Below, piece by piece: positions 1 through 64,000 of a stretch of 64,000 bases of DNA. The stretch comes from Solimonas sp. K1W22B-7 (GTDB lineage Bacteria > Pseudomonadota > Gammaproteobacteria > Nevskiales > Nevskiaceae), in contig NZ_CP031704.1 in assembly GCF_003428335.1 (NCBI RefSeq), forward strand, positions 3,286,001 through 3,350,000, given 5' to 3'. The notes beneath the pieces were generated by a model. The model did not search any database, was not told the DNA's origin, and saw only the letters and a list, made by a program, of their open reading frames with translations. Positions within the stretch are counted from its first letter, which is position 1, and every line of letters begins with the position of its first letter. A program made the translations under genes and the position numbers.

Positions 1-33
1 GCGAAGGTGGCAACACGACAAGCCGCGCGAGGG

Positions 34-1290
34 ATGATGATCACGATGGGTTCAAGCGCTTTGCGCCTTGCGGCGGCAAGCCTGCCGCTGCTGCTGGCCG
101 CCTGTGGTTCCTCCGGCGGTGCGGCGCCCGCCGCGCCGCGCGATGGCGCGGGCACCGCGGCCAGGGACATTCGCCTCGAAGCCGACGAGCCCTACGCGCT
201 GCCCGGCACGGGCACCGGCTTCGGCGCCGGCGGCGGCGCGGTCGGCGACTTCAACCACGACGGCCACGCCGACCTCGCGCTGGCCAACGGCCGTGGCGGT
301 GGCATCAACATCCTCCTGAATCGCGGCGACGGCCGCTTCGCAGAAGCGCTGGTGGCGGAGGCTTCCGGCACGGTGCAGGCCATCGCCAGCGGTGACTTCG
401 ACGGCGACGGCCTGCTCGATCTCGTCGCCGCCGGACTGCAGGACTTCTCCGTCACCATGCTCAAGGGCCAGGGCGATGGCCGCTTCGTCGCCGGCGCCTC
501 CAGCATCGTCGGCCTGCTGCCGCAGGGCATCGTCACCGCAGACTTCAACCATGACGGCCGCAGTGATCTCGCCGTGCTCAACGGCTCGCTGACGCTGGCC
601 GTGCTGCTGGGGCAAGGCGATGGCCGCTTCGGCCCGGCATGGCAGCTGCCGGGCGGCCTGTTCACCACCTCCATCGCCAGCGGCGATTTCGACGGCGATG
701 GCCATGCCGATCTCGCGCTGGCCGATGGCGTCACCGAGATGCTGACCGTCTACCGCGGTGCCGGCGATGGCAGCTTCGTGCGCGGCGGCCTGAGCTTCGC
801 CGGCGGATTCGCCGAGTCCATCGTCGCCGGCGATCTCAACGGCGACGGCCTCGACGACATCGTCGCCGGCCTGGTCGCCGCGCCGCTGCGTGCGCTGCTG
901 CAGGAGTTGCCGGAGCAACAGCTGCGCCTGCTGGCCGGCCCTTACGGCAGCGGCGCCGACGTACTGCTCGCGGACGGCCAGGGTGGTTTCGCCGCGCCGG
1001 TCCACTACCTCGCCGGCACGGCCGCCACCGCCGTGGCGATCGACGACTACGACCGCGATGGCCGCGCCGATATCGCGGTGGCCAGCTTCCTGTCCAAGGA
1101 CCTGACCCTGCTGCGAGGCAGCGGCGGCGGCCTGTTCGCCCCCGGCCCGTCCTACGAGGCCAGCGGCGGCGCCCAACTGCTGCTCTCCACGGACTACGAC
1201 GGCGACGGCTGGCCGGACCTTGCCGTGCCCGGCGGCCTCGGCGCCGCCGAGCTGACGATCTTCCGCAACGTCTCCGGGAGCGCGCCATGA
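34..1290 (+). CDS. FG-GAP/VCBS repeat lipoprotein
   Basis: Predicted exported lipoprotein of about 418 residues. A short hydrophobic signal ends in a lipobox (LAAC, Cys at about residue 24). At least seven FG-GAP/VCBS-type repeats follow, each with a Dx(N/D)xDGxxD calcium-binding-like loop (DFNHDGHAD, DFDGDGLLD, DFNHDGRSD, DFDGDGHAD, DLNGDGLDD, DYDRDGRAD, DYDGDGWPD), so an integrin-alpha-like beta-propeller is likely. The start is uncertain: the frame is open to the left edge, GTG at 7 and ATGs at 34, 37 and 46 are all possible, and the true start could lie outside the window. The stop overlaps the next start (ATGA), indicating translational coupling with the Kelch lipoprotein. Specific function unknown; binding or scaffolding at the cell surface is inference. 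Confidence 0.75.
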   Translation: MMITMGSSALRLAAASLPLLLAACGSSGGAAPAAPRDGAGTAARDIRLEADEPYALPGTGTGFGAGGGAVGDFNHDGHADLALANGRGGGINILLNRGDGRFAEALVAEASGTVQAIASGDFDGDGLLDLVAAGLQDFSVTMLKGQGDGRFVAGASSIVGLLPQGIVTADFNHDGRSDLAVLNGSLTLAVLLGQGDGRFGPAWQLPGGLFTTSIASGDFDGDGHADLALADGVTEMLTVYRGAGDGSFVRGGLSFAGGFAESIVAGDLNGDGLDDIVAGLVAAPLRALLQELPEQQLRLLAGPYGSGADVLLADGQGGFAAPVHYLAGTAATAVAIDDYDRDGRADIAVASFLSKDLTLLRGSGGGLFAPGPSYEASGGAQLLLSTDYDGDGWPDLAVPGGLGAAELTIFRNVSGSAP

Positions 1291-2534
1291 AGCCGGCGCG
1301 CATCAGCGGTCTCGCGCTGCTCCTGTTGCTGACCGCCTGCGGCAACTCCAGCGATCCCGCCGGCGGCCCCGCGGAGCCGCGCTACGACAACGCCGCCGGC
1401 CGCTGGGAGCAACTGCCGCCGAGCCCGCTGAAACGCCTCGAGGCCTTCGGCACGCGCGTCGGTCGCCACATCTACATCATCGGCGGCTACGAGGAGCAAC
1501 GCCTCGGCGCCTTCGGCTTCGGCCTGCCCCTGGAGGTCGAGCCGATCCCCGGCGCCAAGGTCGAGCGCTACAACCTCGACTCCGGGGCCTGGGACTTCGC
1601 CAAGCCGATGCCGCTCCACCTGGATCACGCGCGCGCCGTCGAGTACCAGGGCAAGCTCTACGTCACCGGCGGCAATGCCGCCGTGGCCTTGGCCCTGCCG
1701 CTGTTCTGGGAATACGACCCCGCGACCGACGCCTGGACCTCGATGCCGCCGATGCCGCAACCGGCCGCCGGCCACACCGCCGTCGTGCTCGGCGACCAAC
1801 TGGTGGTGGCGGGCGGCTACATCTTCCCGGTCAACTTCCCCTCGGTGCAGCTGTTCGACTTCGGCACGCGGCGCTGGAGCCGCGGCCCCAACCTGCCAGT
1901 GATGCCCGATCACGCCCAGGCCGTGGCGCTCGATGGCTACATGTACGTCATCGGCGGACGCCCCAACGACGTGATGCAGGGCCTGGCCTACAAGCAGGTG
2001 CAGCGCTGGAAGCCCGGCATGGACGCCTGGGAGTCGGTCGCGGAGCTGACCTACACGCGTGCCGGCGGTGGCGCCGCCGTTGCCTGCGGCCGCATCGTCG
2101 TCGTCAGCGGCGAAGACCCGCACCAGGAGCCGCGCGAGGTACGGCCACAGACCGAGGTCTACGACCCGACGCGCAATCTCTGGTCGCGCCTGCCCGACAT
2201 CCCCACGCCGAGACATGGTGTCATCGTGGTGTCCGACGGCGCCGACATCTACGCGATCGAAGGCGGCGACATGGAAATCCTCGGCGTCAGCAATGCCGTC
2301 GAGCGCCTGCGCCTGGACTGCGCGGCGGTGGCCGCGCTGCCGGCGGCCGAGCCGGAGGACGCGCCCGAGGGCCTCTGTGTACCCGATATCGTGCCCGCAG
2401 CCGGCGGCCATTGCGGCGGCGACTACGATCCCGCACAGCCCGGCACGCCGGAGACCCTGATCCCGCAGCTGGCCGAGCTGGAGCGCCTGTTCTTCGCCCT
2501 CATCGACCGCGGCCGCGATGGCGGTGGACCTTGA
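1287..2534 (+). CDS. Kelch-repeat lipoprotein
   Basis: Predicted lipoprotein of 415 residues. The N-terminus is basic then hydrophobic and ends in LLTAC, a lipobox with Cys near residue 18. Six Kelch blades are visible, each ending in a GG(Y/N/R/D)-type turn (IYIIGGY, LYVTGGN, LVVAGGY, MYVIGGR, IVVVSGE, IYAIEGG), consistent with a six-bladed propeller. The start is fixed by the 4-bp ATGA overlap with the preceding FG-GAP gene; the 3' end overlaps the GMC oxidoreductase start by 17 bp. Two propeller lipoproteins coupled to an oxidoreductase suggest one envelope-associated unit. Its substrate cannot be read from sequence. Confidence 0.8.
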   Translation: MKPARISGLALLLLLTACGNSSDPAGGPAEPRYDNAAGRWEQLPPSPLKRLEAFGTRVGRHIYIIGGYEEQRLGAFGFGLPLEVEPIPGAKVERYNLDSGAWDFAKPMPLHLDHARAVEYQGKLYVTGGNAAVALALPLFWEYDPATDAWTSMPPMPQPAAGHTAVVLGDQLVVAGGYIFPVNFPSVQLFDFGTRRWSRGPNLPVMPDHAQAVALDGYMYVIGGRPNDVMQGLAYKQVQRWKPGMDAWESVAELTYTRAGGGAAVACGRIVVVSGEDPHQEPREVRPQTEVYDPTRNLWSRLPDIPTPRHGVIVVSDGADIYAIEGGDMEILGVSNAVERLRLDCAAVAALPAAEPEDAPEGLCVPDIVPAAGGHCGGDYDPAQPGTPETLIPQLAELERLFFALIDRGRDGGGP

Positions 2535-4191
2535 AACTCATCAGGGCAAGCGCGGCGTGAGCAGCCACGACTGCGACTTCCTGATCGTCGGCAGCGGCTT
2601 CGGCGGTGCGGTCTCGGCCCTGCGCCTCGCCGAGAAGGGCTACTCCGTGCTCGTGCTGGAGCAGGGCCGTCGCATCGGCCCCGAGGAGATCCGCGCCGCC
2701 AAGCACAACCTGCTGAAGCTGTTCTGGCTACCGGCACTGGGCCTGAAAGGCTTCTTCACGCAGCGCCTGTTCCGTCACGTCGGCATCCTCGGCGGTGTCG
2801 GCATCGGCGGCGGCTCGCTGGTCTGGGGCAGCGTCCTGCTGGAGCCCAAGCCCGCCTTCTACCGCGATCCCGCCTGGAGCGGGCTCGGCATCGACTGGGA
2901 AGCGGACCTGCGCCCTCACTACGACACCGCGCGGCGCATGCTCGGCTGCACCACCAACCCGATGCTCAGCGAGATGGACGAGCATCTGATGGCCACGGCC
3001 GGGCGCATGGGTGCGAAGGCCAGCTTCGGACGCACGCCGGTCGGCATCCACTTCGGCAAGCCGGGTGAGACGGTCGTGGATCCATATTTCGGTGGCGAGG
3101 GGCCACCGCGCACCGGCTGCATCTTCTGCGGCGGCTGCCTCACCGGCTGCCCGCAGGGCTCCAAGAACTCGCTGGACTACAACTACCTCCACCTCGCGCA
3201 GCGCCACGGTGCGCGCCTGCTGCCGGAGCACCAGGTGACGGCGCTGCACCCCTTGCCGGGTGGCGGCTACGCCATCTCGAGCCGGCAGCCCGGTTTGGCG
3301 GGCTGCCGCCACCCGACACTGCGCGCGCGCAAGGTCGTGCTGGCCGCCGGCGTGCTCGGCACGCTCGACCTGCTGCTGCGCGCCCGCGACATTCACCGCA
3401 GCCTGCCCGCGCTCGCGCCCAGTTTGGGCCAGCGGGTGCGCACCAACAGCGAGTCCCTCGTCGCCGTGCTGGCCCCGGAACCGCAGACCGATCTCAGCCA
3501 CGGCGTGGCGATCTCCTCGGATTTCCATCCCAACGCGCATACGCACATCACGCAGAACCGGCTGCCGCCCAACTATGCCTACCTGCGGCTCCTGCTGACG
3601 CCGCTGGTCGATGGCGCGCGTCCCTGGCGCCGTGCATGGGTCACGCTGGGCCGCTCCTTGCTGCAGCCCATGCCCCTGCTGCGCAACTGGTTCGGCAGCA
3701 ACTGGACGAAGCGCATCAGCCTGCTGACCGTCATGCAGCACCTGGACAACGAACTCAGTTTTCGCCTCGCACGCCCCTGGTGGGCCCCCTGGCAGTTGCT
3801 GCTGCGTTCCCGCGCTGTGCCAGGCAGGCAGGCCCCCACCTACATTCCCGAGGCCAATGAAGCAGCACGACAGTTCGCCGCGGTCAGCGGTGGCCATGCC
3901 TTCAACCTGGCGCCCGAGAGCCTCGCGGGCATGTCGCTGACGGCACACATCCTAGGCGGCTGCGGCATGGGGCAGGATCAGGGGGCCGGCGTCATCGGCA
4001 CCGACCATCAGGCGCACGGCTATCCGGGTCTCTATGTCATGGATGGATCCGTGGTCTCGGCGAACCTGGGTGTCAATCCGAGCCTCACGATCGCGGCGCT
4101 GGCGGAGCGGTTCGCGAGCGCCATACCGACGGCTTCTATGTACCACCCTGCAGAAGGGATCGACGAGTCAAGGCCGATCTCACGCCGCTGA
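2518..4191 (+). CDS. GMC-family FAD-dependent oxidoreductase
   Basis: Flavoprotein oxidoreductase of 557 residues, in the cholesterol-oxidase-like part of the GMC family by general pattern. The ADP-binding GxGxxG (GSGFGG) is at about residues 25-30, followed by the acidic end of beta2 (LVLEQG). Near residue 205 lies a Cys-rich stretch with FCGGC, then TGCP and KNSL, frequent in this branch. The C-terminal GMC signature ends in GGCGMG, DGSVV and NPSLTIAALAER. The assumed start is ATG 2518, inside the Kelch gene; GTG at 2557 is an alternative that would remove the overlap. No Sec or Tat signal is apparent, so it is probably cytoplasmic or peripheral. Substrate (sterol, alcohol or other) is unknown. 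Confidence 0.82.
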   Translation: MAVDLETHQGKRGVSSHDCDFLIVGSGFGGAVSALRLAEKGYSVLVLEQGRRIGPEEIRAAKHNLLKLFWLPALGLKGFFTQRLFRHVGILGGVGIGGGSLVWGSVLLEPKPAFYRDPAWSGLGIDWEADLRPHYDTARRMLGCTTNPMLSEMDEHLMATAGRMGAKASFGRTPVGIHFGKPGETVVDPYFGGEGPPRTGCIFCGGCLTGCPQGSKNSLDYNYLHLAQRHGARLLPEHQVTALHPLPGGGYAISSRQPGLAGCRHPTLRARKVVLAAGVLGTLDLLLRARDIHRSLPALAPSLGQRVRTNSESLVAVLAPEPQTDLSHGVAISSDFHPNAHTHITQNRLPPNYAYLRLLLTPLVDGARPWRRAWVTLGRSLLQPMPLLRNWFGSNWTKRISLLTVMQHLDNELSFRLARPWWAPWQLLLRSRAVPGRQAPTYIPEANEAARQFAAVSGGHAFNLAPESLAGMSLTAHILGGCGMGQDQGAGVIGTDHQAHGYPGLYVMDGSVVSANLGVNPSLTIAALAERFASAIPTASMYHPAEGIDESRPISRR

Positions 4192-4324
4192 TGAATTTTG
4201 GCGTTGCCAATGTCCGCAGCACTAAGCCACCATCCGTCGCCGACATGTTCAGCGCAAAGCCGCTCCGGAACCGCATCCACACCTGGGCATCGAGTTGCAG
4301 TAGCTCGCCCAAAAAACTCCGACT

Positions 4325-4350
4325 GATTTTGCAGCTTTCGCTACAAAATC
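4325..4350 (-). terminator. Possible hairpin in convergent spacer
   Basis: An 11-bp inverted repeat with one mismatch and a 4-nt loop lies between the convergent GMC gene and the REC-GGDEF gene. Read on the minus strand, a run of six T follows about 8 nt after the stem, so it could terminate the signalling operon. The stem is AT-rich and the T-run is not adjacent. The rest of 4192-4455 shows no convincing gene. Confidence 0.3.
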
Positions 4351-4455
4351 CAGCAGCATTGAAAACAATGGCTTATCCAGGACAGTTGAGCTGACTCCAT
4401 TTGTTGAGCCACCGCTCCTGCATCCGCGATGCTTCCCGGAATCCTGCGAAGACGC

Positions 4456-5448
4456 CTAGGGCCGGGCCAGCTCGCAGCGGTTCTTGCCACCGCGCTTGGC
4501 GCGGTACATGGCGTCGTCGGCCAGGCGGATGAGCGCATCGCTGGGGTTGCCTGCGGCTTCACCCCCTGCCTGCGCCATGTGGCAGGCGACGCCGATGCTG
4601 GCGCCGACGCTGACATGGATGCCGCCCTCCAGGTCGTAGGGCTCGCGCAGCAGCAGGCACAGTTGCTCGGCCGCGTTCAGCGCAGAGGCCGGCGCCTCCA
4701 CCGCTTCCTCCATGATCACCGCAAACTCGTCGCCGCCCAGGCGCGCCACCGTGTCCGAGCGCCGCATGCGGCTGCGCAGCCGCTCGGCGATAGCCTGCAG
4801 CAGATGGTCGCCCGCCAGATGGCCATGGGTGTCGTTGACCGGCTTGAAGCCGTCGATGTCGATGTACATCAGCGCGAACGACCGCTGCGCACGGCGCGCG
4901 CGCTCCAGCGCCGTGTCGAGACGGTCCAGGAACAGCGCACGGTTCGGCAGGCCGGTCAGCGCGTCGTGGGTGGCCTTGTGGCGCACCTGCTCCTCCGCCT
5001 GCTTGCGCATCGACACCTCGGCCTCGAGCTCGCGCACCAGCTTCTGCAGCTGCTGCTTGCCGCGATACAGCTCCAGGAACACGCGCACCTTGGACAGCAG
5101 GATGGTGTCGTTGATCGGCTTGGCGATGTAGTCCACCGCGCCGAAGCTGTAGCCCTTGAGACGGTGCAGGTCATCGACCATGGCGGCGGTGACGAAGATC
5201 ACCGGCGTATTGCGCGTGGTTTCCTCTTCGGCCAGGTGGCTGGCCACTTCGAAGCCGTCCATGTCCGGCATGTTCACGTCCAGCAGCACCAGCGCGAACT
5301 CGTGGTCCAGCGTTGCCGCCAGCGCGGCATTGCCCGAATCCACTTCCACCAGCTGCGCGTCGACCTTGGCCAGCAGGCGACGCATGGCCACCAGGTTGGC
5401 GGGCGTGTCGTCCACCACCAGGATCTTGGGGCGCGTCGGCTCGGTCAT
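4456..5448 (-). CDS. Response regulator with GGDEF diguanylate cyclase output
   Basis: Two-domain response regulator of 330 residues. The N-terminal receiver has the acidic pair after KILVVDD and the phospho-acceptor Asp in LVLLDVNMPDMDG at about residue 58. A coiled linker leads to a C-terminal GGDEF domain with an intact active-site loop (ARLGGDEFAVI), so it should make cyclic di-GMP from GTP. No RxxD inhibitory site is evident just upstream of GGDEF. It is the last gene of a minus-strand operon and overlaps cheB by 4 bp (ATGA), making it the likely output of the hybrid kinase upstream. Confidence 0.93.
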   Translation of the reverse strand: MTEPTRPKILVVDDTPANLVAMRRLLAKVDAQLVEVDSGNAALAATLDHEFALVLLDVNMPDMDGFEVASHLAEEETTRNTPVIFVTAAMVDDLHRLKGYSFGAVDYIAKPINDTILLSKVRVFLELYRGKQQLQKLVRELEAEVSMRKQAEEQVRHKATHDALTGLPNRALFLDRLDTALERARRAQRSFALMYIDIDGFKPVNDTHGHLAGDHLLQAIAERLRSRMRRSDTVARLGGDEFAVIMEEAVEAPASALNAAEQLCLLLREPYDLEGGIHVSVGASIGVACHMAQAGGEAAGNPSDALIRLADDAMYRAKRGGKNRCELARP

Positions 5449-6017
5449 GCAGCGGGTCTCCCGGACAGGCGGTTGAGCAGGGGCGCGATCTGGTCCAGCG
5501 GCAGCACGTGGTCGGCGCCGGCGAGGCGCAGGGCCGCGGCCGGCATTTCCGGCGCCTCGGCCTCCTGCGGATTCTGCACGATCACGGTTCCACCCAGCGA
5601 ACGCACCGCGGCGGCACCGCGCGCACCGTCGTCGTTGGCGCCGGTCAGGACCACGGCGACCAGGCCCGCCCGCCAGACCTCGGCGGCGGACTCGAACAGC
5701 ACGTCGGCGGCCGGGCGCACATGGCAGACGCGCTCGTCCACCGACAGCGCGAAATGGCGGTTCTGCTCCACCAGCAGGTGGTAGCGCGGCGGTGCGAGGT
5801 AGACGTTTCCGGGCAGGATGGATTCGCGAGCCTGTGCCTCCCTCACCGGCAGTGCACAGGCCTCGCCCAGCAGGTCGACCAGCAACGAAAACCCTTCGGC
5901 GGCGGAGTGCTGGACGATGATCACCGGCGGCCTGAACCCCTTGCCCAGGCCACGCAGCAGTGTGCGCAACGCCGCAACGCCGCCGGTGGAAGCTCCGACG
6001 ACGCAGGCCTCGATCAT
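5445..6017 (-). CDS. cheB: CheB-type protein-glutamate methylesterase domain, no receiver
   Basis: A 190-residue protein made only of the CheB catalytic domain. It has the nucleophile motif GASTGG (Ser at about residue 10), the His motif VQHS near residue 43 and a catalytic-Asp region TGANDDGARG. Canonical CheB carries an N-terminal receiver; here it is absent, so activity must be controlled otherwise, perhaps by the multi-receiver kinase. The start at 6017 is fixed by the 4-bp overlap with cheR and by the conserved beginning of the domain. CheB removes methyl groups from, or deamidates, receptor glutamates or glutamines; no chemoreceptor gene lies nearby. Confidence 0.9.
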   Translation of the reverse strand: MIEACVVGASTGGVAALRTLLRGLGKGFRPPVIIVQHSAAEGFSLLVDLLGEACALPVREAQARESILPGNVYLAPPRYHLLVEQNRHFALSVDERVCHVRPAADVLFESAAEVWRAGLVAVVLTGANDDGARGAAAVRSLGGTVIVQNPQEAEAPEMPAAALRLAGADHVLPLDQIAPLLNRLSGRPAA

Positions 6018-6850
6018 GCGGCTCTCTGCGCCAGGCGCCGGAACACCGGCAACTCGCGCGTCAGCAGCTGGAAGTCGCCCGCCACGCGCGAGAAGCTCAG
6101 CGACTCCTTGGTGCCGATGCACAGGTAGCCGCCGCGCACCAGGCTGTCGCGGAACAGGCCCAGCACCCGGTCCTGCAGCGGGTCGGTGAAGTAGATCAGC
6201 ACGTTGCGGCACAGGATCAGGTGCATCTCGCCGAACACGCCGTCCGACACCAGATTGTGGTTGGCGAAGGTGATATGGGCGCGCAGCTCGTCGTGCATCT
6301 TCAGGAGTTCATACTTTTCGGTGCAGTAGTCCTGCAGCCGCGCCGTGCCGCCGGCCTTGCGGTAGTTCTCCAGGTACAGCGGCATCTCCCGGGCCGGGTA
6401 GATGCCCTCCTGCGCCTTGGCCAGGGCGGCGTCGCTGAAATCAGTGGCGTAGATCTGCGCGCGCTCGTAGATGCCGGCCTCGCGCAGCAGGATCGCCATG
6501 GAGTAGGCCTCCTCGCCATGCGCGCAGCCGGCCTGCCAGATGTTGATGTGCGGATAGCTCGACAACTCCGGCAGCACGCGCTCGCGCAGCGCGATGAAGG
6601 TCTGCGGTTCGCGGAACAGCTCGGACACCGGCACCGACAGGCGCTCGATCACCACGTGGATGAACCCGTCGTCGTGGATCGCACGCTCGGTCAGCTCCGA
6701 CACCGAGCGCAGGTGCAGCGAGGTCACCAGGCCCAGCACGCGGCGCTTGAACGAGGCCGGGGCGTACTGGCCGAAGTCGTAGCCATGGCGCTTGCGCAGC
6801 GCCTCGACGAAGAGCGCGACTTCGATGTCTTGTCTGTCCGCGAGGTGCAT
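6014..6850 (-). CDS. cheR: CheR-type SAM-dependent protein methyltransferase
   Basis: A 278-residue CheR-family enzyme, close to the usual length. The N-terminal helical domain (about residues 1-75) precedes the SAM domain with the WQAGCAHGEEAYS glycine motif near residues 105-120, ATDFSD binding the adenosine, and the characteristic CRNVLIYF near residue 225. It would methylate glutamate side chains on a signalling protein using SAM. The start ATG 6850 was chosen because upstream codons fall in the end of the kinase gene. It overlaps cheB by 4 bp and follows the hybrid kinase by 20 bp. A CheR/CheB pair beside a hybrid kinase is a known non-chemotaxis arrangement. Confidence 0.92.
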   Translation of the reverse strand: MHLADRQDIEVALFVEALRKRHGYDFGQYAPASFKRRVLGLVTSLHLRSVSELTERAIHDDGFIHVVIERLSVPVSELFREPQTFIALRERVLPELSSYPHINIWQAGCAHGEEAYSMAILLREAGIYERAQIYATDFSDAALAKAQEGIYPAREMPLYLENYRKAGGTARLQDYCTEKYELLKMHDELRAHITFANHNLVSDGVFGEMHLILCRNVLIYFTDPLQDRVLGLFRDSLVRGGYLCIGTKESLSFSRVAGDFQLLTRELPVFRRLAQRAA

Positions 6851-6870
6851 TCCTGGCCTCTGCGCCGAAC

Positions 6871-9800
6871 TCAGTTCTTCTCGCCCAATAGTGCCTGCAT
6901 CTGTCCCGTCAGCTGCTCCACGTCGATCGGCTTGGAGCAGTACTCGTTGGCACCTGCCTCCAGGCACTTCTCGCGATCGCCGACCATGGCCTTGGCGGTG
7001 ACGGCGATGATCGGCAGCGTCTGCCACTGGCCGCGCTCGCGGATGCGGCGGATGGTTTCGTAGCCGTCCATGCCCGGCATCATGATGTCCATCAGCACCA
7101 GGTCGATCTCCGGGTTCGATTCCAGCTGCGCAATCGCCTTGTATCCGTCCTGTGCCATCAGCACCTTGAGGCCGCGGCTGCGCAGGGCCTTGGACAGCGC
7201 GAAGATGTTGCGCATGTCGTCGTCCACCACCAGCACGCTCTTGCCGTTCAGGCCCGGCGTCGCCACCCGCGGCGTTTGCGCCGGCGCCGCCCCGACCTTG
7301 CGGATGCTGTGCAGGAACAGCGTGACCTCGTCCATCAGCCGCTGCGGCGAAGGCGCGCTCTTGAGGACGATGGTCTCGGTGTACTCGCGCAGGCGCATCC
7401 CCTCTTCGCGGGACAGGTCGCGGCCGGAGTAGATCACCACCGCCGGCAGCGGCCCGCGGGCGCTGGCCCGCTCCAGGAACTGGAAGCCGTCCATGCCGGG
7501 CAGGCCCAGGTCCAGGATCAGCAGGTCGTAGCGCTCCTGGGCGGTGCGCTCCATCGCCTCCTCGCCACTGCCCACCTCGTCGATCTGCACCGCCTCGTCG
7601 CGCAGCATCTCGCGCACCAAGCGCCGGTCGGCCGGCGAATCGTCGATGATCAGGATGCGGCGCGCGCCGGCCGGCAGCGCCGGCATGCCGTCGAACACGC
7701 GCTCCACATCCTCGCGCGCCACCGGCTTCTTCAGGTAGCCGGCCGCGCCGGCGGCCCTGGCGCGGCTCTCGGCGTCGGCGCCGGAAATGAAATGCACCGG
7801 AATGCCCGCGGTGACCGGATCGGCCTGCAGCCGCTCCATCACCTGCCAGCCATCCATCTTCGGCAGGCCGATGTCGAGCAGGATGCCGGCCGGCCGATGG
7901 CGTCGCGCCAATGCCAGGCCGGACTCGCCGTCATGTGCCACCAGGGCACGGTAATGGCGGGCACGCGCCAGGCCCGCCAGCACCTCGGCGAACTGCACGT
8001 CGTCCTCCACGATCAGGAGCGTGGTGCCGGGCGCTTCGGCCGGTTGCCCGGCAATGGCGGCCAGCGCCTCGGGGACCACGCGCGGCTGCGCCGTCACCGC
8101 CGGCTGGGCCGGCGGCAGCGACTCGCCCGCAACCGGCGACACCGCCTCGGCGGTCGCAACCGTCGCGGCCGGCAGCAACAGCGAGAAACTGGACCCCTGT
8201 CCCGCCGCGCTCTCCACCCGTACTTCACCACCGAGCAGTTCGGCCAGTGCCTTGACGATCGACAGGCCCAGGCCGGTGCCGCCGTAGCGGCGGCTGGTGC
8301 CGGAGTCCGCCTGCTCGAAGGCCTGGAAGATGCGCGCCAGCTTCTCCTGCGGGATGCCGATGCCGCTGTCGCGTACCCGCAGCATCACGCCGCCGGCATG
8401 GCGGCCTTCGCTGACCGGCAGAATGTCCAGGCGCACACCGCCCTGGTGGGTGAACTTGAAGGCATTCGACAGCAGGTTGGCGAGGATCTGGTTGATCTTG
8501 GTGCCGTCGGAACGGATCGTCGCCGGCAGGTCCGGCGCGCGCTGCACTTCCAGCGTCAGCTTGCGCTGCTCCGCCACCGCGCGGAAATTGCGCTCGATGC
8601 CGGCCGCCAGCGCCGCGAGGTTCACCTCCTCGACGACCACCTGCATCTTGCCGGCCTCGACCTTGGACAGGTCGAGGATGTCGTTGATCAGGTTGAGCAG
8701 GTTGCGGCCGCTGTCGTAGACGATGCCGGCGCTCTCGATCTGCTCGGCGGTGAGGTTGCCCTCCTCGTTGTCGGCCAGGCCCTTGGACAGGATCAGCAGG
8801 CTGTTCAGCGGCGTGCGCAGCTCATGCGACATGTTGGCCAGGAACTCGCTCTTGTAGCGGCTGGCGCTCTCCAGGTCCACCGCCTTTTCTTCCAGCTCCG
8901 CCTGCGCCTGTTCCAGTGCCTGCTTCTGGCCGTGCAGGGCGTCGGTCTTTTCCTCGAGGTTGGTATTGGCGATGCGCAGCTCTTCGGCCTGGACGCGCAG
9001 TTCCTCCTCGCTGGCGCGCAGCTTCTGGCTCTGCTCCTCGAGCATGCGCGACTTGTCGCGCAGGGCCTCGTTGGTAGCACGCAGTTCCTCCTGCTGGGCA
9101 CGCAGCGCCTCCTCGGAAGCCTGCAGCTCCTCCTTCTGGTACTGCGTCTGGCGCAGCAGGTCGATGGTCGCGAGGCTGCGCTCCAGGGTTTCGAGATTGA
9201 GTGCCGCAAGGCCGGCCGCTTCGGCGAGGAAACTGGCCTGCGCCGAGCCGGGCTCGGCGAAGAAAGCCAGCTCGACCACCCCAAGGACACGGTCGCGCCC
9301 CTGCAGCGGCAACACCCGCAGCGACGAGGGCACGGCCTCGCCGGCACCGCTGCGCACGAACAGGTAGCCCTCGGGCAGTTCCGTGACGACGCGTGCCTGT
9401 CCATCCCGTGCCGCCTGTCCGACCAGGCCCTCGCCGAGGGCATAGGCGCGCCTGCCGTTGCCGCCCGGCAGGCTGTATGCCCCGGCAGGCTCGAAGCGCT
9501 GCGGCCCATCGCTCCAGCGGAAGAACACGCCGCAGACGGCACCGCTGGTGGCGCAGAGGCAGCTGGCCAGCCGCTCGCCGAACTCCTCCACCGTGCTGCA
9601 GGTCTGCAGTTGCAGGGACAGCTCGCCCAGCCGCGTCTTGAGCCACTCGCGTTCGCTGAGCTGCATGCTGCTGAGGCGGAACACCTCCAGGCCGCGCGCC
9701 AGGGCACCGATCTCGTCGCCATGCGCGCGGTAGGGAATCTGCAGGTCCAGTTCGCCAGCGGCCAGCCGCGACATCAGCGAGGTCAGCTGCGTCACCGGAC

Positions 9801-10470
9801 GGGTGATCGTCCGGGCCGCGACCCAGACCATCAGCAGGACGAAGGCGATGCCGCTGACCAGCATCAGGGAGATCAGCTGGCGGGTACGCTCGAGGCGCTG
9901 CTCGAGGTGCTCGGCGCGCTCCTTGAGCACGCCGTACTCGATCTTGTGCATCTGGTCGAAGACGACACGGATGCCATCGACGATGCGCTTGCCCTTGCCG
10001 CTGCGGACCAGCTCCAGTTCCGCGCCCTCGTTGTCGCTTTTCTTGAGCGCCATCGTCAGGTCGGCAAACTCGCTGCGCCAGCGCAACTGGTCGATGCGCA
10101 CCTGCTGCAGCAGCGGCTGCAGCCGCGCATTGTCGGCAGTCAGCGCCTGCAGTTCGCTCCAGGATTTGTCGAACTCGGAGCGGCCACGGTCGAAGGGCTG
10201 GAGAAACTCCTCGCGCGAAGACAGCAGGTAGCCGCGCAGGCCGGTCTCCTGGTCCAGTACGGACGTGAAGACCTCGCTCATCTCCCGCAGCACTGCCTCG
10301 GAATGATCGGTGGCCTCGCGCGCCGCATTGACCTCGGACAGCGCCACCCGGAACAGCAGCGCGCTGCCCGCGAACAGCAGCAGGATCACCGCGAAGGCCA
10401 GGCCCAGCCGGAACTGGATGCCGAGGGCGCCGCGCAGCGGCGAAGTGCTCATCCTGCGATCTTCGATCAT
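6871..10470 (-). CDS. Hybrid sensor histidine kinase (CHASE3-HAMP-GAF-HisKA-HATPase-3xREC)
   Basis: Very large hybrid kinase of 1199 residues. TM1 is at about 22-42, a periplasmic CHASE3-like domain at 43-190 (with the typical QETGLRGYLLS), TM2 at 198-217, HAMP at 218-272 and GAF at 290-430. A long coiled coil spans 435-540. HisKA has SHELRTP with phospho-acceptor His549, and HATPase (N-box NLLSNAFKFT, then DSGIGIP and GGTGLGL) covers 650-770. Three receivers follow with acceptors Asp866, Asp987 and Asp1128. The start ATG 10470 overlaps the TerB-like stop by 4 bp; ATG 10452 is an alternative. Output is probably relayed to the REC-GGDEF protein and tuned by CheR/CheB (inference). The signal sensed by CHASE3 is unknown. 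Confidence 0.94.
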   Translation of the reverse strand: MIEDRRMSTSPLRGALGIQFRLGLAFAVILLLFAGSALLFRVALSEVNAAREATDHSEAVLREMSEVFTSVLDQETGLRGYLLSSREEFLQPFDRGRSEFDKSWSELQALTADNARLQPLLQQVRIDQLRWRSEFADLTMALKKSDNEGAELELVRSGKGKRIVDGIRVVFDQMHKIEYGVLKERAEHLEQRLERTRQLISLMLVSGIAFVLLMVWVAARTITRPVTQLTSLMSRLAAGELDLQIPYRAHGDEIGALARGLEVFRLSSMQLSEREWLKTRLGELSLQLQTCSTVEEFGERLASCLCATSGAVCGVFFRWSDGPQRFEPAGAYSLPGGNGRRAYALGEGLVGQAARDGQARVVTELPEGYLFVRSGAGEAVPSSLRVLPLQGRDRVLGVVELAFFAEPGSAQASFLAEAAGLAALNLETLERSLATIDLLRQTQYQKEELQASEEALRAQQEELRATNEALRDKSRMLEEQSQKLRASEEELRVQAEELRIANTNLEEKTDALHGQKQALEQAQAELEEKAVDLESASRYKSEFLANMSHELRTPLNSLLILSKGLADNEEGNLTAEQIESAGIVYDSGRNLLNLINDILDLSKVEAGKMQVVVEEVNLAALAAGIERNFRAVAEQRKLTLEVQRAPDLPATIRSDGTKINQILANLLSNAFKFTHQGGVRLDILPVSEGRHAGGVMLRVRDSGIGIPQEKLARIFQAFEQADSGTSRRYGGTGLGLSIVKALAELLGGEVRVESAAGQGSSFSLLLPAATVATAEAVSPVAGESLPPAQPAVTAQPRVVPEALAAIAGQPAEAPGTTLLIVEDDVQFAEVLAGLARARHYRALVAHDGESGLALARRHRPAGILLDIGLPKMDGWQVMERLQADPVTAGIPVHFISGADAESRARAAGAAGYLKKPVAREDVERVFDGMPALPAGARRILIIDDSPADRRLVREMLRDEAVQIDEVGSGEEAMERTAQERYDLLILDLGLPGMDGFQFLERASARGPLPAVVIYSGRDLSREEGMRLREYTETIVLKSAPSPQRLMDEVTLFLHSIRKVGAAPAQTPRVATPGLNGKSVLVVDDDMRNIFALSKALRSRGLKVLMAQDGYKAIAQLESNPEIDLVLMDIMMPGMDGYETIRRIRERGQWQTLPIIAVTAKAMVGDREKCLEAGANEYCSKPIDVEQLTGQMQALLGEKN

Positions 10471-10901
10471 GCCGGACCCGTCGCCAGCTTCTGGCGGATG
10501 AACTCGTGATGGGGAACGTACAGCAGGTCGGCGATGCGCCGGATCAGCAGTTCTTCCTGCGGGTGCACATGGCCGTCGGCATGCGCCACGCGCCACAGGC
10601 CGCCGATCAATTCGCCCTTGTCGGCTGGGCCCAGCTCTTGGTTGAGGCGGGCGATGAAGCTGTGCAGCGATACCGCGCGCCGTACTTCTTCCTCGGCCTC
10701 CTGCAGCAAGGCGTCCAGCGCCCTGGCGTCGAGTTCGCCGAGATCGCGCAGGATGCTGCGCACCGCGACACGTTCTTCCGGGCTGTCGACAGCATCGGCA
10801 TGCAGGGCTTCCAGCAGCAGCACCGCGATCGCCAGCTCACGTCGCGGCGCAGCCGCTCCGGGCTTGGCGCCGCAGAAGGCGCGGACCAGTTTTTCCCACA
10901 C
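10467..10901 (-). CDS. TerB-like helical protein
   Basis: Small all-alpha protein of 144 residues resembling the TerB fold (COG4103-type). Two similar helical halves each carry an acidic HADAVDSPEE or HADGHVHPQEE segment followed by a hydrophobic helix, which is the TerB metal-loop pattern. It is the first gene of the signalling operon and its stop overlaps the hybrid-kinase start by 4 bp (ATGA), so a role with that kinase is likely. TerB-domain proteins are often found with membrane signalling or stress systems. No evidence links this copy to tellurite. Molecular role unknown. Confidence 0.75.
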   Translation of the reverse strand: MWEKLVRAFCGAKPGAAAPRRELAIAVLLLEALHADAVDSPEERVAVRSILRDLGELDARALDALLQEAEEEVRRAVSLHSFIARLNQELGPADKGELIGGLWRVAHADGHVHPQEELLIRRIADLLYVPHHEFIRQKLATGPA

Positions 10902-10926
10902 GTGCGGGTCCGGCGCCAGCGCTTCT

Positions 10927-11649
10927 CTAGAACGAGGCGCCGAGCAGCAGGCTGAAGCTGTCGCGGCCGTCGATGTGCTCGTACTCCGGCGTGATGTCGA
11001 AGATCAGCAGGCCGAACCGCAGGCCGACGAAGAAACGGCTGGCGTCGATCTCTTCCTTGTCCAGGCCCGCCACTTTCGGATCGAGCTCGGACCAGACGTA
11101 GCCGTATCCGGCATAGGGCGTCAGGAAGGCAAAGCCCTTGGACACCGAGACGTCCAGGCCATAGGCCTGGTAGTCCAGGTCGTCGATGCCGGTGCTCTGG
11201 GTATAGGTGCCGCGCACGGCCAGCGCCGGCTCGGCCGTGCCGCCCTCGAGGATCGCCCAGCGCAGCTCGCCGCCGTAGAGGTCGGCATCGGCACCCGGTA
11301 CGGTGGCGTAATAGGCACCCACGTCCAGGCCGAAGGGCAGGCCCTTGCGCACGACGGCGCCGACCATGCCGACGGCATCGACGTCTTCGCCGGTCAGCCG
11401 CCGCCAGGCGCCCGCATCATCGGTCTCGACGTAGGTGGCGATCGCAGCGATGCCGATGCCGGTGATGCCGGTGGCCTCCGCCGGACCCAGGGCCTTGTAG
11501 TTCAGCGCCGCGGTAATGTCGCCGGCAATGGAGTGGAAATCGCGCTGGCAGGTGGTGGGGTCGCCGCAGCTGATATCGAAGTCGGCATCGAAGGCACTGG
11601 CCTGCGTGGCGGCAGCGGCAAGGACCAGGGCAAGCAACAGACGGCGCAT
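10927..11649 (-). CDS. Predicted outer-membrane beta-barrel protein
   Basis: Exported protein of 240 residues. The signal peptide (basic start, hydrophobic core LLLALVLAAAA) ends at ASA before FDADF. The mature part alternates polar and hydrophobic residues in strand-like stretches and ends in aromatic-rich strands with terminal Phe (LLLGASF), the usual C-terminal signature for BAM recognition. Two Cys lie early in the mature part (ISCGDPTTC). The start at 11649 follows a good Shine-Dalgarno (GAGGAG) about 5 nt upstream. No family is recognised with confidence. It sits 25 bp before the TerB-like gene and may belong to the same transcript. Confidence 0.7.
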   Translation of the reverse strand: MRRLLLALVLAAAATQASAFDADFDISCGDPTTCQRDFHSIAGDITAALNYKALGPAEATGITGIGIAAIATYVETDDAGAWRRLTGEDVDAVGMVGAVVRKGLPFGLDVGAYYATVPGADADLYGGELRWAILEGGTAEPALAVRGTYTQSTGIDDLDYQAYGLDVSVSKGFAFLTPYAGYGYVWSELDPKVAGLDKEEIDASRFFVGLRFGLLIFDITPEYEHIDGRDSFSLLLGASF

Positions 11650-11712
11650 GGCAATCTCCTCAGGACAATGCTTCAAGTTCTTGATACAGCCGAGGATAGC
11701 ATCGGTCAAGGG

Positions 11713-12363
11713 TCAAAGTGACTGCAGGAAAGGCAGCAGCGCCCCGCTGATTTCCCCGAGCTTTCCATGGAAGAAATGCCCGGCCCCGTCCACCGTCACC
11801 AGCTGCGGCGGCGGCGTATAGGTCATCAGGGTCTGGCGGGTATCCTCGTAGTCCACCGTGTCGTCGTCGCGGCTGTGTACCACCAGCCAGGGGCAACCCG
11901 GATGCGGCGGCGGCGCCTCGCCGCCGAAGTACTTGCCGAAGGGCGGCGCGATGCCGACCAGGGCGTCGGGCCGCAGCTCGGCGGCCGCCTTCAGGGCCAC
12001 GAAGGCGCCGAAGGAAAAGCCCGCCAGCACCCGCCGGCCGCCGGGCAGCATTTCCTGCATCAGGCCGGCCAGGTGCAGGACATCGCGGGTCTCGCCACGT
12101 CCCTCATCATGCGGGCCGGCGCTGCGGCCGACCCCCCGGAAATTGAAGCGCAGGGTGTACAGGCCGGCCTGCAGGGCGACCGAGGACAGGGTGTAGACGA
12201 CCTTGTTGCTCAGGGCCCCGCCGAACAGCGGGTGCGGATGGCAGATCACGGCAAAGCCGGCCGGCGGCTCGGGGCCCCGCGGCGCCGACAGCAGCGCCTC
12301 GATCTGCCCGGCCGGGCCCTCGACCAGCCACTCGCTGCTCTGGCCTCGCTGCGGCAGTTCCAC
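11713..12363 (-). CDS. Alpha/beta hydrolase (COG2945-like)
   Basis: Cytoplasmic hydrolase of 216 residues, of the small alpha/beta hydrolase type that starts with a CHPHPLFGG motif (residues about 41-49). The nucleophile elbow is GFSFGA (Ser near residue 115), the acid is in HSRDDDTVDY and the catalytic His in GAGHFFHG. The start is GTG at 12363, supported by a strong AGGAGG six nucleotides upstream; no in-frame ATG is better. It is divergent from the exported protein gene at 12477. Substrate unknown; family members are annotated as esterases or dienelactone-hydrolase-like. Confidence 0.85.
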   Translation of the reverse strand: MELPQRGQSSEWLVEGPAGQIEALLSAPRGPEPPAGFAVICHPHPLFGGALSNKVVYTLSSVALQAGLYTLRFNFRGVGRSAGPHDEGRGETRDVLHLAGLMQEMLPGGRRVLAGFSFGAFVALKAAAELRPDALVGIAPPFGKYFGGEAPPPHPGCPWLVVHSRDDDTVDYEDTRQTLMTYTPPPQLVTVDGAGHFFHGKLGEISGALLPFLQSL

Positions 12364-12408
12364 CAGTGCCTCCTGTTGTCAATCCAAGGCCGCGATTCTG
12401 CACGACTC

Positions 12409-12437
12409 TTGCCTCTGCGAGTACGCCTGCCTATAGT
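12409..12437 (+). promoter_or_regulatory. Putative sigma-70-type promoter
   Basis: TTGCCT and TATAGT are separated by 17 bp, about 40 bp before the ATG of the exported protein gene, in the spacer divergent from the hydrolase. The match is by eye only. Confidence 0.4.
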
Positions 12438-12476
12438 TCAAGACACTTGAACAATATCGCGTTGGGGGAGTTACAC

Positions 12477-13247
12477 ATGCGCATCTGGATCGTCTCGGCA
12501 GCCGCTGCCGCAATGTTCGCGACAGCACTGCCGGCCGCTGCGGCGGATCAGAACGAGAAGCAGCCCGAATTCAAGGCTTATGTCAGCCTGAAGTTCGACG
12601 GTCACGGCGAAGCCGCGCAGCAGCTCAACTACGGCCTGCGCATGGATCACGACCGCCGCTTCCTCGACGAGCCCCGTCCGGCGATCGCCCAGCTCGACTT
12701 CCGTGCCGGCCGCCAGGCCGGCCTGGAGAAGTTCCAGCTCAACGGCGCGCCGCTGGTACAGCGCCAGACGCAGCTCAACCAGGACGGCGAGCTGCAGTAC
12801 GGCGCGATCGACTGGGCCCTGGTCGCCGCGGCCGCGGTCGGCATCGGCTGGATCGCCTACGAGACCTTCGACAACGACGAGAGCCCGGACCCGACGCCGG
12901 ACGACGAAACCCCGATCCCGAACCCGCCGGCCAACACCCCGGTCACGGACCTGCTGGGCGTGCTCAGCAACATCCCGCAGCTGGGCGAACTGCTGACGCA
13001 GACCCTGACCCCGACGGTGCAGGCCCTGGAAATCCAGCTCGGCCGCGCGCCGCTGGTGGGCGACCTGATCGCAATCCTTGACGATTCCGTGATCCAGCAG
13101 ATCGGCCAGTTCATCCCGGGCTTCGGCAGCAACACCTACGGCGACGACCTGCGCCGCACGGCCGAGATCGAGCGCAACACCCCGGCCTACCAGGCCTGGC
13201 TCGACGGCGGCACCGGCCACATGGGCGATCTGCTGTCGGCACACTAG
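12477..13247 (+). CDS. Exported protein of unknown function
   Basis: A 256-residue protein not recognised as any named family. It has a clear signal peptide ending in AAAA before DQNEKQ. An N-terminal domain (about 25-105) is rich in Gln, Asn and Arg. A 16-residue hydrophobic stretch at about 106-121 (ALVAAAAVGIGWIAYETF) may be a membrane anchor. An acidic Pro/Thr-rich linker (DESPDPTPDDETPIPNPP) and an amphipathic C-terminal helical part follow. The start has a GGGGGAG Shine-Dalgarno 7 nt upstream and a promoter-like element before it. It is monocistronic, ending in a strong terminator. Confidence 0.75.
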   Translation: MRIWIVSAAAAAMFATALPAAAADQNEKQPEFKAYVSLKFDGHGEAAQQLNYGLRMDHDRRFLDEPRPAIAQLDFRAGRQAGLEKFQLNGAPLVQRQTQLNQDGELQYGAIDWALVAAAAVGIGWIAYETFDNDESPDPTPDDETPIPNPPANTPVTDLLGVLSNIPQLGELLTQTLTPTVQALEIQLGRAPLVGDLIAILDDSVIQQIGQFIPGFGSNTYGDDLRRTAEIERNTPAYQAWLDGGTGHMGDLLSAH

Positions 13248-13272
13248 AATAGAGTCGCGTTCCACCCGGAAA

Positions 13273-13297
13273 GGGGAGCCGCAGGCTCCCCTTTTTT
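13273..13297 (+). terminator. Rho-independent terminator
   Basis: An 8-bp perfect GC-rich stem (GGGGAGCC/GGCTCCCC) with a 3-nt loop is followed at once by TTTTTT, 25 bp after the stop of the exported-protein gene. Confidence 0.9.
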
Positions 13298-13337
13298 GTT
13301 TCCGCCGCCTTCAAGCCGCCTGACATCCGCAACGACG

Positions 13338-15104
13338 ATGAACCCCGACTTCGCCGCCCGCCATCCGCGTCTTGCCGAACTGTTCGGCATCGACCTGCGC
13401 AGCCTCGCCCTGTTCCGCTTCCTGCTGGGCAGCCTGCTGTTCTGTGCACTCTGCGGCAGTCTCTGCGGCCTGACGGCCTTCTACAGCGATGGCGGGCTAC
13501 TGCCGCGCGGCTGGGTCATGGCCTCCGACAGTCCCTGGCGCCTGTCGCTGTACTTCCTCAACGGCACGACCCTGTTCTCCGCCTTGCTGCTGCTGGCGCA
13601 GATCGCGCTGGCGGCGATGCTGGCGCTGGGCTGGCATACGCGCCTGGCGGCCGTGCTCGGCTTCCTGCTGCAGGCCTCCCTGGTCAGCCGTGCCCCGCTG
13701 GTGGCGGGCAGCGCCGACCTGCTGCTGACCTGCCTGCTGTTCTGGTCCGCGTTCCTGCCGCTGGGCGCACGCTGGTCGGTGGACGCCGCGCTGGCCGCCA
13801 ATCCGCCGCCGCGCGATCCGCTGCACATCTCCTGGGCCGGCGCCGGCCTGCTGCTGCAGATCCTGTCGGTGTATTTCTTCAATGCCCTGCTGCGCAGCGG
13901 CAGCGAGTGGCGGCAGGATTCCAGTGCGCTGTACTACCTGCTGTCGCTGGACGGACACGCGACTGCGCTGGGGCACTGGCTGCTGCAGCACACGGGCCTG
14001 CTTGAAACCCTGAGCTCCGCCCTGTGGTGGCTGTCGCTGCTGGCCGCGCCGCTGGCCCTGCTGCCGCTGGCCAGCCGCTACACGCGCCTGGCGCTGCTGC
14101 CGCTGCTGGCGCTGATGCAGCTGCTGATCCTGCTGGCCATGAACCAGGGCCCCCTGCCCCTGCTGGGCCTGGCCGGCCTGTCGGTGCTGCTGGCCGGCGG
14201 CTTCTGGCAGTGGTGCGCGCGCCACCGCCCGCCGCCCGCCGGCAACCTGCGCATCTACCATGACCGCGAGCGCCCGGCGAGCCTGCGCAACAGCCTGCTG
14301 CTGCAGCAGTTCCTGGTGCTGCCGCAGGCCCAGCTCCTGGCCGCGCAGGATGCCCCCCGCGCCCGTGCGCTGCTGGCGGCCAACCGTTCCTGGGTGGTGA
14401 TCGACACCGACGACCAGGCCTACCTGCGCTGGGCGGCACTGGCCGCCCTGCTGCGCCATTCGCCGCTGCTGTCCTGGCTGTACCGCCCGGCGAAACTGGC
14501 GGCGGTGGAACGCCTGGGCGACCGCCTGCATGGCTGGCTGGCCCGCACTCCCGCCGCCGCGGCCGCCGCCTCCGGCCGCGAGGTCCGCTGGGAAGCGCCG
14601 GAAAGCTGGCAGCGCTGCGCCGCCGCCTTCCTGCTGCTGGTACTGGCCTGGAATGCCGCCAGCGTCGGCTGGCTGCCCTCCTCTACCCAGGCCGTGCTGG
14701 CGCCGATCCTGCAGCCGCTGCGGCTGGATCAGTCCTGGAACATGGACGCCCCCTCGCCGCCGCGCGACGGCGGCTGGTTCGTTGCCGCCGGCAGGCTGGA
14801 AGACGGCCGCGAGATCGACCTGCTGCGTTCCGAGGCCCTGGCGCCCGACTACAGCCAGCCCGCGATCTACGATGATGGCCTGCGCTGGCGCCGCCTGCGC
14901 GAGCGCCTGGCGCTGGACGCCTACGCCGCGCACCGCCCCTACTACGCCCGCTGGCTGTGCCGCCAGGCCGACAGCCGCGATGGCCCGCAGCTGGCCAGCG
15001 TCCGCCTGGTCCAGGTGCTGCGCGCCACCCCGCCGCCGGGCGGCGCCACGCCGCAGCCCGAGCAGCGCATCCTGCTGCAGCAGGATTGCGCCGCGCGGGG
15101 TTGA
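13338..15104 (+). CDS. HTTM-domain membrane protein with degenerate DUF393-like region
   Basis: Integral membrane protein of 588 residues. The first 330 residues hold about seven to eight hydrophobic helices with the pattern of HTTM proteins (horizontally transferred TM domain, related to vitamin-K-dependent gamma-carboxylase): RLAELFGIDLRSLALFR at the start and YFLNGTTLF after. Residues about 325-435 resemble a DCC/DUF393 domain (YHDRE, then VVIDTDDQAYLRWAALAALLRH), but the usual DGxCxxC redox site is replaced by HDRERPAS. One more TM helix lies near 445 and a soluble C-terminal domain follows. ATG 13338 begins the conserved region. tatD follows 5 bp after the stop. Confidence 0.75.
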   Translation: MNPDFAARHPRLAELFGIDLRSLALFRFLLGSLLFCALCGSLCGLTAFYSDGGLLPRGWVMASDSPWRLSLYFLNGTTLFSALLLLAQIALAAMLALGWHTRLAAVLGFLLQASLVSRAPLVAGSADLLLTCLLFWSAFLPLGARWSVDAALAANPPPRDPLHISWAGAGLLLQILSVYFFNALLRSGSEWRQDSSALYYLLSLDGHATALGHWLLQHTGLLETLSSALWWLSLLAAPLALLPLASRYTRLALLPLLALMQLLILLAMNQGPLPLLGLAGLSVLLAGGFWQWCARHRPPPAGNLRIYHDRERPASLRNSLLLQQFLVLPQAQLLAAQDAPRARALLAANRSWVVIDTDDQAYLRWAALAALLRHSPLLSWLYRPAKLAAVERLGDRLHGWLARTPAAAAAASGREVRWEAPESWQRCAAAFLLLVLAWNAASVGWLPSSTQAVLAPILQPLRLDQSWNMDAPSPPRDGGWFVAAGRLEDGREIDLLRSEALAPDYSQPAIYDDGLRWRRLRERLALDAYAAHRPYYARWLCRQADSRDGPQLASVRLVQVLRATPPPGGATPQPEQRILLQQDCAARG

Positions 15105-15109
15105 ACGAG

Positions 15110-15892
15110 ATGGGTTTGATCGATATCGGGGCCAACCTCGCCCACGACAGCTTCGAGGCGGATTTCGAGACCCTGCTGCACCGGGCCTGGCATGCCGGCC
15201 TGGAAGCGATCGTGGTCACCGGCAGCTCGGCCGAGAGCAACCGCAAGGCGCTGCAGCTGGCACGCCGCCATCCGGGGCGCCTGTATTCCACCGCCGGCCT
15301 GCATCCGCATCACGCCAGCGACTGGAACGACGAACTGGCGGCGGAAATCCGCGAGCTGGCACAGCATCCCGAGGTGGTGTCGCTGGGTGAATGCGGCCTG
15401 GACTACAACCGTAACTACTCGCCGCACGACGCCCAGCAGTTGGCGTTCCGCGCGCAGCTCGAGATCGCTGCAGATACCGGCAAGCCGCTGTTCCTGCACC
15501 AGCGCGACGCGCACACCGATTTCCTCGCGATCCTGGGCGAATACCGCCCGCGCCTGCGCGAGGTGGTGGTGCATTGCTTCACCGACACCGCCGAGGCGAT
15601 GCGCGATTACCTGGCGCTGGACTGCTACATCGGCATCACCGGCTGGGTCTGCGACGAGCGCCGCGGCAAGGCGCTGTACGACGCGGTGCACCAGATCCCG
15701 GATGAGCGGCTGCTGATCGAGACGGACGCGCCATACCTCTTGCCGCGTAATACCCCGAAGATGGCTGACCGCCGTAACGAGCCGGCCTTCCTGCCCTGGG
15801 TGGTGAAGGGGCTGGCGCAGGCGCGGCAGCAGAGCGAGGAGCATGTGGCGCGGGTGAGCGCGGAGAATGCGCGGCGGTTCTTCAGGCTGTAG
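15110..15892 (+). CDS. tatD: TatD family DNase
   Basis: Metal-dependent hydrolase of the TatD family, 260 residues, full length. Typical blocks are DIGANLAHDSF at the start (N-terminal metal site), TAGLHPHHA, SLGECGLDYNRNYS (metal-ligand Glu), FLHQRDAH, VHCFTD and the C-terminal IETDAPYL. These enzymes have 3'-5' exonuclease activity linked to DNA repair or degradation. The start at 15110 is just 5 bp after the HTTM gene, and the protein begins as the family does. It ends before a bidirectional terminator facing ilvD. Confidence 0.94.
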   Translation: MGLIDIGANLAHDSFEADFETLLHRAWHAGLEAIVVTGSSAESNRKALQLARRHPGRLYSTAGLHPHHASDWNDELAAEIRELAQHPEVVSLGECGLDYNRNYSPHDAQQLAFRAQLEIAADTGKPLFLHQRDAHTDFLAILGEYRPRLREVVVHCFTDTAEAMRDYLALDCYIGITGWVCDERRGKALYDAVHQIPDERLLIETDAPYLLPRNTPKMADRRNEPAFLPWVVKGLAQARQQSEEHVARVSAENARRFFRL

Positions 15893-15920
15893 CGCCTCGC
15901 GCTTCGCTTCGGCTTTCATA

Positions 15921-15952
15921 CGAAAAACGGCGCCAAAAGGCGCCGTTTTTCG
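15921..15952. terminator. Bidirectional rho-independent terminator
   Basis: A perfect 14-bp inverted repeat (arm CGAAAAACGGCGCC) with a 4-nt AAAA loop carries A/T runs on both sides, so it can terminate tatD on the plus strand and ilvD on the minus strand. Confidence 0.92.
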
Positions 15953-15967
15953 TGAGACCGGAAGCGA

Positions 15968-17665
15968 TCACTCGCCGTCGAGGATCGCGCCCTTGTCCGC
16001 ACCACTCACCAGCTTGGCAAACTTCGCCAGCACGCCGCGCGTGTAACGCGGCGCCGGCTGCTTCCAGGCCGCGCGGCGCTTCGCAAGTTCCTCGTCCGGC
16101 ACGTTGAGCTGGATCAGCTGCCGGTGCGCGTCGATGGTGATGCTGTCGCCTTCCTGCACCAGCGCGATCGGGCCGCCCACGAAAGCCTCCGGCGCGACGT
16201 GGCCCACCACCATGCCCCAGGTGCCGCCCGAGAAACGGCCGTCGGTGATGAAGCCGACGCTCTCGCCCAGGCCCTTGCCGATGATCGCCGAGGTCGGCGC
16301 CAGCATCTCCGGCATGCCCGGCCCCCCCTTGGGACCGATGTAGCGGATGATCAGCACGTCGCCCGGCTTGATCTGGTCGCCCAGGATCGCGGCCATGGCC
16401 TCGTCCTCGGAGTTGTAGACCCGCGCCGGGCCGGTGATCACCGGGTTCTTCAGGCCGCTGATCTTGGCCACCGCGCCCAGCGGCGCCAGGTTGCCCTTGA
16501 GGATCGCCAGGTGGCCTTCCTTGTACATCGGCTTGTCGAAGGGACGGATCACGTCCTGGTCGGCACGCGGCTGCTCCGGGATGTGGGCCAGTTCCTCGGC
16601 CAGGGTCTTGCCGGTGATGGTCAGGCAGTCGCCATGCACCAGGCCCTTGGCCAGCAGCATCTTCAACACCTGCGGCACGCCGCCGGCCTTGTGGAAATCC
16701 ACCGCCACGTACTTGCCCGAGGGCTTGAGGTCGCACAGCACCGGGGTCTGCAGGCGGATGCGCTCGAAGTCCTCCAGCGACCATTCCACGCCGGCGGCAT
16801 GGGCGATCGCCAGGAAATGCAGCACGGCATTGGTGGAACCGCCGGTGGCCATCACCAGGGCGATGGCGTTCTCGATGCTCTTGCGCGTGACGATGTCGCG
16901 CGGCTTGATGCCCTGGCGGATCGCGTCGACCAGCACCGCGGCGGACTGCGCCACGCTGTCGCCCTTCTCGGGGTCCGGATTGGCCATCTGCGACGAGCCC
17001 ATCAGCGACATGCCCAGGGCCTCGAAGGACGAGGACATGGTGTTGGCGGTGTACATGCCGCCGCAGGCGCCGTGGCTGGGGCAGGCGTTCTTCTCGATGC
17101 CGTCGAAGTCTTCCTGGCTCATCTTGCCGGCGCTGAAACTGCCCACGGCCTCGAACGGCGAGACGATGGTCAGGGCCTGGCCCTTCCAGAAGCCCGGCTT
17201 GATGGTGCCGCCATAGCAGAACAGGCCCGGCACGTTCATGCGCAGCAGCGCGATCATCGCGCCCGGCATGTTCTTGTCGCAGCCGCCGATGGCCAGCACG
17301 CCGTCCATGAACTGCGACTGCGCAGCGGTCTCGATGGCGTCGGCGATCACCTCGCGCGAGACCAGCGAGAACTTCATGCCCTCGGTGCCCATCGAGATGC
17401 CGTCGGTGACGGTGGGGAAGCCGAAGGTCTGCGGCATGGCACCGGCCGCCTTCAGCGCCGCTTCCGCGCGGTCGGCCAGCGGGCCAAGACCGGCGTTGCA
17501 GGGGTTCATCGTGGAATGGCCGCTGGCGACGCCGACGATGGGCTTGTCGAAATCGGTATCGGTAAAGCCCACGGCGCGCAGCATGGCGCGGTTGGGCGAG
17601 CGGGCAACGCCCTCGGTGATATTGCGCGAGCGGCTGTTGAGGGCCGGCTTCTTGGCTTCGGACAT
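15968..17665 (-). CDS. ilvD: Dihydroxy-acid dehydratase
   Basis: Iron-sulfur dehydratase of 565 residues, normal length for IlvD. It converts 2,3-dihydroxy-isovalerate and 2,3-dihydroxy-3-methylvalerate to the 2-keto acids in isoleucine, valine and leucine synthesis. Cluster and active-site motifs are present: GGCDKNMPG (about residue 126), [15 protein letters not shown] (about 198) and the C-terminal [19 protein letters not shown] with the catalytic Ser region. The start ATG 17665 gives the usual N-terminus with [19 protein letters not shown]. It stands alone with no other ilv genes in the window. Confidence 0.97.
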
Positions 17666-17820
17666 GGCTGACCTGGCTGAAAATGCGGGTGTAGAGCCGC
17701 ATATTGTAGCGCCATGCGCCGGCCTGGCGCCCCCTTTCGGCCTTTCACCCGGCAGGGCCCGGCTGTCGTCGAACGGCGCTTCGCCCCGGAGCCGCCCGGG
17801 GCAGAGCTCCCGGCCGGCCA

Positions 17821-18231
17821 CTACGGCTTGCCGGTCACCCGGTAGCGCACCAGCACCTCGCGCGACTGCAGGATGTTCTCCTGGGCATCGCCGGTGGCGA
17901 CTTCCAGCCGGGCCGTGTAGTCCCCGGGCGCCAGCGAGGTGCTGACGATGGCGACCAGCAGCTTCAGCTCGGGCGGGTTGCCGTCGATCCGGGTCGACAG
18001 CCAGTCGGCGGCCTCGCCTTCCTTCAGGCCGCTGCCGATGCGCTGCGCACCGGCTTCGTCCACCCGCAGGGACAGCGTCTGCGGCGGCGGCGGGGCCTGC
18101 CCCTGTTCGGCGACGAAGGACAGTTCGCCACCCTCCACCTCCAGACTGCCTGCCGGCCCCCGGCCACAGGCCGCGAGCAGCGTCAGCAGCAGGCCTGCGG
18201 CTGCCCGCAAAAGCATCCCCGCTTTCGGCAT
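17821..18231 (-). CDS. Small lipoprotein with a beta-sandwich-like domain
   Basis: A 136-residue predicted lipoprotein. The signal ends in LLAAC (Cys near residue 21). The mature part looks like a single immunoglobulin-like beta sandwich of the BACON type: [21 protein letters not shown], then WLSTRIDG, then [12 protein letters not shown] and a final VLVRYRV strand. This resemblance is a pattern judgement. It follows the peroxiredoxin gene by 8 bp and is probably cotranscribed. Function unknown; the preceding 155 bp to ilvD holds no clear gene. Confidence 0.6.
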
Positions 18232-18239
18232 GGCCCGCC

Positions 18240-18875
18240 TCAACCCTTGGGCTGCGGCACGACGCGCAGGTAGGGCTTGAGTTCCTTCCAGCCCTGCGGG
18301 AACAGCTTCTTCGCATCGTCGTTGCTGACCGAGGGCACGATGATCACGTCGTCGCCCTGCTTCCAGTTCACCGGCGTGGCGACCTTGTACTTGTCGGTCA
18401 GCTGCAGCGAGTCGATCACGCGCAGCACTTCGTCGAAGTTGCGGCCGGTGCTCGCCGGGTAGGTGAGCGTCAGGCGGATCTTCTTGTTGGGATCGACGAT
18501 GAACACCGAACGCACCGTGAAGGTGTCGCTGGCGTTGGGGTGGATCATGTCGTAGAGATCCGCCACCTTCTTGTCGGCGTCGGCGATCAGCGGGAAGTTG
18601 AGCGAGGCCCCCTGGGTTTCCGCGATGTCGCGGCTCCAGCCGTGGTGGTCCTCCAGCTTGTCCACCGACAGGCCGATGGCCTTGACGTTGCGCTTGGCGA
18701 ACTCGGGCTGCAGCTTGGCGGTATAGCCCAGTTCCGTCGTGCAGACCGGCGTGTAGTTGCGCGGATGGCTGAACAGCACGCCCCAGGAGCTGCCCAGCCA
18801 TTCATGGAAGCGGATCCGGCCTTCGGTGGTCTCGGCTTCGAAGTCGGGGGCAATGTCGCCCAGTCGCAGTGTCAT
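18240..18875 (-). CDS. Prx6-type 1-Cys peroxiredoxin
   Basis: Thiol peroxidase of 211 residues, the length of the Prx6 group. The peroxidatic Cys lies in [12 protein letters not shown] (Cys near residue 45), with the long C-terminal extension typical of this group ([18 protein letters not shown]) and no conserved resolving Cys. It reduces hydrogen peroxide and alkyl hydroperoxides. The start at 18875 has an AGGAGA Shine-Dalgarno 5-6 nt upstream. It is the first of a likely two-gene unit with the small lipoprotein. Confidence 0.93.
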
Positions 18876-18929
18876 GTCGCTCTCCTGTGGGGTTCGGGGG
18901 GCTCCATGATGCGCGCTTCCGCGGCCAGA

Positions 18930-20822
18930 TCAAGACATAAGCACAGAACCATTCACCGCGGCATCCGGATCCGTCGCCGGCAGCGGCGCCAGCAGTTCCA
19001 CCACGGTGCCGCCGGCCTCGCCGCGACGCCAGTGGATGCGTCCGCGCAGGGCCTCGGCGCGCGCGCACATGCCGCGCATGCCGACCCCCGGCTGGCTGCC
19101 CTCGAGCCCGCATCCGTCGTCGGCAATGCGCATCTCGAACTCCCCATGGACCAGCCTGAACGCCACGCCGATCTGCGCCGCGGCACCGTGGCGCAGCCCG
19201 TTGCTGACCGCCTCGCGCAGGATGCGCGCAAGATGGAACGCGAAGCCGGAAGGCACCTCGAGGTGACAGCAGTCCTGCGGATAGTCCCAGCGCAGGCGGC
19301 ACTGCGCACGCAGTGCGCGCTGCAAGGCTTCGGCTTCCATTTCGGCCAGCACGCCCCGCAGGTTCACGACATCCTCGGGGTTCAGCGACACCACCTCGCG
19401 CAGGTCGGCCAGTGCCGCGCGCGCCAGCTCGACCGTGGCCTCGCTGTCGCCGCTGTGGATCAGCGTCAGCAGCTTGGCCCCCAGGTCGTCGTGCAGATCG
19501 CGATGGATGCGCTCGCGCTCTTCCAGCATGGCCTGCTGCCGTTCCAGCTCGCAGCGGCGCTCGAAGGCCTGCTCCAGTGCGCGACGCGCGGCGGCCACGC
19601 GTGTCTCGAGCTGCAGGTTGGCATCCTCGACGTCGCGGCGCGCCACCAGGCTGCGATCGAGGATGCGCCAGCCCAGCACGGTGAGGAACAAGGGCACCAC
19701 GAAGTGCATCATGAAGATGCTATGGCGATACCACTCGGCCGAGCGGGTCACCGTCAGGCCGTAGTCGTGGCCGGCAAACAGCAGCTGCAGCAACAGGCCG
19801 GCACAGAGCATGGTCACGTCGCCCCGCCCGCTGACCTTGCGGCGGCCGAAGGCGAAGATCACGCAGTAGACCAGGCTCAGCAGGCTGATCAGGTTGAACA
19901 CCGAGCCGACGTAGCGCAGCGTCCACCAGCCGCCGAGGAAATTGAACAGGGTGCCCGCGGCGGCCAGCGCCAGCATCAGGCCCTCCACGCGCGGCCGGCG
20001 CAGGCCCAGGAAGCGGTGCACGAACATCAGCTGCAGGGCGCAGGCCCAGTCGATGCTGCTATGGACCAGCGCCAGCCAGTAGCGCCCCGGCAGCGGCAGG
20101 TCGCGCACCGACATGTTGGCACCGAAGATGCTCCAGCCGGCGGCACAGAGCGCGAACCACAGGTACAGGGTCTGGTCGCGGTTGCGCAGGTACAGCGTGA
20201 AGCTGAACAGCGCACTGCCCAGGGTCAGCACCATCAGGCCGAAGCCGACCTGGGTCTGCAGCAGGCTGCGCAGTTCGTGGCGCGGCTGCAGCTCCCGCAG
20301 CGGGCCCGCCTCGAAGGGGAACATCCCGACGAAATGCGGGTAGCCGCGCAGGTAGACATGCACGAGGTTGTGGCCATCGGCGGCCAGCATCTTCTCCGGC
20401 AGCGTGAACAGCAGCGGCCGGTTGGCGTTGAAGGCCATCGGCTCGTCGAAGCGGCCGCCGTCGCCGACGAAGCTGCGGTTGAAGTACGCCGCGAGATTGA
20501 TGCCGCCGCGCAGGAAGTAGAGCCCCCAGGGCTGGCCCGGGCGGGCCGGCGCCTCGACGCGGAAGCGGTACCAGCCGCTGCTGCCCTCCTCGACGCGCCC
20601 CGGCTGCTCCCAGTGATCGGGCAGCCGGGCCGGACGCCAGCGCGGGTCGTCGTCGTCGGGCAGGCGCATGGAGGTCTCGGGAAGGAACTCGCCGGACAGC
20701 AGCTGCAGGGTCTCGCCGGCGGCAGCGACGCCGCTGCACAGATACAGGGCCAAAGCGCAAAACGCCCCCAGCCACCGCCATCGCCCGCTCCTGTCCACCT
20801 TTCCCCCAACACTGTCGATCAC
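18930..20822 (-). CDS. 7TMR-DISM sensor histidine kinase, copy 1
   Basis: Sensor kinase of up to 630 residues. A signal peptide ends near residue 35. A periplasmic jelly-roll-like domain (36-185, with WYRFRVEAP and YFNRSFVGDGG) resembles the DISM extracellular domain 2 type. Seven hydrophobic helices span 190-390, then a coiled coil, and a HisKA_3 domain has LHDDLGAKLL with likely phospho-acceptor His444. A short HATPase domain has N-box Asn541 and DDGCGL. The start is GTG: 20822 gives the longest form, while GTG 20798 aligns better with the paralog but has tight Shine-Dalgarno spacing. It is a close paralog of the gene at 20871, 48 bp away. No response regulator is adjacent. Confidence 0.9.
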   Translation of the reverse strand: MIDSVGGKVDRSGRWRWLGAFCALALYLCSGVAAAGETLQLLSGEFLPETSMRLPDDDDPRWRPARLPDHWEQPGRVEEGSSGWYRFRVEAPARPGQPWGLYFLRGGINLAAYFNRSFVGDGGRFDEPMAFNANRPLLFTLPEKMLAADGHNLVHVYLRGYPHFVGMFPFEAGPLRELQPRHELRSLLQTQVGFGLMVLTLGSALFSFTLYLRNRDQTLYLWFALCAAGWSIFGANMSVRDLPLPGRYWLALVHSSIDWACALQLMFVHRFLGLRRPRVEGLMLALAAAGTLFNFLGGWWTLRYVGSVFNLISLLSLVYCVIFAFGRRKVSGRGDVTMLCAGLLLQLLFAGHDYGLTVTRSAEWYRHSIFMMHFVVPLFLTVLGWRILDRSLVARRDVEDANLQLETRVAAARRALEQAFERRCELERQQAMLEERERIHRDLHDDLGAKLLTLIHSGDSEATVELARAALADLREVVSLNPEDVVNLRGVLAEMEAEALQRALRAQCRLRWDYPQDCCHLEVPSGFAFHLARILREAVSNGLRHGAAAQIGVAFRLVHGEFEMRIADDGCGLEGSQPGVGMRGMCARAEALRGRIHWRRGEAGGTVVELLAPLPATDPDAAVNGSVLMS

Positions 20823-20870
20823 CGGCAGATTCTGCCGCCTTGCGGTGCGCCTTGCGAGCCGGACGCCCGT

Positions 20871-22715
20871 TCAGCCGGCAGCAGCGATGGCGATGGGCAG
20901 CGGCGCTTCCAGCTCCACGCGGGTGCCGCCGCCCGGGCGGGGCCGCCAGTGGATGCGGCCGCGCAGCAGTTCGGTACGCGCGCACATGCTGCGCATGCCG
21001 GTGCCGGGGCGGCTGCCTCCGCAGCCGCGGCCGTCGTCGCCCACCGCCAGCCGCAGCTGGCCGCCGGCGAGCTCCAGGACCACTTCGATGCTGCCCGCCG
21101 CGCCATGGCGCAGGGCGTTGCTGATGGCCTCGCGCAGGATCCGCGCCAGGTGGAAGACGAAGCCCGAGGACACCTCGATGCTGTCGTCGCCGGCGGGATA
21201 GTGCCAGTCCAGGCGGCATCGGGCGCGGGCGGCACGATGGCGCGCCTCGGTTTCCATTTCCGCCAGCGCACCGCGCAGGTTGACGCGGTCCTCCGGATCC
21301 AGCGACACCACGTCGCGCAGGTCCCCCAGCGCCGAGCGCGCCAGCTCGACGCTCTCCTCGTTGCCGGCCGAGTGCAGCAGCGTCAGCAGCTTGGCCCCGA
21401 GATCGTCGTGCAGGTCGCGGTGAATGCGCTCGCGCTCTTCCAGCATCGCCTGCTGCCGTTCCAGTCCATAGCGCTGCTCGAAAGCGCACTCCAGTGCGCC
21501 ACGCGCCTCCGCGACACGGGTTTCGAGACCGCGGTTGAGCTGCTCCAGCTCGCGCCGCATCGTCATCGAGCGGTCGATCAGGCGCCAGGCCATGGCATAC
21601 AGGAACAATGGCGCGGCGAAGTGCATCATGAACAGCAGGCTGCGATAGCGGTCGGTATCGGAGGTCAGTGCCGGCAGGAAGTCGTTGAGCGCCAGCAGCA
21701 GCTCCAGGCCCAGGCCGGCGCAGAGCAGCAGCACGTCGGCGCGCGGCATCAGGCGCCAGCGCCCGACGGCGAAGAACAGGCAGTAGACGATGCTGGCCAG
21801 CCCCAGCAGGTTGATCGCCGCGCCGACATAGCGCAGCGTCCACCAGTCGCCGAGGAAGTTGCCCAGCGTGCCGAGCGTCGCCAGTCCCAGGGCCAGCTTC
21901 TCCAGCCGCGGGCGGCGCATGTCGAGGAAGCGGTGCACGAACACCAGCTGCGCCGCGCAGGACCAGTCGACGCCGCTATGGACCAGGGCCAGCCAGTAGC
22001 GCCCCGGCAGGGGCACGTCGTGAAAGGCCATGTTGGCGCAGAAAATGGTCCAGAACGCCGCCGACAGGCCGAACCAGAGATACACCGGCTGCTCGGGATG
22101 CCGGCGCCAGAACGTCAGGCCGAACAGGCTGGCGGTCAGCGTCAGCATCATCAGGCCGAACCCCGCCCGGTTCTGCAGCAGCACCCGCCGTTCATACGGG
22201 GGCCGCAGCGCCGACAGCGGTCCGACGTCGAACACCGGCAGGCCGGTGAAGTAGGGATAGCCGCGCAGGTAGATGTGGACGACGTTGTCGTCGCCCCGCA
22301 GCAGCGGTGCCGGCAGCATGAAGAGCAGCCCGCGATTGGTGTTGAACGACATCGGCTCGTCGAAGTCGCCGCCGTCGCCGATGAAGCTGCGGTTGAAGTA
22401 CACCGCGACGTTGACGCTGGCCCGCATGATGTACAGCGCCCAGGGCTCCTGCGGCTGCGCCGGCCCCGGCACGCGGAAGCGGTACCAGCCGGAATTGCCG
22501 CCGGCGAAACGCTCTTCGCCCTGCCAGACGTCCGGCAGCGCCACCGGGCGCCAGCGTGGATCGGCATCGTCCGGCAGCTGCATCCTGCCATCGGCGAGGA
22601 ACTCGCCGGACAGCACCGGCACGGGGTCTTCGGCCTGCACCGCGGCCGGCAGGCTTGCACCCACCAGCAGCAGCCACAGCAGCAGCCAGCGCCAATGCCG
22701 ACGATCCCCGACCAC
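20871..22715 (-). CDS. 7TMR-DISM sensor histidine kinase, copy 2
   Basis: A 614-residue paralog of the kinase at 18930, colinear over the whole length: signal peptide (1-28, ending VQA), extracellular jelly-roll (30-180), seven TM helices (185-385), coiled coil, HisKA_3 with LHDDLGAKLLTLLH (likely His436) and HATPase with N-box Asn533. Long blocks such as LPGRYWLALVHS and LEERERIHRDLHDDLGAKLL are identical in both. The start is GTG 22715 with GGGAG 5-6 nt upstream; no ATG fits. It lies 35 bp from the MATE gene upstream. A partner regulator must be encoded elsewhere. Confidence 0.9.
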   Translation of the reverse strand: MVGDRRHWRWLLLWLLLVGASLPAAVQAEDPVPVLSGEFLADGRMQLPDDADPRWRPVALPDVWQGEERFAGGNSGWYRFRVPGPAQPQEPWALYIMRASVNVAVYFNRSFIGDGGDFDEPMSFNTNRGLLFMLPAPLLRGDDNVVHIYLRGYPYFTGLPVFDVGPLSALRPPYERRVLLQNRAGFGLMMLTLTASLFGLTFWRRHPEQPVYLWFGLSAAFWTIFCANMAFHDVPLPGRYWLALVHSGVDWSCAAQLVFVHRFLDMRRPRLEKLALGLATLGTLGNFLGDWWTLRYVGAAINLLGLASIVYCLFFAVGRWRLMPRADVLLLCAGLGLELLLALNDFLPALTSDTDRYRSLLFMMHFAAPLFLYAMAWRLIDRSMTMRRELEQLNRGLETRVAEARGALECAFEQRYGLERQQAMLEERERIHRDLHDDLGAKLLTLLHSAGNEESVELARSALGDLRDVVSLDPEDRVNLRGALAEMETEARHRAARARCRLDWHYPAGDDSIEVSSGFVFHLARILREAISNALRHGAAGSIEVVLELAGGQLRLAVGDDGRGCGGSRPGTGMRSMCARTELLRGRIHWRPRPGGGTRVELEAPLPIAIAAAG

Positions 22716-22750
22716 TTGCTCTCCCGGCCCTGGGGGGCTTCTTGTCCGTT

Positions 22751-24133
22751 TCAGGCCGATTGTGCCTTGTAGCGGAAGCGCGCGGCGAGCCCGGCGGCAG
22801 CCACCGCCAGGCCCACGGTCAGGCCCCACCAGACCCCCGCCGGCCCCAGGCCGGCATGGAAGGCCAGCCACCAGCTCACCGGGAAGCCGACGGCCCAGTA
22901 GGCCAGCACGGTGATCAGCATCGGCAGGCGCGTGTCCTTGATGCCGCGCAGCGCGCCATTGGCGGTGACCTGCACCGCGTCGAAGAACTGGAATGCCGCG
23001 GCCAGCCAGAGGAACTGTACGGCCAGCGCGCCGATCGCCGCGTCCGCGGTGTAGAGCCGCACGATTGCCGGCGCCAGCAGCAGCATGATCAGCGCATTGG
23101 AGGCGGCGTTGAGCAGGCCCAGCTGCATGCCCACGCGGCCCCGGTAGCGGACCTCGGCGGCGCCGAGCCCGGCGCCCACGGCGTGCCCCACCCTCACGGT
23201 GGCGGCCAGGCCGACGCTCAGCGGGATCATGAACAGCAGCGCGGCGAAGTTGAGCGCGATCTGGTAGGCGGCGACCTCGGCCTCGCCGAACTGCGACATC
23301 AGCATCGCCGCCATCACGAACAGCCCGGCCTCGGCCGCCAGGATCAGGCCGATCGGCAGGCCCAGGCGCAGCAGCTCGGCGGAATCGGCGCCGGCACCGG
23401 GCCGGGGCGGGGATCGCCGGAACAGGCCCACCGGACGCAGGCCTGCGCGCAGGCCGTACTGCAGGGCCAGCGTCGCCGCCATCGCCAGGGCCGCGATCGA
23501 GGTGGCCCAGCCGCAGCCCACGGCGCCCAGGGCCGGCAGTCCCCAGTGCCCGAACAGCAGCCCCCAGGCCAGCAGGGCGTTGACCACCAGGCCGACCACG
23601 CCGGCCAGCAGGATCGGGCGCGGTTGCCCCAGGCCCTCGGCGGTGTAGCGCAGCACGAACCAGGCACTGAAGCCGAAGGCGCTCCAGGACAGCGCGTGCA
23701 GGAACTCGACCGCCATGCGCGTGGTGTCCGGCGGCAGCTGCAGCCGCTGCAGCAGCGGCCCGGCGCTCAGCCGCAGCGCCAGCCACCACAGCAGCGCCAG
23801 GCCGGTCCCCACCAGCAGGGCCTCGCGCAGGAAGGCACCGGTCTGCAGCGGGTCACGCCCGGCACCGTGGCGCTGCGCCACGATCGGCGAGCAGGCCATC
23901 AGCACGCCCATGAAGAAGATGAAGAACAGCACTGCGTAGTTCGACCCCACGGCCACTGCCGCGAGCGCCTGCGGCCCCAGCCGGCCGGCCAGGATGGTGT
24001 CCACCGTGCCCATGCCGACCGCGGCGACCTGTGCGGCCACCAGCGGCAGCGCCAGCCGCAGGCTGGCACCGGCTTCGCGGCGGAAGGCGCTGCCCGGGGG
24101 GCTTGCGGAGGACATTTCAGGCAGGGGCGACAT
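22751..24133 (-). CDS. MATE family multidrug/cation antiporter
   Basis: Multi-drug and toxin extrusion transporter of 460 residues with about twelve hydrophobic helices in two homologous halves. Family patterns include LPLVAAQVAAVGMGTVDTILAGRLG near the start and VRVGHAVGAGLG in the second half. It would export cationic drugs or metabolites using a Na+ or H+ gradient; the substrate is unknown. Start choice lies between ATG 24133 and ATG 24115; neither has a strong Shine-Dalgarno. It is divergent from cutA and may be cotranscribed with the two DISM kinases downstream. Confidence 0.92.
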   Translation of the reverse strand: MSPLPEMSSASPPGSAFRREAGASLRLALPLVAAQVAAVGMGTVDTILAGRLGPQALAAVAVGSNYAVLFFIFFMGVLMACSPIVAQRHGAGRDPLQTGAFLREALLVGTGLALLWWLALRLSAGPLLQRLQLPPDTTRMAVEFLHALSWSAFGFSAWFVLRYTAEGLGQPRPILLAGVVGLVVNALLAWGLLFGHWGLPALGAVGCGWATSIAALAMAATLALQYGLRAGLRPVGLFRRSPPRPGAGADSAELLRLGLPIGLILAAEAGLFVMAAMLMSQFGEAEVAAYQIALNFAALLFMIPLSVGLAATVRVGHAVGAGLGAAEVRYRGRVGMQLGLLNAASNALIMLLLAPAIVRLYTADAAIGALAVQFLWLAAAFQFFDAVQVTANGALRGIKDTRLPMLITVLAYWAVGFPVSWWLAFHAGLGPAGVWWGLTVGLAVAAAGLAARFRYKAQSA

Positions 24134-24197
24134 TGGCGGGCGCGAAGTTTACTGCATGGGGGCGCCCGGTCCGCCGAGCAGGCACAATGTCACCGCC

Positions 24198-24515
24198 ATG
24201 CCCCCCAACCTGCAGATCGTCTTCGTCACCTGCCCCGCCGAGGCTGCCGAAGACCTCGCGCGGACGCTGGTGGAGGCGCGCGTCGCGGCCTGCGTCAACC
24301 TGCTGCCGCGCATCGTCTCGGTGTACCGCTGGCAGGACGCGGTGCAGCGCGAGGAGGAGGCGCTGCTGCTGATCAAGGCGCCGGCGGAGGGCTTCGAGGC
24401 CCTGCGGCAGGCGGTGCTGGCGCACCATCCCTACGAACTTCCCGAGGTCGTCGCGGTCAACCCCGACGCCGTTCACCAACCTTACCTGGACTGGGTTCTC
24501 GCTTCATGCCGCTGA
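24198..24515 (+). CDS. cutA: CutA divalent-cation tolerance protein
   Basis: CutA1-family protein of 105 residues, normal length for this trimeric ferredoxin-like fold. Hallmarks are FVTCPAEAAEDLARTLVEARVAACVNLLP, SVYRW, EEEALLLIKA and the C-terminal HPYELPEVVAV followed by YLDWV. Linked by genetics in E. coli to copper and divalent-cation tolerance, and by others to signal binding; the biochemical role is unsettled. The ATG 24198 start gives the family's N-terminus. The 3' end overlaps the DsbD-alpha gene by 10 bp, matching the cutA-dsbD adjacency of E. coli. Confidence 0.94.
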   Translation: MPPNLQIVFVTCPAEAAEDLARTLVEARVAACVNLLPRIVSVYRWQDAVQREEEALLLIKAPAEGFEALRQAVLAHHPYELPEVVAVNPDAVHQPYLDWVLASCR

Positions 24516-24967
24516 TCCGCTCACTGCTGCTGGCCCTGGCCTGCTGCTTCACCGCAGGGGCGGTCGCCAAGCCCCTGCTTTCTCCCCTGGCTGGCGAAGA
24601 GGGCGGCCTGCTGCCGGTCGAGGAGGCCTTCCAGCTGATGCCGGCGACGCGCCAGGCGCAGGCGCTGAAGATCGAGTGGAACATCGCCCCGGGCTACTAC
24701 CTGTACCGCGGACAGCTGGCCTTCGAGGTGCTGACGCCGCAGGGCTTCCGCCTGGCGCCGGCGCGGCTGCCGAAGGGCGAAAAGCGCCAGGACCCGGAAT
24801 TCGGCCTGGTCGAGGTCTATCGCGGCATCCTCGGCGCGGAGTTCGACCTGCCGCCGGGCCTCAAGGGCCCGCTGAAGCTGCGCGTGCGCTACCAGGGCTG
24901 CGCCGACGTCGGCATCTGCTACCCGCCCCAGCAGCAGCAGCTCAGCATCCCGGCGGCGCGGGCATGA
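24506..24967 (+). CDS. Stand-alone DsbD N-terminal (alpha) domain protein
   Basis: Exported protein of 153 residues that matches only the periplasmic alpha domain of DsbD. A signal peptide ends in AVAKP. The beta-sandwich pattern includes LKIEWNIAPGYYLYR and the redox segment YQGCADVGICYPP with its two Cys. The membrane beta domain and C-terminal gamma thioredoxin of DsbD are missing from this protein. The next gene supplies a separate membrane-anchored thioredoxin fold, overlapping by 4 bp (ATGA). Presumably it passes reductant to periplasmic thiol proteins, but the membrane electron donor is not in this window. Confidence 0.85.
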   Translation: MPLIRSLLLALACCFTAGAVAKPLLSPLAGEEGGLLPVEEAFQLMPATRQAQALKIEWNIAPGYYLYRGQLAFEVLTPQGFRLAPARLPKGEKRQDPEFGLVEVYRGILGAEFDLPPGLKGPLKLRVRYQGCADVGICYPPQQQQLSIPAARA

Positions 24968-25491
24968 AGCACCGCGGCTGGCTGGTGGCGGGCTTCGTGC
25001 TCGCCGGAGCGGTGGCGATGGCCGCCGGCTTTTTCGCGTCGGGCCTGTGGCTCTCCGGCGGCAACAGCCTGAAGGGCGAACCGGCGCCGGCGGTCGAGCT
25101 GACCGATCTGGGGGGGCAGACACGCACGCTCACGCAGTGGCAGGGCAAGCTGCTGCTGGTGAATTTCTGGGCCAGCTGGTGCGCCCCCTGCGTCGATGAA
25201 ATCCCGCTGCTGGTGGAGGCGCAGGCGCGCTACGGCGCCCAGGGCCTGCAGGTCCTGGGGCCCGCGTTCGACGAGCCGGAGCCGACGCGCCAGATGGTGC
25301 AGCGCCTGCGCATCAACTACCCCGTATCCGCCAACCTGGCGCAGGCCGACGCCGCGGCGCGTGCGCTGGGCAACAGCAGCGGCATGCTGCCCTATTCGGT
25401 GCTGATCTCGCGCGACGGACGCGTCCTCAAGACCATTCTGGGCAGTCTGACCCGCGAGCAGCTCGATACACTTGTGCAGGAACACTTGTAA
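24964..25491 (+). CDS. TlpA-like membrane-anchored thioredoxin
   Basis: Thiol-disulfide oxidoreductase of 175 residues. One N-terminal TM or uncleaved signal (about 7-32) is followed by a periplasmic TlpA/ResA-like domain with the WCAPC active site (near residues 76-80) in VNFWASWCAPCVDEIPLL, the cis-Pro segment GMLPYSVLI, and a C-terminal DTLVQEHL helix. It probably reduces disulfides in the periplasm, for example in cytochrome c or periplasmic redox pathways. Coupled to the DsbD-alpha gene by an ATGA overlap. Confidence 0.9.
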   Translation: MKHRGWLVAGFVLAGAVAMAAGFFASGLWLSGGNSLKGEPAPAVELTDLGGQTRTLTQWQGKLLLVNFWASWCAPCVDEIPLLVEAQARYGAQGLQVLGPAFDEPEPTRQMVQRLRINYPVSANLAQADAAARALGNSSGMLPYSVLISRDGRVLKTILGSLTREQLDTLVQEHL

Positions 25492-25611
25492 GCCCAATCG
25501 CACAGTCATTTGCCCCTGAACGGCCGGTATCTTGCACCGAATTGCAGCGAACTTGCATTTCCAGCCGCCGGCACGGCAGAATCCGGGCACTTTCGCACCG
25601 GAAAACGCTGC

Positions 25612-26055
25612 TTGAGCAACCTGCTCCTCATCAACGGCCCCAACCTGAACCTGCTCGGCACCCGCGAGCCCGGCATCTACGGCTCGGCGACGCTCGCCGA
25701 GATCGAGCGGGGACTGGTGGCGGAAGCGCAGCGCCTGGGCCATGGCCTGGCAACCTTCCAGAGCAACCAGGAAGGCCTGATCGTCGAGCGCGTGCAGCAG
25801 GCGCGCTCCGAGAACGTCGAGTTCATCCTGATCAACCCCGCCGCCTTCACCCACACCAGCGTCGCCATCCGCGATGCGCTGCTGGCGGTGGCGATCCCCT
25901 TCATCGAAGTGCACCTGTCCAATGTGCACGCCCGTGAACAGTTCCGGCATCACTCCTATTTTTCCGACGTCGCCGTCGGCCAGATCGTCGGCCTGGGTCC
26001 GCTTGGATACCGGCTGGCGCTGCAGGCCGCTCACGAACGTCTCGCCCAACGCTGA
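25612..26055 (+). CDS. aroQ: Type II 3-dehydroquinate dehydratase
   Basis: Shikimate-pathway enzyme of 147 residues, converting 3-dehydroquinate to 3-dehydroshikimate. Motifs are [17 protein letters not shown] with the active-site Tyr, [38 protein letters not shown] with the catalytic His, and [11 protein letters not shown]. The start is TTG at 25612, because it gives the conserved [10 protein letters not shown] beginning and no in-frame ATG lies near; the frame stays open to 25510, where ATG would add 34 unlikely residues. It lies directly before accB-accC, the usual gammaproteobacterial order. Confidence 0.95.
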
Positions 26056-26093
26056 CCGCACAACAACGAAAGCTCCCCGGAGGGAACATTCAA

Positions 26094-26555
26094 ATGGATT
26101 TGCGCAAGATCAAGACGCTGATCGACCTCGTCGAGCAGTCCGGCATCTCGGAACTCGAGGTCAAGGAAGGCGAAGAGTCGGTTCGTATCAGCCGCAACAC
26201 CGGCCCGGTGACGCAGTACCTCACCGCCCCCCACATGATGGCCCCGCCCGCCGCCCTGGCCGCCCCGGCACCGGCTGCCCCGGCCGCCGCTGCGCCCGCA
26301 GCACGCCCGGTCTCGGACAACCGCCATATCGTCAAGGCGCCGATGGTCGGCACCTTCTACCGCTCGCCTTCGCCGGGGGCCAAGTCCTTCGTCGAGGTCG
26401 GCCAGACGGTCAAGGCCGGCCAGGTGCTGTGCATCATCGAAGCGATGAAGATGCTCAACCAGATCGAGTCCGACAAGGCCGGCGTGGTGGTCGAGATCCT
26501 CGCCGACAACGAGAAGCCGGTGGAATTCGACCAGCCCCTGTTCGCCATCGAGTGA
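26094..26555 (+). CDS. accB: Biotin carboxyl carrier protein of acetyl-CoA carboxylase
   Basis: BCCP subunit of 153 residues. It has an N-terminal [23 protein letters not shown] segment, an Ala/Pro-rich flexible linker (about 48-75) and a C-terminal biotinyl domain with EAMKM, whose Lys is biotinylated, plus the thumb region [15 protein letters not shown]. It carries the carboxyl group to malonyl-CoA synthesis for fatty acids. A GGAGGG Shine-Dalgarno lies about 8 nt before ATG. It is followed by accC after 53 bp, as in E. coli. Confidence 0.98.
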
Positions 26556-26608
26556 AACGACAATGGCGAACACAATGATGACGCTTGCGATCGAGTGAGC
26601 TGGCGGCC

Positions 26609-27967
26609 ATGAAAGAAATCAAGAAAATCCTCATCGCCAACCGCGGTGAGATCGCGCTGCGCATCCTGCGCTGCTGCCGCGAGATGGGCATCAAGACGGT
26701 GGCGGTGTATTCCACCGCCGACCGCGAGCTCAAGCACGTGGCGCTGGCCGACGAGGCGGTCTGCATCGGCCCCGCCCCCGCCACCAAGTCCTACCTCAAC
26801 ATGCCGGCGCTGATCGCCGCGGCCGAGATCACCCAGGCCGACGCGATCCACCCGGGCTACGGCTTCCTGTCGGAGAACGCCGACTTCGCGGAGTCGGTGG
26901 AGAAGTCGGGCTTCATCTTCATCGGCCCGCGCCCGGAGACCATCCGCATGATGGGTTCCAAGACCAACGCCAAGGCCGAGATGATCGCTGCCGGCGTGCC
27001 CTGCGTGCCCGGCTCCGACGGCATCCTTCCCGAAGATGAGGCCGAGTGCCATGCGATCGCCGAGAAGGTGGGCTACCCGGTACTGATCAAGGCGGTCTCC
27101 GGCGGCGGCGGCCGCGGCATGCACGTGGTACGCAAGGCCGAAGACCTGATCGTGAAGATCCAGATGGCGCGCACCGAAGCGCTCAACGCCTTCAAGGACG
27201 CCTCGGTGTTCATGGAGAAGTACCTGGAGGCACCGCGCCACGTCGAGTTCCAGGTGCTGTCCGACGGCCAGGGCAACGCCATCCATCTCGGCGAGCGCGA
27301 CTGCTCCATGCAGCGCCGCAACCAGAAGGTGGTCGAGGAGTCCCCCGCTCCCGGCATCACGCAGAAGCAGCGCGACGAAATCGGCCAGCTCTGCGCCGAG
27401 GCCTGCGTGCGCATCGGCTATCGTGGCGCCGGCACCTTCGAGTTCCTCTACGAGAACGGCCAGTTCTACTTCATCGAGATGAACACGCGCATCCAGGTGG
27501 AACACCCGGTGACCGAGCTGGTCAGCGGCGTCGACCTGATCCGCGAGATGATCAAGATCGCCGCCGGCCGGCCGCTGAAGAAGCAGCAGAAGCACGTGCG
27601 CCTGCGCGGCCACGCGATCGAATGCCGCATCAACGCCGAGAACCCGCGCACCTTCATCCCCTCGCCCGGCGAGATCAAGAAGTACCACGCGCCCGGCGGT
27701 CCCGGCGTGCGCCTGGACTCGCACATCTATGCCGGCTACAAGGTGCCGCCCAACTACGACTCGATGATCGGCAAGCTGATCACCTGGGGTCCGGACCGCA
27801 AGTCCGCCATCGCGCGCATGCGCCAGGCGCTGGCGGAAATGATCATCGAGGGCATCCAGACCAACATCCCGCTGCAGAGCCGCATCATGCGCGACGGTGT
27901 GTTCCGCGAGGGTGAGCACAACATCCACTACCTCGAAGACATGCTGGCGCAGTGGCAGACCGAGTGA
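26609..27967 (+). CDS. accC: Biotin carboxylase subunit of acetyl-CoA carboxylase
   Basis: ATP-grasp biotin carboxylase of 452 residues. Landmarks are [16 protein letters not shown] at the start, [14 protein letters not shown], the glycine-rich lid [11 protein letters not shown], the active-site block [36 protein letters not shown] and [11 protein letters not shown]. It carboxylates biotin on AccB. ATG 26609 matches the family N-terminus ([13 protein letters not shown]); ATG 26585 would add eight residues. The operon ends in a strong terminator. Confidence 0.98.
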
Positions 27968-27987
27968 GCGGTATTGCGAAATGAAAG

Positions 27988-28013
27988 AAGCCCGCCGCCC
28001 GGCGGGCTTTTTC
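27988..28013 (+). terminator. Rho-independent terminator of the acc operon
   Basis: A 9-bp perfect stem (AAGCCCGCC/GGCGGGCTT) with a 4-nt loop runs into TTTTTC, 20 bp after accC. Confidence 0.92.
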
Positions 28014-28099
28014 GTACCGCAGGTTCCCGCGGCCGCTCCGGACGGCGGCGAGCGGTCTACCATCGCAGCGAATCAGCTCCACCTGCCCCTGCGGACGCC

Positions 28100-29176
28100 A
28101 TGCCTTCAAGACTGCTCGCCACCCTGCTGCTCCTGCTGGCCACCCCCATGGCCTGGGCCCTGCCCGAACTCGAGGAGCGCGAAACGATCCGCGAGGAGGT
28201 GGGCGCGCACTACTTCGGCCGCGACTTCGCAGCGCTGTCCGGACTCGCCGCCCGCTACCGCAAAGGCGAGAGGACCGAGAGCGGGCTGTGGAAGCTGTCG
28301 CTGTTCTACGTGGGGATCGAGCAGGTCGCGCAGGACACGCGCGGCAAGGAAATCCCCTGGCGCGCCACGCTGAAGACGGCGGCCGACTGGGCCACCGCCC
28401 GGCCGGATGACCCCACGCCCCGGGTCGTGCAGGCCAAGCTGATGATCGCCAGGGCCTGGCAGTTTCGCGGCGGTGACTGGGCCTCCCGGGTGCCGCAGCA
28501 GAACATGGACGCCTTCCACGCCGAACTGCGCCGCGCCGAAGCCCATCTGCTGCAGTACAAGGCCATGGCCTCGCAGGATCCGGAGTGGTATCGCTGCATG
28601 CTCGGAGTGGCGAACGGCCTGAGCTGGGATCGCGAACGCTTCGCCGGCCTGGTGGACGAGGCCACGCAGAAGCATCCCTACTACTACGAGATCTACTTCG
28701 CCGCACTGGAATACCTGACGCCGCGCTGGCATGGCAGCGACAGGCAGATCGACGACTTCGTCGCTTTCGCGGTCTCCCGCACGCAGCCCGTGGAGGGCGG
28801 CGGGCTGTATGCCCGCATCTACTGGTTCGCCTCGCAGATCGAGTACGGCGACCGGCTGGCGAAGGACTCGCTGCTGGACTGGCGCCGCATGAAAGGCGGC
28901 ATCGCCGACGTGCTGAAGCGCTACCCCGACCAGTGGAACATCAACAATTTCGGCCGCTTCGCCTGCCTGGCGGGCGACCGTGCGACGACCCGCGAACTGC
29001 TGATGAAGATGGAGGCGCCGGTATTGCTGGAGGGCTGGGGCGACATCGGCATGAGCGGCTACGCCGACTGCCTGCGCTGGTCCATAGGCAAGGCCGAATA
29101 CCCGGACTACCTGAAGCCGCCGGCCGCGAAACCGCCGCCGAAGCGCAAGCCTTCCAGCAGCCGCAATGCTGCCTAG
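28100..29176 (+). CDS. Exported protein, DUF4034-like
   Basis: Periplasmic or secreted protein of 358 residues with a clear signal peptide ending PMAWA before LPELEE. The mature part is helical, with patterns like GLAARYRKGERTESGLWKLSLFY and HPYYYEIYFAALEYLTPRWHG that recall DUF4034 proteins and TPR-like folds; this is a weak pattern match. A basic Lys/Pro/Ser-rich tail (KPPAAKPPPKRKPSSS) ends it. It has its own terminator-separated unit after accC. Function unknown. Confidence 0.6.
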   Translation: MPSRLLATLLLLLATPMAWALPELEERETIREEVGAHYFGRDFAALSGLAARYRKGERTESGLWKLSLFYVGIEQVAQDTRGKEIPWRATLKTAADWATARPDDPTPRVVQAKLMIARAWQFRGGDWASRVPQQNMDAFHAELRRAEAHLLQYKAMASQDPEWYRCMLGVANGLSWDRERFAGLVDEATQKHPYYYEIYFAALEYLTPRWHGSDRQIDDFVAFAVSRTQPVEGGGLYARIYWFASQIEYGDRLAKDSLLDWRRMKGGIADVLKRYPDQWNINNFGRFACLAGDRATTRELLMKMEAPVLLEGWGDIGMSGYADCLRWSIGKAEYPDYLKPPAAKPPPKRKPSSSRNAA

Positions 29177-29228
29177 GGGCCCAGCACTTTTGATCTTGAT
29201 GCCTATATCGCGGTCGCTGCACCGCCAT

Positions 29229-29251
29229 CGTCATACCGGCGGAAGCCGGTA
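29229..29251 (+). repeat. REP-type palindrome, left half, cut by IS30 element
   Basis: The sequence CGTCATACCGGCGGAAGCCGG followed by TA matches, with two substitutions, the reverse complement of the intact copy at 30317-30346. The missing remainder (ATCCAGTC) sits at 30284-30292 on the other side of the insertion sequence. Confidence 0.75.
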
Positions 29252-30235
29252 GGTGGATTCACATTTGAAATGCAACACTTTGGCGAAGACCTCGGCTGGG
29301 GTTTTGAAGCCGAGGCACTTGCGTGGCGTGTGATTGTAGATCTGAGCGATCTGCAAGAGTTGGTCTGGTGAGAGGTCTTCGACGTTGGTTCCCCGGGGTA
29401 GCCAGCGGCGCAAACGCCCGTTGGCATTCTCGACGCCACCCTTCTGCCAGGGGGAATGCGGATCGCAGAAATAGGTCTGCAAGCCCAGGGGCTGATGCAG
29501 GGTGTAGTGCAAGGCGAATTCGGTGCCGTTGTCGAAGGTGATGCTGCGGCGCAGGGCTGGGGGCAGTGGGGCCAGCAAGGCCTGGAGGGTTTGCGCCACC
29601 GGCGCAGCGGCCTTGCTGGGCTGGCGGACGATGGCGGTCAGCCGGGACGTTCGCTCATGCAGGGTCAGGATGGCTTGGCCATAGCGCGCAAAGAGCATCA
29701 GGTCGGCTTCCCAGTGTCCCGCCTGGCGCCGGTCAGCCGCAGCCTTGGGGCGCTTTTCGATCGAAACCCGCTGCTGGATGTGCTCTGCCGGGCTGCCGCC
29801 CTTGCGGCCACGGAAGCCGCGCTTGCTCTTGGCACGGGGCAGATAGAGACGCCAGGAAAAGTCGTTGGTCCGGGCGATCTGGGCGGCAATGAAGCGATAG
29901 ATGCTCTCGTAGCTGATCTGCAGATCCTGCTGAGCCAGCCGCCGCGATACCTGCTCGGGAGACCAGCCTCGGCGCAATCCCTCCAGAACCCTGGCTTGCA
30001 GCTCGGCATCACGCAGAAGCCGGCTACCTTGCCAGCGGCGCGCCCGAGCTTGCTCGCCGGCATAGACGCTCTGGTAGCCCGTCGCGCCAGTGTTGCGCTT
30101 CAGTTCCCGAGAAATGCTCGATGGCGCGCGATCCAGAGCTGCCGCAATTTGCCGGATCGACTCCCCGGCTTGGCGCCGACGGGAAATCTCACACCGTTCC
30201 TCGATTCCAAACTGCTCAAAGCTCTTGCGTCCCAT
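29231..30235 (-). CDS. IS30-family transposase
   Basis: DDE transposase of 334 residues. An N-terminal HTH region (FEQFGIEERCEISRRRQAG, then IRQIAAALDRAPSSISRELKRN) binds the ends. The catalytic core has GHWEADL (first Asp), FDNGTEF (second Asp) and the final Glu in SPWQKGGVENANGRLRRWLP, the IS30 signature. Family length is about 320-380, so it looks intact. The last codons (TYRLPPV and the TGA stop) lie beyond the left inverted repeat, in the host REP sequence, so the C-terminus is a read-out into flanking DNA. Confidence 0.95.
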   Translation of the reverse strand: MGRKSFEQFGIEERCEISRRRQAGESIRQIAAALDRAPSSISRELKRNTGATGYQSVYAGEQARARRWQGSRLLRDAELQARVLEGLRRGWSPEQVSRRLAQQDLQISYESIYRFIAAQIARTNDFSWRLYLPRAKSKRGFRGRKGGSPAEHIQQRVSIEKRPKAAADRRQAGHWEADLMLFARYGQAILTLHERTSRLTAIVRQPSKAAAPVAQTLQALLAPLPPALRRSITFDNGTEFALHYTLHQPLGLQTYFCDPHSPWQKGGVENANGRLRRWLPRGTNVEDLSPDQLLQIAQIYNHTPRKCLGFKTPAEVFAKVLHFKCESTYRLPPV

Positions 30236-30280
30236 TGCAGCACCCTCGTAATAGGGTGTTGCATTTGGTTTGTGAACTCA
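29254..30280 (-). mobile_element. IS30-family insertion sequence
   Basis: An element of about 1.03 kb bounded by imperfect inverted repeats of about 26 bp. The left end reads TGGATTCACA, then four mismatched bases, then AAATGCAACAC; the right end in reverse complement reads TGAGTTCACA, then AAATGCAACAC. It holds one transposase gene. It is inserted inside a REP palindrome. No unambiguous 2-3 bp target duplication could be assigned, so the outer limits may be off by a few bases. Confidence 0.85.
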
Positions 30281-30346
30281 CGGCATCCAGTCGTGAAGCG
30301 TCGGCCATTGCCCAGGGACTGGATGCCGGCTTCCGCCGGCATGACG
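30281..30346 (+). repeat. REP-type palindrome pair (right half plus intact inverted copy)
   Basis: Positions 30281-30292 carry the second half of the REP interrupted at 29251. Positions 30317-30346 carry a complete inverted copy whose centre is the palindrome GCCGGCTTCCGCCGGC. Together with the left half they form a BIME-like pair around a spacer of about 24 bp, in the gap before der. Confidence 0.75.
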
Positions 30347-30376
30347 GGTCGAAGTTCTTGATTAAATCGAAACCGC

Positions 30377-31768
30377 TCAGCGCTTCTTGACCCGCTCCAT
30401 CAGGCGCTTCTTCTTCTTGATCTGGCGCCCGGTCAACTGGTTCTTGCGGCCCTTGAACGGGTTCTCGCTGGTCTTGAAGGCCAGCACCAGGGGCACGCCG
30501 ACCAGCTTGAAGGCCTCGCGGAAGCGGTTGGTGAGATAGCGCTTGTAGACGTCGGGCAGCTTGTCGGTCTGGTTGCCGTGCACGATGATCTTGGGCGGGT
30601 TCTGGCCGCCCTGGTGGGCGTAGCGCAGCTTGATGCGGCGACCCAGCACGGCCGGCGGCTGGTGCTGCTCGACCGCCTTCTCCAGCACCTTGTTCAGCTC
30701 CGGCGTCGGCATCTCGCGCATGGTCGCGTCGAAGGCGTCCTGCACGAAGCCCATCAGCTCGCCGACACCGGTGCCGTGGCGTGCCGAGATGTAGCGCACC
30801 GGGGCGTAGTCGAGGAACGGCATCTTCAGCGTGACCTGGTAGCGCACCTGCTCGCGCTCGTCGGGCTGCAGGCCATCCCATTTGTTGATCGCGATGATCA
30901 TGGCGCGGCCGCGCTGCGCCACCAGGCCCAGCAGGCGCGCGTCCTGCTCGCTGATGTCGTTGTGGGCGTCGAGCACGGCGATCACGACGTGGGCACGCTC
31001 GATCGCGTCCAGCGTCTTGACGATGGAGAACTTCTCCACCGCTTCCCAGACACGGGCACGGCGGCGGATGCCGGCGGTGTCGATCAGGGTGAACTGGCGG
31101 CCGTCGTATTCGAAGGGAATGGCGATGGCATCGCGCGTGGTGCCGGGCAGGTCGGCCGCGACCACGCGCTCCTCGCCCAGCAGGCGGTTGACCAGGGTCG
31201 ACTTGCCGACGTTGGGGCGGCCGACGATGGCGACGCAGATGCCGTCCTGCGGCTGCGGCACCTGGGTTTCCGGCACGTCCTTGAGCAGCTCGCGCAGCAG
31301 CGCCGAAACGCCGTCGCCGTGCGCCGAGGAGATCGGCACCGGCTCGCCCAGGCCCAGGGAGTAGAAGTCGCCGGCGACGGTGGTCTTGGGCAGACCCTCG
31401 GCCTTGTTCACCAGCAGGGTCAGCGGCTTGCCGAGCTTGCGCAGCTGCTTGGCGATGGCCTCGTCCGGCCCCAGGCGGCCCTGCAGGCCATCGACCAGGA
31501 ACAGCACCTGGTCGGCCTCCGACAGCGCGATCTGCGCCTGCTCTTCGGCCAGCACCGCCAGCGGGTCCGAGGACTCCGGCATCAAACCGCCGGTGTCCAC
31601 GACGATGAAGGTCTTGTTCTCGAAGGTGCCGGTGCCGTACTGGCGATCGCGGGTCAGGCCCGGCAGGTCGGCCACCAGTGCGTCGCGCGTCCCCGTCAGC
31701 CGGTTGAACAGGGTCGATTTGCCGACGTTGGGGCGGCCGACCAGGACGATCGTGGGAAGCGTATTCAT
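30377..31768 (-). CDS. der: Ribosome-associated GTPase Der (EngA)
   Basis: Double-GTPase of 463 residues required for 50S subunit assembly. Two tandem G domains each show the P-loop GRPNVGKST (about residues 10-18 and 180-188), DLPGLTRD or DLPGTTRD switch elements and NKAEG or NKWDG. A C-terminal KH-like domain follows and ends with a basic tail (GRQIKKKKRLMERVKKR). Start ATG 31768 gives the standard MNTLPTIVLVGRPN; in-frame ATGs at 31777 and 31780 are also possible. It follows bamB by 234 bp, in conserved order. Confidence 0.97.
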   Translation of the reverse strand: MNTLPTIVLVGRPNVGKSTLFNRLTGTRDALVADLPGLTRDRQYGTGTFENKTFIVVDTGGLMPESSDPLAVLAEEQAQIALSEADQVLFLVDGLQGRLGPDEAIAKQLRKLGKPLTLLVNKAEGLPKTTVAGDFYSLGLGEPVPISSAHGDGVSALLRELLKDVPETQVPQPQDGICVAIVGRPNVGKSTLVNRLLGEERVVAADLPGTTRDAIAIPFEYDGRQFTLIDTAGIRRRARVWEAVEKFSIVKTLDAIERAHVVIAVLDAHNDISEQDARLLGLVAQRGRAMIIAINKWDGLQPDEREQVRYQVTLKMPFLDYAPVRYISARHGTGVGELMGFVQDAFDATMREMPTPELNKVLEKAVEQHQPPAVLGRRIKLRYAHQGGQNPPKIIVHGNQTDKLPDVYKRYLTNRFREAFKLVGVPLVLAFKTSENPFKGRKNQLTGRQIKKKKRLMERVKKR

Positions 31769-31776
31769 GACAGTCA

Positions 31777-31970
31777 TCATACCGGCGGAAACGACAAGGC
31801 GGGGTGAGGCGGAAAGAGGTGGATGTCCAGTGGACATCCGCCCCGCCGAACGCCCGGCCATGGATGGCCGGGCTGGGGGTAATTCAGGTAGCTGCTGTCC
31901 CGCCATGGACGGCCAGCGCGGTGAAACGCAGACCGGATGCCGGCTTTCGCGGGCACCCGGTCTGGATGTT
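31777..31970. repeat. Cluster of palindromes in der-bamB spacer
   Basis: A REP half-site (TCATACCGGCGGAA) abuts the der start. Two perfect 9-bp inverted repeats follow at 31821-31839 (arm GGATGTCCA) and 31853-31872 (arm CCCGGCCAT). A degenerate REP-like palindrome lies at about 31930-31967 (CCGGATGCCGGC with CCGGTCTGG). No protein-coding potential is evident. They could act as transcript-stabilising or attenuating structures between bamB and der. Confidence 0.5.
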
Positions 31971-32002
31971 CGAGCTTGAGTCGAACCGCCCTTGCGGCAG
32001 TC

Positions 32003-33139
32003 CTACTTGAGGTGGACCGCGGCGATGCGCCCGGTGTTGTTCATGACGTAAAGCAGGTCGTCACCGGTCACCAGGGCGGCCCGGATCGGGTCGCTGCCCT
32101 CGCGCGAGCGGGCCACGATCTTGCCGTCCTTGGGGTCCAGCCAGTGCAGGTAGCCCTCGAAGTCGCCGATCACGATCCAGCCCTTGTACTGGGCGGGGGG
32201 TGACAGGCGGCGGTTGAGCAGGGTTTCCTGCTTCCAGGTGGCGGCACCGGTGCGGGCATCCAGGCCCCAGATCACGCCGGACTCGTCGGTCACGACGATG
32301 TTCTCGCCGGCCTCGGCAAAGCCGGTGTAGCTCTTGATCGAACGGCGCCACAGCACCTGGCCGGTATCGCCGTCGAGGCAGGCCACTTCGCCGCCGAAGC
32401 TGGCGGCGAAGACTTCCTTGCCGTTGTCCAGCAGGCTGGCGTCGACGTCGGTCAGGCGCTCCAGCTCGGTACGGCCGCTGGGCACGGCCACGACCTGCTC
32501 CCACTCGGGGATGCCGTCGGACAGCTTCAGCGCGGCCAGGCGGCCGTTGTCGAAGCCGATGTAGACGCGGTTGCCGACGACCAGCGGCGTCGACATGCCG
32601 CGCAGCGTCAGGTTGGGCACGCTGCGGTCCTGCAGCCAGAGGCGGTCGCCCTTGGTCGCGGACAGGCCGTAGACGCGGCCGTCGCCGCTGCGGGCGACGA
32701 TGACATTGCCGTTGCCCACCGGTGAGGACATGACCTCGCTGGAGACGCTGCGGCGCCACTTTTCCTTGCCGTCGGCACGGCTCAGGGCGATGACCTCGGC
32801 GTCCAGCGTACCGACCAGCACCAGGTCGCCGGACACGCCGGGGCCGGAGATGACGCGGCTGTTGGTGCTGGCCTGCCACAGGCGGGCACCGGTCTTGGGA
32901 TTGAAGGCATAGACGCGGCCGGCGGTGTCGGCGGCAAACAGCGCATCAGCCTCCAGCGCCAGGCGCAGGCCACCGAACTCGCCATTGCTGCCCTTGCCGG
33001 CGCCGTGGCTCCAGGCCGTCTGCGGCTTGATCGCCGGGGCCTCGATGGTGGCCAGCTTGGCCGGCTCGCGGACCTTGCCCTTGCTGGAGCAGGCGGCGGC
33101 GCCCAGCGCCAGCATCAGGACCAGCAGGATGCGCGTCAC
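32003..33139 (-). CDS. bamB: Outer membrane protein assembly factor BamB
   Basis: Lipoprotein of 378 residues of the BAM complex, which inserts beta-barrel proteins in the outer membrane. The signal peptide ends in the lipobox GAAAC (Cys near residue 17). PQQ-like repeats form an eight-bladed propeller: VYAFNPKTGARLW, VIALSRADGKEKW, VYGLSATKGDRLW, VACLDGDTGQVLW and others. The start overlaps the yfgM stop by 4 bp (ATGA). Gene order hisS-yfgM-bamB-der is conserved in gammaproteobacteria. Confidence 0.96.
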   Translation of the reverse strand: MTRILLVLMLALGAAACSSKGKVREPAKLATIEAPAIKPQTAWSHGAGKGSNGEFGGLRLALEADALFAADTAGRVYAFNPKTGARLWQASTNSRVISGPGVSGDLVLVGTLDAEVIALSRADGKEKWRRSVSSEVMSSPVGNGNVIVARSGDGRVYGLSATKGDRLWLQDRSVPNLTLRGMSTPLVVGNRVYIGFDNGRLAALKLSDGIPEWEQVVAVPSGRTELERLTDVDASLLDNGKEVFAASFGGEVACLDGDTGQVLWRRSIKSYTGFAEAGENIVVTDESGVIWGLDARTGAATWKQETLLNRRLSPPAQYKGWIVIGDFEGYLHWLDPKDGKIVARSREGSDPIRAALVTGDDLLYVMNNTGRIAAVHLK

Positions 33140-33774
33140 GACTGCACCGCGACGGCGAGGTCGTCGAGCTTGCGCTGCAGCAATTCGTTGGCGCCGGCCT
33201 TCTCGGGCTGCACCTTCAGGGCCTTTTCATAGGCCTGGCGGGCGGCGGCGCGGTCGCCCTGCGCCAGCTTGATGTCGCCGCGCAGTTCCTCGTAGAGGTT
33301 CTCGTACTCGCCGGCGGCGCCGTCGAGCTGCTTGAGCGCATCGTCGGGCTTGTTCTGGGCCCAGAGCACGCGGGCCTGGCGCAGGCGGGCGAGGCGCTGC
33401 AGGCCCTCGTCCTTGCTGTTGGCGGCGACCCACTGCAGCTGCTTGAGGGCGTCGTCCAGCTTGCCGTCCTCGACCGCCTTGCCGGCCAGCAGCAGCGCGG
33501 CGTCGGTGGCATAGGGCGACATGGCGAAGTCCTTCGCCAGCTTGTCGCCGGAGGCCTTGGCGTCTTCGGACTTGCCGGCGACCACGGCCTTCTTCATGTC
33601 CTCGTAGATCTGCGAAGCCTGCTCGGACTTGCCGATCTTGTACTGCTTCCACTGTTCCCAGCCGAGGATGCCGGCCAGGCCGATGCCCAGGCCGACCGCC
33701 AGGGCCGCCCAGTTCTCCTTCCACCAGCGCTTGAGGTTCTCGACTTGTTCTTCGTCGTCGTAATGGGTCGTCAC
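33136..33774 (-). CDS. yfgM: YfgM-like ancillary SecYEG translocon subunit
   Basis: Inner-membrane protein of 212 residues with one TM helix near 23-40 ([18 protein letters not shown]) and a periplasmic TPR-like domain. The N-terminus [18 protein letters not shown] is typical. In E. coli YfgM associates with the Sec translocon and PpiD and aids periplasmic chaperoning. The start is GTG at 33774, overlapping the hisS stop by 4 bp (GTGA); no ATG lies near. Confidence 0.93.
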
Positions 33775-35063
33775 GTGGGTTTCTCGCTGAGTTCCAGCAG
33801 ACCAGCGAGATGGGCCGGGAGTTCCGGCCAGCCCACGGTCTGCTGCTGGGAATCGTTGTTGCGCAGGGATTTTACTAGAACGCGGTTTTCCGCTGCTTCC
33901 TGGTCGCCCAGGATCAGGGCCATGCGGGCCCCGCTCTTGTCGGCGCGCTTGAGCTGGGCCTGCAGCTTGCCGCCGCCGGCGTTGAGCACCATGCGCAGGC
34001 CCGGCAGGCGGTCGCGCAGGGTCTCGGCCAGCTTGCGGGCCTCGCGCTGGGCGGTGTCGCCGAGCCAGCAGAAGTAGACCTGGGGGGCGCCGTCCGGCAG
34101 GGCCGCCTGTTGTGCGTTGAGCAGCAGGATCAGGCGCTCGACGCCGCTGGCCCAGCCCACGGCCGGGGTCGGCGTGCCGCCGAGCTGCGCCACCAGGCCG
34201 TCGTAGCGGCCGCCGGCGCAGACCGTGCCCTGGGCACCGAGCTGGGTGGTGGTCCACTCGAACACGCCGCGGCTGTAGTAGTCCAGGCCGCGCACCAGGC
34301 GCGGGTTGACGGTATAGGGGATGCCGAGGTCGCCGAGGCCCTGCTGCAGGCCGTCGAAGTGCGCGCGCGACTCGTCGTCCAGGTGGTCCAGGATGCTCGG
34401 CGCCCCGGCCAGCAGGGCCTGGGTCTGCGGCGACTTGGAGTCGAGCACGCGCAGCGGGTTGCTGTGCAGGCGGCGCTGCGAGTCGGCGTCCAGCGCGGAC
34501 AGGTGCTGCTCGAGGTAGGCCACCAGGGCGGCGCGGTAGTTCTGGCGCGTGTCGCCGCTGCCCAGCGAGTTCAGCTCCAGCGTCAGGCCGGTGAGGCCCA
34601 GGCGGCGGAACAGCCGCGCCGACAGCGCGATCAGCTCGACGTCGATGTCGGGCCCGGCCATGCCGTAGGCCTCGACACCGAGCTGGTGGAACTGGCGGTA
34701 GCGCCCGGCCTGCGGCCGCTCGTGGCGGAACATGGGGCCGGCGTACCACAGGCGCTGCTGCTGGTTGTGCAGCAGGCCGTGCTCGAGGCCGGCGCGCACG
34801 CAGGCGGCGGTGCCCTCGGGGCGCAGCGCCAGGCTGTCGCCCTCGCGGTCGGTGAAGGAGAACATCTCCTTCTCGACGATGTCGGTAACCTCGCCGATGG
34901 AGCGCTTGAACAGCGCGGTCTGCTCGATGATCGGCAGGCGGATCTCGCCGTAGCCGTAGCCATTGAGGATGTCGGCGGCCACGGCATGGAAGTGCTGCCA
35001 CTGCGCGGTGGCAGGGGGCAGCACATCATTGAATCCTTTTACGGACTGGAACAGGTTGGCCAT
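33771..35063 (-). CDS. hisS: Histidyl-tRNA synthetase
   Basis: Class II aminoacyl-tRNA synthetase of 430 residues. It shows the N-terminus [10 protein letters not shown], motif 2 ([17 protein letters not shown], then [20 protein letters not shown]), the histidine-specific [15 protein letters not shown] and motif 3 [13 protein letters not shown] with GWASGVERL, followed by a C-terminal anticodon-binding domain. The start ATG 35063 has no recognisable Shine-Dalgarno; a long hairpin ends 10 nt upstream. It is followed by yfgM with overlap. Confidence 0.97.
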
Positions 35064-35072
35064 AAAGCAATC

Positions 35073-35145
35073 AGTCCGCGAATGAACGCAAATGAACGCA
35101 AATGCGAAGGCCGTATTGGCGTTTATTTGCGTTCATTTGCGGACT
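35073..35145. repeat. Long inverted repeat at ispG end and hisS leader
   Basis: Two 27-28 bp arms (35073-35099 and 35118-35145) are complementary apart from two G-T positions, with an 18-nt loop. The arms consist of the reiterated unit AATGAACGCA. One arm encodes the last residues of IspG and its stop codon, and the other ends just before the hisS ATG. In RNA both mismatches can form G-U pairs, so a very stable stem is expected. Confidence 0.85.
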
Positions 35146-36247
35146 CAATTTTTTTCTGTGCTTTTCTTTCCGCGAGCTTCTCGCGCACCAGTTTCTCGAG
35201 CACGTCGACCAGCTCTTCGTTGTGCGCCTTGTACTGGATCTTGCCGTCGACGTAGATCGAGTTGGGGCGGCCGCCGGCGACGCCGATGGCGGCCTCGCGG
35301 GCTTCGCCCGGGCCGTTGACCACGCAGCCGATCACGGCCAGGTCCAGCGGCTCGTCGATTTCGTCGAAGCGGCGCTCCAGCTCGGCCACGGCCTTGATCA
35401 CGTCGAAGTTCTGGCGCGAGCAGGACGGACAGGCGACGAGGTTGATGCCGCGGTTGCGCAGGTGCAGCGACTTGAGGATGTCCCAGCCGACCTTCACTTC
35501 CTCGATCGGATCGGCGGCCAGCGACACGCGGATGGTGTCGCCGATGCCGTCGGCCAGCAGCATGCCCAGGCCGATCGCGGACTTGACCGAACCGGCACGC
35601 AGGCCGCCGGCCTCGGTGATGCCCAGGTGCAGCGGCTGGTCGATCAGCTTGGCCAGCTTGCGGTAGGCCTCCACCGTCATGAAGACCTCGGAGGCCTTCA
35701 GCGATACCTTGAAGTCCTCGAAGCTGTGCTTGCGCAGGATCTCGATGTGGCGCAGCGCCGACTCGACCAGGGCATCGGAGTTGGGCTCGCCGTACTTTTC
35801 CTGCAGGTCGCCTTCCAGCGAGCCGGCGTTGACGCCGATGCGGATCGGCACGCCGTGGTGCTTGGCGCAGGCGATCACTTCGGCCACCTTGCGGTCGCCG
35901 CCGATGTTGCCGGGATTGATGCGCAGGCAGTCCGCGCCGGCTTCGGCCGCGGCGATGCCGCACTTGTAGTTGAAGTGGATGTCGGCCACCAGGGGCACGT
36001 AGCCGACCTGCTTCTTGATCTGGCGGAAGGCCTCGGCGGCTTTGATCGTCGGCACCGACACGCGCACGATGTCGGCGCCCGCCTTCATCGCCGCCTGGAT
36101 CTGCGCCACGGTGGCGGCGACGTCCTCGGTGTCGGTGTTGGTCATGGTCTGGATCGCCACCGGCGCATCGCCGCCCACGGTGACGCGGCCGACGCGGATC
36201 GGCCGCGACTTGCGTCGCAGGATCTGGTGGTGGCTCTTCATCGCCAT
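35123..36247 (-). CDS. ispG: (E)-4-hydroxy-3-methylbut-2-enyl-diphosphate synthase
   Basis: Iron-sulfur enzyme of the MEP isoprenoid pathway, 374 residues. Typical segments are [23 protein letters not shown] near the start, the TIM-barrel block [11 protein letters not shown], and the [4Fe-4S] ligands in [10 protein letters not shown] and the later [15 protein letters not shown] 36247 was chosen for the GGAG Shine-Dalgarno 8 nt upstream; ATG 36241 is an alternative. The C-terminal ESANERK is encoded by a repeat arm and is probably not conserved. It lies between rodZ and hisS, the usual order. Confidence 0.97.
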
Positions 36248-36266
36248 GCGTGGGCTCCGGGGTGGC

Positions 36267-37208
36267 CTAACGTGCCGGCAGCGTGAAGCGCGCGGTCTTG
36301 TTGTCGCGCGTGAAGGCCTGCGTGTCGAAGGGCTTGCCGGCAAAGTCGAGCTTCACCGCCGGCGCGTTGCCGAGGAACACGTTCAGCGGCAGGGCACCGC
36401 TGAGCGAATGCGATTCGCCGGGCTGCGCCAGGCCGTTGAACAGGGTCTTGCCCGAGGCATCGTCCACGCGCACCCAGGAGGTGGCGGTGAAGCTCAGTAC
36501 CGCGGTGCTGGCAGCCGGCGTCGGCGCTGCGGCGGGTGCCGCCGGGGCAGCCGGCGTCACCGAAGCCGGGACCGGGGCGGTGGCCGGGGCGGCGGGCAGC
36601 GGCGGCACGACAGCGGCGGCATCCGCCGGGGAACCCGCGGCGGGCGCCGGAACCACCGGAGCGGTATCGACGCCGGGCGCAGCGATCGCAGGGACGGCCT
36701 CGTCGGCCGGGACCACGGCCGCGGGAACCGTGTTGATGGCTGCGCCCGTCTCCACGGTCTGCGGCACGGACCCGCTCTTGCCGCGAGCCATCCAGACCAG
36801 GGTGCAGATCACCACCGCCACGATCGCCAGGGTGATCGTCAGCATGACCGGCAGGCGGCTGGCGGAGCCGAGGTCGGCACCCGAGGCCAGGCGCAGCTTG
36901 GCCGGCGGCAAGGGCTGCTTCGGCGCAACGCGGGCCTGGTAGGCATCCAGCAGGGCCTTCTCGGAGATATCCAGCACCTTGGCGCACTTGCGGTAGTAAC
37001 CGCGCACGTAGACCGCCTCGAGCATCGCGCTGTAGTCGTCGCGCTCCAGCCCCTCGATGGTGTGGTACGACAGCTTGGTGACGCCGGCCAGTTCGTCGAG
37101 CGACAGGTTCAGGCGCTCGCGCCCCTGGCGGATCATGGCGCCGGGGCTGGTCACGTTGGCGGACGCGGGCGTCTCGCCGCTCGTCGGATGTTCGTTTTCA
37201 GCGCTCAT
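36267..37208 (-). CDS. rodZ: Cytoskeleton protein RodZ
   Basis: Membrane protein of 313 residues linking MreB to cell-shape synthesis. An N-terminal cytoplasmic HTH_25 domain (about 25-90, with [30 protein letters not shown] and [14 protein letters not shown]) precedes one TM helix (about 120-142). A long periplasmic Ala/Pro/Val-rich linker (150-235) follows, then a C-terminal DUF4115 domain ([19 protein letters not shown]). It is separated from pilW by 1 bp and from ispG by 19 bp, in conserved gammaproteobacterial order. Confidence 0.94.
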
Positions 37209-37209
37209 T

Positions 37210-37943
37210 TTATTGGTAGGTCTTCAGCATCATGGCGGCTTCCTCGGAGTCGGGAAACTCGCGCTTCAATCGGATCTGGTACTTGCGGGAGGTCTCGCGG
37301 TCGCCCAGACCTGCCTCGGCCTGGGCTGCCAGCCACAGCATCTTCGGCGTCATCTGCCCGGCCTGCTCGAATCGCTGCACGAAGGCCCGCGCGCAGATGT
37401 AGTCCTGCCGCTGCACGCACAGGGCGGTCATCTCGCTCAGGGCGTCGGGGAACGCGGGATTCGCACGCAGGGCTTCGCGGAAGTAGCCCTCGGCCTTGTC
37501 GGCCTCCTTGCCCCTGTAGCAGACGCCGGCATTGGTCAGGGCAACCTCCGGCGTGGCGTAGCGCTTGTCGCGGGAGGCCTGCAGCAGGTAAGTCTCGCCC
37601 TCTTCCCGCTTGCCGCGACCGCAGAGGAAGACACCGAAATTGTTGCGTACCTGAGAATCCCCCGGATTCAGCGACAGCGCCCGGCGATAGTGACGCTCGG
37701 CGGCCGTGGAATCGGCGAGCTGCTGGTAGACGAAGGCCAGCGCCGCGTGGGCCAGAGCGTTGTTCGAATCCTGCTCCAGCGCCTTGAGCAGCTTTTCCTG
37801 CGCCAGCGCCAACTGGCCGTTGCGGGCATAGTCGATGCCCAGCTGGGTGTTGATGCGCGAGGCTTCCTGGATGTTCTTCTGGTCGCCCGAGGAGACACAG
37901 CCGGCGAGCGCCAGCACCAGCAGGATCGGCCACAGGAAGCGCA

Positions 37944-37944
<1 letters not shown>
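37210..37944 (-). CDS. pilW: Type IV pilus assembly TPR lipoprotein PilW/PilF
   Basis: Outer-membrane lipoprotein of 244 residues. The lipobox is ALAGC (Cys near residue 16), then six TPR units (for example LGIDYARNGQLALAQEKLLKALEQDSNN and LAFVYQQLADSTAAERHYRRALSLNP). PilF/PilW acts as pilotin for the PilQ secretin. The start overlaps the rlmN stop by one base. Conserved position between rlmN and rodZ supports the assignment. Confidence 0.94.
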
Positions 37945-39059
<1,115 letters not shown>

Positions 39060-39063
39060 CGGC

Positions 39064-39495
39064 TTAGCGGGTGCGCGGGCAGAGTTCGGTCACGCGGAAG
39101 AAGTAGCTGATCTCGCGCTTGGCGCTGTCGACGCTGTCCGAACCGTGAACGGCGTTCTCGTCGATCGACGAGGCGAAGTCGGCGCGGATGGTGCCGGGAG
39201 CGGCCTTCTTCGGGTCGGTGGCACCCATGATGTCGCGGTGAGCGAGGACGGCGTTCTCGCCTTCCAGCACGGACACCACGATCGGGCCGCTGGTCATGAA
39301 GCCGACGAGGTCCTTGAAGAAGCCGCGCGCGCTGTGCTCGGCGTAGAAGCCTTCGGCCTCACCCTGGGTCAGGTGCTTCATGCGCGAAGCAACGATCTTC
39401 AGGCCGGCCTTCTCGAAGCGGTTGTAGATATCGCCGATGTGGTTCTTGCCGACAGCGTCAGGCTTGATGATGGAAAGGGTGCGTTCGACAGCCAC
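39064..39495 (-). CDS. ndk: Nucleoside diphosphate kinase
   Basis: NDK of 143 residues, standard length, balancing NTP pools by transfer of the gamma phosphate through the phospho-His in ENAVHGSDS (His near 117). The beginning [20 protein letters not shown] is diagnostic. The start is GTG 39495, with AAGGAG 8 nt upstream. In Pseudomonas iscX precedes ndk; here about 160 bp of non-coding DNA separates it from iscA, read in the same direction. Confidence 0.97.
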
Positions 39496-39656
39496 GGGTG
39501 AAACTCCTTGAAAAGGCGGGAGGAAGCGGGCACATCCCGGCCGATTACGGTCTGGCCGGGGCATAAGCCCTCATAAAACAAGGAATTGTAAGCTGAATGC
39601 CGCACTGCGGCAATTCATGGGGGCGGATATTTCCGCCTATGGGCTCAGACTACCGC

Positions 39657-39980
39657 TCAGACGGTGAAGCTTTCGCCGCAGCCGCACTCGCCCTTGACGT
39701 TGGGATTGAGGAACCTGAAAGCCTCATTGAGCCCCTGCTTCTGGAAATCCAGGGTCAGGCCGGACAGGATCGGCAGATGCTCCGGGCTGATCACCAGCTT
39801 GGCGCCATGCTGCTCGAAGACTTCCTCGCCCGGACGAACATCGTCCGCATAATCAATGACATACGCGTATCCGGAGCAGCCGGACTTGCGCACGCCCAGG
39901 CGCAGGCCGAGGCCCTTGCCGCGGTTGGCCAGCTGGGTTTCGATGCGCTTTGCAGCGCTCGGGGTCAGTTGAATCGTCAT
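39657..39980 (-). CDS. iscA: A-type iron-sulfur carrier IscA
   Basis: HesB/IscA-family protein of 107 residues. The three conserved Cys are present: one in KSGCSGYAYVIDYADDV (near residue 35) and two in the C-terminal GECGCGESF. IscA-type proteins carry iron or assembled Fe-S clusters to targets. The start ATG 39980 overlaps the fused desulfurase stop by 4 bp (ATGA). NPNVKGECGCGESF favours IscA over SufA or ErpA. It is the last gene of the reduced isc operon. Confidence 0.93.
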   Translation of the reverse strand: MTIQLTPSAAKRIETQLANRGKGLGLRLGVRKSGCSGYAYVIDYADDVRPGEEVFEQHGAKLVISPEHLPILSGLTLDFQKQGLNEAFRFLNPNVKGECGCGESFTV

Positions 39981-41512
39981 GCCACACTCATCTGTCGTCT
40001 CAGGGCCAGGACGGCGTCCTCGCCCAGCAATCCACAATGGGCCTTGTCATCGCTTATTTCAAGCACGCTACTGAGATCGCCCGCCGACAGGCGGAGTTCC
40101 TCGGGCCGGCGGCCCTCGAGCCAGGCGGCCAGCCATTCCCCCACGGCGATCGTCACCGGGCAGCCGTAGGCCTGGAACGCGGCGCGGGCGATGCGCCCCT
40201 GCTCCAGATCGGCCTGCAGGCGCAGGCGCAGGGCCCCGGCCGGGCTGCCGGCAGTGCCGGCAAGGGCGCCATCCGGCAGGGTCGCGGCATGGACCGGCGC
40301 GGCGAAGGCCGCCCAGACCGGCGCGGAATAGCCATGGGCGTTGTGCGGCGGCGCCACCGGCGCGGCCGGCTCCGTGCCGGCGATGCGGCGCAGGGTCCGC
40401 ACCGCCTGGGCCACGCGCGCGGCGGCCTGGTCGACCTCCGCCTCGCCGGTGGCGCGACCGAGCGAGAAGCGCAGCGAGGCGCCGGCCAGCTCGTCATCAC
40501 GGCCCAGTGCGCGCAGGACGTAGGAAGGCTCGCGCGTTGCCGAGGAACAGGCCGAGCCGCTGGAGACCGCCAGGTCCCCGAGGCTGGCGCGCAGGCTCTC
40601 GCCTTCCACGCCTGCGAAGGACAGGTTGAGTATTCCGGGCGCACGCTGAAGCGGATCGCCGTTGAGGTGCACCCCCGGCAGCGCCTGCAGCTGCCGTTGC
40701 AGCCGGTCGCGCAGGGCCGAAAGCCGCTCGCGGTCGGAGGCCAGGCGCTCGGCCGCGACGCGGCAGGCTTCGCCGAACCCGGCGATCTGGTGCACCGGCA
40801 GCGTGCCGGAGCGCATGCCCTGCTCATGGCCGCTGCCGTGCAGCTGCGGACTCAGGCGCGCCCGTGGGCGCTTGCGCACGAACAGCGCACCGATGCCCTG
40901 CGGCCCGTAGAGCTTGTGCGCCGACAGCGACAGCAGGTCGATGGGCACATGCGCGAGGTCGACCGGCAGCTTGCCGGCTGCCTGTACGGCGTCCACATGG
41001 AACAGGATGCCGCGTTCGCGCAGACGCGGCGCCAGCGCCTCCACCGGGTTGATCACGCCGGTTTCGTTGTTGACCCACATCAGCGACACCAGGGCGGTGT
41101 CCGGCGCCAGTGCCGCCAGCACCTGCTCCACGGCGATGCGACCCTGCGCATCCGGCTTGAGCCAGGTCACGCGCAGGCCCTGCGCCTCCAGGTGGCGGAC
41201 CGGATCGACCACCGACTTGTGCTCGCTGCGGGCGGTGACCAGGTGGGCGCCGCGCAGGCCGCGGAATTCCAGTGCGCCCTTGAGAGCGAGATTGTTCGAC
41301 TCGGTGGCGCCGGAGGTCCAGACGATCTCGTCGGCTTGCGCGCCGATGAGCGCCGCCACCTGGGCGCGGGCGCGCTCGACGGCGGCACGCGCCGCGTGGC
41401 CCCAGGCGTGGTCGGAAGCCGGGTTGCCGAAACCGCCCTCCAGCCAGGGCAGCATGGCCTGCAGCGCAGCCGGGTCCAGCGGCGTGGTGGCGGCGTGGTC
41501 GAGGTAGATCAT
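39977..41512 (-). CDS. Cysteine desulfurase fused to a degenerate IscU-like domain
   Basis: Fusion of 511 residues. Residues 1-380 are a complete NifS/IscS-type PLP enzyme, with LDHAATTPLDP, the Schiff-base Lys200 in SAHKLYG and the active-site Cys322 in SSGSACSSATREPSYVLRALG. After a Pro/Ala linker, residues about 394-507 align with IscU: YSAPVW, GSPAGALRLRLQ, YGCPVTIA and AHCGLLGEDA. Compared with IscU, the first ligand Cys is Gly426, the Asp two residues on is Leu428, and the LPPVK chaperone motif reads ISDDK; the other two Cys (451, 493) remain. It is coupled by 4-bp overlaps to the desulfurase before and iscA after. Desulfurase activity is likely; scaffold function is doubtful. Confidence 0.9.
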   Translation of the reverse strand: MIYLDHAATTPLDPAALQAMLPWLEGGFGNPASDHAWGHAARAAVERARAQVAALIGAQADEIVWTSGATESNNLALKGALEFRGLRGAHLVTARSEHKSVVDPVRHLEAQGLRVTWLKPDAQGRIAVEQVLAALAPDTALVSLMWVNNETGVINPVEALAPRLRERGILFHVDAVQAAGKLPVDLAHVPIDLLSLSAHKLYGPQGIGALFVRKRPRARLSPQLHGSGHEQGMRSGTLPVHQIAGFGEACRVAAERLASDRERLSALRDRLQRQLQALPGVHLNGDPLQRAPGILNLSFAGVEGESLRASLGDLAVSSGSACSSATREPSYVLRALGRDDELAGASLRFSLGRATGEAEVDQAAARVAQAVRTLRRIAGTEPAAPVAPPHNAHGYSAPVWAAFAAPVHAATLPDGALAGTAGSPAGALRLRLQADLEQGRIARAAFQAYGCPVTIAVGEWLAAWLEGRRPEELRLSAGDLSSVLEISDDKAHCGLLGEDAVLALRRQMSVA

Positions 41513-42630
41513 GCCGTGGTGAAACTGCCGAGCGCCTGCAGGAACTGGGCAACCTCGGCTGCGGTGTTGTCCTTGCCGAGGCTGACGCGGATCGCGCCCT
41601 TGGCGGTGTCGCGGTCCAGACCCATGCCGATCAGCACGTGGCTGGGCTCGCCCAGGCCGCTGGCGCAGGCCGAGCCGCTGGAAACGGCGAAGCCCTTTCG
41701 ATCCAGCTGCATCAGCAGGGCCTCGCCGTCGTAGCCGGCGAGCGCGAACTGCACGGTGTTGGGCAACCGCGTGGCAGTCTCGCCGAAGATGCGGATGCCG
41801 GGGATCTGCCGCAAGCCCTGCTCCAGCTGCTGGCGCAAGACCTGGGCCTGTCCGGCGCGCGCCTCCAGCTCCTGCAGGGCCAGTTCGGCGGCGACGCCGA
41901 AGCCGACGATGCTGGCGACGTTCTCGGTGCCGCCACGCAGGCCGCGCTCCTGGGCGCCGCCGTGGTGCAGCGGCGAGAGTTCGACATGGCTTTTCACCAC
42001 CAGCGCGCCGATGCCCTTGGGGCCGTAGATCTTGTGGCTGGACAGGCTCATCAGGTCGGCCTGCAGCGCCTCGAAGTCCACCGGGATCTTGCCGGCGGCC
42101 TGCACCGCATCGACGTGCAGCCAGGCGCCTGCGGCATGGACCATTGCAGCGGCCCGGCCGACGTCCTGGATCACACCGGTTTCGTTGTTGGCCCGCATCA
42201 GCGACACCAGCCGCAGCGGGCCGGCGGCAAGCTGGCGTTCGAAGGCCGGCCAGTCGATCAGTCCGTCGGCGTCCACCGCCACCGGTTCCACCTGCCAGCC
42301 GCGCAGCGTCAGCGCCTCGGCGGCCTCCATCACCGCCGGGTGCTCGGTGATGCCGTAGAGCAACCGCGTCGGCACAGCGCGCTCGGTGACGCCCTTCAGT
42401 GCCAGGTTGTTCGACTCGGTGCCGCCGGAGGTCCAGAGGATCTCGCCGGGCTGGGCGTTGATCAGCTGCGCCACCTGGGCACGCGCCTGCTCGACCGCGT
42501 CGCGCGCGGCGCGGCCGTAGCGGTGCAGCGAGGAGGCGTTGCCGTAGGGGCCCGACAGGTAGGGCAGCATGGCCTCCAGCACACGCGGATCGACGCGGGT
42601 GGTGGCGTTGTGGTCGAGGTAGGTGGGCAT
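41509..42630 (-). CDS. iscS: Cysteine desulfurase, IscS/NifS type
   Basis: PLP enzyme of 373 residues that takes sulfur from cysteine. It shows LDHNATTRVDP, TEHPAV with the PLP-stacking His, ANNETGVIQ, HVDAVQAAGK, the Schiff-base Lys200 in SSHKIYGPKGIG and active-site Cys322 in SSGSACASGLGEPSHVL. It is about 30 residues shorter than E. coli IscS, lacking the C-terminal extension that contacts IscU and ferredoxin. It overlaps the second desulfurase by 4 bp. The locus position between cysE and iscA matches iscS. Confidence 0.93.
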   Translation of the reverse strand: MPTYLDHNATTRVDPRVLEAMLPYLSGPYGNASSLHRYGRAARDAVEQARAQVAQLINAQPGEILWTSGGTESNNLALKGVTERAVPTRLLYGITEHPAVMEAAEALTLRGWQVEPVAVDADGLIDWPAFERQLAAGPLRLVSLMRANNETGVIQDVGRAAAMVHAAGAWLHVDAVQAAGKIPVDFEALQADLMSLSSHKIYGPKGIGALVVKSHVELSPLHHGGAQERGLRGGTENVASIVGFGVAAELALQELEARAGQAQVLRQQLEQGLRQIPGIRIFGETATRLPNTVQFALAGYDGEALLMQLDRKGFAVSSGSACASGLGEPSHVLIGMGLDRDTAKGAIRVSLGKDNTAAEVAQFLQALGSFTTA

Positions 42631-42664
42631 GCTGCGGTGGCCGCTGTCCTTGCGGACAGCGGCT

Positions 42665-43450
42665 CTATTCGGCCTTGGCCGGCATGTCGCTCTTCACGAC
42701 CGGGCCCTCTGCGCAAAACCCGGGAAGATCGAGCTTCGCCAGCTCCGTCTCCGGCATGCGCGCGTCGAGCTGGTGCAGCACCTTGCACAGCTGCACGACA
42801 CGTTCGTCCAGCTCCTGGATATGCCCGAGCATGCGCGAGATGGCACCGGCCACCGGGTCGGGCATGTCCTTCGACAGGCCGTAGGCGTCGAAGCCCAGGG
42901 TCTGGGCGATGGCCTTGACCTGGTCCGAGGGCTCGGCCTGCTCCTGCACGATGCGTGCGGGGATGCCCACGGCGGTGGCGCCGGGTGGCACTTCCTTGAC
43001 CACCACGGCGTTGGAGCCGATGCGCGCGCCCTCGCCCACCGTGAACGGGCCCAGCACCTTGGCACCGCCGCCGACCACCACCTTGTTGCCCAGCGTGGGG
43101 TGGCGCTTGCCCTGGTTCCAGCTGGTGCCGCCCAGGGTCACGCCCTGGTAGAGGGTCACGTCGTCGCCGATTTCGGCGGTTTCACCGATCACCACGCCCA
43201 TGCCGTGGTCGATGAACAGGCGCCGGCCGATCTTCGCGCCCGGGTGGATCTCGATGCCGGTCAGCCAGCGCGACCAGTGCGCGATCCAGCGCGCCAGCCA
43301 GCGCCAGCCGCGAATCCACAGCCCATGGGCAACGCGGTGCATCCAGACCGCGTGCAGGCCCGGGTAGCAGGTGAGCACTTCCCAGGTCGTGCGCGCGGCG
43401 GGGTCGCGCTGGAACACGCTGGCAATGTCTTCACGGATGCGGGCGAACAT
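42665..43450 (-). CDS. cysE: Serine O-acetyltransferase
   Basis: Hexapeptide-repeat acetyltransferase of 261 residues making O-acetylserine for cysteine. It has an N-terminal helical part ([21 protein letters not shown]) and a left-handed beta helix with the active-site [29 protein letters not shown] and [20 protein letters not shown]. An additional coiled C-terminal tail (about 185-261) resembles the cysE2 form that accompanies isc genes. It starts the operon leading into the desulfurases, 34 bp away; supply of cysteine to them is a natural inference. Confidence 0.95.
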
Positions 43451-43506
43451 GACGGTCTCTGGTAACGCTCTCGGGGGACGCGGTAAGGCGCGGATTTTAG
43501 ACCGTT

Positions 43507-44325
43507 CTACTCCGGCCCGGTGCCCTCGTCCCCGGTTTCCGGCGGCGGCAGGGGTACGCGGCGTCCCTTGGGGCGCTCGAAGGAGGTCAGGACGCCGCGC
43601 AGGATGTTGAGTTCGTTACGGTCCGGCAGGGCGCGGTTGTAGAACTGCCGCAGGCGCCGCATCAGGTGACGCGGGTTGGCCGGATCGAGGAAGCCGGTGG
43701 ACAGCAGAATGCGCTGCAGGTGCTCGTAGAAGCGCTCCATGTCGTCGGCCGCGGGCGGCTGGTACCAGGGGTGCTCGTCCTTGGACGAGACCTTGGGCAC
43801 GTCCGGGAACGCCGCCTTGCGCAGCTCGTAGGCCATGATCTGGACGGCCTGCGACAGGTTCAGCGAGGTATAGCCGGGGTTGGCCGGGATCAGGGTACGG
43901 GCGTGGCAGCGGTCCAGCTCCTCGTTGGTCAGGCCGGTGCGCTCGCAGCCGAACACCAGGGCCACGGGGGCATGGGCGGACAGGGCCAGTGCGCGCTCGG
44001 CAGCCGCCCAGGGAGTGAACGGCTCGTCGCCCAGGTGGCGCACCCGCGCGGACAGGCCCACCACCCAGCCGCAGCCCACCAGGGCCTCGTCGATCGAGGG
44101 CACCACGCGGGCGTTCTCCAGCACCTCCAGGGCGCCGGCCGCGGTGGCACGGGCCTGGGGGTGGGGGTAGCGCTCGGGGCTGACCAGTACCAGCTCGGTC
44201 AGGCCCATCGTCAGCATGGCCCGGGCCACCGAACCGATGTTGCCGGGATGCTGGGTGGAGACCAGGACGACGCGGAGGTTGTGCAGCGGGTTCGGGGCGG
44301 AGGCAGGGGGGGTGTTAGCGGACAT
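43507..44325 (-). CDS. trmJ: tRNA (cytidine/uridine-2'-O-)-methyltransferase TrmJ
   Basis: SPOUT-class RNA methyltransferase of 272 residues that modifies position 32 of tRNA. Motifs are [24 protein letters not shown] at the start, [14 protein letters not shown] and the knot [25 protein letters not shown]-terminal helical extension follows. ATG 44325 begins close to the conserved core; upstream codons run into the divergent suhB promoter. suhB/trmJ divergence beside cysE is conserved in Pseudomonas. Confidence 0.95.
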
Positions 44326-44380
44326 GCGTGATATTCTATCGTTCTCTTCTTCGCTCCTTTCCATTCCTTTCGGTCCTGCC

Positions 44381-45148
44381 ATGCATCCGCTGGTCAATAT
44401 CGCCGTTTCCGCTGCCCGCGCGGGCGGCAACTTCATCATGCGCCACTTCGAGCGCTCCGATCAGCTCGTGGTCGAGCGCAAAAGCCGCAATGACTTCGTG
44501 ACCCAGGTGGACCGGGGTGCCGAGCAGGAGATCATTGCGATCATCCGCAAGGCCTACCCGCAGCACGCGATCCTCGCCGAGGAAAGCGGCCAGCAGGGCG
44601 AAAGCGACGTCACCTGGATCATCGACCCGCTGGACGGCACCACCAACTTCCTGCACCGCATCCCGCATTTCGCGGTGTCGATCGGCATCCAGGTAAAGGG
44701 CCGCCTCGAGCATGGCGTGATCTACGCGCCCTGCACGCAAGACCTTTACATCGCCTCGCGGGGCGGTGGCGCCCTGCTCAACAACCGCCGCCTGCGCGTC
44801 AGCAACTGCAGGGACCTGGATCAGGCCCTGGTCGGCACCGGCGTACCGCTGCGCGAGGAGTACCTGGAACGCTATCTGCCGATGGTGCAGCGCGTAGCCT
44901 CGCAGACCGCCGGCGTGCGCCGCGCCGGCTCCGCCGCACTGGACCTGGCCTATGTGGCCGCGGGGCGCTTTGAGGCCTTCTGGGAGTTCAACCTCAAGCC
45001 CTGGGATATCGCCGCGGGCATCGTGCTGGTGCAGGAGGCCGGCGGCACTGTGCGGGAACTGCTCGACGAGAACGCCGATCCTATGCGTACCGGCAACATC
45101 TTCGCCGCCTCGGCGAAAATGGCAGACCCTCTCCACGCCCTGCTTTGA
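44381..45148 (+). CDS. suhB: Inositol-1-monophosphatase SuhB
   Basis: Mg2+-dependent phosphatase and transcription antitermination partner, 255 residues. Metal sites are AEESG, WIIDPLDGTTNFLH and the C-terminal FNLKPWDIAAGIVLVQEAGG. Begins MHPLVNIAVSAARAGGNFIMRHFER, as in other SuhB. It has inositol phosphatase activity and in E. coli helps rRNA antitermination complexes. It is divergent from trmJ and 18 bp before the phosphatase gene. Confidence 0.97.
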   Translation: MHPLVNIAVSAARAGGNFIMRHFERSDQLVVERKSRNDFVTQVDRGAEQEIIAIIRKAYPQHAILAEESGQQGESDVTWIIDPLDGTTNFLHRIPHFAVSIGIQVKGRLEHGVIYAPCTQDLYIASRGGGALLNNRRLRVSNCRDLDQALVGTGVPLREEYLERYLPMVQRVASQTAGVRRAGSAALDLAYVAAGRFEAFWEFNLKPWDIAAGIVLVQEAGGTVRELLDENADPMRTGNIFAASAKMADPLHALL

Positions 45149-45166
45149 CAACGTCGCGTTACGGTC

Positions 45167-45601
45167 ATGTTCAACAAAATCATGGTGGTCTGCACCGGCA
45201 ATATCTGCCGTAGCCCGATTGGCGAAGGCCTGCTCAGGCAGGCCCTGCAAGGAAAAAACAAGACCGTCATCTCGGCTGGCGTCGGGGCTCTGGTGGGGCA
45301 CCCTGCGGACCCGATGGCGGTGCAAGTGTCGAACAGCCATGGGCTCGACATCTCCGGCCACCGCGCGCAGCAGACCACGCTGGGCCTGCTCAGCGCAATG
45401 GATCTGATCCTGACCATGGACCAGACCCACAGCAGCTGGATCCTCCAGCAGTACCCGCAGCTGCGCGGCCGCGTCCACAAGTTCCAGAAATGGAACGGCG
45501 ACAAGGACGTCGAAGACCCCTATCGCCTGCCGCTGGCCGCCTTCGAGAAGGCCTACGCCGACATCGAAGCCGGCGCGCAGCGCTGGATGACCTACCTCTA
45601 G
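45167..45601 (+). CDS. wzb: Low-molecular-weight protein tyrosine phosphatase (Wzb-like)
   Basis: LMW-PTP of 144 residues. The P-loop is CTGNICRSP (Cys near residue 9) and the acid is in VEDPYRLP near the C-terminus. Wzb/Etp members dephosphorylate the Wzc tyrosine kinase to control capsule or exopolysaccharide export, and Wza lies 4 kb away, but no Wzc is visible in this window. The adjacent rmlC-like gene begins 17 bp later, so these may share a transcript with suhB. Confidence 0.9.
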   Translation: MFNKIMVVCTGNICRSPIGEGLLRQALQGKNKTVISAGVGALVGHPADPMAVQVSNSHGLDISGHRAQQTTLGLLSAMDLILTMDQTHSSWILQQYPQLRGRVHKFQKWNGDKDVEDPYRLPLAAFEKAYADIEAGAQRWMTYL

Positions 45602-45618
45602 GCCTGGCGGCCGCGGCG

Positions 45619-46152
45619 ATGGAAGTCCTGCAGACACCACTGCCCGGCCTGCTGCTGCTGCGGCCACGCCTGATCGGAGATCACCGCGGCGCCTTCATGG
45701 AGGCCTTCAATCCGCAGGCCTTCACGCAGGCCACCGGCTGGACCGGCCAGTGGTGGCAGGACAACCACAGCTGGTCCCATGCCGGCGTGCTGCGCGGCCT
45801 GCATGCACAGAAGGAGCCCTCGCCGCAGGGCAAGCTGGTGCGCGTCCTGCAGGGTGAAATCTACGATGTGGCGGTGGACTGCCGCCACGACTCCCCGACT
45901 TTCGGCCACTGGCATGGCTTCCGCCTGTCCGCGGAGAATCGCCTGCAGGTCTGGCTGCCACCGGGTTTCGCCCATGGCTTCCTGGCGCTGAGCGCCGCGG
46001 AAGTGTCGTTCAAGGTCAGCGCCCCTCCGGATGCCAGCGCCACGCTGGCGATCCGCTGGAACGATCCGCGGCTGGCGATCGACTGGCCGCTGGACGGCGC
46101 CCGGCCGATACTGTCGGCGGCCGACGCGGCCGCACCCTTCTGGCCCTGCTGA
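45619..46152 (+). CDS. RmlC-like sugar-nucleotide epimerase family protein
   Basis: Cupin of 177 residues related to dTDP-4-dehydrorhamnose 3,5-epimerase. It has DHRGAFMEAFNPQAF, the catalytic-His block GVLRGLHAQ, QGKLVRVLQGEIYDVAVDCR, LPPGFAHGFLALS and WNDPRLAIDWP. The usual KxTDYYxPEHE segment with the general-acid Tyr is replaced by KVSAPPDASAT, so the standard reaction may be altered. No rmlA, rmlB or rmlD neighbours are present. It starts 17 bp after the phosphatase gene. Confidence 0.8.
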   Translation: MEVLQTPLPGLLLLRPRLIGDHRGAFMEAFNPQAFTQATGWTGQWWQDNHSWSHAGVLRGLHAQKEPSPQGKLVRVLQGEIYDVAVDCRHDSPTFGHWHGFRLSAENRLQVWLPPGFAHGFLALSAAEVSFKVSAPPDASATLAIRWNDPRLAIDWPLDGARPILSAADAAAPFWPC

Positions 46153-46296
46153 CGACGGCGGCAGTGCCGCGGGTCACGGTCGGCAGCGGCGATTCCCCTA
46201 TAATTCCGATTCACGAGCCGGCGGAAAATCCGCCGCCGCTGCAGCGCTCCGGTCCTGGCGCCGCAGTCATCCACAAGCCAGCAGACATACCCGCTC

Positions 46297-47439
46297 ATGC
46301 GCCTCTTTTTCGTGGGAAACGACTCCTCGTATTTCCTGTCCCACCGCATTCATCTGGCCCGCCACGCGCTGTCGTTGGGCCATGAGGTGACCGCCGTGCT
46401 GCCCTCGGTCAACCTGGAGCAGCACCGCCCCCGCATCGAGGCCCATGGCATCCGCTGCGAGCCCTATCCCTTCGAGCGCGGCGGCATGAACCCGGCGCGC
46501 GACTTGGCCAGCTTCTTCGCACTGCTGCGCCTCTACCGCCGCGAAAAACCCGACATCGTTCATCACCTGACGGTCAAGCCAGTGCTGTATGGCGGCGCGG
46601 CGGCGCGCCTGGCCGGCGTGCCGCGCGTGGTCAACGCCCTGCTTGGCCTGGGCTTCCTGTTCTTCGACCAGGCGCCCAAGACCCGCGCCGCGCGCCGCCT
46701 GCTGACGCCGCTGTTCCGCTATTCGCTGGGCGGAAAGAACACGCGGATCATCTGCCAGAACCCCGACGACCTGGAAACCCTGGTGTCCTGCGGCGCGATG
46801 CCGGCCGCCGCGCGTGCGCGCAGCCGCATCATCCTCGGCTCAGGCGTGGACCCGGCGGAGTATGCGGTGACCCCGGTGCCGGCGGACGGGGCGCCGATCG
46901 TGCTGCTGGCCTCGCGCATGATCCTGCAGAAGGGCATCCCCAGCTTCGTCGAGGCGGCGCGGCTGCTGCGGCAGCGCGGCGCCAGCGCGCGCTTCGTGCT
47001 CTGCGGCGGCACCGATCCGAGCAGCCCCAACGGCATCCCCGAGGCACAGATTCGCCGCTGGGTCGATGAAGGTCTGGTGGAATGGTGGGGACATCGCGGC
47101 AACATGCCGGAGGTGTTCGCACAGACCTCCATCGTCGTCGCCCCCTCGGAGTACGGAGAGGGCATCCCCAAGAGCCTGATCGAGGCCGCCTCCTGCGGTC
47201 GCGCGATCGTCGCCACCGACGTGCCGGGCTGCCGCGAGATCGCGCGCGCCGGACAGAATGGCGAACTGGCGCCGATGGGCGACTCCACCGCGCTGGCCGA
47301 CGCGATCGGCAAGTTGCTGGCGGACCCGGCACTGCTGCGCCGCTATGGCGAGCGCAGCCGACGCATGATCGAAGAAGAATTCGCACTGGAGCACGTGTTG
47401 CGCCAGACCGTGTCGCTCTACGCCGGGGCCGGTGCATGA
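46297..47439 (+). CDS. Glycosyltransferase family 4 (PglA-like)
   Basis: GT-B glycosyltransferase of 380 residues. The N-terminal domain resembles PglA/WbpT-type GalNAc transferases (FFVGNDSSYFLSHRIHLARHALSLGHEVTAVLP, then IVHHLTVKPVLYGG). The C-terminal domain carries the nucleotide-binding E-x7-E block GEGIPKSLIEAASCGRAIVATDVPGCREI. It probably adds the second sugar to the lipid-linked repeat unit. Stop overlaps the next start (ATGA). Confidence 0.9.
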   Translation: MRLFFVGNDSSYFLSHRIHLARHALSLGHEVTAVLPSVNLEQHRPRIEAHGIRCEPYPFERGGMNPARDLASFFALLRLYRREKPDIVHHLTVKPVLYGGAAARLAGVPRVVNALLGLGFLFFDQAPKTRAARRLLTPLFRYSLGGKNTRIICQNPDDLETLVSCGAMPAAARARSRIILGSGVDPAEYAVTPVPADGAPIVLLASRMILQKGIPSFVEAARLLRQRGASARFVLCGGTDPSSPNGIPEAQIRRWVDEGLVEWWGHRGNMPEVFAQTSIVVAPSEYGEGIPKSLIEAASCGRAIVATDVPGCREIARAGQNGELAPMGDSTALADAIGKLLADPALLRRYGERSRRMIEEEFALEHVLRQTVSLYAGAGA

Positions 47440-48404
47440 ACCGCATCGCCGTCACCGGCGCCGGCGGTTTCCTGGGCCTGCACCTGCTGGAGGCCCTGCG
47501 CGCGGCCGGACGCGACAGCCGGGTTCTGACGCGCGGCGGCAGCCCCGATGCGCGCGTCGCGGCGCTGGCCGACGAGGTCGTCCCGGGCCTGGCGCCTGGC
47601 GGTGATCTTGCGGCGGCGCTGGCCGGGATCGACACCGTCTGCCACCTGGCGGGACGCGCCCATGTGCTGCAAGAAACCGCGGCCGATCCGTCCATTGCCT
47701 TCCACGAAGCCAATGTCGCATTGACCGAACGCCTGGCGATTGCCGCCGCGGCGACCGGCGTGCGGCGATTCATCTTCATCAGCTCGATCGGCGTGCATGG
47801 CTCCCAAGGCGCCCCGGGCGAGGCCTGGACCGAGCGCAGTCCGCTGCACCCCGACACGCCCTACGGCGAGTCCAAACGGCTGGCCGAGGAGCGTCTGCGC
47901 AAGATCGCCGCGGGTAGTGCGATGCAGTATGTGATCCTGCGGCCGACGCTGATCCACGGCGCCGGCGCCAAGGGCAACTTCGAGCGCCTGCTGCGGCTGG
48001 TACAGCGCGGTCTGCCACTGCCACTGGGCAGCGTGGCCAATCGCCGCAGCTTCATCGGCGCGCGCAACCTATGCGACTTGATCCTGCATTGCGTCGATGC
48101 ACCGGCGGCGTCCAACCGCAGCTACGTCGCTGCCGATGAAACGCCACTGTCCACCGCAGAGTTGATCCGCTTGCTCGGCCAAGGCAGCGGTCGCCCGGCG
48201 CGCCTGTGGCCGTTTCCCGTGGCCCTGCTGCGCCTGGCGGGCAGGCTGACCGGTCGCCGGCGCATGATCGAGCAACTGGTCGGTGACCTGGTGGTCGACG
48301 CCTCGGCGCTGCGCGCCGAACTGCAGTGGACCCAACCCTACAGCACCGCTCAAAGCCTGGGCGAAATGGCGGCCGCCGGCCGCAGCCCCGCAAACCCGGC
48401 CTGA
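47436..48404 (+). CDS. NAD-dependent epimerase/dehydratase (WbpV-like SDR)
   Basis: Extended SDR of 322 residues with the Rossmann motif TGAGGFLG, the catalytic Ser region ISSIGVHG and YGESK (Tyr and Lys of the active site near residue 150). It resembles WbpV-type nucleotide-sugar 4-reductases or epimerases that act with WbpL transferases in Pseudomonas O-antigen loci; exact reaction uncertain. It is coupled to the glycosyltransferase before it and followed in 14 bp by the WecA-like gene, suggesting it makes the initiating sugar. Confidence 0.85.
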   Translation: MNRIAVTGAGGFLGLHLLEALRAAGRDSRVLTRGGSPDARVAALADEVVPGLAPGGDLAAALAGIDTVCHLAGRAHVLQETAADPSIAFHEANVALTERLAIAAAATGVRRFIFISSIGVHGSQGAPGEAWTERSPLHPDTPYGESKRLAEERLRKIAAGSAMQYVILRPTLIHGAGAKGNFERLLRLVQRGLPLPLGSVANRRSFIGARNLCDLILHCVDAPAASNRSYVAADETPLSTAELIRLLGQGSGRPARLWPFPVALLRLAGRLTGRRRMIEQLVGDLVVDASALRAELQWTQPYSTAQSLGEMAAAGRSPANPA

Positions 48405-48418
48405 ACGGCCTTCCACAC

Positions 48419-49456
48419 ATGACCCTGACGATCCTGTTGCCCTCCGCCTTCGTCCTGAGCTGGGCGCTCTGCGCCTGGCTGGCCAGCCCGCGCTCGCCGC
48501 TGAAACTGCTGGACGTGCCCAACGAACGCTCGCTACACAAGACACCGACGGCGCGCACCGGCGGCGTCGGCATCCTGCTGACCCTGCTGGCTGGCTGGGC
48601 CGCCCTGGCGCTGCAGGGGCCGGAGCCCTTGCCGGGCTGGCCCTGGTTCGTCGCCGGCTACCTGGCGGTGGCGGCGATCTCCCTGGCGGACGACTATCGC
48701 CAGTTGGGACCACGGATCCGATTCGGCATCCACCTGGCCGCCAGTCTGGTGCCCTGCTTCACCGGGCTGTGGCTGAGCGAGCTGCGCCTGCCCGGCTTCA
48801 CCATCGCCCTTCCCGCTTGGCTGGGCATGCCGGTCACCGTGCTGTTCTGCGCCTGGATGATCAATCTCTACAACTTCATGGACGGCATGGACGGCTTTGC
48901 CGGCGGCATGACGCTGATCGGCTTCGGCACGCTGGCACTGCTTGCCGTCGGCATGCCCCCGGCCCTGGGGCTGTCGCTGCAGGCCACCCTGGTGGCCGGC
49001 GCGGCGCTGGGCTTCCTGATGATCAACTTCCCGCCAGCGCGGTTGTTCATGGGCGACGTCGGCTCCGCGGCGCTGGGCTTCGCGGCGGCCTTCTTCGCAC
49101 TGTGGGCCGATCGCAGCGGTGTGCTGCCGCTGTGGGGCTCCGTGCTGCTGTTCTCGCCCTTCATCGTCGACGCCACCGTGACCCTGCTGCGCCGCGCGCT
49201 CAATGGCGAGAAGCTGTCGCAGGCGCACCGCACGCATCACTACCAGCGCCTCGTCGGCCTGGGCTGGAGCCACCGCCGGACGGTGCTGACCGAGTACCTG
49301 CTGATGCTCGCCGCCGCGCTCAGCGCCTGGGCCGGTAGCCGCATGCTGCCGGCTGCCGCCGCGTGGGGGCTGATCGGTGCATGGCTGGGGTTCTACGCTG
49401 CAATCTTCATCGTTGTACGTAGTATGGAACGACGCAAGACCGGCGCCGCTGTATGA
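48419..49456 (+). CDS. WecA/WbpL-like sugar-phosphate transferase to undecaprenyl phosphate
   Basis: Polyprenyl-phosphate N-acetylhexosamine-1-P transferase of 345 residues with about ten TM helices. Conserved cytoplasmic motifs are DVPNERSLHKTPTARTGGVG, DDYRQL, NLYNFMDGMDG and FMGDVGS, then QAHRTHHYQRL with the His cluster. It starts O-antigen or exopolysaccharide repeat synthesis by transferring a HexNAc-1-phosphate to undecaprenyl phosphate. Context with the WbpV-like SDR suggests QuiNAc or FucNAc-type donor; this is inference. Ends before a bidirectional terminator. Confidence 0.93.
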   Translation: MTLTILLPSAFVLSWALCAWLASPRSPLKLLDVPNERSLHKTPTARTGGVGILLTLLAGWAALALQGPEPLPGWPWFVAGYLAVAAISLADDYRQLGPRIRFGIHLAASLVPCFTGLWLSELRLPGFTIALPAWLGMPVTVLFCAWMINLYNFMDGMDGFAGGMTLIGFGTLALLAVGMPPALGLSLQATLVAGAALGFLMINFPPARLFMGDVGSAALGFAAAFFALWADRSGVLPLWGSVLLFSPFIVDATVTLLRRALNGEKLSQAHRTHHYQRLVGLGWSHRRTVLTEYLLMLAAALSAWAGSRMLPAAAAWGLIGAWLGFYAAIFIVVRSMERRKTGAAV

Positions 49457-49467
49457 AGACCATGTGA

Positions 49468-49496
49468 AAAAGCCGCACCCAAGGGGTGCGGCTTTT
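49468..49496. terminator. Bidirectional rho-independent terminator
   Basis: A 13-bp perfect stem (arm AAAAGCCGCACCC) with a 3-nt loop and T-runs on both strands lies between the convergent WecA-like gene and wza. Confidence 0.92.
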
Positions 49497-49516
49497 CATT
49501 GCAGCAAACAGCACGA

Positions 49517-50674
49517 TTAGTCGTTGATCAGGCGATCGAGCTGGAAGTACGCGCTGACGGTGGGCAGGAGCTGGTTGAGCAGGCGGTTGTACTTCGAGAA
49601 GTCGGTTGCAGCAACGTAGACGACGTCGCGTGATTCCAGCGGGAAGCGTTCCGCCAGCAGCAGACTCTCGGCGCGCGTCATATCCAGCAGGTACACCTTG
49701 GGCAATGGGTTGGCCCTGGTGCCGGCGACGGAGGGGGCAGGTTCGGGGTTTCTCCGGAACACGAATACGGCCCTGGGGTTGGCGCCAGCCTTGTCGAGAC
49801 CGCCGCCCTGGGTAAGGGCTTCGGCCAACGACATCTCGGCGCGCTGGCGAATCAGGGTTTTCTGCGCCGCGAACTCGCCGAGCAGGAACACCTTGTCCTC
49901 TGAGACGTCCGGCACGTTGATCAGGTCACCGGCCTGCAGCCGGACGTTGGCGCGGATATCGCCACGGCGCAGTTCACCGATCGGCAACTCGGTGGTGACC
50001 CCATCGCGCGTCAACCGCACCAGGTAGCGATTGGACAGGGTGGTGAACCCGCCGGCGCTGGTGATGGCATCCAGCACCCCATGAACGGTATCCGTGAGAT
50101 AAACGGCATTGGGCGCGGCCACTTCGCCGGTCACGTAGACACGCTGCGAGCGAAACTCGGTGACGCGCACATCGATCTGCGGATCGCGGATGAACTTGCC
50201 CAGCTTCTGGGCAATTTGTGCGCGCAACTCGCCAGATGTCAGGCCGGCTGCTTTCACATTCCCGATGTAAGGGAAGTAAAGAGTACCATCTGCCTCTACC
50301 AGTCGCCCGGCGGAAGCGGCGTCGCCTTGCGACTGGCCGCTGGGATTGTTGAGCTCGGGATGCTCCCAAACTACCACGCGCAGCACATCGCCGACGCCGA
50401 CGCGATAGGTGTAGCTGTCGCCCTCGGAGCCTAGCGGCCGCAGGCCTTCTGGAATCTCCCTGGCCACCGGAGCGCTTTGGGCATTGCCCACAAGCACCTC
50501 AGCAGTGACTTGGACCACCTCGAGGCCGGGAATGGGCGGGACGTCGCCGCGATCAATCTGGTTGCGAAGACCTGAATTGATGGTGCATCCCGTCGTGGTG
50601 GCGGCCACCAAGGCAAGCGCCAGTAACCGCATACCCCTGAACCCAGCGGACATCGAATCCTGCTCAATATGCAT
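49517..50674 (-). CDS. wza: Polysaccharide export lipoprotein Wza
   Basis: Outer-membrane export channel of 385 residues, full length. The lipobox is TTTGC (Cys30). The Poly_export domain (YRVGVGDVLRVVVWEHPELN near 90-105, then IGNVKAAGLTSGELRAQI) and two SLBB-type domains (VYVTGEVAAPNAVYLT and VFLLGEFAAQKTLIRQ) follow. The C-terminus should form the octameric alpha-helical barrel. The start ATG 50674 has GGGAG 6-7 nt upstream. Usually encoded with wzb and wzc; here the Wzb-like gene is 4 kb away and no wzc is seen. Confidence 0.95.
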   Translation of the reverse strand: MHIEQDSMSAGFRGMRLLALALVAATTTGCTINSGLRNQIDRGDVPPIPGLEVVQVTAEVLVGNAQSAPVAREIPEGLRPLGSEGDSYTYRVGVGDVLRVVVWEHPELNNPSGQSQGDAASAGRLVEADGTLYFPYIGNVKAAGLTSGELRAQIAQKLGKFIRDPQIDVRVTEFRSQRVYVTGEVAAPNAVYLTDTVHGVLDAITSAGGFTTLSNRYLVRLTRDGVTTELPIGELRRGDIRANVRLQAGDLINVPDVSEDKVFLLGEFAAQKTLIRQRAEMSLAEALTQGGGLDKAGANPRAVFVFRRNPEPAPSVAGTRANPLPKVYLLDMTRAESLLLAERFPLESRDVVYVAATDFSKYNRLLNQLLPTVSAYFQLDRLIND

Positions 50675-51368
50675 AACTGCTCCCTGCTAACTGTCGCCGA
50701 TCCCCATTGTAATCTGTTCATCGCCACTTCGATGAGACATGTGTTCCACCGCGCCGGCAACGGCGTCGGACGACCGGGACTGCCGGCATCCGGAAACGGC
50801 GATCAGTTCCGAGGCAGATCGGCCAACTCAGCATTTGCCAGGCGTATCTGCGGCAGACAAGAACATCGTCCCGCCGAGCAGGACTCCGGCATTGAATCGA
50901 ATTGCAGGCGTCTTACGCTGAACGAACCCCGAGTGCGGAAACGGAACTGGCAACCACAAAAGCGGCCACGGGGCGCAAACCAGCAAGAGACGTCCCGTTC
51001 CCTGCTTGGGGATCGTCCAGCATGAAATACTTCTTCGAAGCCTCCGCTTTCAAAATGCAGACGGCATGCGGCATGCAGCCTATCAACCCTTTCCCACCGC
51101 GCGCAACCTGCTTCGGCGGGTGGAGGCATGGACGGGGCAGGGCTTGCTGAAACGCCAAAATCAGGCGTGCTGCTGATGCCCGGCCCTGCAATTTTTGGAG
51201 CGATATCCCGGACGGACGTACTCTTCGCTGCGCGAGCTTGCGGGTGGTGGAAAGGAGGGCAAGCCGGTAAGATCGTCGGCAACTGGCGCGACCTTCGGGG
51301 CAGCAAGGAAATCTTGTGCGAAAAGACACTTTCCGGTCTTTTCCGCCGATATCATTTGGACTATTGAA
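50675..51368. other. Non-coding or decayed spacer
   Basis: About 690 bp between wza and the PhyH-family gene. Short open frames occur on both strands but none has a ribosome-binding site, family pattern or codon bias I can support. Base composition looks lower in GC than the flanking core genes. It should hold the wza promoter on the left and that of the PhyH gene on the right, and may contain gene remnants. No JUMPstart or ops element was found by eye. Confidence 0.5.
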
Positions 51369-52190
51369 ATGTCTCTTTCCTCAGCAGAACTCGAGAGCCT
51401 TGAGCGCAACGGCTTCGCCGGTCCCTTTTCCTTGGAGCGCCAAGTGGACTGCGACGCGGTGGAGGCAAACTCCCGCCGGCTGCGGTTTGCAGGAGAATGG
51501 TACAAGGGGGCACACGTGTTCAAGGGCCCTGCCTTCGATGCAAGCACGGATTCCGCGATCACTTCCAGGCTGCGATCGGCCTTGGGCGAGAACCTGGTGA
51601 TGTGGTCATCCGAATTGATGCTCAAGCCCCCTGGCCAGCCGCATCGCTGGCATGTCGATATCGAGGCAATGACCTGGCGCACGCTGAACATCTGGATGGC
51701 GCTACGCAACGTCACGGACGATTCAACCTTGCGGCTGGTTCCCGGCAGCCACCGCTGGGGCGCGATGCTGCAGAACCTGCCGGACGTCGATCTGCAGGAC
51801 GAGGCCTCCGTGCTTGCAGCCGCCAGACGCTACGACCCCACGGCAGTGATCCAGCGGATTCCGATGAAAGCCGGCCAGTTCGCGATCTTCGATGGTCGCG
51901 CTTGGCATGGCACGGAGAATCCCACGGCTCGGACCCGGACCGCGCTGCTCTGCCAGTACTCGCCCCCCGCAGAGCTCGTTCGCCAACCCCTGTCGTACGG
52001 GGGCGCCGCAAACTGGGCGGAGGAGTTGCCGGCCTGCGTCGTCGTTTCGGGCAGCGCTGCAGATTCTCCCAGCCGCATCGTCGAGCCGCGCAACCCGACG
52101 CTTCGACAGACGGTACAGGCCAACCTGCGCAGCACTATCGGATTCATGCGCCGCCTGCCGCAGTGGATGGCCGAGAGAAAGCAGGCCTGA
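51369..52190 (+). CDS. PhyH-family Fe(II)/2-oxoglutarate dioxygenase
   Basis: Putative oxygenase of 273 residues. The metal triad reads His95 and Asp97 (RWHVDIE) and His180 (AWHGTENP), with Arg190 or Arg188 for 2-oxoglutarate nearby; LRLVPGSHRWG is the typical strand between. It would hydroxylate a small substrate or lipid-linked sugar. The location inside a polysaccharide locus and before a Gfo/Idh/MocA gene suggests sugar or carrier modification, an inference. A clear Shine-Dalgarno is not seen at ATG 51369. Confidence 0.82.
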   Translation: MSLSSAELESLERNGFAGPFSLERQVDCDAVEANSRRLRFAGEWYKGAHVFKGPAFDASTDSAITSRLRSALGENLVMWSSELMLKPPGQPHRWHVDIEAMTWRTLNIWMALRNVTDDSTLRLVPGSHRWGAMLQNLPDVDLQDEASVLAAARRYDPTAVIQRIPMKAGQFAIFDGRAWHGTENPTARTRTALLCQYSPPAELVRQPLSYGGAANWAEELPACVVVSGSAADSPSRIVEPRNPTLRQTVQANLRSTIGFMRRLPQWMAERKQA

Positions 52191-52332
52191 GGCTTTTCGC
52201 CGTGCGTCCGGCGCTGGGGCAACACCGCACCGGTCGCGCTGCTCCGGCGATGTGCCGTGGGCATGCGCAGGAGGCATGGATGGCGCAACGCCCCATCTTC
52301 CCAAGCATATCTGTAGCAACCTTGGAGACCGC

Positions 52333-53445
52333 ATGAGCGAAAAGAACATCCGCTGGGGCATCATCGGAACCGGGGGCGTCGCCCAGTCCTTTGCCCGAGG
52401 TCTGCACTCCCTGCCCGATGCGGAGCTGCTGGCGGTGGGCTCCCGCAGCCTGGCGACCGCGCAGTCCTTCGCGCAGGCCCTGGATGCACCACGGGCCTAC
52501 GGCTCCTACGAGGAACTGGTCGCCGACAAGGATCTGGACATCGTCTACGTGGCGACGCCGCACACCCGACATAAGCAGGATTGCCTGCTGGCACTCGAAG
52601 CGGGAAAGGCTGTGCTATGCGAAAAGCCATTCGCTTCGTCCCCAGCAGAACTACGCGAGGTTATGGCGGCCGCTCGCGCGCATCGGTTGTTCTGCATGGA
52701 AGCGATGTGGATGCGGTTCATGCCGCTGTACGACGAGGTTCGTGCGCTGATCGCGCAGAACGTGATCGGCGAAGTGAGAATGCTGATCGCAGACAACGGC
52801 AAGGCTGTCCGATTTGATGACCAGCACCGCATGTTCCAGCCGCCGGCTGGAAGCTGCCTCCTGGATCGCGGAGTCTATGCCTTGGCCCTGGCGCAAGGCC
52901 TGCTCGGGGAGCCTGAGCACGTAGCCGGACAATTGAGCCGCAACAGCCGCGGCGTGGATGAGCAGGTGGGGCTGGTTCTACGCTATGCCAACGGCGCGCT
53001 GGCCATCATGGGCTCCAGCCTGACGGCCCACACCAGCAACGAAGTCCGGATCATCGGCACCCACGGAAGCATTCACATCCATGCTCCTTACTACAACCCC
53101 GTCAAGGCAACGATCTGGACCCGACCGCCGAAGGCGCCGCCGGGCCAGGGCGGCACGGTCCGGGCCTGGGGCGCCCGGCAGCGGCTCATGGAGAAAATCA
53201 AGGCCAGCCAGCCCGGCCAGTGGATGCTGAGCCTGGTGGAGGAATCGGATTGGCCGCGGCGCAAGGGCCGCAGGTCGGTACTGTTCCGCCCCCACACCGG
53301 TAACGGCTACCACTATCAGGCAGGCGAGGCGATGCGCTGTCTGCGCGCCGGCCTGCTTGAAAGCCCGATGATGCCGCTCGATGCTTCCCTGCGGACTCTC
53401 GAGATCGCGGAATCGCTGCTCAGCGGCAACCTGAGGCCAACCTGA
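52333..53445 (+). CDS. Gfo/Idh/MocA family NAD(P)-dependent oxidoreductase
   Basis: Sugar-type dehydrogenase of 370 residues. N-terminal Rossmann motif GTGGVAQSFARGL and the diagnostic LCEKPFA (Lys in EKP) are followed by the C-terminal beta-sheet domain with EAMWMRFMPLY and LLDRGVYALAL. It could oxidise or reduce a nucleotide sugar or a free sugar; the substrate is unknown. It starts with ATG 52333, 142 bp after the PhyH gene on the same strand, and converges with the glycosyltransferase at 53480. Confidence 0.9.
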   Translation: MSEKNIRWGIIGTGGVAQSFARGLHSLPDAELLAVGSRSLATAQSFAQALDAPRAYGSYEELVADKDLDIVYVATPHTRHKQDCLLALEAGKAVLCEKPFASSPAELREVMAAARAHRLFCMEAMWMRFMPLYDEVRALIAQNVIGEVRMLIADNGKAVRFDDQHRMFQPPAGSCLLDRGVYALALAQGLLGEPEHVAGQLSRNSRGVDEQVGLVLRYANGALAIMGSSLTAHTSNEVRIIGTHGSIHIHAPYYNPVKATIWTRPPKAPPGQGGTVRAWGARQRLMEKIKASQPGQWMLSLVEESDWPRRKGRRSVLFRPHTGNGYHYQAGEAMRCLRAGLLESPMMPLDASLRTLEIAESLLSGNLRPT

Positions 53446-53479
53446 GGCAACCCTTGCGGGCTCCAGCTTCGCTGCCGCT

Positions 53480-54643
53480 TCAGGACGTGTAAATACCCCT
53501 GTAAAACCTCTCACGCTCGATCTGGATGTTGCGGGCCAGGTACCGGGAGGATCTGCTCAGCGAGTGGGCAGCAGCCTTTTCTCGCCAGGACCGGTCCGTC
53601 ACGCCGCGGTGCATGGCTCGGGCCAGGGCATCCACGTCGCCCACCTTTATAAGGGCATCCGGGGTCAGCAGTTCCGGAATGCCTCCGGTGATGAACCCCA
53701 GCGACGGCAGCCCCCTTCCCATCGCCTCGATCAGCGCCCGGGGCAGGCCCTCCTGCAATGAGGGCTGGACGTACAGATCCAAAGTATCGAGCCAGCGGTT
53801 CACGGCATCGCCGCCGCTCAGGCCTCCGACGATCTCCACCTCGCTCTCAAGGCTCAGTTCGCGCACCAATGCGGCTGTCCTGCTGCTGTCACCCTCGCCC
53901 ACCAGCTGAAGCTGCACGCTCAGCCCCTGCTCCCGCTTCAGCTTCTCGACTGCTGCAACGAGGAAATGATGACCTTTGTACTTCTTCTGAAAGCCACCGA
54001 TCATCCCGATCACAGGCCGGCCAGGGTTCATGCGTGAGCAGATCGTACTTGCGTCCTCTCCAACGACTTCTTTCAGATTGACGTTGGAGGCCGAGTAGCG
54101 ATTCCCTATGGTCGGATACTTGTCTTGAAGGAAGCCATCCGTCACGTACAGCACGTTCTTGAGGGGACGAATATCACGCCTCATCCGGAAATACTCGTAG
54201 AAGGCATAGACCTTCGAAATGATCTTTTCCTCCGCGGAGATGCCGTCGAATACGTGGGACACGACCTCCGCCCCGACCCGGGTACCCATCGACTGCGCCT
54301 GCCGTATCGCCAGTGAAGCAAAGGTGGCGGGCAGGCGCGCAATGCAGGAGTGATGCTCCGACAGCAGCCCCGGCAGATCGGCCCTGAGCCGCCTGTCGTC
54401 CGCGCGGAGGAAATTGGCCGAAATCCTCGGATAGAAGGCGAACTGCACCCTCGGCCCCGAGGACAAGTTCAGGCGCTGAACCTCCGCGGCCGAGACATGC
54501 TCGACGCTCGCCAGGATGGTGACCTCGTCCCAGACGGCAAGGTACCGCTCCCAGACAGAGTATGGGTAGTAGCCAGGGGTATAGATTCCACCATCCGGTC
54601 CCTGCTTGAACCGGTGATCGCAGACAAACAAGAGTCTATTCAT
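53480..54643 (-). CDS. Glycosyltransferase family 4
   Basis: GT-B glycosyltransferase of 387 residues. The donor-site block QEGLPRALIEAMGRGLPSLGFITGGIPELL carries the E-x7-E motif, preceded by VIGMIGGFQKKYKGHHFLVAAVEKL and LYVQPS. It probably adds a sugar to the O-unit made from CDP-3,6-dideoxyhexose or another donor. Transcribed leftward with the other polysaccharide genes to its right; 48 bp from the next gene. Confidence 0.9.
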   Translation of the reverse strand: MNRLLFVCDHRFKQGPDGGIYTPGYYPYSVWERYLAVWDEVTILASVEHVSAAEVQRLNLSSGPRVQFAFYPRISANFLRADDRRLRADLPGLLSEHHSCIARLPATFASLAIRQAQSMGTRVGAEVVSHVFDGISAEEKIISKVYAFYEYFRMRRDIRPLKNVLYVTDGFLQDKYPTIGNRYSASNVNLKEVVGEDASTICSRMNPGRPVIGMIGGFQKKYKGHHFLVAAVEKLKREQGLSVQLQLVGEGDSSRTAALVRELSLESEVEIVGGLSGGDAVNRWLDTLDLYVQPSLQEGLPRALIEAMGRGLPSLGFITGGIPELLTPDALIKVGDVDALARAMHRGVTDRSWREKAAAHSLSRSSRYLARNIQIERERFYRGIYTS

Positions 54644-54691
54644 ATTGCAGGGGTTAGTGCATTTGCCGGATAAAAGATCGCGGATTCCCGA

Positions 54692-55648
54692 TCAACCCTC
54701 GTCTGCGGAGGCGATCAGCTTCTTGTATTTTTCGATTATCGTGTCGAGGTGATAGTTCTCGGCAACGATCTTCTGACGTTCGATCAGTTCCGCCAGCCAT
54801 GCAGCATTGGCGGGATCGGTGATCCTGTCGATGGCGGACCGCAGTTCATCTTCGGTTTCAACGAACAGGAAGTCGCCGACATCGTAGCCAGCCGCCCGTA
54901 CGGCCTCGAAGTAAGCGTGATACGGCGCGCAAATAGTCGGAATTCCCAGGGAGAATGGCAGCAGAATCTTCTGCGCGGGCTTGAAGTCCCGCACGTAGCC
55001 AAGCCGCTTGGCTTCCTTCTCGCTGCTCGCAGCCGTAGGCAGCAGCATGAAGTAAACATCGAGCTTGAGGTTTTCCGAGATGGCTTCCGCATTGCTCAGC
55101 GAAGTGCTGTGATTCACGTATAAATGAAGCCCTCTCTGCTCGCACCAGACGGAGAAGCCATCGCCAACCCCATAGTCGTGCCGATTACCTATGTAGCCAA
55201 TCACCTTCGACGTTCCCGCGTGGCGGAGCTGACGTGCGAAATTGGAATGATGATGCTCGATCACGGTTACCGGCTGGCCGGGTAGCGCCACCTCGCGAGC
55301 GATAAAGTCGCGGTGTAAGCCGTTGTTGACGACGTAGTCGGAAATGAACCTGCGCCCATGCCGATAGGCGAAGCCGTCGAAATCGAAGTTGTCGACGCAG
55401 TCGTAGATCATTTTCCTCCGACTCAACGCCAGCAGCGGAGCCATTCCGCGACCAAAGAACTTCACGGAAATCACGGCGTCCGCCCTGAAGATCGCCCGCA
55501 GCAGCGATATGGCATCTCGAACTCCATGCCACAGGAAAATCTCGGTTTCGTAACCCTCCGAACGCAGTCGGTTGGCGATGGTCTCGGCACGCATGTAGTA
55601 GCTCGCGTACTTGGCCGGATTGGAGATGAACAAGACTTTCTTTGACAT
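54692..55648 (-). CDS. Putative GT-B glycosyltransferase
   Basis: A 318-residue protein. It starts MSKKVLFISNPAKYASYYMRAETIANRLRSEGYETEIFLW, typical of GT-B folds, has an acceptor-domain stretch VISVKFFGRGMAPLLAL with YDCVDNFDF, a central VIGYIGNRHDYG, and a C-terminal KILLPFSLGIPTICAPYHAYFEA. The canonical E-x7-E donor motif is not obvious, so family and donor are unknown. Position between the flippase and another GT supports a role in surface glycan assembly. Confidence 0.65.
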   Translation of the reverse strand: MSKKVLFISNPAKYASYYMRAETIANRLRSEGYETEIFLWHGVRDAISLLRAIFRADAVISVKFFGRGMAPLLALSRRKMIYDCVDNFDFDGFAYRHGRRFISDYVVNNGLHRDFIAREVALPGQPVTVIEHHHSNFARQLRHAGTSKVIGYIGNRHDYGVGDGFSVWCEQRGLHLYVNHSTSLSNAEAISENLKLDVYFMLLPTAASSEKEAKRLGYVRDFKPAQKILLPFSLGIPTICAPYHAYFEAVRAAGYDVGDFLFVETEDELRSAIDRITDPANAAWLAELIERQKIVAENYHLDTIIEKYKKLIASADEG

Positions 55649-55705
55649 ACCGCGAAGAGCCTCAGGAAACGACGAACGGATAGGTACTTAACGACGCAAA
55701 GTCAC

Positions 55706-56935
55706 TCAATTCTTCCCTGTGGCCCCATCGATACGCCAATCGACGTATCGCCAGCAGGTGGCTACATTCACCACGCTGATGGCAGCCGCTTTTACGATAA
55801 AGGCGTATACGACACCGTCTAGACCGTACAAAGGGATCAACACTCCCATGGCAGCCAAGCCGATAAGCGCCACCGAGGACCGACTCGCATACTCGACCTT
55901 GATCTTCCTGCGCGCCTGGGTAAACGTCTGTATGAGCGCGCCGGGAACGGAAAACAGGGCCCCGAAGAGATAAAGCGCGATGTAGCGCTTGCTGCCAGCA
56001 TAGTCGGTCAGAAAATAGTCAATTGCGAGAATCGCCGAAAAGCACAGCACGCACGCGCAGGCGACGATAGCCCCGGAGATCGGCCCCGCCAGCCGCCAGA
56101 AATCCCGTCGCGCATCGGCTTCCTCTCCCTTGGCTAAACGTGGAATCAGGATTGCATAGATGGAGATCGAAAAAGTCCGTAGCTGCTCCATTACGAATTT
56201 GGCGACGGCAAATACCGCCAGGTTTGTGAACCCGTAGAGCAACCCGACAATGACGCGATCGAGATAGATTTCGATCGTCGGCAGGATCATTAGAATGGAT
56301 CGATGCATGGCATAGCTTTTCTGCTCTCTCAATGCATCCTTTCCCGCAATAGCGCCGAGGGGACGAACGAGGGTCCTGTACGGCAGCTGCCAAGTAGTTG
56401 CTTCGATCAAGCGGGGAACTACTACCAGCAGCAGGATGTTTTCAGGCGTCTGCCACACGAACAGCGCGGTGACCAGCAGCGCCAGGAACGCAGCGGACAG
56501 ATCCCGCTTGGCGATTAGTGATATGTGCCCCTGGCCCAGCCAAACGGCCCGGGTTATGGAGTACGCCTCCAGCGGGAGAGTCAGTGCGAGAAAGACCATC
56601 ATCAGCGCATAGTCGCCGGGCTGGCCCTGCAGGAAGTATGCGTACGCGGCATACGCAATGCATATGGCGGCCAGAACGCTTGCGCCGATAAACTTCACCC
56701 GCAGGAATCGCCCGATCTCGACCGGTTCCTTGCGCGCAAAAGCTTGCGTCAGCAGCGCATCCACCCCCGGCAGGCAAAGACTGGTCGCGAGTGCCAGCAC
56801 CCCCAGCGCCATTTGCGTCTGCCCAAAAATCTCCATTGGCACCGCAGCCATGAGCAGCAGGTTCCTCAGAACGCGGAGCCCCGAGACACCGTAGGAGCGG
56901 ACGATATAGGCGCCCGCCTGCCTTCTGAACCTCAT
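55706..56935 (-). CDS. Wzx-like polysaccharide flippase
   Basis: Membrane protein of 409 residues with about 12 hydrophobic helices, of the polysaccharide/MATE (MVF) superfamily. The beginning AGAYIVRSYGVSGLRVLRNLLLMAAVPMEIFGQTQMALG is typical of O-antigen flippases. It would move lipid-linked O units across the inner membrane. ATG 56935 overlaps the acetyltransferase stop by 4 bp. No wzy-like polymerase is recognised in the window. Confidence 0.85.
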   Translation of the reverse strand: MRFRRQAGAYIVRSYGVSGLRVLRNLLLMAAVPMEIFGQTQMALGVLALATSLCLPGVDALLTQAFARKEPVEIGRFLRVKFIGASVLAAICIAYAAYAYFLQGQPGDYALMMVFLALTLPLEAYSITRAVWLGQGHISLIAKRDLSAAFLALLVTALFVWQTPENILLLVVVPRLIEATTWQLPYRTLVRPLGAIAGKDALREQKSYAMHRSILMILPTIEIYLDRVIVGLLYGFTNLAVFAVAKFVMEQLRTFSISIYAILIPRLAKGEEADARRDFWRLAGPISGAIVACACVLCFSAILAIDYFLTDYAGSKRYIALYLFGALFSVPGALIQTFTQARRKIKVEYASRSSVALIGLAAMGVLIPLYGLDGVVYAFIVKAAAISVVNVATCWRYVDWRIDGATGKN

Positions 56936-57456
56936 GGCAGCACAGCGAGCGAATTCGGCACTCGGGTTTTCAGGAAGCGCGCTGGATTGCCAGCAACAAT
57001 GGCCCATGGAGCGACATCCCTGGTCACTACGCTGCCCGCGCCCACAACCGCGCCGTCACCGATGGTAACGCCGGGAATAACGATCGCGCCCGCGCCAATC
57101 CAGCATTCGCGGCCGATCTTGATCGGCCGGGGAGTCTGCCGTTCTCGGAACTCCCTCCCAGTGTAGTGATAGTCATGTCCTACCGTCAGGAACATAACCC
57201 TCGGCGCCAGCAGCGTGTAGTCTCCGATGGATATCTCGCCATGTGTGAGCGCGACGAAACCATCGTTGATGAACACGTGATTCCCAAGCGTCAGCCGACT
57301 TGGATCGTTGATATGGGCAGGGTTTCTGATAACGCACCCTTCACCGTGTTGAGTGCGCTCGAACAACTCCAAATCGTCCGCAACCTTCAAGCTACGGTAG
57401 ATGCGGGACTTGATTGTCCGCAGGGTTCTGGATAATCGTGTCTTCAATAGGAGCAT
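56932..57456 (-). CDS. Hexapeptide-repeat acyltransferase (WbbJ/CapG type)
   Basis: Left-handed beta-helix acetyltransferase of 174 residues. The active-site area is FLTVGHDYHYTGREFRERQT with catalytic His, then PIKIGRECWIGAGAIVIPGVTIGDGAVVGAGSVVTRDV and GNPARFLK. It likely O-acetylates a sugar of the surface glycan. ATG 57456 is preferred because AAGGAAGAG lies 6 nt before it; a TTG at 57504 would extend it into the reductase gene. Confidence 0.9.
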   Translation of the reverse strand: MLLLKTRLSRTLRTIKSRIYRSLKVADDLELFERTQHGEGCVIRNPAHINDPSRLTLGNHVFINDGFVALTHGEISIGDYTLLAPRVMFLTVGHDYHYTGREFRERQTPRPIKIGRECWIGAGAIVIPGVTIGDGAVVGAGSVVTRDVAPWAIVAGNPARFLKTRVPNSLAVLP

Positions 57457-57490
57457 CGAACTCTTCCTTGCTGCGTACCGCTGCCTTGCC

Positions 57491-58345
57491 TCAGGAAACT
57501 TCAATCTCGTCTCCGAGAATCTGGGGCACGAACCGCATCACTTCATTGGCTCGATACGGCAGCGCACCCACCCGCAGTTCTCCGGTAGCACCCCACTGCC
57601 GCCACCAGTGCTCCGCAAACTCGCGCATGGAGACTGGGTGTCCCGCGCCGACATTGCGCACGAACGGCTGGGCGGAACTCATGTCGGCACGTCCGGCGGC
57701 ATGCAGAAACGCGCGGGCAACCATCTCTACCGGAACATAGTCCCGCACCTGCTCTCCCGGCGTCATGTCGAAGTCCCTGCCGCTTTCCGCGGCCTCCTTC
57801 AGCGCTGGCCAGAAGTTCGCTGCGAATTGTCCTTCTCCGAACGCGGAGAAGATGCGCAGGTAGCACAGCTCCATGCCATGCTCGATCGCGAACGCATGTG
57901 CTGCGGTGAACGCTGCCGCCTTCGATGCCGCGTAACCATAGGTCGGCAGCAGCGGCGCATCGGGCGGGATCGGGTCATAGTGATCGGCGGCTCGTCCGTA
58001 TTCGGCAAACGTGCCGGCCATCACCACCCGCTTCACCCCCGCGGCATGGGCCTGCTCCAGCATCCGCAGCGTCGCCGAGACGTTCCAGTACATCATCTCC
58101 TGCCACGTGGCCTTCTGCGGGCTCACGCCCACCGAGGCCAGGTGCACCAGCGCCGTGCAGCCGCGGAAGTCCTCGGGCGTCAGCTGGTCGAACGGCGTCT
58201 CGCGCCAGAGCGGTTCAGCCACCATCGCCAGCTTCGGCCGGCTGCCGGGTCTTCGCAGTGCCACCACTTCGCGACCGCTCTCCAGCGCCTGCCTGAGCAG
58301 GTGGGACCCGATGAACCCCGTGCCGCCGGTGAGGAACAGGCTCAT
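57491..58345 (-). CDS. SDR reductase/epimerase, candidate CDP-4-keto-3,6-dideoxyhexose 4-reductase
   Basis: Extended SDR of 284 residues: TGGTGFIGSHLL, the Ser region VMAGTFAEYGR, and catalytic YGYAASK near residue 145. In CDP-3,6-dideoxyhexose loci such an SDR reduces the 4-keto group (Abe, Prt, AscF). It directly follows the RmlC-like gene with a 4-bp overlap, so AscF-like reduction to CDP-ascarylose is the best proposal. It could alternatively make paratose or abequose. Start ATG 58345. Confidence 0.82.
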   Translation of the reverse strand: MSLFLTGGTGFIGSHLLRQALESGREVVALRRPGSRPKLAMVAEPLWRETPFDQLTPEDFRGCTALVHLASVGVSPQKATWQEMMYWNVSATLRMLEQAHAAGVKRVVMAGTFAEYGRAADHYDPIPPDAPLLPTYGYAASKAAAFTAAHAFAIEHGMELCYLRIFSAFGEGQFAANFWPALKEAAESGRDFDMTPGEQVRDYVPVEMVARAFLHAAGRADMSSAQPFVRNVGAGHPVSMREFAEHWWRQWGATGELRVGALPYRANEVMRFVPQILGDEIEVS

Positions 58346-58884
58346 GAGTGGAAAGGCGACAGGTAGTCGGCGAACGCCTGGAAGGCGCGGTCGCGGTCCG
58401 AAATCACCGGCTCGCCCACCGGCCATGCGAAGCCGAAGCTGTCCCAGCGCACGCCGGCGTCATGGTTCGGCGCATGTTCGGAAGTGACGTTGTAGACCAG
58501 CAGCGCGGGCGCCTGGGTCGCGACGAAGCCATGCGCTACGCCGGACGGAATGTAGACCATGTGACCGGACTCGGCGCTCAGGGACAGCGATACGTGCCCG
58601 CCATAGCTCTCCAAGCCCTTGCGCAGGTCCAGCAGGACATCGGTCACCGCGCCCGACGCGCAGTACACCAGCTTGGCGTGGTCGTGCGGCGGTGTCTGGA
58701 AGTGCATGCCCCGGATCACCCCGGGCGCTGAGGTCGAGTAGTACTGCTCGCAGAAATCACCGCGCAAGCCCTTCGCCTCGAGCACGGACCGCATGAAGGT
58801 CTTGACGAAGCGGCCGCGGGCATCCTGGAAAACCCGGGGTTCCAGCAGGTAGCAGCCCGGCAGGGACAATTCGGTGAACAGCAT
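58342..58884 (-). CDS. RmlC-family epimerase in CDP-dideoxyhexose cluster (AscE candidate)
   Basis: Cupin of 180 residues of the RmlC family with FQDARGRFVKTF, GVIRGMHFQTP with the catalytic His, AKLVYCASGAVTDVLLDLRKG, YIPSGVAHGF and WDSFGFAWP. The usual TDYYxPEHE region reads TSEHAPNHD, lacking the normal Tyr. Between rfbH and the 4-reductase, it most likely acts as the C5-epimerase AscE of the ascarylose pathway. This epimerase is the step that separates ascarylose from paratose or abequose loci. Confidence 0.82.
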   Translation of the reverse strand: MLFTELSLPGCYLLEPRVFQDARGRFVKTFMRSVLEAKGLRGDFCEQYYSTSAPGVIRGMHFQTPPHDHAKLVYCASGAVTDVLLDLRKGLESYGGHVSLSLSAESGHMVYIPSGVAHGFVATQAPALLVYNVTSEHAPNHDAGVRWDSFGFAWPVGEPVISDRDRAFQAFADYLSPFHS

Positions 58885-58905
58885 TGGCAGGCTCCGTCCC
58901 GTTAC

Positions 58906-60234
58906 CTAGAACCCGATACCGAGGAAGGTCTCGATCTGCGAAGCCAGATAATCCAGGCGAGGTTCGTCCAGCGCCGGGAAGACGCCCACCCAGAAGGTGT
59001 GATTCATGGTGACGTCTGTGCGCGTCAGGTCGCCAACCACGCGATAGTTCCGGCCGATCATGTAAGGCTGGCGCGTCAGGTTGCCGGCGAACAGCAGGCG
59101 GGTGCCGATCTTGTTCTGGTCCAGGTACTGCGTCAGGTTGAGGCGGCTGACCCCCGACTCCGGGCGGATCGTAATAGGGAACCCGAACCAGGAGGGTTCG
59201 GACTTCGGCGTGGCCTCGGGCAGCATCAGGAACTCCTCGCAGCTCTTCAGTCTGTCCTTGAGATAGGCGAAGTTTTCGCGACGGATGCGGATGAAGTCCT
59301 CGAGCCGGTCCATCTGCGCCAGTGCACAGGCGGCCTGCATGTCGGTAATCTTGAGGTTGTAGCCCAGGTGAGAATAGGTGTACTTGTGATCGTACCCTTC
59401 GGGCAGGCTGCCGAGCTTCCAGCAGAAGCGCTTGTTGCAGGTGTTGTCCTTGCCCGGCGGGCAGTAGCAGTCGCGGCCCCAGTCGCGGAACGATTCGGCG
59501 ATCAGCTTGAGTTCGGGATTGTTGGTGAACACGGCCCCGCCCTCGCCCATCGTGATGTGATGCGCCGGGTAGAAGCTCACCGTACCGATGTCGCCGAAGG
59601 TGCCGACCGCGCGGCCATCGTAGGTGGCGCCCAGGGCGTCGCAGCAGTCTTCCACCAGCCAGAGCCCGTACTTCTTGCACAGCGCGGTCACGACATCGAG
59701 GTTGAAGGGATTGCCCAGCGTATGGGCCAGCATGATGGCCTTGGTCTTGGGCGTGATCGCAGCTTCGATCAGGCTCGCATCGATGTTGTGGGTCGCCAGG
59801 TCGACGTCCACGAACACCGGCACCGCGCCGAACTGCAGGATCGGATTCACGGTGGTGGGGAAACCTGCGGCCACGCCGATCACCTCGTCGCCCGGCTTGA
59901 TCGCACGGGAGCCGAGCTTGGGCGAAGTCAGGGTGGAGAACGCTACCAGATTCGCCGAAGAGCCGGAATTCGCCGTGATCAAATGCTTGACCCCGATGAA
60001 CTGCGCCAGGCGCTGCTCGAACGCCTCGTTGAATCGGCCCGTCGTCAACCAGCCGTCGAGGCTGGCCTCGACCATGTTCTTCAACTCCCCGCTGCCGATC
60101 ACCTTGCCCGAAGGCGGGATCACGGTCTGCCCCGGAACGAAAGGAGCAGGAGCCATGGCAATCCTGGCGTATTGATCGACCAGAGCCAGAATCTGGCTGC
60201 GCAGGTCGTCTTTGGTGATGGTGCTAGTGTCCAT
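58906..60234 (-). CDS. rfbH: CDP-4-keto-6-deoxy-D-glucose 3-dehydrase (E1, RfbH/DdhC/AscC)
   Basis: PMP-dependent dehydrase of 442 residues that removes the C3 hydroxyl with reducing help from E3. It has an aminotransferase fold where the Schiff-base Lys is replaced by His: [13 protein letters not shown] (His225/226). The [2Fe-2S] ligands fit the published E1 pattern C-X57-C-X1-C-X7-C exactly: Cys198, Cys256, Cys258 and Cys266. ATG 60234 is chosen; upstream TTG 60252 would lengthen it. It overlaps the rfbG stop by 11 bp. Confidence 0.96.
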
Positions 60235-61312
60235 GCTGTAAGTACTCGTCAATTTGCTGGTTGCAGATTCGGCTCACGTCCTCGCCCGCGAGGTGAGCCT
60301 TGTGCCAGTCGATGATGCGATCGATGGCGGTTTCCAGAGACCACCGCGGACGCCATCCCAGGCGCGCATGCGCCTTGGAACAGTCCAGCTTGAGGTGGGC
60401 CGCTTCGTGAGGCTGCGGTGCGCCGTCGAAAGTCCAGGAAGCACCGGCACCCCAGCGCTCGGTCATGCGCTGCGCGATCCATTCGACCGGGCGCGCGTCG
60501 GACTCTTCCGGGCCGAAATTCCAGCCCTCTGCGAAGGCCGGGCCGTCGCGATGCAGGCGCTCGGCCAATACCAGGTATCCGCCGAGGGGCTCGAGCACAT
60601 GCTGCCAGGGACGAACCGACGCGGGATTGCGGATGTGCACGCTGCGGCCCTCGCCAATGGCACGGACACAGTCCGGGATCAACCGATCGGCCGCCCAGTC
60701 ACCGCCGCCGATCACGTTGCCGGCTCGGCCAGTGCCCAAGGCCACTCGGTGCTCGGCATGATGTGCAGGATTGAAGTAAGACTTGCGGAACGCAGAGGTG
60801 ACCAGCTCCGAGCAGCCCTTGCTGTTGCTGTAGGGGTCGTAGCCGCCCATGGGTTCGTCCTCACGATACCCCCACAGCCACTCGCGGTTCTCGTAACACT
60901 TGTCGCTGGTGACATTGACGACCACCCGCACCGACTCGCACCGCCGTACGGAATCCAGCAGGTGGACCGTGCCCATCACGTTGGTCGCGTAGGTTTCCAC
61001 CGGAAAGGCATAGGAGTGCCGCACCAGCGGCTGCGCCGCCATGTGGATGATGATTTCCGGCTGCGCGCTGCGGATCGCCGCGTCGAATTCCTCCCGGTTA
61101 CGCACGTCTGCGATCACCGAGCGCATGCCGCGCGCCACCTTGGCTTCGTCGAACAGGCTCGGGGTGGTTTCCGGCGCGAGTGCGAACCCGGTCAGATCGG
61201 CACCCATGCGCTGGAGCCAAAGGGATAGCCAGCTACCCTTGAACCCGGTATGCCCAGTCAGTAATACCTTGCGGCCGGCCCAGAAAGCCGGATCGGGAAT
61301 CGCGGAACGCAT
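60224..61312 (-). CDS. rfbG: CDP-glucose 4,6-dehydratase
   Basis: SDR of 362 residues, about the family length. It has [15 protein letters not shown] (NAD site), the catalytic Thr in [14 protein letters not shown] and YDPYSNSK. It turns CDP-D-glucose into CDP-4-keto-6-deoxy-D-glucose. Start ATG 61312 has TAGGAG 5 nt upstream; ATG 61336 would overlap rfbF. Second step of the CDP-dideoxyhexose pathway. Confidence 0.96.
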
Positions 61313-61320
61313 CTTTGCTC

Positions 61321-62091
61321 CTACCACTTTTTCCATTGCGCCTTTCCGCTTTGCCACTGTTCCTCGAGCTGCTGCTTGTCGCGCAGGGTATCCATGGGTT
61401 GCCAGAAGCCCTGGTGCTTGTAAGCCATCAGTTCCCCTTCGGCGGCAAGGCGCTCCAGCGGCTGGCGCTCCCAGATCGTCTCGTCCTTCTCGACATAGTC
61501 GATGACCTTGGGGGAAAGCACGAAGAACCCGCCATTGATCCAGCCACCGTCGCCAGAGGGCTTCTCCTGGAACGAGCGGATCGCATCACCGTCCAGACCC
61601 AGTGCGCCGAAGCGGCCCGGCGGCTGCGTGGCGGTCATCGTCGCGAGCTTGCCGTGAGCGGCATGGAACTTCAGCGTAGCGCCGATATCGATGTCGCCGA
61701 CTCCGTCACCGTAGGTGAAACAGAAGGCGTCTTCATCCTTCAGGTAGGGCTGCACGCGCTTGAGACGGCCTCCCGTCATCGTCGCGTCGCCCGTATCCAC
61801 CAGGGTCACGCGCCAGGGTTCGGCGGCGTTGCTGTGGACTTCCATCTTGTTGGAGCCCATGTCGAAGGTCACGTCGGACATGTGCAGGAAGTAGTTGGCG
61901 AAATACTCCTTGATGACATAGCCCTTGTAACCCAGGCAAATGACGAAGTCCTTGATTCCATGGGCAGAGTAAATCTTCATGATGTGCCACAGGATCGGCT
62001 TGCCGCCGATCTCGACCATCGGTTTGGGGCGCACCGAGGTTTCCTCGCTGAGGCGCGTACCGAGGCCACCGGCCAGAATGACAGCTTTCAT
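61321..62091 (-). CDS. rfbF: Glucose-1-phosphate cytidylyltransferase
   Basis: Nucleotidyltransferase of 256 residues that makes CDP-glucose from CTP and glucose-1-phosphate. It begins with [18 protein letters not shown] and [18 protein letters not shown] (nucleotide-binding loop and signature Lys), and has YGDGVGDID and [20 protein letters not shown] 62091 gives the family N-terminus. First step of the CDP-dideoxyhexose pathway; 8 bp before rfbG. Confidence 0.97.
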
Positions 62092-62182
62092 AAATCTTTT
62101 TCCTGTTGTCGAACCGCTTTTTGTCAGTTGCCAAATCCTGCGCCGGCGCAAATCCCATGGGCGGGCCAGTTCCTACGCCGCC

Positions 62183-63175
62183 TCAGGAGGCCGTAAAAGA
62201 ATCAGAGTAAAAAAAGTCCTCGCCCAAACCGGCCGCCAAAGCCTGGGTACGCGCGCCCTCGATCATGGCCGGATTGCCGCAGGCGAACACCTGTGCGCCA
62301 TCCAAAGCGGCGTGATCGCGGCGCATATGGTCCTGAACGTGGCCAGTGTCTTCCTCACGCGAAAACACCAGGGTCAGTCGCATACCCCGCTGCAGGGACA
62401 GGTCGGCCAGTTGCTCGGCCAGATAGGCATCTTTCCTGAAGCGGTTTCCCCAGTAAACCCAGACCTCGCCCAACGCGGCCCGCTGCTTTTCGGAAGCCGC
62501 CGCAAGGATAGCGTAGACCGGAGCAATGCCCGTGCCGGTTGCCAAAAAAACCGATCGGTCAACGGAGCGATTTTCGCGCTGGAAAAAGTGGCCTTGTGGC
62601 CCCTCAAGCTGCAGGAGATCGCCGATCACGGCCCGCGCGAACAGCCAGTCGCTGAAGGCACCCTTCTCCACTCTCCGAATATGCATTCGCAGCATTCCGT
62701 CCGGCTGCGGCCCCGCCGACAGGGAATAGCTGCGCAGTGTGCCCTCGCTGTTGGTCAGCCGCACGAACTGGCCAGGAAGAAAGGCAATGCGGTTGGCTGG
62801 CGGCAACCGCAGCGTCAGTTGCATGACGTCGGAGCCCAGCAACTCCAGACCCTGAACCTTGGCCGGTGATCGCAGGACGCGGATACCCTCCAGTTCAGGG
62901 ATATAGGGAATCCGCAGGGATAGCGGCGAGCACGCCACCGCATTGCAGGTCAGCAGCGACCCCATCTGCCAGAGCGGCCGGCCCTTATCCAGCGCCGCAG
63001 CCTCTCCCTCAAGGAGCTTGACCCCGCATTGGCCGCAGTCGCCGCGACGGCAGGAATAGCTGACGGGCGCCTTGTTGGCCAGGAGTTGGTCCAGCAAGGA
63101 CGACGCCGGGTCGCCGTCGAAGCTCAGCCGGGCATCGCCGTGCTGGATATTGATCTGGTTGCTCACGCTGTACAT
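62183..63175 (-). CDS. CDP-6-deoxy-delta-3,4-glucoseen reductase (E3, DdhD/AscD)
   Basis: Iron-sulfur flavoprotein of 330 residues. An N-terminal plant-type ferredoxin domain has Cys42-X4-Cys47-X2-Cys50 and Cys77 (CRRGDCGQC, LLTC). A ferredoxin-reductase-like FAD domain (RSYSLS near 150) and an NAD domain (ATGTGIAP and FACGNPAMIE) follow. It passes electrons from NADH to RfbH for C3 deoxygenation. ATG 63175 was chosen because it gives the known family start; ATG 63262 would add 29 residues. Confidence 0.95.
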   Translation of the reverse strand: MYSVSNQINIQHGDARLSFDGDPASSLLDQLLANKAPVSYSCRRGDCGQCGVKLLEGEAAALDKGRPLWQMGSLLTCNAVACSPLSLRIPYIPELEGIRVLRSPAKVQGLELLGSDVMQLTLRLPPANRIAFLPGQFVRLTNSEGTLRSYSLSAGPQPDGMLRMHIRRVEKGAFSDWLFARAVIGDLLQLEGPQGHFFQRENRSVDRSVFLATGTGIAPVYAILAAASEKQRAALGEVWVYWGNRFRKDAYLAEQLADLSLQRGMRLTLVFSREEDTGHVQDHMRRDHAALDGAQVFACGNPAMIEGARTQALAAGLGEDFFYSDSFTAS

Positions 63176-63290
63176 GACTTTGATTCGGAAGGATTTTCCG
63201 GACGCCGCGATCATCAGTGCGCAATTAGGGAGAGAACCCTGCGCTTGGAACGCGAATGACATCGGGCCTCAACGGCTTTGTTCCTCGCGG

Positions 63291-64000
63291 TCAACTCTCC
63301 AAAGTACGCAATTGCGCGGCATGCCGGACAAGCGCCGACGGCGGGGTATTTTGCAGTGCAACATACTCGCTGGGAACCCCACAGAAAATCACGTCCTGGA
63401 CAGGTACGATTTCCAGACGGATATCGCCCCCCCCGGCGATCAGATGGTTGTAGATCGGTGCGACGTACAACTCCCCCTTACCGCTCCCGCCGGCGGCCGC
63501 ATGCAGGGCCACTTCCGCGGCATAGGCCCGGCGAAAGACCGCGGCGCTACCGAAGTGGTAGAGACCCGTGCAACAGTACTCGGACTCCTGCTTCTTTTCC
63601 GAGGTGCGGATCACGCGGTCGGAGCCCGGCGCCGTCGGCACCGCGTTGGACCAGTTCGCACCGGAGCCGATGAAACACTCCAGATAGCCATCGACTTTGC
63701 GCACGTCGAAGCCCGCCGGATAGCGGAAGCCGGGGCGGAAAGTGTCGACGTTGAAGATCACCACCGGCTCCTGGTCCGATACCGACGCCGCGGCCAGGCC
63801 CTGGTTGACGGTGTCGGCCTGACCCAGCGTCATTGCGGGCAGTTCCACTACCCTGCCCCGCCCCATGCCCAGCCGGTCCAGTTCGGTCCGGGCGAAAGCG
63901 GCGGCGCCATCGTCGCGCAGGCACACCACTACCAAGTCCTCGTCCCGGGCCACCTCCAGGAAACTGCCGACCGCGAGCGCGAACACGCTGCTGCCCTGCA
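63291..64000 (-). CDS. Nucleotidyltransferase-like protein, cut at window edge
   Basis: Partial gene running off the right edge; its N-terminus is not in the window and the visible 236 or so residues lie after the normal nucleotide-binding start. It resembles sugar-nucleotidyltransferase-like capsule proteins: VVVCLRDDGAAAF, VVIFNVDTFRPGF (acidic metal-type site), GLYHFGSAAVFRRAY and YVAPIYNHLIAGG. The remaining part (glycine-rich loop and PKP motif) must lie outside. Role inferred as sugar-phosphate activation or regulation; weak. Confidence 0.6.
   Translation of the reverse strand, partial: QGSSVFALAVGSFLEVARDEDLVVVCLRDDGAAAFARTELDRLGMGRGRVVELPAMTLGQADTVNQGLAAASVSDQEPVVIFNVDTFRPGFRYPAGFDVRKVDGYLECFIGSGANWSNAVPTAPGSDRVIRTSEKKQESEYCCTGLYHFGSAAVFRRAYAAEVALHAAAGGSGKGELYVAPIYNHLIAGGGDIRLEIVPVQDVIFCGVPSEYVALQNTPPSALVRHAAQLRTLES

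Follow-up and report, generated by a model that had tools for sequence, protein, structure and literature searches.

The window analysed here is a stretch of 64,000 nucleotides from Solimonas sp. K1W22B-7 (contig NZ_CP031704.1, positions 3,286,001 to 3,350,000), a member of the order Nevskiales. Its minus strand carries a gene in which an IscS-type cysteine desulfurase continues into an IscU-fold domain that lacks part of the cluster site. We refer to this domain and its relatives in other genomes as pseudo-IscU. The features, with positions counted from the first letter of the window, are:

41509..42630, minus strand: IscS1, a NifS-like cysteine desulfurase directly upstream of the fusion gene, forming a tandem pair with it
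39977..41512, minus strand: IscS-pseudo-IscU fusion gene, an ORF of 511 aa identified by its Pfam domains
40382..41509, minus strand: IscS-type cysteine desulfurase part, residues 2-377, aligning to 5-383 of E. coli IscS chain 1p3w
40547..40549, minus strand: IscS loop cysteine Cys322, equivalent to E. coli Cys328 and invariant in an alignment of 17 fusions
39980..40342, minus strand: IscU-fold domain, residues about 391-511, apparently dead as a scaffold (Pfam, phmmer, structure prediction)
40235..40237, minus strand: Gly426 at the IscU C37 position (phmmer and MAFFT alignments)
40229..40231, minus strand: Leu428 at the IscU D39 position (MAFFT alignment)
40160..40162, minus strand: Cys451, the C63 equivalent, in the motif YGCP (alignments)
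40043..40057, minus strand: ISDDK (486-490) replacing LPPVK (alignments)
40034..40036, minus strand: Cys493, the C106 equivalent, with His492 at H105 (alignments)
39657..39980, minus strand: iscA, directly downstream of the fusion gene, with ligand Cys 35, 99, and 101 intact

The source genome is 5.37 Mb in one contig, and the IscU domain of the fusion is its sole NifU_N match above cut-off. A SUF operon with a regulator, sufB, sufC, sufD, and sufS lies elsewhere in the genome; SufE was not identified among the tested ORFs beside sufS. The nearest named relatives belong to Solimonas, Nevskiales, at 83-84% identity.

A preliminary description, made from the letters alone, had called the gene an IscS-IscU fusion, and database searches recovered both halves. 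Pfam places Aminotran_5 at residues 2-362 (E 4.7e-81) and NifU_N at 395-502 (E 1.1e-9; score 38.9 bits, cut-off 22). When the C-terminal 132 aa were compared with PDB chains using phmmer, E. coli and human IscU entries matched at 5e-10 to 1.4e-9, and structure prediction returned a high-confidence IscU fold for the domain. The location given for the domain in that description (39992..40333) holds, with the domain a little longer at about 39980-40342. Calling the IscU alignment ungapped was slightly generous: the best phmmer alignment printed (2kqk) does set Gly426 opposite C37, but the four human or mouse-type ISCU alignments shown have a two-residue gap there. Neither kind of alignment has a Cys at that place.

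The residue losses were read correctly from the outset. A MAFFT alignment with canonical IscU pairs Gly426 with C37, Leu428 with D39, Cys451 with C63, ISDDK with LPPVK, and His492-Cys493 with H105-C106. Two of the three cluster Cys are therefore retained, and the first, the Asp, and LPPVK are gone. LPPVK is the HscA-binding motif of IscU. The domain scores 37-41.1 bits with the NCBIfam IscU model TIGR01999, far under its cut-off of 192.4. A sequence error at these residues, which had been named as grounds for rejecting the reading, is unlikely because GSPAGALRLRLQ and YGCPV recur in three relatives from the genus at 83-84% identity. These relatives have [SG]DDK at the LPPVK place and AQC where the window has AHC.

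Next, we surveyed 85 genomes of the order. Pfam NifU_N gave matches at 86 loci in 78 genomes, of which only two score scaffold-like (177-178 bits); their ORFs are 341-346 aa and were taken for NifU. From the 86 loci we dropped these two NifU-like proteins (L083, L084), one locus without IscS linkage (L157), and six of SufU type (L085, L087, L121, L129, L150, L165), leaving 77 copies in 77 genomes. A profile built from diverse copies then found six more among the eight leftover genomes, five of which lacked any Pfam match and one of which (G069) had only the unlinked L157. In the two remaining genomes (G004, G038), a contig end falls inside the second IscS. Pseudo-IscU is thus found in 83/85 genomes. 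As for L157, it is a weak NifU_N match unlinked to IscS or IscA, and its genome also has a linked pseudo-IscU, L217.

The family-wide search for the fusion that the preliminary description proposed shows 24 of the 83 copies fused to IscS and 59 encoded as their own gene. In total, 80/83 are fused to IscS or lie no more than 300 bases from it (74/77 of the first set and 6/6 of those added later). At L132 and L151 (genus g7), about 1.4 kb separates iscS from the pseudo-IscU gene, and at L132 this spacer encodes a Si-specific NAD(P) transhydrogenase. At L138, IscS was not seen on the fetched piece. IscA follows pseudo-IscU in 82/83 loci, and all 82 of these IscA proteins conserve Cys 35, 99, and 101. 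The fused locus L137 has no iscA; after 4326, an apparent ndk and then rlmN follow, as read by eye.

C37 is absent from all 83 copies. An Asp aligns at position 39 in three (L149, L154, L216), where the alignment may be off in that motif, and the exact LPPVK occurs once (L220). Both C63 and C106 are retained in 58/83, C106 alone in four (L137, L164, L220, L221), C63 alone in one (L112), and none of the three Cys in 20. The largest group of the last kind is one genus (g21, 14 copies) with Pro at position 63. All 20 none-of-three copies have a Cys at position 74 (L134, L141, L143, L145, L148, L152, L156, L158-L163, L167, and six more), and most have one at 41. Position 64 is Pro in 82/83, giving the signature GCP versus the GCG of the aligned canonical IscU rows (L025, L026). 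Where genomes of this survey encode SufU-type or NifU-like proteins, those retain C-D-C-C.

The partners that serve a scaffold are missing as well. HscA, HscB, isc ferredoxin, and frataxin each passed the cut-off in 0/85 genomes, with a positive E. coli control; the HscA search was run at E 1e-200 and that for ferredoxin at E 1e-20, so these two would show only true orthologues. The HscB search gave sub-threshold matches in 62/85, and those listed all fall within model positions 2-61 and resemble J-domains. Judged by these four proteins, none of the 85 genomes qualifies as having an ISC system, and the absence of hscA and hscB that the preliminary description noted extends across the order, the source genome included. 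SufB was above cut-off in 82/85.

On the desulfurase side, the window protein has a class V aminotransferase fold and the loop Cys. IscS is its best match over residues 2-378, yet it falls below both equivalog cut-offs (TIGR02006, 493 vs 643 bits; NF010611, 506 vs 548 bits), and it differs from IscS in its extra domain and in lacking the IscU-binding C-terminal tail. We compared tails and columns by alignment, taking in 77 of the 83 order copies. In 53 rows of unfused order IscS, the protein ends 0-7 residues (median 2) past the SPLW tryptophan, as against 17-18 residues in 25 canonical IscS rows. The 24 fused rows have 11-36 residues from the SPLW tryptophan point to the IscU domain. PMC2854127 reports contacts of E. 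coli IscU with four parts of IscS (helix 309-316, Glu347, the helix 11 end, and the C-terminal helix 379-391) and finds that IscU is not bound by IscS without 376-404. Since tail loss abolishes binding in E. coli, docking here would need to work differently.

The domain is under selection. Pairwise comparison of the genus's four species (six pairs for each part of the protein) gave dN/dS values of 0.25-0.33 in the domain against 0.11-0.17 in IscS. Within g21, which lacks all three IscU Cys, the range is 0.09-0.50 (eight pairs), and four other pairs gave 0.10-0.71; the top value comes from L092/L099, two nearly identical copies (dS 0.01) from a different family of the order. We also asked how variable the IscS-contacting positions of IscU are, using the E. 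coli contacts given in PMC2854127. Mean entropy was 1.00 at 11 scored contact positions versus 1.47 at 97 others (one-sided p 0.019). Taken separately, the 58 two-Cys copies gave 0.72 vs 1.21 (p 0.010) and the 20 none-of-three copies 0.85 vs 1.21 (p 0.037). These p values are indicative only, as the rows are related and burial of residues is uncontrolled. The contacts themselves are not all kept. Positions 38, 40, 42, and 59 are highly variable, and in the 20 none-of-three copies Tyr3 is lost and Lys/Arg at 103 has become Glu/Gln in most.

We built a quick IscS tree from 120 rows (LG+G4), in which 37/117 inner branches are open and several long branches are flagged. It left out 18 loci whose neighbouring IscS was missing or short, as well as L033, which has no IscU domain. 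The 25 canonical IscS rows fall on one side of a branch with SH-aLRT 98, so one change suffices for the pseudo-IscU type on this unrooted tree. The order's rows do not form one group, as one of them (L146) falls among others. The fused/split state needs a minimum of 12 changes over 114 labelled rows, C63 nine, and C106 seven, with the C63/C106 states of L175, L176, L177, and L185 assigned by eye. With 24/83 copies fused and at least 12 changes of state on this quick tree, the fusion is incidental.

Outside the named order, 13 more fusions were found in metagenome bins labelled 'Proteobacteria' or 'Gammaproteobacteria'; C63 is kept in 13/13, and H105 and C106 are lost. A Pfam survey of the class took in 370 genomes, including five from the order. 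Re-examination of 11 outside-order genomes whose best match was weaker than about 1e-17 revealed a degenerate IscU beside IscS in four, in addition to L058; of the rest, some are SufU-type and some short pieces at contig ends. This count is a lower bound, since 51 class genomes had no Pfam match and Pfam had missed five in-order genomes. The scaffold-site loss is order-wide and is accompanied by a shortened IscS tail and an adjacent, intact IscA; some genomes beyond the order show it too. A literature search found no publication on an IscS-IscU fusion, a desulfurase fused to an IscU domain, or iscS and Fe-S matters in Solimonas. An IscU without its Cys did not appear in titles or abstract starts among the matches listed, subscription papers and preprints being outside the scope of that search.

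These data suggest that IscU of this species and of nearly all its order serves IscS and no longer builds clusters. The preliminary description had proposed that the domain is not a classical scaffold and may act as a sulfur acceptor or docking part. The first part is well supported across the order by the loss of C37 in 83/83 and the failure to find HscA, HscB, isc ferredoxin, and frataxin. Docking is plausible from the lower variability of the positions contacting IscS in E. coli. A sulfur acceptor is possible in this species because Cys451 and Cys493 remain, but acceptance through these Cys cannot be a role common to the order.

We consider it probable that the domain is a pseudo-scaffold, most likely a subunit docked permanently on IscS and shaping persulfide traffic without cluster building. 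The site is incomplete in all copies, scaffold-serving partners were not found, and SUF is available for making clusters, yet the protein persists with a predicted fold and under selection, adjacent to IscS or joined to it, and we base this reading on these points taken together. An obligate partner would also be expected to change repeatedly between the split and the fused form. Such a protein would have kept the IscU fold and presumably its place on IscS, having lost part of the [2Fe-2S] building site. In a SUF-bearing lineage, IscS, IscU, and IscA of an old isc operon would have remained side by side as HscB, HscA, ferredoxin, and frataxin disappeared; C37 would have gone in every copy and, in certain branches, the two remaining Cys as well, in an order that we infer. 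The tail-less IscS would then hold its partner by gene adjacency or outright fusion instead. Once docked, the domain may stabilise or open the Cys322 loop, or it may cover the IscU face and so direct sulfur to other acceptors.

Several observations count against a docked subunit. The missing tail is one, given its importance for E. coli IscU binding in PMC2854127. The IscS columns that differ between canonical and order rows show no enrichment at the IscU face (3/29 vs 28/402, p 0.33), and L092/L099 has a dN/dS of 0.71 at its dS of 0.01. A purely structural role also fits poorly with 58/83 copies retaining C63 and C106, which is more than structure needs. Given these copies, and the Cys74 of all 20 that have none of the three, some thiol function may have been retained.

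In this species, the main rival is a persulfide relay, in which Cys493 and Cys451 would take sulfur from Cys322 and pass it on as SufE or TusA do, with copies that lack these Cys using another thiol or serving another role. In human ISCU, the C106 equivalent is a persulfide acceptor. The retention of both Cys in most copies, against a universal loss of C37, fits this, and Cys74 and Cys41 could be replacements. Changes at the TusA-docking site of IscS could leave room for another relay. W45, present in 25/25 canonical rows and altered in the window, is R in 44, F in 16, Q in 6, and Y in 3 of the 77 order rows, and R237, also altered in the window, is Gln in 51/77. We nevertheless regard the relay as a minority possibility. 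It cannot be the shared role because 20/83 copies have none of the three Cys though domain and place persist; five more have just one, varying between them, and the 13 fusions outside the named order keep C63 alone.

It is rather doubtful that the scaffold job has moved to IscA, so that tail-less IscS, pseudo-IscU, and IscA make up a minimal sulfur/Fe-S module. Here pseudo-IscU would be a dock bringing IscA to the IscS persulfide; the module would run parallel to SUF and do without frataxin, isc ferredoxin, and HscA/B. Strict linkage and the intact ligand Cys of IscA (82/82) permit this; the linkage may simply be inherited from isc operon gene order.

We think it improbable that the domain is an altered but working scaffold holding a cluster on Cys451, Cys493, and His492, with IscS Cys322 as a fourth ligand made available by the fusion. 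Two Cys and a His do remain in the window, a cluster is reportedly shared with an IscS Cys in the A. fulgidus IscS-IscU complex, and changes at IscU D39 stabilise clusters. That complex is listed under 4eb5/4eb7. On the other hand, the three same-genus relatives have Gln at the His position, 25/83 copies lack C63, C106, or both, and the scaffold partners were found in none of 85 genomes, 82 of which have SufB. The weakest reading, a functionless remnant decaying on the IscS C-terminus, could draw on the lost scaffold residues, the low Pfam score, and the faster evolution of the domain relative to IscS, but is very hard to reconcile with an open frame in 83/85 genomes, its own gene in 59/83, dN/dS well under 1 in the genus, and a confidently predicted IscU fold.

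The closest known counterparts differ from this system in several respects. IscU scaffolds (TIGR01999, PF01592) have C37, D39, and LPPVK, which the window domain lacks, and work with the four partners that were searched for and not found in its genome. SufU and SufE, the desulfurase activators of SUF, are also among the closest known systems, but the window reads G-L-C-C where the six SufU-type order rows have C-D-C-C. The stand-alone IscS of SUF organisms such as Mycobacterium tuberculosis is alike in that isc is reduced beside a full SUF (PMC10848736). Unlike there, iscU and iscA stay with IscS here, the IscU appearing dead as a scaffold.

IscU is widely conserved and normally discussed as a scaffold. 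An order that keeps it without a full cluster site would separate, in nature, its place on IscS from its scaffold role. The natural series of two, one, or no IscU Cys, fused or split, lets persulfide acceptance, docking, and desulfurase activation be tested apart. ISC systems called from NifU_N or the IscU fold alone would be overcounted.

As a destination for the sulfur, TusA-mediated tRNA thiolation was considered and is weakened by the changes at W45 and R237. PMC2854127 reports that the W45R change in E. coli IscS leaves about 5% of mnm5s2U and of s4U. With both residues replaced in most order rows, tRNA sulfur may use another route. Other TusA-site positions are mostly retained among the 77 rows (52 E/D in 70, 55 R in 62, 220 R/K in 69), and E49 is present in just 18/25 canonical rows. 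Finally, a tandem desulfurase pair within 300 bases, as formed by IscS1 and the fusion gene, is seen in 31 of the 47 order loci whose upstream sequence was long enough to tell.
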